This document shows positions 1 to 39,276 of a stretch of 39,276 nt of DNA, in pieces (the first letter of the stretch is position 1; every line of letters starts with the position of its first letter). A model generated the notes under the pieces. It saw only the letters and a program-made list of their open reading frames with translations. It had not been told where the DNA came from and did not search any database. Both the position numbers and the translations under genes were made by a program. The stretch is from Flavobacteriales bacterium (GTDB lineage: Bacteria > Bacteroidota > Bacteroidia > Flavobacteriales > UBA7430): the NCBI GenBank assembly GCA_029247585.1, contig JAQWKY010000034.1, positions 1-39,276 of the forward strand, in the 5' to 3' direction.

Positions 1-1002
1 CCCGAAAATGTAGCTTCCTGGGCGGGTAGATTTAATTTGTACCACGGGAAATGGATCATGGGTGCTGAGTATGTGTACAAATACAACGACCCCTCGGCAA
101 CCAATAACTTTATTTACAAAGAAGGTCAAGCACTTTTGGCAAATCTGAGTTATTCTAAAAAAGGTTTTGGTTTCTCTCTGACCGGAAAACGCATTGACAA
201 TATGAGTTTTAACTCCGACAGAAACCTAAAAGGACAGGAAGTAAGCATCAACTATTTACCCGCCTTAACCAAACAACATGCCTACACTTTAGCTACCATT
301 TATCCCTACGGTACAATCGCCAACGGAGAAATGGGCATCCAAACAGAACTAAACTACAAAGTCAAAAAAGGCACATTATTAGGTGGTGAATACGGAATGA
401 GAATTCTTGCGAATTTCTCGAACGCTTACGGCATTCACAAAGCACAAATTGATGAGGACACTGCTCTGGGAGAATCCGGAACACTCGGATACACTTCTGA
501 TTTCTTTAAGGTGGGTGACGAAAAATATTTTCAGGAATTTAGCATCGAATTGTCCCGAAAAATCAATCGCAAACTGAAACTTGTGGGAAGTTACATCAAC
601 ACACATTACAACAGTACAGTTATTGTGGGTTACGACTATCACGGGATGATTAAAGCGAATATTCTTGTATTCGAAACTCAATACAAGTTAAAGCCCAAAC
701 ATTCCGTACGAACCGAAATTCAACATTTAAGTACGGAACAACACGAAGGAAACTGGGCGATGGGATTGATCGAATACACCGTATCTCCACATTATTTCTT
801 TGCCCTACAAAACCTCTACAATTACGGAAACGAAACCAAAAAAATGCACTACCCGAATATTTCGGCAGGATACACTAAAGGCACAACCCGTTTTGCCTTA
901 GGATACGGAAAACAAAGACAGGGAATATTTTGTGTAGGTGGCGTTTGTCGTGAAGTACCCAAATCAAATGGAATTTCTTTAAGTATCACTTCAAGCTTTT
1001 AA
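1..1002 (+). CDS. DUF6029-like outer membrane/surface protein, 5'-truncated by the window edge
   Basis: Frame 1 is open from base 1 (PENVASWAGRFNLYHGKW...), so the TTG at 37 is probably not the true start. Beta-strand-rich sequence ending in SITSSF, directly upstream of an Omp28-like gene. Confidence 0.6.
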   Translation, partial: PENVASWAGRFNLYHGKWIMGAEYVYKYNDPSATNNFIYKEGQALLANLSYSKKGFGFSLTGKRIDNMSFNSDRNLKGQEVSINYLPALTKQHAYTLATIYPYGTIANGEMGIQTELNYKVKKGTLLGGEYGMRILANFSNAYGIHKAQIDEDTALGESGTLGYTSDFFKVGDEKYFQEFSIELSRKINRKLKLVGSYINTHYNSTVIVGYDYHGMIKANILVFETQYKLKPKHSVRTEIQHLSTEQHEGNWAMGLIEYTVSPHYFFALQNLYNYGNETKKMHYPNISAGYTKGTTRFALGYGKQRQGIFCVGGVCREVPKSNGISLSITSSF

Positions 1003-1005
1003 ACC

Positions 1006-1851
1006 ATGAGAAACTTAAAATATCTATTCGCTGTCATCGGTGCATTCTCCATGACCCTTACTTCTTGTGATGTCATTGAAGGTCCATTTACTGAAGATAT
1101 CGTTGTAGGCGAATGTTTAGGGAAATGTAAAAAAATCCTTCTGGAAGACTACACAGGGCACATGTGCGGAAATTGCCCAAAAGCCGCGGAAAAAGCAGCA
1201 GAATTAAAAAGAATTTATGGGGATCAATTGGTCCCGATTGCGGTTCATGCCGGATTTTTCGCCGAACCTTCGGGCTCTTATTTTACAAGTGATTTTAGAA
1301 CTATTGCCGGTGAAGAATGGGACAGTCATTTTGGAATCAGCACTGCTGGAAACCCAAACGGCATGGTAAGCAGAGTCGGATATCCTGAATCGAATCATAT
1401 CTTACAATACTCACAATGGGCGCAAAAAATAGAAGAACGTTTACAAACCAAACCCGAAGCTTATATTGAACTGGATGTAAACTATAACACAACTACACGC
1501 AGTCTCCAGATTTCTACAAAAACTGAAATACTTCAATCCATTTCTGCTCCACTGAGCTTAAACATAGTCTTAACTGAAAGTGGTATTATTGCCTATCAAA
1601 AAGATTATGAAGCAGATCCGGAGAAAATCTCGGACTACAAACACAATCATATGGTTCGGAAAAGTCTTACAGGTACCTGGGGTACAGATTTAGGACAAAC
1701 GAATTACACTAGCGGAGACCTCATCAACAATACATTTCGTGTAAACCTCGAAGAAGAATGGAATACTAAAAATATGTCGGTTGTAGCTTTTCTCTCAAAC
1801 ACAAATACCTACGAAGTTATTCAGGCCGAAGAAATTCACATCACAGAATAA
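1006..1851 (+). CDS. Omp28-related outer membrane lipoprotein with thioredoxin-like CGNC motif
   Basis: Lipobox-like FSMTLTSC; KKILLEDYTGHMCGNCPKAAEKAAELKRIYGDQLVPIAVHAG resembles the Omp28 family. Confidence 0.8.
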   Translation: MRNLKYLFAVIGAFSMTLTSCDVIEGPFTEDIVVGECLGKCKKILLEDYTGHMCGNCPKAAEKAAELKRIYGDQLVPIAVHAGFFAEPSGSYFTSDFRTIAGEEWDSHFGISTAGNPNGMVSRVGYPESNHILQYSQWAQKIEERLQTKPEAYIELDVNYNTTTRSLQISTKTEILQSISAPLSLNIVLTESGIIAYQKDYEADPEKISDYKHNHMVRKSLTGTWGTDLGQTNYTSGDLINNTFRVNLEEEWNTKNMSVVAFLSNTNTYEVIQAEEIHITE

Positions 1852-1852
1852 T

Positions 1853-2446
1853 ATGAAAAAGCTGCTCGTACCTATTTTTATTTTATTTACAGGAATCTGT
1901 TCTGCTCAAAATTTTGATGCTGGACTTCTCGTTGGATTCACCACGAGTCAGGTTTCCGGAGATCAATTAGGAGGGTACAACAAACTTGGCACCCGTCTAG
2001 GAGCCTACATAAGTTACCCCATCCAAAAGAAGATGAGTCTGCAAGTAGAAATGCAGTACATCCAAAAAGGAAGTAAGAAACCATACATCAAAAACAGCCC
2101 ACAAACCTATTCTTTTAATCTTCACTACATCGAAGTTCCCATAAGTTTAAACTATCAGATAAAAGAGGGTATTTACATAGAATCAGGGATTGGTACAGGA
2201 TATTTATTTGCGTACAAGGAAGAAAACGAGTACGGAGACATCAACAGCCAAAAGCCGAATCTTTTCGCACTTGATTTCATTTTCGGTGCTCAATATCAAT
2301 TCGATAAAAACATAAAAATCTCACTAAGGATGGGGAACTCCATAATTCCCTTTCGAGGGCATTCCTCTCGGGGTAAACAGGATTTTAATAAGGGTCAATA
2401 TTCTACGCTACTTTCATTAACTTTGCACTATCAAATGAATCGGTAA
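1853..2446 (+). CDS. PorT-like outer membrane beta-barrel protein
   Basis: Signal peptide MKKLLVPIFILFTGICSAQ, then the small beta-barrel pattern FDAGLLVGFTTSQVSGD...GTRLGAYISYPI..MSLQVEMQYIQKG. Confidence 0.75.
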   Translation: MKKLLVPIFILFTGICSAQNFDAGLLVGFTTSQVSGDQLGGYNKLGTRLGAYISYPIQKKMSLQVEMQYIQKGSKKPYIKNSPQTYSFNLHYIEVPISLNYQIKEGIYIESGIGTGYLFAYKEENEYGDINSQKPNLFALDFIFGAQYQFDKNIKISLRMGNSIIPFRGHSSRGKQDFNKGQYSTLLSLTLHYQMNR

Positions 2447-3006
2447 TGAAACACAAAATCATAGTAGCCATTACAGGAGCTAGCGGCTCCATCTACGCTA
2501 AGGTTCTTTTGGACAAGCTCGAAGCACTCAAAAGCCAAATTGATACCGTAGGAATTGTCATGTCTAAAAATGCAAAGGACGTATGGGAATTTGAGTTGGG
2601 CAATGATGCCTACAAAAACTACCCCTTTGATTATTACGAAAAAAACGATTTCATGGCTCCATTTGCATCGGGCTCTGCACAATACAACACCATGATTGTA
2701 GCACCCTGTTCCATGGGTTCCATGGCTCGTATCGCAAGTGGTATTTCTGATGACCTGGTATGTCGAGCTGCAGATGTCATCCTAAAAGAGCGCCGAAAAC
2801 TAATTCTTATTAGTAGAGATACGCCTTTAAATCTGATTCAGATCAACAATATGAAAACAATAACTGAAGCAGGGGGAATCATCATGCCGGCAACACCATC
2901 CTTTTACAGCAAGCCAAATTCTTTTGAAGAACTTGCCGCCACAGTAATCGACAGAGCAATTGATATGTCTGGCCTTAAGCAAGATAGCTACAGGTGGCAA
3001 TCGTAA
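2446..3006 (+). CDS. ubiX: Flavin prenyltransferase UbiX
   Basis: KIIVAITGASGSIYAKVLLDKL, CSMGSMARIASGISDDLVCRAADVILKERRKLILISRDTPL; start overlaps the upstream stop by 1 nt. Confidence 0.93.
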   Translation: MKHKIIVAITGASGSIYAKVLLDKLEALKSQIDTVGIVMSKNAKDVWEFELGNDAYKNYPFDYYEKNDFMAPFASGSAQYNTMIVAPCSMGSMARIASGISDDLVCRAADVILKERRKLILISRDTPLNLIQINNMKTITEAGGIIMPATPSFYSKPNSFEELAATVIDRAIDMSGLKQDSYRWQS

Positions 3007-3067
3007 TTGTTGATATTTTTCAAAAATTTTACCCCCCTTAGACACAAACAAAAATTAAAAAATCCTT

Positions 3068-3075
3068 TATATTTG
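3068..3075 (+). promoter_or_regulatory. Candidate Bacteroidetes -7 box (TAnnTTTG)
   Basis: TATATTTG about 20 nt upstream of the 62-aa ORF start. Confidence 0.4.
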
Positions 3076-3095
3076 AATTACTTTAAAAATGATCT

Positions 3096-3284
3096 ATGCT
3101 AGAATTTTGCAAAAACGTACTTCAGAAGGTCAGTTTTGATGACATCTTGTTTAAAAAAGAATTAACAAAGTCATTACAGTGGGTTAACGAAGCTGACGCC
3201 GAAAGCTTACGAACATGGTGTTTAAAAATGTACGGCAATAAATACGCCGATATCATTCAGCAAGCTTTTGAAACTATTTCCTAA
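3096..3284 (+). CDS. Small hypothetical protein (62 aa)
   Basis: Complete ORF preceded by a -7-like box and followed immediately by a hairpin plus T-run. Confidence 0.65.
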   Translation: MLEFCKNVLQKVSFDDILFKKELTKSLQWVNEADAESLRTWCLKMYGNKYADIIQQAFETIS

Positions 3285-3322
3285 AGAGAAGATTTTTTTT
3301 ACTTAAATTCTTCTCTTTTTTT
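3283..3322. terminator. Hairpin terminator between convergent genes
   Basis: Inverted repeat AAAGAGAAGA (3283-3292) / TCTTCTCTTT (3309-3318), with T-runs, between a + ORF and ruvB(-). Confidence 0.65.
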
Positions 3323-3329
3323 TGTGGGG

Positions 3330-4352
3330 CTAAAACAAATTCATTCCACGGTCGTGGTAAACCCTACCAAGATGTTTGTAGGCGGCTTCGGTGGCCATCC
3401 TACCTCTTTGAGTCCTGACAATATAGCCCTCTTGAATTAAATAAGGCTCATAAACCTCTTCTAAAGTTGCCGCTTTTTCACTTACTGCCGTAGCAATGGT
3501 CCCCACTCCTACAGGGCCACCCTTAAACTTATCAATGATGGTTTTAAGAATCATAATATCCATCTCATCTAAACCTTTCTTGTCGACTTTAAGCGCGTCC
3601 AGTGCAATATTCGTAATGGACATATCAATATGACCTGTTCCTTTAATTTGAGCAAAATCTCGTACTCTACGTAACAAGGCATTTGCAATTCGTGGGGTTC
3701 CCCGACTTCTACCTGCAATCTCTGCTGCAGCCTCAAAATCTATGGGAACGTCTAATATTCCTGCCGATCGATCGACAATTTTTGACAACAACTCCGCATC
3801 GTAATACTCCAAGCGAGAATTTATTCCAAAACGAGCCCTTAAGGGTGCTGTTAGTAAACCCGACCTGGTTGTCGCTCCAACAAGTGTGAATGGATTTAGT
3901 TGAATTTGGACGGAACGTGCATTGGGTCCAGACTCGATTAAAATATCAATTTTAAAATCTTCCATTGCAGAGTAAAGATACTCTTCGACAATAGGAGACA
4001 AACGATGTATTTCGTCAATAAACAAAACATCGCGTTCCTCAAGATTTGTTAATAATCCAGCTAAATCTCCAGGCTTATCTAAAACAGGTCCCGAAGTAAC
4101 TTTCATTCCGACACCCAACTCATTGGCTATAATGCCCGCCAGCGTAGTTTTACCTAGACCTGGAGGCCCGTGTAAAAGAACGTGATCAAGAGCATCCCCT
4201 CGTTGGTTTGAGGCGGAAACAAAAATCTCCAAATTATCAACCACTTTCTGTTGCCCCGAAAAATCATCAAAAGCTACCGGTCGTAACTTGATTTCAAACT
4301 CATTTTCATCGGCACCAAAATCTTCTGAAGAAGCGTCTAAATTTTCATTCAT
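3330..4352 (-). CDS. ruvB: Holliday junction branch migration helicase RuvB
   Basis: [72 protein letters not shown]. Confidence 0.97.
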
Positions 4353-4453
4353 AGAAACAAATGTAGCTAAATTAAGGGGCAGAAAGTTAAAGATTTACAA
4401 ACTTTCTGTACTCAAACAATTCGAAAAGTAATTCGCTCCGTTCATCAAAAAGA

Positions 4454-5500
4454 CTAATCTCTTACTTCAAGTTTTTCTCTTAACATATTTCCCACCAACA
4501 TGAGGGCAAAAACCAAAAACATAATTGCCAATCCTGGAGCTAAAGCCAAATAAGCTTTATCTAAAATAATGTAAGCGTAGTGATTTTTTATCATAGCTCC
4601 CCATGAGGGCATAGGTGCTTGCGCACCGATTCCCAAAAAACTTAGCCCTGCCTCAATCAATATTGCAGAAGCAAAATTAGCAGCGGAAATAACTACAATT
4701 GGGCCCATTACATTAGGTAAAATATGACGGAACATGATTCTTAAATCTCCAAAACCTAAAACTTTAGCTGCTTGGATGTATTCTTTTTGTTTTAGACTCA
4801 TTACTTGCCCTCTGACCACGCGGGCTACTTCGACCCACATACTTAGTCCTACTGCAATAAAAACCTGCCAGAAGCCCTTTCCTAGAGCCAAACTGATAGC
4901 AATAACCATTAATAATGTAGGCACAGACCAAACGACATGAACAAACCACATGACTACTTTATCAACCCAAGATCCATAAAAGCCCGAAATGAGTCCTAAA
5001 GCGATACCTATTACCAAAGAGATAAAGACCGAAATAAAACCTACCGCCAAAGAAATCCGGGTACCCACCATCAACCTACTCAGAAGGTCTCTTCCGTATT
5101 TATCCGTCCCTAAATAAAACTTTCTTTTATAGGATACAGATATTGGGTTTTTACCTGCCAATTGAACAAAGGGCATCTCCTTTTGATAAAAAGAACCGTA
5201 AGGAGTATAAAGTAATTGCCCATTTTTTATTTCGAAAGAACTTACCGGAATAGCAGCATTCGCTTTCTTTTCTCCATAGATAAGTCGCTGTAAAAATGAG
5301 TTTTGCTGCTTTGTACGTTCTTTTAATTTTATAAATGTTACCTCAGAACCAGGCGGCAAGGTACTCAGCTCCAAATGCATTTCATTGGCATAAGGGCTCT
5401 TGTCTGGAGCAATAAAGTATACAAATACTGCAACAAATAAGCTGACTGCAATAATTGCAATACCTACAAAGCCAGGGATGTGAATTTTTTGACGTTTCAT
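4454..5500 (-). CDS. ABC transporter permease, OppC/DppC type
   Basis: Multiple TM segments; GTDKYGRDLLSRLMVGTRISLAVG, EYIQAAKVLGFGDLRIMFRHILPNVMGPIVV, LIEAGLSFLGIGAQAPMPSWGAMI. Confidence 0.9.
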   Translation of the reverse strand: MKRQKIHIPGFVGIAIIAVSLFVAVFVYFIAPDKSPYANEMHLELSTLPPGSEVTFIKLKERTKQQNSFLQRLIYGEKKANAAIPVSSFEIKNGQLLYTPYGSFYQKEMPFVQLAGKNPISVSYKRKFYLGTDKYGRDLLSRLMVGTRISLAVGFISVFISLVIGIALGLISGFYGSWVDKVVMWFVHVVWSVPTLLMVIAISLALGKGFWQVFIAVGLSMWVEVARVVRGQVMSLKQKEYIQAAKVLGFGDLRIMFRHILPNVMGPIVVISAANFASAILIEAGLSFLGIGAQAPMPSWGAMIKNHYAYIILDKAYLALAPGLAIMFLVFALMLVGNMLREKLEVRD

Positions 5501-5660
5501 TCGGAGCGTAATGGCTTAAAACTACAAAATATATAGGTATTGAATACGGTTCTTATGAATTGAAAATTGGCCTGTAAGAATTGCAAACGGATTAGGTATC
5601 TAATTGTACAAAGAGTATATTTATCAAGCTCCACAAACAACAGGATAAAACAACCGCCCA

Positions 5661-6215
5661 TTGAGTAAAGAAAAGATCATACTAGGAATAGACCCAGGGA
5701 CAAGCATCATGGGGTTTGGGCTTATTAAGAAAAAGGGATCCTCCTTTGAAATGATTATGATGGATGTACTTATTCTAAATAAAGTCAAAGATCCCTACTT
5801 AAAACTCCAAAAAGTTTTTCAAAAAACACTGGCTATAATTGACCATTATCATCCCGACGAAGTTGCCTTGGAAGCCCCTTTCTTTGGTAAAAATGTTCAA
5901 TCGATGTTAAAGCTAGGTCGGGCACAAGGAGTAGCCATGGCAGCCGCCCTTCAAAGGGAAATTCCTGTTACAGAATATGCTCCCTTGAAAATTAAAAAAG
6001 CCATCACGGGCAGAGGGTCTGCTTCCAAAGAGCAAGTTGCTGGAATGCTTATGCAACTATTAAAGCTGAAAGACATGCCAAAATACTTGGATGCCACTGA
6101 TGGACTTGCTGCAGCTGTTTGTCATGGATTGCAAAATGGGACTTCAGGATCAAAAAAAAGCTATTCCTCCTGGTCTAATTTTATTAAGGATAATAAAGAT
6201 CGAATTGATAATTGA
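5661..6215 (+). CDS. ruvC: Crossover junction endodeoxyribonuclease RuvC (TTG start)
   Basis: IILGIDPGTSIMGFGLI, DEVALEAPFFGKNVQSMLKLGRAQGVA, DATDGLAAAVCH. Confidence 0.95.
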   Translation: MSKEKIILGIDPGTSIMGFGLIKKKGSSFEMIMMDVLILNKVKDPYLKLQKVFQKTLAIIDHYHPDEVALEAPFFGKNVQSMLKLGRAQGVAMAAALQREIPVTEYAPLKIKKAITGRGSASKEQVAGMLMQLLKLKDMPKYLDATDGLAAAVCHGLQNGTSGSKKSYSSWSNFIKDNKDRIDN

Positions 6216-6218
6216 TAA

Positions 6219-6232
6219 TTGTCAATTGACAA
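6219..6232. repeat. 14-bp perfect palindrome TTGTCAATTGACAA preceded by AATTGATAATTGATAATT
   Basis: Read directly in the gap between convergent ruvC and HIT genes. Confidence 0.7.
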
Positions 6233-6243
6233 CTGGCCACCAA

Positions 6244-6636
6244 TTAAAACTTAGCCTTGATATTCTCAGCAATAGCACTCAATTCTTCGGATTCTAATTT
6301 CAATTTAGGTTTTGAAAAATTGATGTCCTCTACCGATTGAAGCGGGATTAAATGAATATGAGCATGTGGCACTTCCAATCCAATAACAGCAATGCCTACC
6401 TTCTTACAGGGAATCGATTTTTCTATGGCACGAGCAACTTCCTTAGCAAAAACCCATAAATTGGCATACTCTTGATTTTCAACATCAAAAATAGAATCGG
6501 TTTCTGTTTTTGGAATCACCAAAACATGCCCCTTAGCAAGTGGGAATACATCCAAAAAAGCTAAAAAATGATCCGTTTCTGCAATCTTATGACAAGGTAT
6601 TTCTCCTTGAACAATCTTTGTAAAAATACTGGCCAT
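6244..6636 (-). CDS. HIT family protein
   Basis: SIFTKIVQGEIPCHKIAETDHFLAFLDVFPLAKGHVLVIPK; HAHIHLIPL (HIT triad). Confidence 0.95.
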   Translation of the reverse strand: MASIFTKIVQGEIPCHKIAETDHFLAFLDVFPLAKGHVLVIPKTETDSIFDVENQEYANLWVFAKEVARAIEKSIPCKKVGIAVIGLEVPHAHIHLIPLQSVEDINFSKPKLKLESEELSAIAENIKAKF

Positions 6637-7109
6637 TATCTAGAAATCTCTAAAATTTCAAACTTTACTAAGCCCGCTGGAACTTGTATTTCTGCTATTT
6701 CACCAACCTTTTTACCTAACAAACCTGTTCCTATAGGTGAATTCACCGAAATCTTACCTGTCTTGATGTCAGCCTCTGTTTCTGCCACCAAAGTAAAAGT
6801 CATTTCTGCTTTTGTATTTAAGTTTTTAATCTTCACAATAGATAATGCAAGTACTTTATCTGTGTCTAGCTGAGATTCATCTATAACACGCGCACCTGAA
6901 TACATTTCTTCGAGTTTCGCAATCTTCATTTCGAGCATACCTTGCGCCTCTTTAGCCGCATCATATTCGGCGTTCTCAGACAAATCCCCTTTATCTCTAG
7001 CTTCGGCTATTTGTTGCGATATACTAGGTCGTTCAACAAATTTCAAATGATCAAGCTCCTCTTTCAACTTCTTAAGTCCCTCTTCTGTGTAGTATGAAAC
7101 TGTAGACAT
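6636..7109 (-). CDS. greA: Transcription elongation factor GreA
   Basis: YYTEEGLKKLKEELDHLK...RPSISQQIAEARDKGDLSENAEYDAAKEAQG...SPIGTGLLGKKVGE. Confidence 0.96.
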   Translation of the reverse strand: MSTVSYYTEEGLKKLKEELDHLKFVERPSISQQIAEARDKGDLSENAEYDAAKEAQGMLEMKIAKLEEMYSGARVIDESQLDTDKVLALSIVKIKNLNTKAEMTFTLVAETEADIKTGKISVNSPIGTGLLGKKVGEIAEIQVPAGLVKFEILEISR

Positions 7110-7142
7110 AATTAAAAAATTTAGTTTATCTAAATAACAAAA

Positions 7143-7167
7143 AAAGAAGACTCTATGAGTCCTCTTT
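7143..7167 (-). terminator. Hairpin terminator downstream of the PorV-like gene
   Basis: On the minus strand AAAGAGGACTC-ATA-GAGTCTTCTTT (one mismatch) followed by a T-rich tract. Confidence 0.55.
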
Positions 7168-7208
7168 ATGCAAATTTATAAATATTCCTCTAAAAAAGAA
7201 GAGAATTC

Positions 7209-8270
7209 TTAAAGTGTAACCCTTACGCCAATAGAATTTGGAGCCTGTAATGGGTTTGCTGCCCTGTATGAATAATCTAGACCGAAGTTGGTTCCATTCC
7301 TTAATGGCAACTCGAATGATGCTCCGAAACTCAATCCTGAAAGCGTGGTTGTTTGATCATTCTTGTCATCATCCATAGCCCCCTCATAGGCATACGCTGT
7401 TCTCAGCATAAAATGTGTTTTGTAGGCATACTCCACACCGGTAATCATTTGATTTTTAGTGAAGGAGTTCGAAATGAAATTACCCGCTAAGGTAAGGCGA
7501 TGATTCTCCTCTTTATAAAAATCGTATGCGCCACCGATGGAAAGAAGAGATGGTAGCTCAAAAGCCTCAACGCGCAAATCGTAAGTCATCTGATAATCCT
7601 GGCCATGAGCACTTGAATTGGTGTTCTTAACATCATTACCATCACCCTCAAATTTCATTTTGGGTCCCACATTTTTAAGGGTTATCCCAAATTTAATTTG
7701 TTGATCATCACCCGCTACGTATTGAACACCTGCATCTAATGAAATCCCCGATGCTTTTAAATCTGGAATGGACTCAGAAATAATTCGAACAGTAGCACCG
7801 CAAGAGATGTTGTCCGTAAATTTTTTAGCATACGAGAATCCAGCATTCATGTAGGATGGCGAGTAAGTACCTCCGGTTCCTTCGGGCAATTCTGTAGTTG
7901 TTACATCAATAGCTCCAAAATTCATTGACATAAAAGTTAGTGCAAGAACCGCATCACTATCCAAGGTTTTGGCAACACCGAAAGCATTGATTTTAATATC
8001 TGCCAACCAAGAGGTGTTTGAAAATATCAACTCAATATTTTGAGTGCCTGACAAACCTGCAACATTCACGAAAGTAGCTTCAATACCCGACACAGAAGCG
8101 GTATTTACACCCCCCCATCCCGATGATCTCGCCCAAGGATTAATCAATAGCTCCGTAGCTCCAGCCTGTCCAGAACGCTGTTCATTACCAGCTGAAAGAT
8201 CTGTAGCATGTAACGACACCAGCAAGACCAGAACTTGCAGAAATTTCTTTATACCATTATTCATAAACAT
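7209..8270 (-). CDS. PorV/PorQ family outer membrane protein
   Basis: SGQAGATELLINPWARSSGWGGVNTASVSGIEATFVNVAGLSG...; C-terminal beta-barrel ...SIGVRVTL. Confidence 0.82.
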   Translation of the reverse strand: MFMNNGIKKFLQVLVLLVSLHATDLSAGNEQRSGQAGATELLINPWARSSGWGGVNTASVSGIEATFVNVAGLSGTQNIELIFSNTSWLADIKINAFGVAKTLDSDAVLALTFMSMNFGAIDVTTTELPEGTGGTYSPSYMNAGFSYAKKFTDNISCGATVRIISESIPDLKASGISLDAGVQYVAGDDQQIKFGITLKNVGPKMKFEGDGNDVKNTNSSAHGQDYQMTYDLRVEAFELPSLLSIGGAYDFYKEENHRLTLAGNFISNSFTKNQMITGVEYAYKTHFMLRTAYAYEGAMDDDKNDQTTTLSGLSFGASFELPLRNGTNFGLDYSYRAANPLQAPNSIGVRVTL

Positions 8271-8299
8271 AGTCGTATGAAATTTTTAATTAACATCTA

Positions 8300-11200
8300 T
8301 TAAAATGAATCCAGATCAATAGGTCTTAGCGCTCCAAACCACTTTACTACTTTTTCACCCTTAGCACCCGCATCCACATGTATGATATAAACTCCAGAAG
8401 AAATGGATACGCCATAATCATTTTTCAGATCCCAGTCCCAACCTACCGTATTTTGCTCACTATCTAGTTTTACCTGTCGAACTAAGGTTCCAGAAACATT
8501 GTAAATGGAGATGGTACAAATTTGTGGTAGGTTCGTAATTCGCACTCGATGATCTACCTGGTCTTTCTCATAATTATTAGACCCATAGTAAGGGTTTGGT
8601 ACAACACGAATTAGATCAAGAGCTTTTCGTGCAACATCTTCATCCTTCGTAACAGTCTGAATATCTTGCGTATTGAACTTAATTTGCAGACCCCCATCAT
8701 TATCCGAAGTCACACTTTGCTCACAAAGGCTACCTTCCATTTTATACTTCTGATAAGGCTTAGATACTCGCAGTTTCACCTCAACATCTGAAGACAATAA
8801 AGCAGCATTTTTGGCTAGAAGGGGAATTGATACCCAGGCTACTTCTCTAAAAATCTCCCGCTTGTACCTTATGCTGTTCATCTTTTTTAATTTTGAGTAC
8901 AATGGGTTTTGTTTTTCGTCAGAACCGGCATAAGCGTTTTTCATTACATACACATAGTGTCTTCCACCAAAAATTACATCAAATGAATCATCAGAATCGA
9001 ATGTGAAGTCAGCAAGGGAGTCTCCTTCCGTTAATGTTGACGTAGGATTCCACATCATATCAGCACCATTGTCGTCAGGATGTGCAGAGGATTCCCCAAA
9101 CATCAAATTCAACCGTGTCCCTTTCTCAAGATCTAATGAATATCCAGGAAACCAAGAAAACCCTTGAGTTCCAGAATTATCTGGATTCCCATCCTTATCA
9201 ACAGAGGGATCAGACTTCATGTACAACCTATTTGAGGCTGATTGTGTTTCAATCACCGGACAACGCGTCCATAGAGATTTATCCTTGGTAAATACGATAT
9301 CTACGGATGGAAGATCTTTAAACTTATTTAATGACTGGAATGACTGGTAAGCTGGGGAATGCTCAAAAGCGCCCTCCATTCCGTCAACACCAACCAAACG
9401 ATAGGGTGCCCATGCTCCATCTAAAATGCCTTCAAAAGCTTCTCCATCATCCAAACCTTTATGGTCGATAGTATCTATTCCAGACCTAATCCAATTGTTA
9501 TGACTGATGTACATCTCTTCTCCTATTTGAGAAAAATGATCGTTATCATAAACGTAATCCAACCAATCTGAATCATCAGCTTTTAACGTTGAAGCACTCA
9601 AAAAACCATTATCTGAGTTTTTGTCATCCCCGAAACTCCCTACCTCTTCTCCGTTTTCAATCGCAAGCGACAAGCCCCATTCAACAATGAGTTGTTCGTT
9701 ATTGACTTCAATAGTTTGTTCAGCATATACCGTATCTCCTAAAGTACTGTTTACGAGTATCCACTGCCGAGGTAGAATATATGAACTTGAATCTGCAACG
9801 AGAAATAAAGTGTCATTCAGCTCAACATTCATCTTAAATATAAACTCGGTGTTCTCAGGTACATTTAAAGGGTCTACAACTGTTATATTTACAGGGCCCG
9901 TATTTTCAGCATAAGTGGTGTTTGGATCACAAAATTCTGATAAAATGACCGCTTTAGTTTCTGGAGTAAACTCCAAACTCATCCCCCCATTACCAATTCC
10001 TTTGAGACGTGTCAAAGAAGGGATAGTTCCATAACTCACATTCTGAAGTGTACCGTCTGCCTCTGCATCAGGCCTGTGAGGTATGACTGAATATTGTTTT
10101 ATGTTTTTTCTACCCGCCAAAAAAGGCTTTTTCTGTCCCTTAAAACTGGGCGCATAGAGATTACTGGCATCGGAGGGTTGATCAGGAGCATAGGCTAAAT
10201 ACTGATTGTAGGCGTAAGCAATTGCTGTGTAATAATAGGTTTTGTGATTTACTAGCGTACGATTCCCAACAGCAAACAAATCTTCGGTTATCGATACAGA
10301 GTGTTTGATCCCCTGATTCATACTTCCAACATCTTCAAGGGTCATGTCTTTCGGGATGCTCGCCTGTAAATCTTGACTGTATTCAAAATTTATGAGTCGT
10401 GAAATGGGGTGATCCGTTTCTTCTGTAGTTATTTTACCCTCTAGGGTCCGGTAATTTTTCACATCAGATTGAAAAACCAATCGAGCTTTATCGACATTAT
10501 AAATATCAGAAGCAGTAACGGTTTCATCTCTTAATTGGAAAATTTGATATCCCTCAAAAACATATTCATTATCATAAGGAAGTGTCTGTAAGCTATCGTA
10601 ATACCCAATAATATTCACTTCGTCTGCCTCAACATAAGCTTCCTTGTAGTTGTTTGAATTGAAATCGTTGGAAATCATCATCACCAACTCTTGATCCAGC
10701 TCTTGTAGGGTCAAATCTGGAGCATCAGGCCCGTCTAAAACCTCAAAACACACATCAAATAATTTTTGGGCCTTATCATCTGCCAAACGCATCAGTTCTA
10801 CAGAGGCCCATGCACCTCCTTGATTTGCCCGAGCCCATACAATTCCTGAAGTAATGTTATTAACCGCTCCAGGCTCTAATGTAAATGGTCCCGCAGATTG
10901 TACAAAACGTCTATCATCTGGCACATTACCGGCCGACTGCTCCGTCCAAGTTTGACCAGTGAATTTGGCATCAGTATCTCCAGGAAACATAAAGTCACAA
11001 GCTAGATTAGATGTATTTGTCCCATCGCCACCATAAGTCATTAAAGATCCGTCTTTCCACACCCCCCGAAGATAATTGTAAAAGTCAGAAGCTATGTCAG
11101 GCTCCCCATTGGTCACATCGCGATTATTATTATAATAGACGAACTTGGACATAATGATTTGTTCTCCAGGTTCGTCAATAATACCATTTCGGTTATTGTC

Positions 11201-12355
11201 AACACCATCGCCTTCATCTGCCAAAGGACCTCTAAAAAAGTCAACTCCAATCGCAGGTGGATTCGAACCATAGCCTTTTGCACCCTCATCATCTTCGTCA
11301 CCATTGTAACAATAACCCAGACCTCTTGACACATCACAGCCGACATAATCATCCTTATAGTTTCCAAGATCTGCATCTACAAATTGCCCAAACCAAGCAT
11401 CGTTCAAAGCACTGTGAGAGCGATTGATGATTCTGTAATTGTAAAAAGTCATGTTGTTGATTTCGTCATTCGTAGAAAATGCAAAAGCTTGGGCTTGAAT
11501 CTCCAATCCAATGGCAGTATTCGATCCAGATGCCGTATGTGTGTTTCCGGCGTCATTATAAACCCACCATAAAGTTTGATCCCCAAACAACATGTCATCT
11601 TCTTTGCAATTGAGAGAGCCGTCTAAATTATACTCTGGATAATCTCCCGCAAGTGGGTTGTATTTTCCATCGCCATCTACATCGCGAAAAGGAGCTAATG
11701 TTTCAAGATTGTAATATGGGGTACTTGCTACAAGAGTATCTTTTCCCGAAAAGGCATTTGAAAAATCATCAGTAGATCGGTTTCCTGGATAATTCAATAT
11801 CGATAATGGGATGTTGTAATCTGGGTAATCAATCGTCTTGTTATCTGAATTCCACCAAGCAACAAACTCTTCCACATCACTCCTGAGTAACACATAATGT
11901 TGATCGTACTTGGCACAAATAGAAGCATCTGTTTTTCCATAATTGGAATTGGGAAGTCCATCTGAAGTCAAACGAACATTATCGAGTGGTCCTGGCCAAA
12001 AATCATCCCCATTACTTCGATACGTCTGAGCTGCTACTTTGAGTTGATTGTTATCATCCTTACCTCCAATCCAAAGAGCGCCGGCAAATAAAGAATGTTT
12101 CCCTGAGCCTATAGGAATTTCATAGCGAGCAGCCCCCTGAAGATCCCACCACATGTCACCTCCATTCATGATGGATGTTCTTACATTGTTAATTTCCAAC
12201 AAGGTGGTAGACGTACCAGAAGCACAATTGTAAGCTAAAGTCTGTAAAGAGCTTTTAGGTTTTTTGTTTTTATTATTCACATGCTCTTTTGCTTGGACAG
12301 CAACTACCATCGCAAACAAGACAACACAAAACGTCTTTTTAACAATCTTTTTCAT
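8300..12355 (-). CDS. Giant secreted protein (1351 aa) with C-terminal T9SS/FlgD-like sorting domain
   Basis: Signal peptide; DVDGDGKYNPLAGDYPEY...FGDQTLWWVYNDAGNTH motif; C-terminal VVPNPYYGSN...CTISIYNVSGTLVRQVKLD...SSGVYIIHVDAGAKGEKVVKWFGALRPIDLDSF. Confidence 0.82.
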   Translation of the reverse strand: MKKIVKKTFCVVLFAMVVAVQAKEHVNNKNKKPKSSLQTLAYNCASGTSTTLLEINNVRTSIMNGGDMWWDLQGAARYEIPIGSGKHSLFAGALWIGGKDDNNQLKVAAQTYRSNGDDFWPGPLDNVRLTSDGLPNSNYGKTDASICAKYDQHYVLLRSDVEEFVAWWNSDNKTIDYPDYNIPLSILNYPGNRSTDDFSNAFSGKDTLVASTPYYNLETLAPFRDVDGDGKYNPLAGDYPEYNLDGSLNCKEDDMLFGDQTLWWVYNDAGNTHTASGSNTAIGLEIQAQAFAFSTNDEINNMTFYNYRIINRSHSALNDAWFGQFVDADLGNYKDDYVGCDVSRGLGYCYNGDEDDEGAKGYGSNPPAIGVDFFRGPLADEGDGVDNNRNGIIDEPGEQIIMSKFVYYNNNRDVTNGEPDIASDFYNYLRGVWKDGSLMTYGGDGTNTSNLACDFMFPGDTDAKFTGQTWTEQSAGNVPDDRRFVQSAGPFTLEPGAVNNITSGIVWARANQGGAWASVELMRLADDKAQKLFDVCFEVLDGPDAPDLTLQELDQELVMMISNDFNSNNYKEAYVEADEVNIIGYYDSLQTLPYDNEYVFEGYQIFQLRDETVTASDIYNVDKARLVFQSDVKNYRTLEGKITTEETDHPISRLINFEYSQDLQASIPKDMTLEDVGSMNQGIKHSVSITEDLFAVGNRTLVNHKTYYYTAIAYAYNQYLAYAPDQPSDASNLYAPSFKGQKKPFLAGRKNIKQYSVIPHRPDAEADGTLQNVSYGTIPSLTRLKGIGNGGMSLEFTPETKAVILSEFCDPNTTYAENTGPVNITVVDPLNVPENTEFIFKMNVELNDTLFLVADSSSYILPRQWILVNSTLGDTVYAEQTIEVNNEQLIVEWGLSLAIENGEEVGSFGDDKNSDNGFLSASTLKADDSDWLDYVYDNDHFSQIGEEMYISHNNWIRSGIDTIDHKGLDDGEAFEGILDGAWAPYRLVGVDGMEGAFEHSPAYQSFQSLNKFKDLPSVDIVFTKDKSLWTRCPVIETQSASNRLYMKSDPSVDKDGNPDNSGTQGFSWFPGYSLDLEKGTRLNLMFGESSAHPDDNGADMMWNPTSTLTEGDSLADFTFDSDDSFDVIFGGRHYVYVMKNAYAGSDEKQNPLYSKLKKMNSIRYKREIFREVAWVSIPLLAKNAALLSSDVEVKLRVSKPYQKYKMEGSLCEQSVTSDNDGGLQIKFNTQDIQTVTKDEDVARKALDLIRVVPNPYYGSNNYEKDQVDHRVRITNLPQICTISIYNVSGTLVRQVKLDSEQNTVGWDWDLKNDYGVSISSGVYIIHVDAGAKGEKVVKWFGALRPIDLDSF

Positions 12356-12383
12356 ATTTGTTTTATACTATTTACTATCAAGC

Positions 12384-15300
12384 TTAAAAATCTAACCTCA
12401 CCCCTAGATTGATTGTTCTCGGACGCGAATAATGACTAGGGTTATTTAGCATCAAACTGTACAAATCAACATAAGAATTGGGGTCTGTCTCTTTCTGGGT
12501 GGCGTCCACCCCAACAGCACTTGTCAAATAGCCATCATCATCTGCGTTTCCAGTATATGAATACACATTAATGACATTGGAAGTGTTTAACAGATTGAGA
12601 ACACGAACATAAACTTCTACTGAAGTAGATTTCTGATTATTCAGTTCACCCCAACTTAATTTAAATCGCTTATTAATACTTAAATCTAAACGATATGTCC
12701 ACGGCAAACGAGACCCATTGATACTCCCGTCCAGAGAAGATCGTGAATCACTCAATGAAGTCACGCTGATTTGACGGCTGTATGGCGTACCAGAACCTGC
12801 ATTTGCTTGCAAATTTAAGCCCATATTAGCAAATATTTGCTTTCCGTTCCACAACGGGCCGTAGTAATCATTACCGGTACCGTAACGAAAATCCATACTT
12901 GCAGTTAAACTGTGACGCTGGTCATAATCTAAGGGTAAAATTGTTCTCAGGTTAGGCTGAGATGAGTTTATGATGTTTGCCCCCGAGGTAGATGAAGAAC
13001 CAGAACCGTCAGCAAATTGCATGGTGTAATTTGCATCCAATCTTAAATTTTTCGTACGACGCATTTCATAGGCTAATGAAAACCCTTTAACAGTTCCAAA
13101 ATCTATATTGTCATAAGTATTGTAACTTATCGGGAATGCATAAGAAACTCTGGTGTATTGGAGCATGTCTCTCATTTCTCTATAAAATGCATTGATGGTC
13201 AATGCAGAACTAATAGATACAGTTTGTTTGAAACCCACTTCGAAGTTTGTTGTTTTCTGAGGCTTTAGGTTCGGATTATTGACAAACCTCGTCTTTTTGT
13301 AAGCCAAAAACAGGTAGTCCATAGGGTCCATTCTATTGACGCTCGGCCGCTGCGTCAAAACATCGTAAAAAGCATAAAACATGGCTTCATCAGAAATAGG
13401 AAAATTAAAAGAAATTCTAGGCACCACACTTATCTGTGGCTTGTAATCCTCAAAAGCACCAACACTCAAACCTTTGTTGAGTGCATCTCCGTCAGTTAGA
13501 GCATCTGGATTTACCAACATGGGTAATACTCCTTTTGATACGTTTAGAACTTCTGGATCGGAAATTGGAAGACCGCTGGCATTATACCAATCATCTCCTT
13601 TTCGGTAACCGGTAATGGAGGTGACATTTGTATTGTCGTCCACATAAACCACATAATCATCTCCAATATTGGAAGGATGATTAAAATCAGATACTTCGCC
13701 TGCCGTCATTATCTCATAAATAGAGTACTTGTCTTTCAAGACCTCTTGATTTGCATCGTACACATCTACACGAACACCTATATTGAACACCAAATCTTCA
13801 AAAGCAAATTTATCCTGTATGTAACCGGCAGCATAAACAGGCTGAAAAGCTCCTATTTCGCGTTTGTAATTCCCATCCGCATCTTTCCCACTCAAGAACT
13901 CATGCATTCCCGGCTGTGCGCCATTAAGTCTGTTTCCAGCATAATCATAGCCCGCCCAAGATGCGTAAGTGGATCCTCCGTCAAGTAATTCATCTGCACT
14001 GAACATTGAAATATCCAACTGATCGGGAGCGTATGAATGAATGTCGACAAGCTCTTCACGATCGATGCCATGGGCTTTTCTAAAATTCTTGGCAAAACTT
14101 GACATTTCATCGTACTGATAGGAATTCAGCTGTTCAATTATTGTCCCTTTTTTAGAGTCAATCCCAGAATAAACATAAGACCCATCAAACTCAGTAATGT
14201 AGTTATTCACTTTCTGTTGGGCCAATTTCCAAAGACCTACCGGACTTATATGATAAAACCTATCGTCTCTTTTTTCGTATTCGAACCCAATTTGAATGGC
14301 ATGATTATTAATGTCAGCTGAAGCAGAACCCGTAATACGAAACTGACTGTCATCTATCTTTGTGTACCCATCATACTCACGTCCGGTGTTGAACCATAAG
14401 GAATAAACATTCGCAGAACGACCCCCATTAACCAAGGCACCAGCTCCGGTTATTTTATCCAATGAGATTGTTGGCTTATCTCCCATAAATTCGTAGTAAG
14501 ATTTCGTATAGTTTTCTGCATATGGATTTAGGTTTCCGGGCTCAAAAGAATAGTCTTGTATTAGATTTTTATTCAATTCAAAATTCGTTCCAAGACCATC
14601 GCTCGTTGACACTCCAAAAATAGTATCATTGGGGGATACGTTGTACAGGGAATCAATACCAATGATGTTGATGGTGTGATCATCATTTGACCATTCATCT
14701 GGAGTCACTAGTGAGTCTGTCCTGATAGGAGTGAATTTTCCGATGTAACCGTAGTTAAAGAATTGGTCGCCATGATCAGCATCTTGAATTATCTGTTCAT
14801 CCTTAGAATAATCGGCTTGAAAGGTGAAAAAAGCATTCTTAATTCTCGAAGAACCATTACTATCACCCGAGCCGAAACTTTTTTGAAAACGAGTAAAAAC
14901 TCTATATCCCTTATCAATTAACTCTGGATTATTTGCAGAATTAAACAGGCTGTAAGAATAAACATGCTCTCTTAATTTTTTATTTGACACATTTCCACCA
15001 AAAGTGATGTTTGTTTTCAAGCTTGGCTTAAAATCCAACTTCCCTTGAACATTCCCCCCTTGCATCGCTATATTTTGCCTTGCATCCATATACTGAAGGT
15101 CCTTCATCGTGATGTATTCTGCAGCTCTTTCAGAGGCTACATCCCCATTATTAAGGGTAAAAATGAGTGGACTTTTCTGTAGGTTTTTCATGACATCATC
15201 TTTAACCTTGTAGGCACCCACAGCCGAAGGATTAGAATCTTTACTGGAATTGTATTCTCCAGAAAGAAAAAACCCAAGAATAGGTTTCCCAAGCAGATCT

Positions 15301-16082
15301 TTTTTTAGAGGTCCAGAAAAAATAAAGCTTGTTCGATTTCTTGCATAGGGATCTAGGGCCTGAGAGGTACTCATGTCAAGCCCTCCAAAAAACTTGTTTG
15401 ACGGCCCTCTTGTGGTGATATTAATAACTCCTCCCGTTGCATCACCAAAAGACGCTGGGACTCCTCCGGTTATGATGGTCATCTGTTCAATGGCAGAACT
15501 ATTGAGGTTAGTCATCGAGCTTCTTACCTTAACACCATCAATATATACAACCGTTGATTCTTCACGTGAGCCACGAACATTGATACCTGAGCCTTCGTCT
15601 TTTTGATAAACACCCGCTGTTTGCGCTGCAATGGTCTCAACATTCCGCGTAGGCAATGCCATAATCTCTTCCTTAGACTTTGTGGCTCCCGATTTATCGG
15701 GATCAATCAGTGGAATGACATATTCAACAAGTTCTACTTCTCCCAAAACTTCAGACTCTGTCTTAAGCTCGGCATTTAAAAAGGTGATTTTATTGGAGGA
15801 AACCAAGACCTCGGTAATTTGCTTGGTTGCAAAACCAATGAAAGAAACTTTCAATGTATACCTCCCCGGATTAATAGGTTTTATGGTGTAATTCCCGTCA
15901 AAATCGGCTACAGAACCCCCAAGAACCTCTCCATCAGAAAACAGAACAACATTGGCCATAGGGACCGGTTCTCCGGTATCATACTCTGTAATTATCCCCT
16001 TTAAAGTTCCCGATTGTGACTGCCCAAGGACGTATGGTGTTACCGCAAGAAAAGCAATCGCAACAAATAACTTCTGAAACAT
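12384..16082 (-). CDS. TonB-dependent receptor with N-terminal carboxypeptidase-regulatory-like domain
   Basis: LKGIITEYDTGEPVPMANVVLFSDG...GSVADFDGNYTIKPINPGRYTLKVSFIGF; plug GINVRGSREESTVVYIDGVKVR; ASFGDATGGVINITTRG. Confidence 0.93.
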   Translation of the reverse strand: MFQKLFVAIAFLAVTPYVLGQSQSGTLKGIITEYDTGEPVPMANVVLFSDGEVLGGSVADFDGNYTIKPINPGRYTLKVSFIGFATKQITEVLVSSNKITFLNAELKTESEVLGEVELVEYVIPLIDPDKSGATKSKEEIMALPTRNVETIAAQTAGVYQKDEGSGINVRGSREESTVVYIDGVKVRSSMTNLNSSAIEQMTIITGGVPASFGDATGGVINITTRGPSNKFFGGLDMSTSQALDPYARNRTSFIFSGPLKKDLLGKPILGFFLSGEYNSSKDSNPSAVGAYKVKDDVMKNLQKSPLIFTLNNGDVASERAAEYITMKDLQYMDARQNIAMQGGNVQGKLDFKPSLKTNITFGGNVSNKKLREHVYSYSLFNSANNPELIDKGYRVFTRFQKSFGSGDSNGSSRIKNAFFTFQADYSKDEQIIQDADHGDQFFNYGYIGKFTPIRTDSLVTPDEWSNDDHTINIIGIDSLYNVSPNDTIFGVSTSDGLGTNFELNKNLIQDYSFEPGNLNPYAENYTKSYYEFMGDKPTISLDKITGAGALVNGGRSANVYSLWFNTGREYDGYTKIDDSQFRITGSASADINNHAIQIGFEYEKRDDRFYHISPVGLWKLAQQKVNNYITEFDGSYVYSGIDSKKGTIIEQLNSYQYDEMSSFAKNFRKAHGIDREELVDIHSYAPDQLDISMFSADELLDGGSTYASWAGYDYAGNRLNGAQPGMHEFLSGKDADGNYKREIGAFQPVYAAGYIQDKFAFEDLVFNIGVRVDVYDANQEVLKDKYSIYEIMTAGEVSDFNHPSNIGDDYVVYVDDNTNVTSITGYRKGDDWYNASGLPISDPEVLNVSKGVLPMLVNPDALTDGDALNKGLSVGAFEDYKPQISVVPRISFNFPISDEAMFYAFYDVLTQRPSVNRMDPMDYLFLAYKKTRFVNNPNLKPQKTTNFEVGFKQTVSISSALTINAFYREMRDMLQYTRVSYAFPISYNTYDNIDFGTVKGFSLAYEMRRTKNLRLDANYTMQFADGSGSSSTSGANIINSSQPNLRTILPLDYDQRHSLTASMDFRYGTGNDYYGPLWNGKQIFANMGLNLQANAGSGTPYSRQISVTSLSDSRSSLDGSINGSRLPWTYRLDLSINKRFKLSWGELNNQKSTSVEVYVRVLNLLNTSNVINVYSYTGNADDDGYLTSAVGVDATQKETDPNSYVDLYSLMLNNPSHYSRPRTINLGVRLDF

Positions 16083-16302
16083 AAATTTTGAATTTTTATT
16101 TTGCTTAGGCTATTAAGCCGTTAGAAATATTAAATGTATTATTGACCTTAAATTAACTTGTCATCTATTCATGATTAGCTTACCAATTTCTATGCCACAA
16201 AGTAAATATAAATAAAACCTTGTATTTCAGAAGTATTGGCAAGCGAAATTATACGAGAAGAGAAACTAAAAATGTTAATTTAGGGCTTGAAATTAATGAT
16301 TC

Positions 16303-16722
16303 ATGAAAAAATTACTTTCTGTGATGTTCTTTTTGACTGTTTTTACAGCGTGCAAAAAAGAGGCTTATGATTTCCCCTTTGCGCGCGTAAATTACGACGG
16401 TATATACCCGAACAACGCAATTTACAATGGCCTTCATTTTCCGGGCGGATCTGCCTACATAAACGGAGGGGTCAATGGCATTCTTCTATTTCACGACTAT
16501 TTCGGAAATTACATTGCTTACGATCGAGCCTGTACAAACGATCCACTGAACAGCTGCGAACAAGTCTATAGAGATGAAGAAGATCCAAACACACTATCCT
16601 GCCATTGTTGTGAATCAAAGTATTTTATTTTTGACGGCAGCGTAACTCAGGGACCTGCAAAGCAAGCCCTACACAGATATTCTACAAGATATGATGGTGT
16701 TGAACTTAGGGTCATAAACTAA
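16303..16722 (+). CDS. Rieske-fold-like lipoprotein with altered ligand motifs
   Basis: Lipobox FLTVFTAC; YIAYDRACTND...LSCHCCESKYFIFDGSVTQGPAKQALHRYSTRYDGVELRV resembles a Rieske layout. Confidence 0.6.
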   Translation: MKKLLSVMFFLTVFTACKKEAYDFPFARVNYDGIYPNNAIYNGLHFPGGSAYINGGVNGILLFHDYFGNYIAYDRACTNDPLNSCEQVYRDEEDPNTLSCHCCESKYFIFDGSVTQGPAKQALHRYSTRYDGVELRVIN

Positions 16723-16751
16723 AGCCTCAAAGACTAACTTATGAAGTCATA

Positions 16752-16777
16752 AAAAAAGCGCCTTGTGGCGCTTTTTT
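16752..16777. terminator. Bidirectional hairpin terminator
   Basis: AAAAAAGCGCC-TTGT-GGCGCTTTTTT, perfect 11-bp stem between convergent genes. Confidence 0.88.
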
Positions 16778-16779
16778 AT

Positions 16780-18096
16780 TTAATATCTGTAGTACTCAGG
16801 TTTGTAAGGCCCTTCAACCGAAACGCTGATGTAGTCTGCTTGATCTTTACTGAGTTCCTCAAGCTCGACACCCAATTTCGCAAGATGTAGTCTTGCCACC
16901 TTCTCATCCAAGTGTTTTGGCAAGGTGTAGACTTTATTCTCATATTTATCAGAATCCAACCACAGCTCAAGTTGAGCTAAGGTCTGGTTTGCAAAAGAAT
17001 TTGACATCACAAATGAAGGGTGTCCTGTGGCACAGCCTAAATTCACCAAACGTCCTTCAGCCAATAAAATAATATCCTTGCTTCCAATTGTATATTGATC
17101 CACTTGAGGTTTAATCTCAACTTTCGAAGAACCGTGGTTGTCATTCAACCAAGCTACATCTATTTCGTTATCAAAGTGTCCAATATTACAAACGATGGTT
17201 TTGTCTTTCATCGCTTCAAAGTGACGCCCAACAATGATGTCTTTATTTCCAGTAGTGGTTACTACAATGTCAGCTTCAGCAACAGCATTATCCATTTTCT
17301 TCACCTCAAAACCTTCCATAGCTGCCTGAAGCGCACATATAGGGTCTATTTCTGTAACGATGACACGAGCACCGGCTGCTTGCAAAGACTGAGCTGAACC
17401 TTTACCAACATCACCATAACCGGCAACAACGGCAACCTTCCCAGCAATCATTACATCTGTAGCTCGGCGTATACCATCCACTAAAGACTCACGACAACCG
17501 TATTTGTTATCAAACTTAGACTTGGTTACTGAATCATTCACATTTATTGCTGGAAGAAGAAGAGTTCCATTTTTTTGTCGCTCATACAAGCGGTGAACAC
17601 CTGTTGTTGTTTCTTCCGACAAACCTTTGATCTCTTTAACCAACTCTGGGAATTGATCAAATACCATATTCGTTAAATCGCCTCCATCGTCTAAAATTAA
17701 ATTTAAGGGTTTGCGATCTTCACCAAAAAACAAAGTTTGCTCAATACACCAGTCGAATTCTTCATCATTCATTCCCTTCCAGGCGAATACAGGTACACCC
17801 GAAGCAGCAATTGCTGCTGCAGCATGGTCTTGAGTCGAAAAGATGTTGCATGAAGACCATTGCACCTCTGCTCCTAGAGCGGTTAAGGTTTCAATCAAGA
17901 CAGCGGTCTGAATCGTCATGTGAAGACATCCTGCTATTCGCGCACCCTTAAGCGGTTGACTAGCTGCATATTCTTCACGTATTGACATCAAACCAGGCAT
18001 TTCTGCTTCAGCCAAACGTATTTCTTTTCTTCCCCAATCGGCTAAGCTCATATCCTTAACCTTATATTGAACACTTTTCATAGTTGTAGTACCCAT
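16780..18096 (-). CDS. ahcY: Adenosylhomocysteinase
   Basis: [92 protein letters not shown]. Confidence 0.98.
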
Positions 18097-18118
18097 TTTT
18101 ATGAACTAATTTAGATTG

Positions 18119-18126
18119 CAAAGATA
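18119..18126 (-). promoter_or_regulatory. ahcY: Candidate -7 box for ahcY (TAnnTTTG)
   Basis: Minus-strand TATCTTTG about 22 nt upstream of the ahcY start. Confidence 0.45.
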
Positions 18127-18181
18127 CAACAAAATTTAGTCGAAAGTCTTTCAAGCAAGATGCATATCTTTACACGCAAGA

Positions 18182-18793
18182 ATGAAACAAATATTTCATA
18201 AAACAAGCAGAAACAAAAGCCAAATTTATGTTTGGAAAGTAGTCTCTGCATACGATAGACTTTTCAAAAAAAGCTCATTATGTAAAGAAGAGCTCAAAGC
18301 TCTTGAAGTCATTAAAAGCGAAAAAAGAAAAATAGAATTTCTTGCCACTCGACGGGCTGTAAAATCCATTTTCGGAAACAATACAATACTCAAACATCAC
18401 AAAACAGGGCAACCCTATATTGAAGAAAGACAACACATTTCTATTTCTCACAGCAAAAAATTCGTTGTTCTTGCCATAGGTGACGAAAATTTGGGGGTAG
18501 ATATAGAAGAGCCCAATGAAAAAATACTTCAGGTTTTACCGAGAATTCTCTCAAAAAAGGAACACGAAGAATTTCAAAGAAATCCATCAACAGAATTGGC
18601 ATGCAAATTATGGGGGGCTAAAGAAGCTGTTCTCAAGTACGTTGGAAATCCAAAACTAAATTACAGAGATGATATTCAATTGGAGGAAATTGAACCTGTA
18701 AAAGTCTGCTGTGATGACACTAAATTTCATGTAGAGTTTGAGAATATAGAACACATGATTTTGACCCTGGTCACTTCGCCACCATTACATTAA
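18182..18793 (+). CDS. 4'-phosphopantetheinyl transferase superfamily protein
   Basis: HISISHSKKFVVLAIGDENLGVDIEE and KLWGAKEAVLKY motifs of Sfp-type PPTases. Confidence 0.85.
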   Translation: MKQIFHKTSRNKSQIYVWKVVSAYDRLFKKSSLCKEELKALEVIKSEKRKIEFLATRRAVKSIFGNNTILKHHKTGQPYIEERQHISISHSKKFVVLAIGDENLGVDIEEPNEKILQVLPRILSKKEHEEFQRNPSTELACKLWGAKEAVLKYVGNPKLNYRDDIQLEEIEPVKVCCDDTKFHVEFENIEHMILTLVTSPPLH

Positions 18794-18814
18794 ATGTGAT
18801 TTTCGGGAAATTAA

Positions 18815-19774
18815 TCACCGATTTAAAACCTCCAACCTGTCTCTCATGAGTTGATTCTTGAGCGCGTCTAAACTTTCAAATTTTTGTTCTTTTCGAATCC
18901 AATCATCAAAAAAGATGACCAAACGTTCTCCATAAATGTCTTCATCAAAGTCAATGATGTGTACTTCAATGGTTTTTTCGGATCCGTCTATCGTAGGTCG
19001 AACACCAATATTTAACATTCCCTTATACTCTTTCCCTCTAACCAAAACTCGAACTGCATAAACTCCATTCGCTGGGATTAATTTGTGCGAATCCACCACT
19101 TTAATATTTGCCGTTGGAAATCCAATTTTATGCCCTAAATGGTTTCCTTTTACAACAATCCCCGACAAACAAAAATCGTGGGTAAGATAAGCTCGGGCTG
19201 TTTTGATATCACCCGATTCTAGGGCCTTCCGGATCTTCGTGGAACTCACAGACACTTCTTGAACATCTTGTGCAGATATTTCCTCTACTTGAAAGCCATA
19301 CAAAGGACCGAATTCTTTTAGATGTTCAAAACTGCCCTCTCGGTTACGTCCGAAATGATGATTGTATCCAATAACCAATCGACTCGTACCAAGTTTATTC
19401 ACCAATACATCTCGAACAAACTCTACGGAAGATAAACGTGAAAACTCTCTCGAAAATGGATGTATGATCAAATGATCGATACCGGCCTGCTTCAAAAGTT
19501 CAATTTTTTCGTTTTTGGTAGAAATGAGTTTGAGGCTGTTGTCCGAAAACAGAACAATTCTGGGGTGTGGAGAGAAGGTCAACAAAACAGTCTCTCCGTC
19601 AATCGCGTTTGCGATCTTACGCAGTCGATCAATGATTTTTAAATGCCCAATATGCACCCCATCAAAAGTACCGGTGGTAACAACGGCATTCTCCACCTTT
19701 TCAAACGCTTCTATAGAATGGTATATTTTCACAGACAGAAATCTAAGGATTTTATTCTCAGCAACTAAAGACAT
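18815..19774 (-). CDS. ribF: Bifunctional riboflavin kinase / FAD synthetase
   Basis: VVTTGTFDGVHIGHLKIIDRL; GNHLGHKIGFPTANIKV; NIGVRPTIDG. Real start may be the GTG at 19732 (VKIYHSIEAF). Confidence 0.94.
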   Translation of the reverse strand: MSLVAENKILRFLSVKIYHSIEAFEKVENAVVTTGTFDGVHIGHLKIIDRLRKIANAIDGETVLLTFSPHPRIVLFSDNSLKLISTKNEKIELLKQAGIDHLIIHPFSREFSRLSSVEFVRDVLVNKLGTSRLVIGYNHHFGRNREGSFEHLKEFGPLYGFQVEEISAQDVQEVSVSSTKIRKALESGDIKTARAYLTHDFCLSGIVVKGNHLGHKIGFPTANIKVVDSHKLIPANGVYAVRVLVRGKEYKGMLNIGVRPTIDGSEKTIEVHIIDFDEDIYGERLVIFFDDWIRKEQKFESLDALKNQLMRDRLEVLNR

Positions 19775-19853
19775 TATAAACTAGGTCTATAAGCGACACC
19801 AAAATTAGTAAAATAAAAAAGCCAAGACTATTATCTAATTAAATAAAATTCGA

Positions 19854-21419
<1,566 letters not shown>

Positions 21420-21429
21420 ATAAATTAAA

Positions 21430-21666
21430 ATGGTCGTAGAAATTATCACACCCGACGCGAAACTATTTGAAGGTGAAGTCAATTCCATTAAGCTTCCTGG
21501 AGCAAATGGTGGCTTTGAGATTTTGAACAATCACGCACCTATCATTTCAACTTTAACAGCTGGTGAAATTTCAATTGCATTGGACCAAGGTCAAAATGAA
21601 TCTTTTGAAATACAGGGAGGCGTTATTGAGATGCAAGACAACAAAATTATCGTTCTGGCTGACTAA
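21430..21666 (+). CDS. atpC: F1Fo ATP synthase subunit epsilon (short form)
   Basis: EIITPDAKLFEGEVNSIKLPGANGGFEILNNHAPIISTLTAGEI, immediately after atpD. Confidence 0.94.
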   Translation: MVVEIITPDAKLFEGEVNSIKLPGANGGFEILNNHAPIISTLTAGEISIALDQGQNESFEIQGGVIEMQDNKIIVLAD

Positions 21667-21685
21667 GTCGTTCGAGACATTTCAG

Positions 21686-21715
21686 AAAAGGGGCTTTATT
21701 AAGCCCCTTTTTTTG
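21686..21715 (+). terminator. Rho-independent terminator after atpC
   Basis: AAAAGGGGCTT-TATT-AAGCCCCTTTT followed by a T-run. Confidence 0.9.
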
Positions 21716-21728
21716 TCTACAAGATTTT

Positions 21729-21736
21729 TATCTTTG
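21729..21736 (+). promoter_or_regulatory. Candidate -7 box for bioFDA
   Basis: TATCTTTG 10 nt upstream of the bioF ATG. Confidence 0.45.
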
Positions 21737-21746
21737 CAGCATACCC

Positions 21747-22853
21747 ATGAACTATAATATAAAAGACAAAATACGCAACAAACTCTCAAATCGGGAAGAG
21801 CAAAGCAGCCTTCGATCCCTGAGTGACAACTCTAACCTTATTGACTTTTGTTCAAATGATTATTTGGGTTTCGCAAAGACTTTACCCTGTAAAAAATCAA
21901 CGAAACAGGGAGCAACAGGATCTCGACTAATCAGTGGTAACTCCAGTCAATTTGAAAGCCTAGAGCAAAAAATTGCCAAATTCCACAATGCTGAATCGGG
22001 TATAATTTTCAACTCAGGCTACGATGCCAATATCGGCTTGTTTTCATGTATAGCGGATAAAGGAGATACGATCATTTACGATCAATACATCCATGCCAGC
22101 ATAAGAGATGGAATACGCCTTTCTAATGCCCGATCCTTTTCTTTTGAGCACAATAATATTGACGGTTTAGAGAAAAAACTTCAACAAGCTAGTGGTCACA
22201 TTTTAGTTGCCATCGAATCTGTTTACTCCATGGATGGGGATAAAGCTCCTTTGGAAAAAATTGTAGCTGTTTGCGAAAAATACAAGGCTAATATCATTCT
22301 GGACGAAGCACACGCAACAGGAGTTTTAGGTAAAAAAGGAGTAGGTTTAGCACAAAGTCTGAACTTGGAATCCAAAATATTTGCGCGCATTCACACCTTC
22401 GGGAAAGCCATGGGATGCCATGGCGCGATTGTTCTTGGGTCAAAAGATCTAAGAGCCTATTTAATCAACTTTGCACGATCCTTCATCTACACAACTGCCC
22501 TTTCAGAGCATAACTTAAATGCCATACAAAGTGCTTATGAAAAACTTAATGATGCAGAAGAAATCATTGGTCAACTACATGACAACATTGGCTTATTTCA
22601 ATCTTTACTTTCTAAGAATCTGCAATCGAAATTAATCCCGAGTACAAGTCCAATTCAAGGCATTTTAGTCCCGGGAAATAAAAACGCAAAAAAAGCAGAA
22701 GTCGAATTACAGGCTAAGGGCCTTGACATCCGAGCCATCCTACACCCTACCGTTCAAAAAGGTGCCGAAAGAATTCGAATTTGTATCCACAGCTTCAACA
22801 CCAAAGAAGAAATAAAAATGTGTGTAGAATGCATAGAAAAGTTAATCATATGA
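21747..22853 (+). CDS. bioF: 8-amino-7-oxononanoate synthase
   Basis: IDFCSNDYLGFA, GSRLISGNSSQFESLEQKIAKFHNAESGIIFNSGYDANIG, ILDEAHATGVLGKKGVG, HTFGKAMGCHGA; next to bioD and bioA. Confidence 0.92.
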   Translation: MNYNIKDKIRNKLSNREEQSSLRSLSDNSNLIDFCSNDYLGFAKTLPCKKSTKQGATGSRLISGNSSQFESLEQKIAKFHNAESGIIFNSGYDANIGLFSCIADKGDTIIYDQYIHASIRDGIRLSNARSFSFEHNNIDGLEKKLQQASGHILVAIESVYSMDGDKAPLEKIVAVCEKYKANIILDEAHATGVLGKKGVGLAQSLNLESKIFARIHTFGKAMGCHGAIVLGSKDLRAYLINFARSFIYTTALSEHNLNAIQSAYEKLNDAEEIIGQLHDNIGLFQSLLSKNLQSKLIPSTSPIQGILVPGNKNAKKAEVELQAKGLDIRAILHPTVQKGAERIRICIHSFNTKEEIKMCVECIEKLII

Positions 22854-23467
22854 AGCGATATTTTATAACAGGTATTGGGACTGAAGTGGGAAAAACAATT
22901 GCTTCAGCCGTCATCACGCAAGCCTTGAAAGCGGATTATTGGAAACCTATTCAGGCAGGCGAGTTGGAGTGTAGCGACCAAATGAAAGTTAAAGCTTTAA
23001 TCGATAATGATACGTCCGTGTTTCACCCTGAATCCTATCGTTTGAATCAGCCCATGTCTCCCCATGCAGCGGCAGAACGAGATGGCATTGAAGTAAATCT
23101 TTCATCTGTAAAAATCCCCGTAACAAAAAATCATCTGGTTATCGAAGGTGCCGGAGGCTTACTTGTCCCTCTCAACAATAAGGACACCATTCTCGACCTT
23201 ATTGAAGCATTAGATGTTGAAGTCATTTTAATCTCTCGCCATTATTTGGGAAGTATCAATCATACGCTGATGAGTATTGAAATTCTTAAACAACGAAACA
23301 TTTCTGTAAAAGGCGTTTTATTCAACGGCAATGAAAATAAAGACACCGAATCTATCATTACTGAAATGAGTGGCATTGAGGTTCTAGGAAGAATTGATGA
23401 ATTAGATAAATTGGACAAAAGTCACATTCTTTCTATGGCAGAAAAATTGAAGAATAGCTTAATTTAG
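22850..23467 (+). CDS. bioD: Dethiobiotin synthetase
   Basis: MKRYFITGIGTEVGKTIASAVITQAL; VIEGAGGLLVPLN. Start corrected to 22850, giving a 4-bp ATGA overlap with bioF. Confidence 0.94.
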   Translation: MKRYFITGIGTEVGKTIASAVITQALKADYWKPIQAGELECSDQMKVKALIDNDTSVFHPESYRLNQPMSPHAAAERDGIEVNLSSVKIPVTKNHLVIEGAGGLLVPLNNKDTILDLIEALDVEVILISRHYLGSINHTLMSIEILKQRNISVKGVLFNGNENKDTESIITEMSGIEVLGRIDELDKLDKSHILSMAEKLKNSLI

Positions 23468-23492
23468 TTATTAATTACTGATCGTCTGTAAA

Positions 23493-24761
23493 ATGAGTCT
23501 GGTAGAAAAAGATCAAAAATACATCTGGCATCCTTTCACACAAATGAAGACTGCCGAACCGGCACTTCCCATTGTAAAAGGAGAAGGCACATTACTCATA
23601 GATGATATGGGCAATAGTTATATCGACGCCATATCTTCTTGGTGGGTGAATCTTCATGGACATAGTCATCCTTATATTGCAGAAAAGGTTTACGAACAAA
23701 TGCAAAAACTAGAACACGTTGTTTTTGCCGGGTTCACGCATCAACCAGCGGTTGATCTGTGTGAGAAGCTTTCAAAACATATGCCGGATAACCAAGCCAA
23801 ATTTTTCTTTTCAGGAGACGGGTCATCTGCTGTGGAAATCGCCTTAAAGATGAGCGTGCAATATTGGAGAAATAAAGGGGAAAATAAAACTCGATTTGTC
23901 GCTTTAGACGGTGCTTATCACGGAGAAACTTTTGGCGCAATGTCTGCCGGAGCTAGAAGCATTTTCTCAGCTCCTTTTTCAGACTTACTTTTTGAGAGCA
24001 CACACATTCCCTTTCCAAAAGATGAACAGGCAGCGATGCAAAGTTTAAAAACTGAAATTGCTAAAGGTGATGTTGCCGCTTTCATATTTGAACCCCTAGT
24101 ACAAGGGGCTGCAGGAATGAGAATGTACAAACCTGAAACACTAAACAAACTCCTTCAAATCTGCAAAGAAGCAGGCGTATTGTGTATTGCTGATGAAGTT
24201 ATGACTGGATTTGGAAGAACAGGAACCACTTTTGCCGTAAACCAAATAGAAGCCAAACCCGATTTCATCTGTATGTCTAAGGGCCTTTCTGGTGGGACCC
24301 TCCCGCTTTCTTTGACCAGTTGTACCCAAGCCATATACGAGGCCTTCTTGGGGGACGACATTCAAAAAGCCTTTTTGCATGGACATTCATTCACGGGCAA
24401 TCCTGTTGGATGTGCAGCAGCTCTGGCAAGCTTGGACCTACTTGAGAAAAAAGAGTGCCAAGAGGCCATTAAAAACATTACGTCAAGTCATAAAACTTTT
24501 GCAAAAAAGCTAGAAGCGCTTGAAATCATCAATGAGATACGTCAAACGGGCACCATTCTAGCTCTAGAATTGAAGGCCGACAGCTCCGGTTATGCAAGTA
24601 GCATTCGTCAAAAATTATATACGGACTTTTTAAACCAGGGTGTGTTACTTAGGCCTTTGGGGAATGTCATTTACATTTTACCCCCCTACTGTATCCAAGA
24701 AAAAGAATTGAAAAAAGTTTACAAGGTCATCCAAGATAAGCTTACCGAATTATCCCAATAA
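23493..24761 (+). CDS. bioA: Adenosylmethionine-8-amino-7-oxononanoate aminotransferase
   Basis: IWHPFTQMKTAEPALPIVKGEGTLLIDDMGNSYIDAISSWWVNLHGHSHPYI; CIADEVMTGFGRTGTTFA; SKGLSGGTLPLSLT. Confidence 0.96.
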   Translation: MSLVEKDQKYIWHPFTQMKTAEPALPIVKGEGTLLIDDMGNSYIDAISSWWVNLHGHSHPYIAEKVYEQMQKLEHVVFAGFTHQPAVDLCEKLSKHMPDNQAKFFFSGDGSSAVEIALKMSVQYWRNKGENKTRFVALDGAYHGETFGAMSAGARSIFSAPFSDLLFESTHIPFPKDEQAAMQSLKTEIAKGDVAAFIFEPLVQGAAGMRMYKPETLNKLLQICKEAGVLCIADEVMTGFGRTGTTFAVNQIEAKPDFICMSKGLSGGTLPLSLTSCTQAIYEAFLGDDIQKAFLHGHSFTGNPVGCAAALASLDLLEKKECQEAIKNITSSHKTFAKKLEALEIINEIRQTGTILALELKADSSGYASSIRQKLYTDFLNQGVLLRPLGNVIYILPPYCIQEKELKKVYKVIQDKLTELSQ

Positions 24762-24770
24762 TTCAACAAA

Positions 24771-26813
24771 TTATCTGTAAAGCTGGACTGTTCCCCGATA
24801 AACCTCTTCTTCTTTAGTTACCTTGTTCCCAACCTTAAGGACATAAAAGTAGGCTCCGTTGGGTAATTCATCGTTCTGATGCGTGGACTGACCATCCCAC
24901 ATACTTCCATCAATCCCGTAAGACCCATTTCGGTATACCTCATCGCCCCAACGGTTGAAAATACTCATATTGCTGTAGGAATAAAACTCTTCAGTAAGAT
25001 CTCCTATTTTAAAGAAATCATTCTCACCATCACCATTCGGAGTAATGACATTTGAAACTTCCAAATCCTCCATGAAAAGAATATTAAAAGCAAGCGTAGT
25101 ATCACAACCGGTGTACGTAAGGAGGTAATCTCCATAATCGCTTACCCTAACTAAGGTCTCAAGCGAGTCTTCTTGAGAAAACTCTATGACACCCGAATTA
25201 GAAAGAAAATCCCATTGACCTTCATCACTCCAAGACTTAGCTTTTACTTGGGTTTCCATTTCATCACGAATAAGAGGCTCATAAGTTAGCTCTGGGACTC
25301 TTTGTATGAATTCAAAATCTATCGTATCTGATGTTTCACAGATCAAATCCGTAAACTTCAACTGATAATACCCAAATTCATTTGCCCAAAATTTAGGTTT
25401 ATACCAATTTTCAGAACTTAAAAAACCGTATCCTGATTCCTGTACTGAAATCACCTCCCAAAGAACAGAATCTTGTTCTAAAAACCGTGTTCCCAATAAA
25501 TCTAAATCCTTATCACACAATGCAGGGCCGTTTGATGAAACTACAGGAGCTTTAAAAACATCCAGTTCAAATTCTTTCTGATAATCACACCCATGATTAT
25601 CGGTAATCGTCATTACATAAGTATGAATCCCTGAAGTAGTTGGCTGAAGGACTAACTGAGTAGAATCTGTCTCCGGGTATACAATAGATGAAGGCTCTTC
25701 TGAGCAATCCCACTTAAAATCAATAATCTTCGCATTTAATAATTCGGTTTGCCCATCAATATTGATAAATAAATTCCAACTACAAATGAATCCATTATCT
25801 TGTTCCAAATGATCTGTAATTTTTAGAGTCCATTGTCCATTAGCTGTTGATCCATTAAAATCTGAAAAATCTCCAGAAGGCCTGTAAGTTCCAGGGATCA
25901 TGGATTTACCACCATACAAAGGGCTGACTATCGTGTTGTCTAAGGAATTTGTAAGAACCCCAAACCCTGGATCTAAAGACCAGCAGTACTCCCAGCAATC
26001 ACCTGCTCTTATAGTGTCCTCCGCTAGGTAATCATTATCAATGGCATCTCCTAACCAATATTCAACCTCACTACCAATATCATCAAACAACTGAACTTCT
26101 TTACCATTTGGAGAAATTAAGGACATCTCCAAATCACCCAAAAAAGAATGCTCTATATTAACGCATACTTTTACAGAATCTCCAACCCCAAGGGTCGTCG
26201 CTGGATCAAAACCAGATACATTAAAATCCGTTTCATAGGAAACTCCAGAACCATCGGGTAGATATATACCATCTCCAAAATTTTCTCCCCCAACTTCATT
26301 CCATGAAATCGGTTGATAAAAATTGGTCAAGGAATCTCCACGGGTAACTCCCGGAATAATTGTAATAGAATCCGAAGCACAAACATTATGAAGTTCGGGC
26401 AACATATCTTTGCCCTCATTGTAATAAAAGACAGAAGCACCTACCCCAGGATTATCAAAAACAACCCTCAAAGAGTCAAATGCCTCACAACCACTATTAT
26501 CATAAGCACGAACTCGAATTGGATATATGCCTAGCTGAGAAAAGCTGTAATTGTTAATTAATTGCTTATCAGAAAACACAACTTCTTTAACTCCCGAAGT
26601 CAAACTATCAAAATAAGTCCATTCAAAAAACAAATCCTGGTCGGGGTCATTAGTTACAGCGCTCAAATCAAAATCGTAGCATGCGTCCAACTCACCAATA
26701 GGATTGATCCAATCACTCGACTCAATTTTTACAGAAAACTGACACGTATCGTCATCCTGAGCTGAAAGGTTTAATGCAAATAATGCACCCAAAAGAAAGA
26801 GTAATTTTTTCAT
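24771..26813 (-). CDS. Secreted protein with proprotein-convertase P-domain-like region and gliding-motility (T9SS type B) C-terminal domain
   Basis: Signal peptide from MKKLLFLLGALFALNLSAQ (start corrected to 26813); VKVCVNIEHSFLGDLEMSLISPNGKEVQLFD...GTYRPSGDFSDFNGSTANGQWTLKITDHLEQDNGFICSWNLFI; C-term ITPNGDGENDFFKIGDL...MSIFNRWGDEVYRN..YDGQ-like..NGAYFYVLKV. Confidence 0.88.
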   Translation of the reverse strand: MKKLLFLLGALFALNLSAQDDDTCQFSVKIESSDWINPIGELDACYDFDLSAVTNDPDQDLFFEWTYFDSLTSGVKEVVFSDKQLINNYSFSQLGIYPIRVRAYDNSGCEAFDSLRVVFDNPGVGASVFYYNEGKDMLPELHNVCASDSITIIPGVTRGDSLTNFYQPISWNEVGGENFGDGIYLPDGSGVSYETDFNVSGFDPATTLGVGDSVKVCVNIEHSFLGDLEMSLISPNGKEVQLFDDIGSEVEYWLGDAIDNDYLAEDTIRAGDCWEYCWSLDPGFGVLTNSLDNTIVSPLYGGKSMIPGTYRPSGDFSDFNGSTANGQWTLKITDHLEQDNGFICSWNLFINIDGQTELLNAKIIDFKWDCSEEPSSIVYPETDSTQLVLQPTTSGIHTYVMTITDNHGCDYQKEFELDVFKAPVVSSNGPALCDKDLDLLGTRFLEQDSVLWEVISVQESGYGFLSSENWYKPKFWANEFGYYQLKFTDLICETSDTIDFEFIQRVPELTYEPLIRDEMETQVKAKSWSDEGQWDFLSNSGVIEFSQEDSLETLVRVSDYGDYLLTYTGCDTTLAFNILFMEDLEVSNVITPNGDGENDFFKIGDLTEEFYSYSNMSIFNRWGDEVYRNGSYGIDGSMWDGQSTHQNDELPNGAYFYVLKVGNKVTKEEEVYRGTVQLYR

Positions 26814-26933
26814 ATTCCTATACTGAACTTCGCTTGTTTTGGTAAAAATCGTAAAATTCAATTTACTAGACAAAGTGGACAAATATAACTTTTTTTAACT
26901 GCTGTAGCAATTTAGTATTTGCCCCAAATAGCT

Positions 26934-26941
26934 TAGTTTTG
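26934..26941 (+). promoter_or_regulatory. Candidate -7 box for lepA
   Basis: TAGTTTTG immediately upstream of the lepA ATG at 26947. Confidence 0.4.
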
Positions 26942-26946
26942 CAGTA

Positions 26947-28740
26947 ATGGAACAAGAAAATATACGCAACTTTTGCATCATTGCACATATCGACCATGGG
27001 AAAAGCACATTGGCCGATCGACTTTTGGAACATACACGTACCGTAAGTGAGCGTGAATCCCAGAATCAACTCTTGGATAATATGGACCTCGAACGTGAAC
27101 GAGGAATAACCATCAAGAGCCATGCCATTCAAATGGAATTTCTATACAAGGATACAACCTACAGGCTCAACCTGATTGATACCCCCGGGCACGTTGATTT
27201 CTCATATGAAGTTTCTCGTTCCATTGCGGCCTGTGAAGGCGCACTGTTGATTGTTGATGCTGCACAAGGGATACAGGCACAAACCATCTCCAACTTATAT
27301 TTAGCCCTCGAAAACGATTTAGAGATCATCCCTGTCCTCAATAAAATCGATTTACCAAGTGCTAACCCTGAAGAAGTTAAAGATCAAATCATTGATTTGA
27401 TTGGATGCGACTCTGAAGATATTATTCCTGCCAGTGCCAAAACTGGTATTGGTATTCAAGACATACTAGAAGCAATTGTAAATCGAGTTTCTTCTCCTGA
27501 AGGTGATGAAAACGCTCCGCTACAAGCACTTATTTTTGACTCTGTATTCAATCCCTTTCGTGGTATTGAAGCCTATTTTAAAGTCGTAAATGGAAGTATT
27601 CGAAAAGGAGATAAAGTGAAATTCTTTGCAACCGGCAAAGAATATTTCGCAGATGAAATTGGAGCTTTAAAGCTAGATCAAGAGCCTCGTAAAGAGATAA
27701 AATCTGGTGATGTAGGTTACATCATTTCAGGAATCAAAGTAGCCAACGAAGTAAAGGTTGGAGACACCATAACGCATACAGAGACGTCTTGCGACAAGCC
27801 TATTGAAGGTTTTGAAGACGTAAAACCCATGGTTTTTGCCGGTATTTACCCTGTGGACACCGAAGACTACGAGGAACTTCGAACCTCAATGGAAAAATTA
27901 CAATTAAACGATGCCTCGCTTACTTTTGAGCCAGAATCCTCTGCTGCTCTAGGCTTCGGTTTCCGTTGTGGATTTCTAGGAATGTTGCACATGGAAATCA
28001 TTCAAGAACGTCTGGAACGAGAATTTGACATGACCGTTATTACTACGGTACCTAACGTATCTTATTTTTCGTACTCCAAAAAGGATGAAAAGCTTTTGGT
28101 AAACAATCCATCCGACCTGCCCGATCCTTCTGTTATTGAAAAAGTTGAAGAGCCTTATATTTCGGCTCAAATCATTACCAAATCTGAATATATCGGTGCC
28201 ATAATCACCCTATGTATCGAAAAACGTGGTGTTCTCAAGAATCAAATTTACCTATCAACAGATCGAGTAGAATTGAGCTTTGAATTGCCACTCGCTGAGA
28301 TTGTATTTGATTTCTATGACCGTTTAAAAACCATTTCCAGGGGTTATGCTTCCTTTGACTAGCAGCCTATCGGATATCAACAGTCCAACTTGGTGAAAAT
28401 GGATATCCTATTAAATGGAGATCAAGTTGATGCACTTTCAGCTTTAATTCACAGAGACAATGCACATAATATCGGTAAAAAAATATGTGTTAAACTTCGC
28501 GAACTTATCCCAAGACAACAATTTGACATTGCGATACAAGCAGCTATTGGAGCCAAAATTATTTCTCGTGAAACCGTAAAGGCTTTACGTAAAGATGTAA
28601 CCGCAAAATGTTATGGGGGAGATATTTCCCGTAAACGAAAGTTGTTAGAAAAGCAGAAAAAAGGTAAAAAGAGAATGCGTCAAGTCGGGAATGTGGAAAT
28701 TCCACAATCTGCATTTATGGCGGTTCTTAAACTCGATTAA
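26947..28740 (+). pseudogene. lepA: Elongation factor 4 (LepA) interrupted by one in-frame TAG at 28360-28362; possible pseudogene, split gene, recoding or sequence error
   Basis: ORF 26947-28362 ([24 protein letters not shown]...[13 protein letters not shown]) and ORF 28390-28740 (...[113 protein letters not shown]) share a frame; 471 + 1 + 125 codons matches full-length LepA. Confidence 0.9.
28372..28408 (+). other. 7-bp inverted repeat (GGATATC...GATATCC) downstream of the lepA TAG
   Basis: Arms at 28372-28378 and 28402-28408, 23-nt loop, beginning 9 nt after the TAG. Confidence 0.5.
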
Positions 28741-28749
28741 ACCTGCGCA

Positions 28750-30291
28750 ATGAAAAATAAAATAAAAGCACTTAATGCAAAAATAGCAGAAGCCCAAAAA
28801 GGAGGAGGCGATAATAGAATTGATGCACAACATAAAAAAGGAAAATTAACTGCTCGAGAACGCTTACATTTTCTTTTGGATGAAGGCTCTTTCGAGGAAA
28901 TTGGCATGTTGGTGACGCATCGATCGACCAATTTTGAACTTGATAAACAAAAATATTTAGGCGACGGAGTTGTAACTGGATACGGTAACATTAACAATCG
29001 ATTGGTTTATGTATTTGCCCAAGACTTCACGGTTATGGGTGGTTCTTTAGCCGAGGCTCACGCAGAAAAGATTTGTAAAGTAATGGATCTCGCCATGAAA
29101 AATGGCGCACCCATTATCGGCTTGAATGATTCAGGTGGAGCTCGTATTCAAGAGGGTGTAGTATCCTTAGGTGGCTATGCAGATATTTTCTACAAAAACA
29201 CGCTAGCTTCTGGAGTCATTCCTCAACTTTCAGCCATCATGGGGCCCTGTGCCGGTGGTGCCGTTTACTCTCCTGCCCTAACAGACTTCATCATGATGGT
29301 AGAAAACACTTCATACATGTTTGTTACCGGACCCAACGTCGTAAAAACCGTCACCCACGAAGAAGTGAGTTCCGAAGAGCTTGGTGGAGCTTCTACACAT
29401 TCCTCAAAATCGGGTGTGGCACATTTCTCATGCGCAAATGAACTTACACTGATTGAAGACTTAAAAACTCTTTTATCATACGTCCCTCAAAACTGTGAAG
29501 AAGAAGCTCCTGCCATTCCTTACACATTATCTGATGAGCGGAGAGAAGTCCTAAACAACATCATTCCTGAAAACCCGAATCAACCCTATGATATCAAAAC
29601 CGTTATTGAAGGAATTGTTGACATAAACTCTTTCTTTGAAGTTCATAAAAATTATGCCGAAAACATTGTTTGCGGTTTTGCTCGTATGGGTGGGAAATCA
29701 ATCGGCGTGGTGGCAAACCAGCCCGCTTTTTTAGCAGGGGTTTTAAATATTGAAGCCTCCACAAAAGGAGCCCGTTTTGTTCGATTCTGTGACTGCTTCA
29801 ACATTCCTTTATTGGTTTTAGAAGACGTTCCCGGATTCTTACCCGGAACTGACCAGGAATGGAATGGGATCATCACACATGGAGCCAAACTATTGTATGC
29901 GTTTGCTGAGGCTACCGTACCACGTATCACCGTCATCACGCGTAAAGCTTACGGTGGTGCTTACGATGTAATGAACTCCAAACACATTGGCGCCGACATG
30001 AATTACGCATGGCCATCGGCAGAAATTGCCGTAATGGGGGCTAAAGGAGCTGCTGAAATTATCTTCAAAAAAGAAATTCAGGAAGCAGATGACCAAGAGG
30101 CCAAATGGAAAGAAAAAGAACAAGAATACGCAAACCTGTTTGCAAATCCATACAATGCCGCTGCACGTGGTTATGTGGATGAAGTTATTGAGCCTGCACA
30201 AACTCGTCAGAAATTGATGAAGGCATTTACAATGCTCCAAAATAAAGTAGCAACACTACCAAAAAAGAAACACGGAAATATCCCACTATAA
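28750..30291 (+). CDS. Acyl-CoA (propionyl/methylmalonyl-CoA type) carboxylase beta subunit
   Basis: [121 protein letters not shown]. Confidence 0.95.
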
Positions 30292-30292
30292 G

Positions 30293-31564
30293 ATGAATGT
30301 ACTCATATTAGGTTCCGGGGGTCGCGAACATACCTTCGCCTGGAAATTATCGCAAAGTCCACTATTAAAAAAACTTTACATTGCTCCTGGTAACGCAGGA
30401 ACAGGTAGTTTGGGTGAAAATATAAATGTCAACGCAAACGATTTTCCTGCCGTAAAATCACTTTGTTTGGAAAAAGAAATTAATCTGGTCGTAGTAGGAC
30501 CGGAAGACCCTTTGGTAAAGGGAATTCACGATTTCTTTTTGGCAGACACTGAGCTAAAAAATATTCCGGTAATCGGCCCTCAGAAAGCAGGTGCAGAATT
30601 AGAGGGGTCTAAAGATTTTGCCAAGGAATTCTTATTCCGTCACAATATTCCAACAGCAGCCTACCAAACCTTTACCTCTGAAGATTTAGAAGAAGGCTAT
30701 GCCTTCTTAGAAACATTAAAAGCACCCTATGTTTTAAAAGCAGACGGTCTAGCAGCCGGTAAAGGGGTACTTATATTAAACTCTTTAGACGAGGCGAAAG
30801 CAGAATTAAAAGAGATGCTTACTGAAGCGAAATTTGGTGCCGCAAGTGCTAAGGTAGTCATCGAAGAGTTTTTAGACGGAATTGAACTGTCTGTTTTTGT
30901 TTTAACCGATGGGAACAGCTATAAAGTCCTACCTACCGCCAAGGATTACAAGCGTATTGGTGAAGGTGATACCGGCTTAAACACAGGGGGTATGGGGGCC
31001 ATTTCGCCCGTTCCTTTTGCAGACGATGTACTGATGCAAAAAATTGAAGATCGTATTGTAAAACCTACGGTTGAGGGACTCAAAAAAGACAAGCTTCCCT
31101 ACAAAGGCTTCATCTTTATTGGATTGATAAAAGTAGACAATGAACCTATTGTTATTGAATACAATGTTAGAATGGGTGACCCCGAAACCGAAGCCGTTTT
31201 ACCTCGAATAAAATCAGATTTGTTGGAACTATTCCAAGCCGTTGGAGAAGGGAAATTGAATGAGAAAACGCTTGAGCTAGACCCTAGATTTGCTACAACG
31301 GTAATGATGGTCTCTGGCGGATACCCTGAGGCTTACGAAAAAGGGAAAGTCATGACAGGAATCGAAACGGTTAAAGATTCCATTGTCTTCCATGCCGGAA
31401 CAAAACAAGTCGGAAACGAAGTGCAAACCAATGGGGGTCGTGTTATGGCACTGACTTCTTTTGGGGATACCATGAACGAAGCCTTGTCGAAATCATTTGC
31501 CAATGCGGAAAAAGTAAACTTCGACGGAAAATACTACCGAACCGATATTGGTTTCGATTTATAA
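30293..31564 (+). CDS. purD: Phosphoribosylamine--glycine ligase
   Basis: MNVLILGSGGREHTFAWKLSQSP; APYVLKADGLAAGKGV; GGMGAISPVPF; EYNVRMGDPETEAVLPRI. Confidence 0.97.
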   Translation: MNVLILGSGGREHTFAWKLSQSPLLKKLYIAPGNAGTGSLGENINVNANDFPAVKSLCLEKEINLVVVGPEDPLVKGIHDFFLADTELKNIPVIGPQKAGAELEGSKDFAKEFLFRHNIPTAAYQTFTSEDLEEGYAFLETLKAPYVLKADGLAAGKGVLILNSLDEAKAELKEMLTEAKFGAASAKVVIEEFLDGIELSVFVLTDGNSYKVLPTAKDYKRIGEGDTGLNTGGMGAISPVPFADDVLMQKIEDRIVKPTVEGLKKDKLPYKGFIFIGLIKVDNEPIVIEYNVRMGDPETEAVLPRIKSDLLELFQAVGEGKLNEKTLELDPRFATTVMMVSGGYPEAYEKGKVMTGIETVKDSIVFHAGTKQVGNEVQTNGGRVMALTSFGDTMNEALSKSFANAEKVNFDGKYYRTDIGFDL

Positions 31565-31626
31565 ATCGTATCACTAAATAAATTCATACAATCAAAAGAA
31601 GTGAGGATTTACCTTGCCTAAGGAAT

Positions 31627-31908
31627 TTATTTCATCAGTGCTTTTAAATTTATCTCATACTGTTTGAGCAGAAATCTTCTCTCGTACAAAGTAGAAAGGC
31701 AAGAGTGAAGTAATACAGATGCTGCCGCAGGAGCCATTAACCATTTGGAAAAGTTAACATCCAAAATGTACAAACCAGCTACTAAAATGATGAATACATC
31801 AAACACATAGGTAATCGCTCTGGCAGTTTTTATCTTTCTGTGGTTGAGTTCTATTTTCTCCTCAAGTTCCTGTAAACTGATGTTTTTTAGGGCATCTAAA
31901 TGGCTCAT
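31627..31908 (-). CDS. Small hypothetical protein with two predicted TM segments (93 aa)
   Basis: Complete ORF; hydrophobic stretches YVFDVFIILVAGLYIL and WLMAPAAASVLLHSCL. Confidence 0.65.
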   Translation of the reverse strand: MSHLDALKNISLQELEEKIELNHRKIKTARAITYVFDVFIILVAGLYILDVNFSKWLMAPAAASVLLHSCLSTLYERRFLLKQYEINLKALMK

Positions 31909-31956
31909 AATTAGGGATTTTGTTCTTAAATTTAAAAATAATCTTCAAAATAAAGT

Positions 31957-32352
31957 GTGAACATAGAAAATATTAGAGAATATTGCCTCTCAAAAAGAGC
32001 GACAACGGAAGGTTTCCCCTTTAATGACAGCACTTTGGCCTTTAAAGTCGCTGGTAAAATATTTGCTTTGGCAAATTTAGATACCCATCCTTTAAAAATA
32101 AACTTAAAATGCGATCCCGAAAAAGCGATTGACCTTAGAGAGCGTTTTAAATCTGTACGACCCGGCTATCACATGAACAAAAAACATTGGAATACCCTAA
32201 AAATAAATGGAGAAATATCAAGAGAGATCCTCATCAACCTCATAGACCATTCCTACAACCTCGTGATAGCTAAACTTTCAAAAAAAATAAGAGAGGAGAA
32301 CTTGTTACAGCTCAATGCCCATGAAACAGCAAATGGAAAAGGGAGACAATAA
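31957..32352 (+). CDS. MmcQ/YjbR family protein (GTG start)
   Basis: NIENIREYCLSKRATTEGFPFNDSTLAFKVAGKIFALANLD...INLKCDPEKAIDLRERFKSVRPGYHMNKKHWNTL. Confidence 0.9.
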   Translation: MNIENIREYCLSKRATTEGFPFNDSTLAFKVAGKIFALANLDTHPLKINLKCDPEKAIDLRERFKSVRPGYHMNKKHWNTLKINGEISREILINLIDHSYNLVIAKLSKKIREENLLQLNAHETANGKGRQ

Positions 32353-32421
32353 ACCTTCGTTTTTTCATGCTTTTGAAAATAAACCCTTGACATCTAATTA
32401 GAATTACCGAAATTTGGGGCA

Positions 32422-34362
32422 ATGAACTCAAATCAAAAGTACTGCAAGAGCCTAACAGCCTACCAGAGATACAAAAGCCATGAAGTGAAAATTGGATCCA
32501 TTGGTATTGGGGGCGGCAATCCCATTCGCTTGCAATCCATGACGACCACAGACACCATGGATACTGATGCTACGGTGGCACAATCCATTCGTATGATTGA
32601 AGCCGGCTGTGAAATAGTTCGTATTACAGCACCCAGTAGAAGAGAGGCAGAAAATCTCAGAAATATAAAACATGAACTCCAAAAAAAGGGATACAACACC
32701 CCTTTGGTAGCAGATATACATTTTACCCCAACAGCCGCTGAAATCGCAGCAAGAATCGTCGAAAAAGTTCGGGTAAATCCGGGTAATTACGCAGACAAAA
32801 AGAAATTTCAGGAGATTGACTATACCGAAGAAAGCTATCAGGAGGAATTAGATCGCATCAACAAACGATTCACACCCTTGGTGAAAATTTGCAAGAAAGA
32901 AGGTACAGCCATGAGAATTGGGACAAATCACGGTTCACTTTCCGATCGAATTTTGAGCCGATACGGAGACACACCTCTTGGGATGGTAGAGTCAGCATTG
33001 GAATTTTTACGTATTTGTAAATCTTTGGGCTACAATCAGGTTGTCATTTCCATGAAAGCCAGCAACCCCCAAGTGATGGTTCAAGCCTACCGCTTACTCA
33101 TCAATAAAATGGAGGCTGAAGAAATGAGCTATCCACTTCACCTTGGTGTTACCGAAGCTGGAGAAGGAGAAGATGGTCGAATTAAATCGGCTGTTGGAAT
33201 CGGAACGCTCCTGGAAGACGGAATCGGAGATACCGTACGAGTTTCACTGACTGAAGAACCTGAATTTGAAATCCCCGTAGCAAAAACTCTAGTAGATCGT
33301 TACTCTAGAAGACTACCACACGATGCAATTCAATCAATCGACACGAACCCCATCAGTCCTTTTGATTATCAAAAAAGACACACACATGAAGTCTTCAACA
33401 TAGGAGGTAAAAATGTACCTATTGTAATCGCTGATCTGCATAAAAAGAATAAAATAAATCCTGCGGGGCTTTTCTCACTGGGTTATCATTATTCTATCCC
33501 CCTTGATAAGTGGAACATTGCCGATATGGCTTGTGATTATGTATTTGCCGGAAACAATACCATTAATTTTGCCATTCCTGGAACATTAGGTGTCATCTAC
33601 AATCACAAAACTTGGGTGAAAAATAAGGGGGAACGTTGTTATCCTTTGATAGACGCAAAAACTTATTTAGACGATTTAGAACTGTCTGCTGATTTGAACT
33701 TCATCCGCACAAGTTTGACTGAGTTAAATGATGAATTCATTTCCAAACTAACAGCAGATGCAAATGCTGTTTTAGTTATTGAAACCAGCAATAAACACGG
33801 AATGGCGGAACAACGTAGACTGGTCATGCAATTGATGAATTCAGACTGCAAAACTCCGGTAATCATCGGCAGAAACTACAAGGAATTGTCCGAAGAAAAA
33901 TTTCAGCTACAAGCCTCAACGGACTTGGGAGCACTCTTACTTGATGGACTTGGTGATGGCACATTTATTCAAGCTGAAAACTGTGGGAGCGATGAAATAA
34001 AAATGCAAACTGCCTTCGGTATTCTCCAAGCAACACGAACACGGATTTCTAAAACAGAATATATTTCATGCCCAAGTTGTGGCCGAACACTGTTTGACTT
34101 ACAAGAAACAACAGCAAAAATACGGTCTAAAACCAGTCATCTGAAAGGTTTGAAAATTGGAATTATGGGTTGTATCGTAAACGGCCCAGGTGAAATGGCT
34201 GATGCCGACTATGGATACGTGGGTACTGGAATTGGTAAGATTACCTTGTACAAAGAAAAAGAAGTCGTTCAGCGAAACATCGCATCCGATGCGGCTGTTG
34301 AGGCTCTTATTGAATTGATAAAAGATCACGGTGACTGGGTAGAACCCAATCATAGCCTATAA
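32422..34362 (+). CDS. ispG: 4-hydroxy-3-methylbut-2-enyl-diphosphate synthase, long insert-containing form (646 aa)
   Basis: RLQSMTTTDTMDTDATVAQSIRMIEAGCEIVRITAPS; ADIHFTPTAAEIAA..VEKVRVNPGNY; CPSCGRTLFDLQE; GCIVNGPGEMADADYGYVG. Confidence 0.96.
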   Translation: MNSNQKYCKSLTAYQRYKSHEVKIGSIGIGGGNPIRLQSMTTTDTMDTDATVAQSIRMIEAGCEIVRITAPSRREAENLRNIKHELQKKGYNTPLVADIHFTPTAAEIAARIVEKVRVNPGNYADKKKFQEIDYTEESYQEELDRINKRFTPLVKICKKEGTAMRIGTNHGSLSDRILSRYGDTPLGMVESALEFLRICKSLGYNQVVISMKASNPQVMVQAYRLLINKMEAEEMSYPLHLGVTEAGEGEDGRIKSAVGIGTLLEDGIGDTVRVSLTEEPEFEIPVAKTLVDRYSRRLPHDAIQSIDTNPISPFDYQKRHTHEVFNIGGKNVPIVIADLHKKNKINPAGLFSLGYHYSIPLDKWNIADMACDYVFAGNNTINFAIPGTLGVIYNHKTWVKNKGERCYPLIDAKTYLDDLELSADLNFIRTSLTELNDEFISKLTADANAVLVIETSNKHGMAEQRRLVMQLMNSDCKTPVIIGRNYKELSEEKFQLQASTDLGALLLDGLGDGTFIQAENCGSDEIKMQTAFGILQATRTRISKTEYISCPSCGRTLFDLQETTAKIRSKTSHLKGLKIGIMGCIVNGPGEMADADYGYVGTGIGKITLYKEKEVVQRNIASDAAVEALIELIKDHGDWVEPNHSL

Positions 34363-34530
34363 AGCCTCGTACATACAAACCTCTTTCAAAAAATCTACAC
34401 GGTATCCTATTTCATTGGGTGTAACCTTCAAATGATACTTCATTCGAATGTAACGACAAATCAATGCTCTTTTGTGTAGTAGGTTTTTACGTTTTGCTAA
34501 GGCAATCACATTTGTTATTCGATCATGCAT
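34357..34530 (-). CDS. Small hypothetical ORF (57 aa), absent from the supplied ORF track
   Basis: Hand translation: MHDRITNVIALAKRKNLLHKRALICRYIRMKYHLKVTPNEIGYRVDFLKEVCMYEAL*; its TAG lies inside the ispG 3' end. Confidence 0.55.
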   Translation of the reverse strand: MHDRITNVIALAKRKNLLHKRALICRYIRMKYHLKVTPNEIGYRVDFLKEVCMYEAL

Positions 34531-34742
34531 AGGTCTATTATTTTATTTACGTAAGTACAGACCAAAAGCTATGCCAAAACAAAGCAATTGACTATTTATC
34601 AATGATTTGCAATATACAAACGTCACACATCATCCAATTAGAGGTAGGATGAAAAAGATCTAGACAGAGTGAAATTACACCATAATTGACTCTGAAAAAT
34701 CATCTAACCCTCTGGGAAACAATACCTATCACTTATTTTAGT

Positions 34743-34750
34743 TATATTTG
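34743..34750 (+). promoter_or_regulatory. Candidate -7 box for the 1294-aa mosaic gene
   Basis: TATATTTG 25 nt upstream of the ATG at 34776. Confidence 0.45.
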
Positions 34751-34775
34751 TTATAGAAACTAATCTCCTCAGATT

Positions 34776-37700
34776 ATGAATAAACTTAAATCGCTTAAGC
34801 CAAGCAACTTCTGTGCATTTTTATTTGCATTGTTTCTAATGCTAAATGGCTTTGTTTCGAACAATATTCAAGCACAAAACAACAGAACCTTTGTAGAAAT
34901 AGGCACTGAGTTTTCATACTCATTTCTCTTAGACACATACCCTTATGGAGTTTCAGATCTTCCAGGTTGGTCGGTAGGCGAGTTCCCTGAATGGGCTAAC
35001 GTGTCCATTATTTCGGAAATTATCGACAAGGAGAATGACCTTGAAAGCGTTTTAAATTATTACTTGAACGTTTCAGGGACTCCTGAAGATCATCACCTAG
35101 GAGAATATTTAATTACAGCAAACCTTATCAATCCTTGGACAGGAGATGTCCTTGAAGTCATTGAAACAATTTTTGAGATCATCGAAACTGAAAATTGCAT
35201 CTGCACTATGGAATACGATCCCGTATGTGGCGCTGATGGAAAAACCTATAGCAATGCTTGTGAAGCAAGCTGCAAAGGTGTGGATGTCATTTCAGAAGGA
35301 ATGTGTGACACAAACTCTACGGGCTGTCAAGTTGATGACAAATTTTATGATTTTGGTGAAAGCTTCAACATCGATTGCAACAGTTGTTTCTGCAGCCAAG
35401 GCCCTGATGGAGTAGGCCTTGTCGCTTGTACAGAAATGGCTTGCATAGAGGGGTGTTACGACGACGAAAAAAACCATTTTGAAGAAGGTGAAAGTTGGAC
35501 TGAGGATGCCTGCACCACTTGTTTCTGTGAAGATGGCGAAATTATATGTGCAACCATGATGTGCATGGAGCCCTACTGTGAAAACCCTATCTACTCTGAC
35601 GACACTTGCTGCCCCACATGTCCTGATGAAGAAGGTTGCTATGACGATTCCGAAACCTACTATGAAAATGGTGAGGAATGGAATACAGATGATTGTACTT
35701 TCTGTTCTTGCGACCAAGGAGAGATCATCTGCGCCGTTATTGACTGTGCCATGCCAAATTGCGACAACCCCATATACAAAGAAGGACAATGCTGCCCTAC
35801 CTGTCCTGACGAAACAAGTTGTTTCGATGAAGCAGGCATTTATTATGACAATGGTGCAGAGTGGAACATAGATGACTGTACGTTCTGCTCGTGTATCGAA
35901 GGAGAGATCATGTGTGCAGTTGCGGCCTGTGAAGAGCCCAACTGTGCGAATCCAATCTATACAGACGGACAATGCTGTCCTACCTGCCCGGATACCTGTG
36001 AAAATAAATTCCAAGACCTTACGAATTACGGTGAACTTTTTGGGGTAACAAACTGTGATGTTGCTGTGGCCGCTCTCACATCATTCGGATTAGACTGCCA
36101 TACGGATCTATCTGTGTATGGTTATTTGCTTGGCATTGAATATGACGAGGAAATTACTCTAGCTGAATTTTGTCCTTGTTCCTGCGAAGACAATACTGGA
36201 AATCCAAATTGCTTGGACGATGCCTACTACAATTACGACCCAACAATAATAGGTACAGAACCATGCATTGACCCATGTGCGGTGGTTGATTGCATGCCCG
36301 GATACAATTGCATTAATGGAGATTGTATTGGCCCTATAGAACCGGGATGTTTCGCTGAAAATGGTCTACTACACCCAGTAGGTTTTGTGTTAGAAAACGA
36401 ATGTACAACGTGTTATTGCGAAGTAAGTTCAGACCCAATGAAGGCCGAATGGATTTGTGAAGAAACGACAACATGTAACGATTGTAATGAAGTAATTTGC
36501 CCTACAGGAACCACCTGCATAATGGGTCAGTGTATTCCCCTTGACACAACAGATTACGGATGCACAAAAGAGGATGAATGGTTTGCATTTGGCACTGAAA
36601 TGGAACAAAGCTGCAACCATTGCATTTGTACACCAGGATTCAACCCTTATGCCGAAGGCTTCTGGGCTTGTACCAAAATGGCTTGTGAAGGTTGTACCGA
36701 TCCTGCTGCAACAAATTACGACCAATATGCAAGTATAGACGACAACTCTTGTGAATACGAATGTCCTAATGTATGTTGCATGGCGATGGACGCAAGTTGC
36801 TTGGCTTGTGGAGCTTGTATGAGTGTTGAAGAATATTGTGAGCTGTACCCTACAACAGCAGGTTGTCCAATCTATGGATGTACTGACCCTACAGCACAAA
36901 ACTACAATCAAAATGCAGTTATCAACGACAACTCCTGCGAGTACGAATGTCCTAATGCTTGTTGCTTGGCAATGATTGCTAGTTGTTTGGCTTGTTCAGA
37001 ATGTATGAGCATAGAAGAGTACTGTCAATTAAATCCTAATACTGAAGGTTGCCCAGTTACTGGGTGTACAGATCCCGAAGCTATTAACTACAATTCGAAT
37101 GCAGAAATTGATGACAATTCCTGCGAATATCCACAAGAACCAAATTGGGACTTTGCCATTACAGGAAACAACCATACCTTGATTTTACCTGAGGGTTTAA
37201 CGAGCGAATTGTTATCTGGAAATCCTCTGGAAGATGGAGATAAAGTGGGCGTATTCTTTGACAATAATGGTGAATTGGTTTGCGCGGGATTCACCACTTG
37301 GGAAGGAGCTACTACAATCATTCCTGCACAAGGAGATGATTTAACCACTGATAATAAAGATGGGTTTAGCAGTGGCGAAATCTTCAAATGGATGATTTGG
37401 GACGTCTCTGAAAATTTAATCTCCAATGCAGAAGGTCGGTTTACTTCCATAGATGAAATACATTTTTCTATCAATGGGATATCAACACTCGCAGAAATTA
37501 CCGCTACGCCTTTAATCCAAGATCAAGAGATTCAATTGAAAGAAGGTTGGAATATGTTCTCTACCTACATGAAGCATGAGAACATGAAAATCAAAACTAT
37601 TTTTCATCAGATTGTGCAACACGTTGTTATAGCCAAAAATAACTACGGACATGCCTATCTGCCAGAGTGGGATTTTGATGGTATTGACAACATGATACCA

Positions 37701-38660
37701 GGACATGCTTATCAAACAAAATTAACAGCTGACAATACACTTCACATTGAGGGTGAATACACAAAACCAGAAAACCACCCAATTACACTTACTGAAGGAT
37801 GGAACATGATAGGTTATCTAAGAACTGAAGACGCTTCAACGATTGATGTATTCGAAGGTATCAATGACTTAGTTATTGTGAAAAATAACATTGGTATGGC
37901 TTACCTACCGGAATTCAACTTTGATGGTATTGGCATGATGACTGCTGGACAAGGGTATCAAGTAAAAGTCCTTTCAGAGCAAGTTTTAAAATACACTTCC
38001 GAAGTATACGAATACAAACGAAGACCAACAGGGCTAAACAAAACCTTGAGACATTTCGATCAAGCCGTTAATACGGGCTCCAACATGAGCTTGGTTCTGC
38101 CTGAAGATGCATGGGGCAATAAACCTTTGGAATTCGATGAAGTAGCTGTTTACGACAACAAAGGCCTATTGGTTGGTGCCATGCCGTATCAGAATGGCAA
38201 TATGGTGATGCCTATCTACGGTGATGATAATCTTAGCACCACAAAAGATGGTCTATACAAACACGAGGACTTTCAAATGGTTCTTTGGTCGGCAAAAACC
38301 GGATCGAAAACGGATATTTCGGTAAAATGGAAAGAGACGACTTCAGGCTTCCAAAAAGATGACATTGCATATGCCTCTGAACTAGACTTCGTCAATGAGC
38401 TCAAGAAACTGCACTCCGTAAACTTGTTCCCTAATCCTACAAATAATCAAACCGAATTACAGGCTGTTTTGACCCAAGAAGATAAACTTGAGATTTCCAT
38501 CTATAATCTTATTGGTAAAAAGGTATTCAAGTCCGTAAATACTTACCAAAAAGGACCTATTCATCAAATTCTTGAGATCGCATATCTTCCTGCCGGTTCG
38601 TATATCATACAACTAGAAACAACGACTGAACTCGTTAATAAAAGTTTAATCGTCAAGTAA
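34776..38660 (+). CDS. Secreted Cys-rich mosaic protein: Kazal, VWC-like repeats, ShK-like module, GCTDP repeats, duplicated C-terminal modules, T9SS type A sorting domain
   Basis: Signal peptide ...[15 protein letters not shown]; Kazal [26 protein letters not shown]; three x59-aa units ending CCPTCPD; GCTDPxAxNYxxxAxxxDNSCEY x3; C-term [35 protein letters not shown]...[12 protein letters not shown]...KSLIVK. Confidence 0.9.
35196..35306 (+). other. Kazal-type serine protease inhibitor domain (sub-feature)
   Basis: C-x1-C-x7-C-x10-C-x3-C-x10-C with [14 protein letters not shown] core. Confidence 0.9.
35451..35993 (+). repeat. Three tandem 59-aa VWC/chordin-like repeats, exact 183-bp period
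   Basis: Units at 35451-35627, 35634-35810 and 35817-35993, each (G/S)C(Y/F)D...W..D.CT.C.C..GEI.CA...C..P.C.NPIY...CCPTCPD. Confidence 0.88.
36690..37133 (+). repeat. GCTDP repeats: two full 62-aa units plus a third 24-aa partial unit, exact 186-bp period
   Basis: Unit starts at 36690, 36876 and 37062; [40 protein letters not shown]. Confidence 0.9.
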
Positions 38661-38674
38661 TAGCTCAACAAAAA

Positions 38675-38706
38675 AACGCCACATCTTTTGATGTGGCGTT
38701 TTTTTT
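38675..38706. terminator. Bidirectional hairpin terminator
   Basis: AACGCCACATC-TTTT-GATGTGGCGTT, perfect 11-bp stem flanked by A- and T-tracts, between convergent genes. Confidence 0.92.
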
Positions 38707-38730
38707 TAATTCTAGTCAAAGAAAAACGTA

Positions 38731-39207
38731 CTACAGCAATCCCTTATTCAATTTTACAATTTCCTCGTATCCTTTATCCAAAGGGAGCGCCTCTTTAGAG
38801 GCAGCATGAACAGCTAAGGCATCGCAACGTTCATTCTCAGGGTGATTGTTATGCCCTTTTACCCACTCAAACTTGACGTTATGTTTTTTATAAATAAGTA
38901 AAAAACGCCTCCATAAATCGGCATTCTTTTTACCCTTGAATCCCTTTTTCACCCAATTGAAGACCCAGCCTTTTTCAACCGAATCAACCACGTATTTGGA
39001 ATCTGAGGTCACCAAAACCTCTGCGCCATCACTTTTAATGCTCTCTAATGCAACAATAACAGCAAGAAGTTCCATCCTGTTGTTGGTTGTTAAACGAAAA
39101 CCTTGAGCTAATTCTTTGCGATGCTTTCCCGAAATCATGACAATACCATAACCTCCCGGACCTGGATTCCCACTAGCCGCGCCGTCAGTATATATTGATA
39201 TTTTCAT
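38731..39207 (-). CDS. rnhA: Ribonuclease HI
   Basis: ISIYTDGAASGNPGPGGYGIVM; NNRMELLAVIVALESIK; DSKYVVDSVEKGWVFNWVKKGFKGKKNADLWRRF; WVKGHNNHPENERCDALA. Confidence 0.97.
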   Translation of the reverse strand: MKISIYTDGAASGNPGPGGYGIVMISGKHRKELAQGFRLTTNNRMELLAVIVALESIKSDGAEVLVTSDSKYVVDSVEKGWVFNWVKKGFKGKKNADLWRRFLLIYKKHNVKFEWVKGHNNHPENERCDALAVHAASKEALPLDKGYEEIVKLNKGLL

Positions 39208-39276
39208 TCTATAATGGATTCTATGACTTTAGGAAAATGAAGTGCTTCTAGTTCTTGAACTTTGGCTTGAACCTCA
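39204..39276 (-). CDS. purN: C-terminal fragment, probably phosphoribosylglycinamide formyltransferase
   Basis: Minus strand reads EVQAKVQELEALHFPKVIESIIE*, like the PurN C-terminus; 4-bp ATGA overlap with the rnhA start. Confidence 0.6.
   Translation of the reverse strand, partial: EVQAKVQELEALHFPKVIESIIE

Follow-up and report, generated by a model that had tools for sequence, protein, structure and literature searches.

A predicted T9SS cargo combining Kazal and VWC modules in Flavobacteriales, a candidate modular serine-protease inhibitor

The window, a 39,276 nt stretch of DNA, carries an ORF on the plus strand (34776–38660) that encodes a protein of 1294 aa with 94 Cys. Between a signal peptide and the tail typical of type IX secretion system (T9SS) cargo, this protein carries a Kazal domain, three VWC domains, other Cys-rich modules and a large C-terminal cassette. 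With a probability of about 0.5, it is proposed to be a T9SS-displayed, modular serine-protease inhibitor, with a non-classical Kazal head directed against subtilisin/elastase-like enzymes. The architecture is real, conserved and unusual, its component families are ordinary, and the proposed function is plausible. The features of the gene are as follows.

34743–34750, plus strand: Bacteroidetes-type -7 element TATATTTG (TAnnTTTG), with the start codon 25 bp further on
34776–38660, plus strand: whole mosaic gene, from the ORF list, with orthologues that have identical flanks
34776–34874, plus strand: signal peptide
34878–35183, plus strand: N-terminal all-beta domain (aa 35–136), from predicted strands, pLDDT about 60–87 within a poor overall model
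35196–35306, plus strand: Kazal domain (aa 141–177)
35325–35444, plus strand: pacifastin-like or VWC first-half module (aa 184–223)
35448–35624, plus strand: VWC domain 1 (PF00093, 38.0 bits)
35631–35807, plus strand: VWC domain 2 (PF00093, 46.7 bits)
35814–35990, plus strand: VWC domain 3 (PF00093, 44.4 bits)
35997–36185, plus strand: 6-Cys module, unassigned, found in the three congeners, with weakly similar sequence in a further family of the order
36348–36476, plus strand: second VWC-half-like Cys module (aa 525–567), C-x(n)-CxxCxC...C...C, conserved in four homologues
36561–36686, plus strand: third pacifastin/VWC-half-like module (aa 596–637) with ACTKMAC, from a pattern scan (PF05375, 18.4 bits, below cut-off)
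36690–37124, plus strand: three GCTDPxAxNY repeats and two intervening Cys-rich stretches
37149–37511, plus strand: beta domain A, first copy (aa 792–912), no Pfam match
37521–38015, plus strand: GWN module pair (aa 916–1080), no Pfam, NCBIfam or PDB sequence match
38058–38405, plus strand: beta domain A, second copy (aa 1095–1210), from profile scan and AlphaFold model
38421–38657, plus strand: T9SS type A C-terminal sorting domain (CTD; aa 1216–1294)
38670–38705, plus strand: intrinsic terminator, 16-pair stem plus T run (-24 kcal/mol, z -7.8)

The gene lies between a long-form ispG (32422–34362) and rnhA (38731–39207, minus strand), both names being read from sequence. Two congeners (G001 and G002) carry orthologues at the same locus, in the order ispG-X-rnhA-purN-fabF (named in the same way), which are 67–76% identical and keep the architecture. 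Comparison with these orthologues gives a dN/dS of 0.14–0.17, at a dS close to saturation; among the aligned Cys, 80 of 83 are conserved, whereas the figure for the other residues is 57%. This degree of constraint argues that the architecture did not arise by chance, and bears out the ORF as a real feature, evidently under purifying selection. The same-locus gene of another genome (G003, L029:1-1035:+) is cut by the contig start; it stops right after the GWN pair, with no second beta domain and no T9SS tail. The identical TATATTTG precedes the start codon in both congeneric orthologues; TAnnTTTG occurs only once in the 413 bp upstream gap, and 15 times on the plus strand of the whole window. 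Given the conserved -7 element and the terminator after the stop codon, the gene is most likely monocistronic, with its own transcript.

The signal peptide, read by eye, has its presumed cleavage site after Ala33, exposing Gln34, and a Gln follows the corresponding site in four orthologues (5/5 homologues), as in the Q-rule of PMC5837995. The sorting tail scored 37.2 bits with PF18962 and 32.3 bits with TIGR04183. Both export signals of the preliminary description were recovered. A Por_Secre_tail at the extreme C terminus together with a Sec signal is the configuration of T9SS type A CTD cargo of Bacteroidota, of which the host genome (1.79 Mb, 97% complete) encodes 34 tails over cut-off, and the protein is probably exported onto the cell surface. 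It differs from such cargo in having no catalytic domain, and in its Kazal and VWC ectodomain.

The Kazal domain was missed by the profile scan of the whole chain and was found once the segment was scanned separately: aa 136–182 exceeded the curated cut-offs of both Pfam Kazal profiles (PF00050, 37.7 bits against 21; PF07648, 35.5 against 22.8), in agreement with the preliminary description. Its best match among solved structures was leech tryptase inhibitor (1an1; E 1.7e-8, ungapped), with which it shares an identical Cys spacing, C-x1-C-x7-C-x10-C-x3-C-x10-C, the short first gap (CxC) being non-classical (MEROPS I1). Another close structural-database match was silk protease inhibitor 2 (4hgu). 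The P2′ Tyr and a PVCG.DG.TY.N.C core are common to the segment, these two inhibitors and CrSPI-1 (3qtl), but here the domain is one module inside a 1294 aa T9SS cargo, and its P1 residue (Met145, loop C-T-M-E-Y) is Lys in leech tryptase inhibitor and Glu/His in CrSPI-1.

About 30 Kazal units, one of them spurious, were collected by pattern from these loci. They keep the scaffold and mostly have Tyr or Trp at P2′; P1 is Met, Ala, Glu, Leu, Gln, Asp or others, never Lys or Arg. Such a pattern suggests a set of inhibitors tuned to different non-trypsin targets. In G001, the second Kazal unit (CTEEYDPVCG) has C/E/E/Y at P3/P1/P1′/P2′, as in domain 2 of CrSPI-1, which has P1 Glu and P2′ Tyr and inhibits subtilisin at nM levels (PMC3082530). 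Silk protease inhibitor 2 inhibits subtilisin as well as proteinase K (PMC4169406). The Kazal targets are predicted to be subtilisin/elastase-like serine proteases, bound by canonical inhibition; they may be external or the cell's own T9SS subtilase, and most likely the protein blocks foreign proteases.

The domain preceding the Kazal (aa 35–136) gave no match in a Pfam profile scan and can be aligned with homologues from G009 and G010. Three modules absent from the preliminary description, at aa 184–223, 525–567 and 596–637, resemble pacifastin or half of a VWC unit. The first scored 31.2 bits with PF05375 as a segment and 25.3 in the whole-chain scan (cut-off 27.9), and 22.8 with PF00093, below the cut-off of 27.6 bits. 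The classical pacifastin motif is C-x(9-12)-CNxCxC-x(2-3)-G-x(3-6)-CTx3C. The CNxCxC and CTxxxC pieces of pacifastin light-chain domain inhibitors are present at aa 201–223, but the first and middle Cys gaps (16 and 11) exceed those of the motif, so the module is called pacifastin-like only, and it may be just the first half of a VWC.

All three full VWC units, described previously as VWC-like, are above the PF00093 cut-off. Each has ten Cys with CxxCxC and CCxxC, motifs that are invariant in 11 units, and the profile retrieves NELL2 (E 1.8e-7), NEL, collagen II and chordin. Tandem 10-Cys VWC units are shared with the animal proteins NELL2, NEL, chordin and the collagen II propeptide, but here they belong to a bacterial protein with a T9SS tail, other partner domains and low overall identity. 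The units cluster by position across the three species (with modest support), suggesting that the triplication probably predates the split of these species. The VWC modules probably serve as spacers or in binding, and a eukaryotic origin is possible.

For the 6-Cys module (aa 407–475), earlier labelled ShK-like, no Pfam family, ShK/ShKT included, was matched at E<=10, and the label is not supported. The GCTDP repeats were located at aa 639, 701 and 763, as had been claimed; no paper on them was found in the open-access literature searched. Two adjacent 62 aa GCTDP units are 71% identical (44/62), both congeners have one copy fewer, and among the three the duplication is specific to the host species. 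Other homologues differ in their inhibitor modules. In G001, the second Kazal occupies the place of the pacifastin-like module, giving two Kazals. Two genomes of another genus (G009 and G010) have, at a different locus, a rearranged protein of 1566–1673 aa with one VWC and three (G009) or four (G010) Kazal units.

VWC was found in 1 of 395 sampled Bacteroidota genomes (the host itself) and in 6 of 396 Flavobacteriales, all from two genera of the host's family, where they make up 6 of 12 genomes. Scanning 84,980 species genomes by pattern returned only five relatives, all Flavobacteriales; such a scan reaches close relatives only and is no proof that other bacteria lack VWC. Searches of plasmids, phages and viral contigs found no VWC. 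Kazal proteins occur in 11 of the 12 genomes of the host's family compared to 11 of 296 across Bacteroidota, and a Kazal domain has been reported in an archaeon (PMC6697440). Kazal is scattered in Bacteroidota, and VWC is the rare part of the architecture. No paper on a T9SS Kazal-VWC protein or a bacterial VWC was found in the open-access literature searched, consistent with the earlier suggestion that the combination may be undescribed.

The preliminary description had also passed over a large cassette, not rich in Cys, at aa ~790–1215, in which two copies of beta domain A flank the GWN pair, ahead of the T9SS tail. Beta domain A has the pattern NHTLILPE...GDxVGVF...GDDxTT...DGF. The GWN module, GWNMIGY...IVKNxxGxAYLPExxFNGIG...GYQ.K, occurs, alone or as a pair, at the C-terminal end of numerous exported proteins or close to it, with 12 matches in the host genome and matches in 20 of 140 sampled Bacteroidota genera. 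Entire or in part, the cassette recurs in many proteins of the host genome and family, including CotH, trypsin, M43 and gingipain-like C25 proteins, and it can be regarded as a generic C-terminal unit common to many exported proteins of these bacteria. No PDB sequence matched it and, the CTD apart, it was not consistently covered by any family of Pfam or NCBIfam. The AlphaFold model of the cassette is confident (pLDDT 90.8), but the Ig-like matches from a whole-model Foldseek search superpose poorly (rmsd >14 A, TM <0.2 on the query), and for this reason no fold is claimed.

As proposed, the protein would be exported by Sec and then cross the outer membrane via the T9SS, judging from its signal peptide and CTD. 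As type A cargo does, it would then be either fixed to the cell surface or released. In the Cys-rich ectodomain, the Kazal head (plus the VWC-half/pacifastin-like modules) would use the standard canonical-loop mechanism to block subtilisin/elastase-like serine proteases outside the cell. Locked by disulfides and resistant to proteases, the three VWC units and the GCTDP repeats would be spacers or take part in binding, and the cassette would link them to the T9SS tail in the way that is standard in this lineage. The analysis establishes the domains, the constraint on Cys, the conservation, the restriction to one family and the signals for single-gene transcription; that the protein is exported, folds, inhibits the named targets and is anchored is predicted from these. 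The inhibitor reading draws on the Kazal scores over cut-off, the leech-type spacing, the P1/P2′ pattern and the likeness of the G001 CTEEY loop to CrSPI-1, on the gain and swapping of inhibitor heads among homologues (G001, G009 and G010), on the frequency of Kazal in the family, on the T9SS tail and signal peptide, and on purifying selection and Cys conservation. Against it, there is one clear inhibitor among about a dozen modules in the host species, the strict pacifastin spacing is not found, and the AlphaFold model of the Cys-rich half is poor (pLDDT 53). Many Kazal-type domains of animal mosaic proteins (agrin and follistatin type) are also non-inhibitory.

If inhibition were absent or incidental, the Kazal, VWC and GCTDP modules could instead be compact, disulfide-stabilised beads of an adhesin or matrix protein that bind particles, polysaccharide or cells. 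This is a tentative alternative, possible though clearly less probable. Most of the chain consists of non-inhibitor Cys-rich or beta modules, VWC modules are binding modules in animal proteins, the VWC profile retrieves NELL2, NEL, collagen II and chordin, the cassette is also carried by unrelated exported proteins such as CotH fusions, and a GWN module terminates a dioxygenase-VWC fusion. A pure bead, however, would not need the P1 variation seen on a conserved scaffold, and the canonical Kazal loops are kept and the heads multiply in homologues. Of the earlier interpretation, secretion as T9SS cargo and the presence of Kazal and VWC modules are supported, and a protease-inhibiting role is plausible given the canonical Kazal loop; 'adhesive', 'host interaction' and ShK received no direct support.

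Another explanation, an unlikely one, is that the inhibitor restrains the cell's own T9SS-exported proteases. There is a precedent in miropin, a serpin of Tannerella believed to curb the harm that secreted proteases do (PMC4404884), and like the protein described here (as predicted) a protease inhibitor of Bacteroidota, but it has a serpin fold and is unrelated in sequence. One subtilase in the host genome ends in a T9SS tail. In other members of the family the same cassette is found on trypsin, M43 and C25 proteases, and the C25 protein has a Kazal of its own. However, the gene is most likely monocistronic and is unlinked to any protease, and C25 and M43 enzymes are not serine proteases and would not be subject to a canonical Kazal block. 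An assembly or binning artefact, with eukaryotic DNA entering the metagenome-assembled genome, might be suspected from the animal-type domains, but is extremely improbable: the gene is a single uninterrupted bacterial ORF whose promoter and terminator are of bacterial type and whose product has a signal peptide and a T9SS tail. It lies between ispG and rnhA, and two congeners assembled independently have it at the same locus, which refutes contamination.

A broader scenario, speculative and doubtful as a whole, is that uncultured, small-genome Flavobacteriales took VWC, and perhaps Kazal, from eukaryotes and built a T9SS-displayed, multi-headed inhibitor coat, its heads duplicated or swapped between species, directed at grazers, at hosts or at bacterial competitors. 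The protein extends full VWC modules, for the most part a topic of work on extracellular proteins of animals, to exported bacterial proteins, and the inhibitor reading suggests a form of bacterial surface inhibitor display other than serpins, ecotin and alpha-2-macroglobulins. Head swapping between close species offers a natural set of variants for probing target specificity, and the shared cassette, present on proteases and many other exported proteins, is a building block of the secretome in Bacteroidota that lacks annotation.

Several other proteins carry parts of the same repertoire. G009 encodes a C25 protease of the gingipain type, in which propeptide, catalytic and Ig-like domains are joined by a Kazal domain and the same cassette (L034:394-5925:-). 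It also encodes a protease of the trypsin family that has this cassette at its C terminus (L035:1415-6250:+). Putatively secreted proteins of 237–322 aa (L045, L046, L047, L053, L054 and L058) form a family with a Kazal-like part, then Cys-rich repeats and one terminal GWN, and are without a T9SS tail; GWN itself might conceivably be an export or anchoring signal. The dioxygenase-VWC fusion (G011, L066:607-1926:+) consists of an intradiol dioxygenase-type domain (PF00775, 85.5 bits) followed by a GCT repeat and single VWC and GWN modules. A protein of >1800 aa (L076:1-5502:+) is made up mostly of GCTDP-type repeats, followed by a GWN module and a T9SS-like tail.
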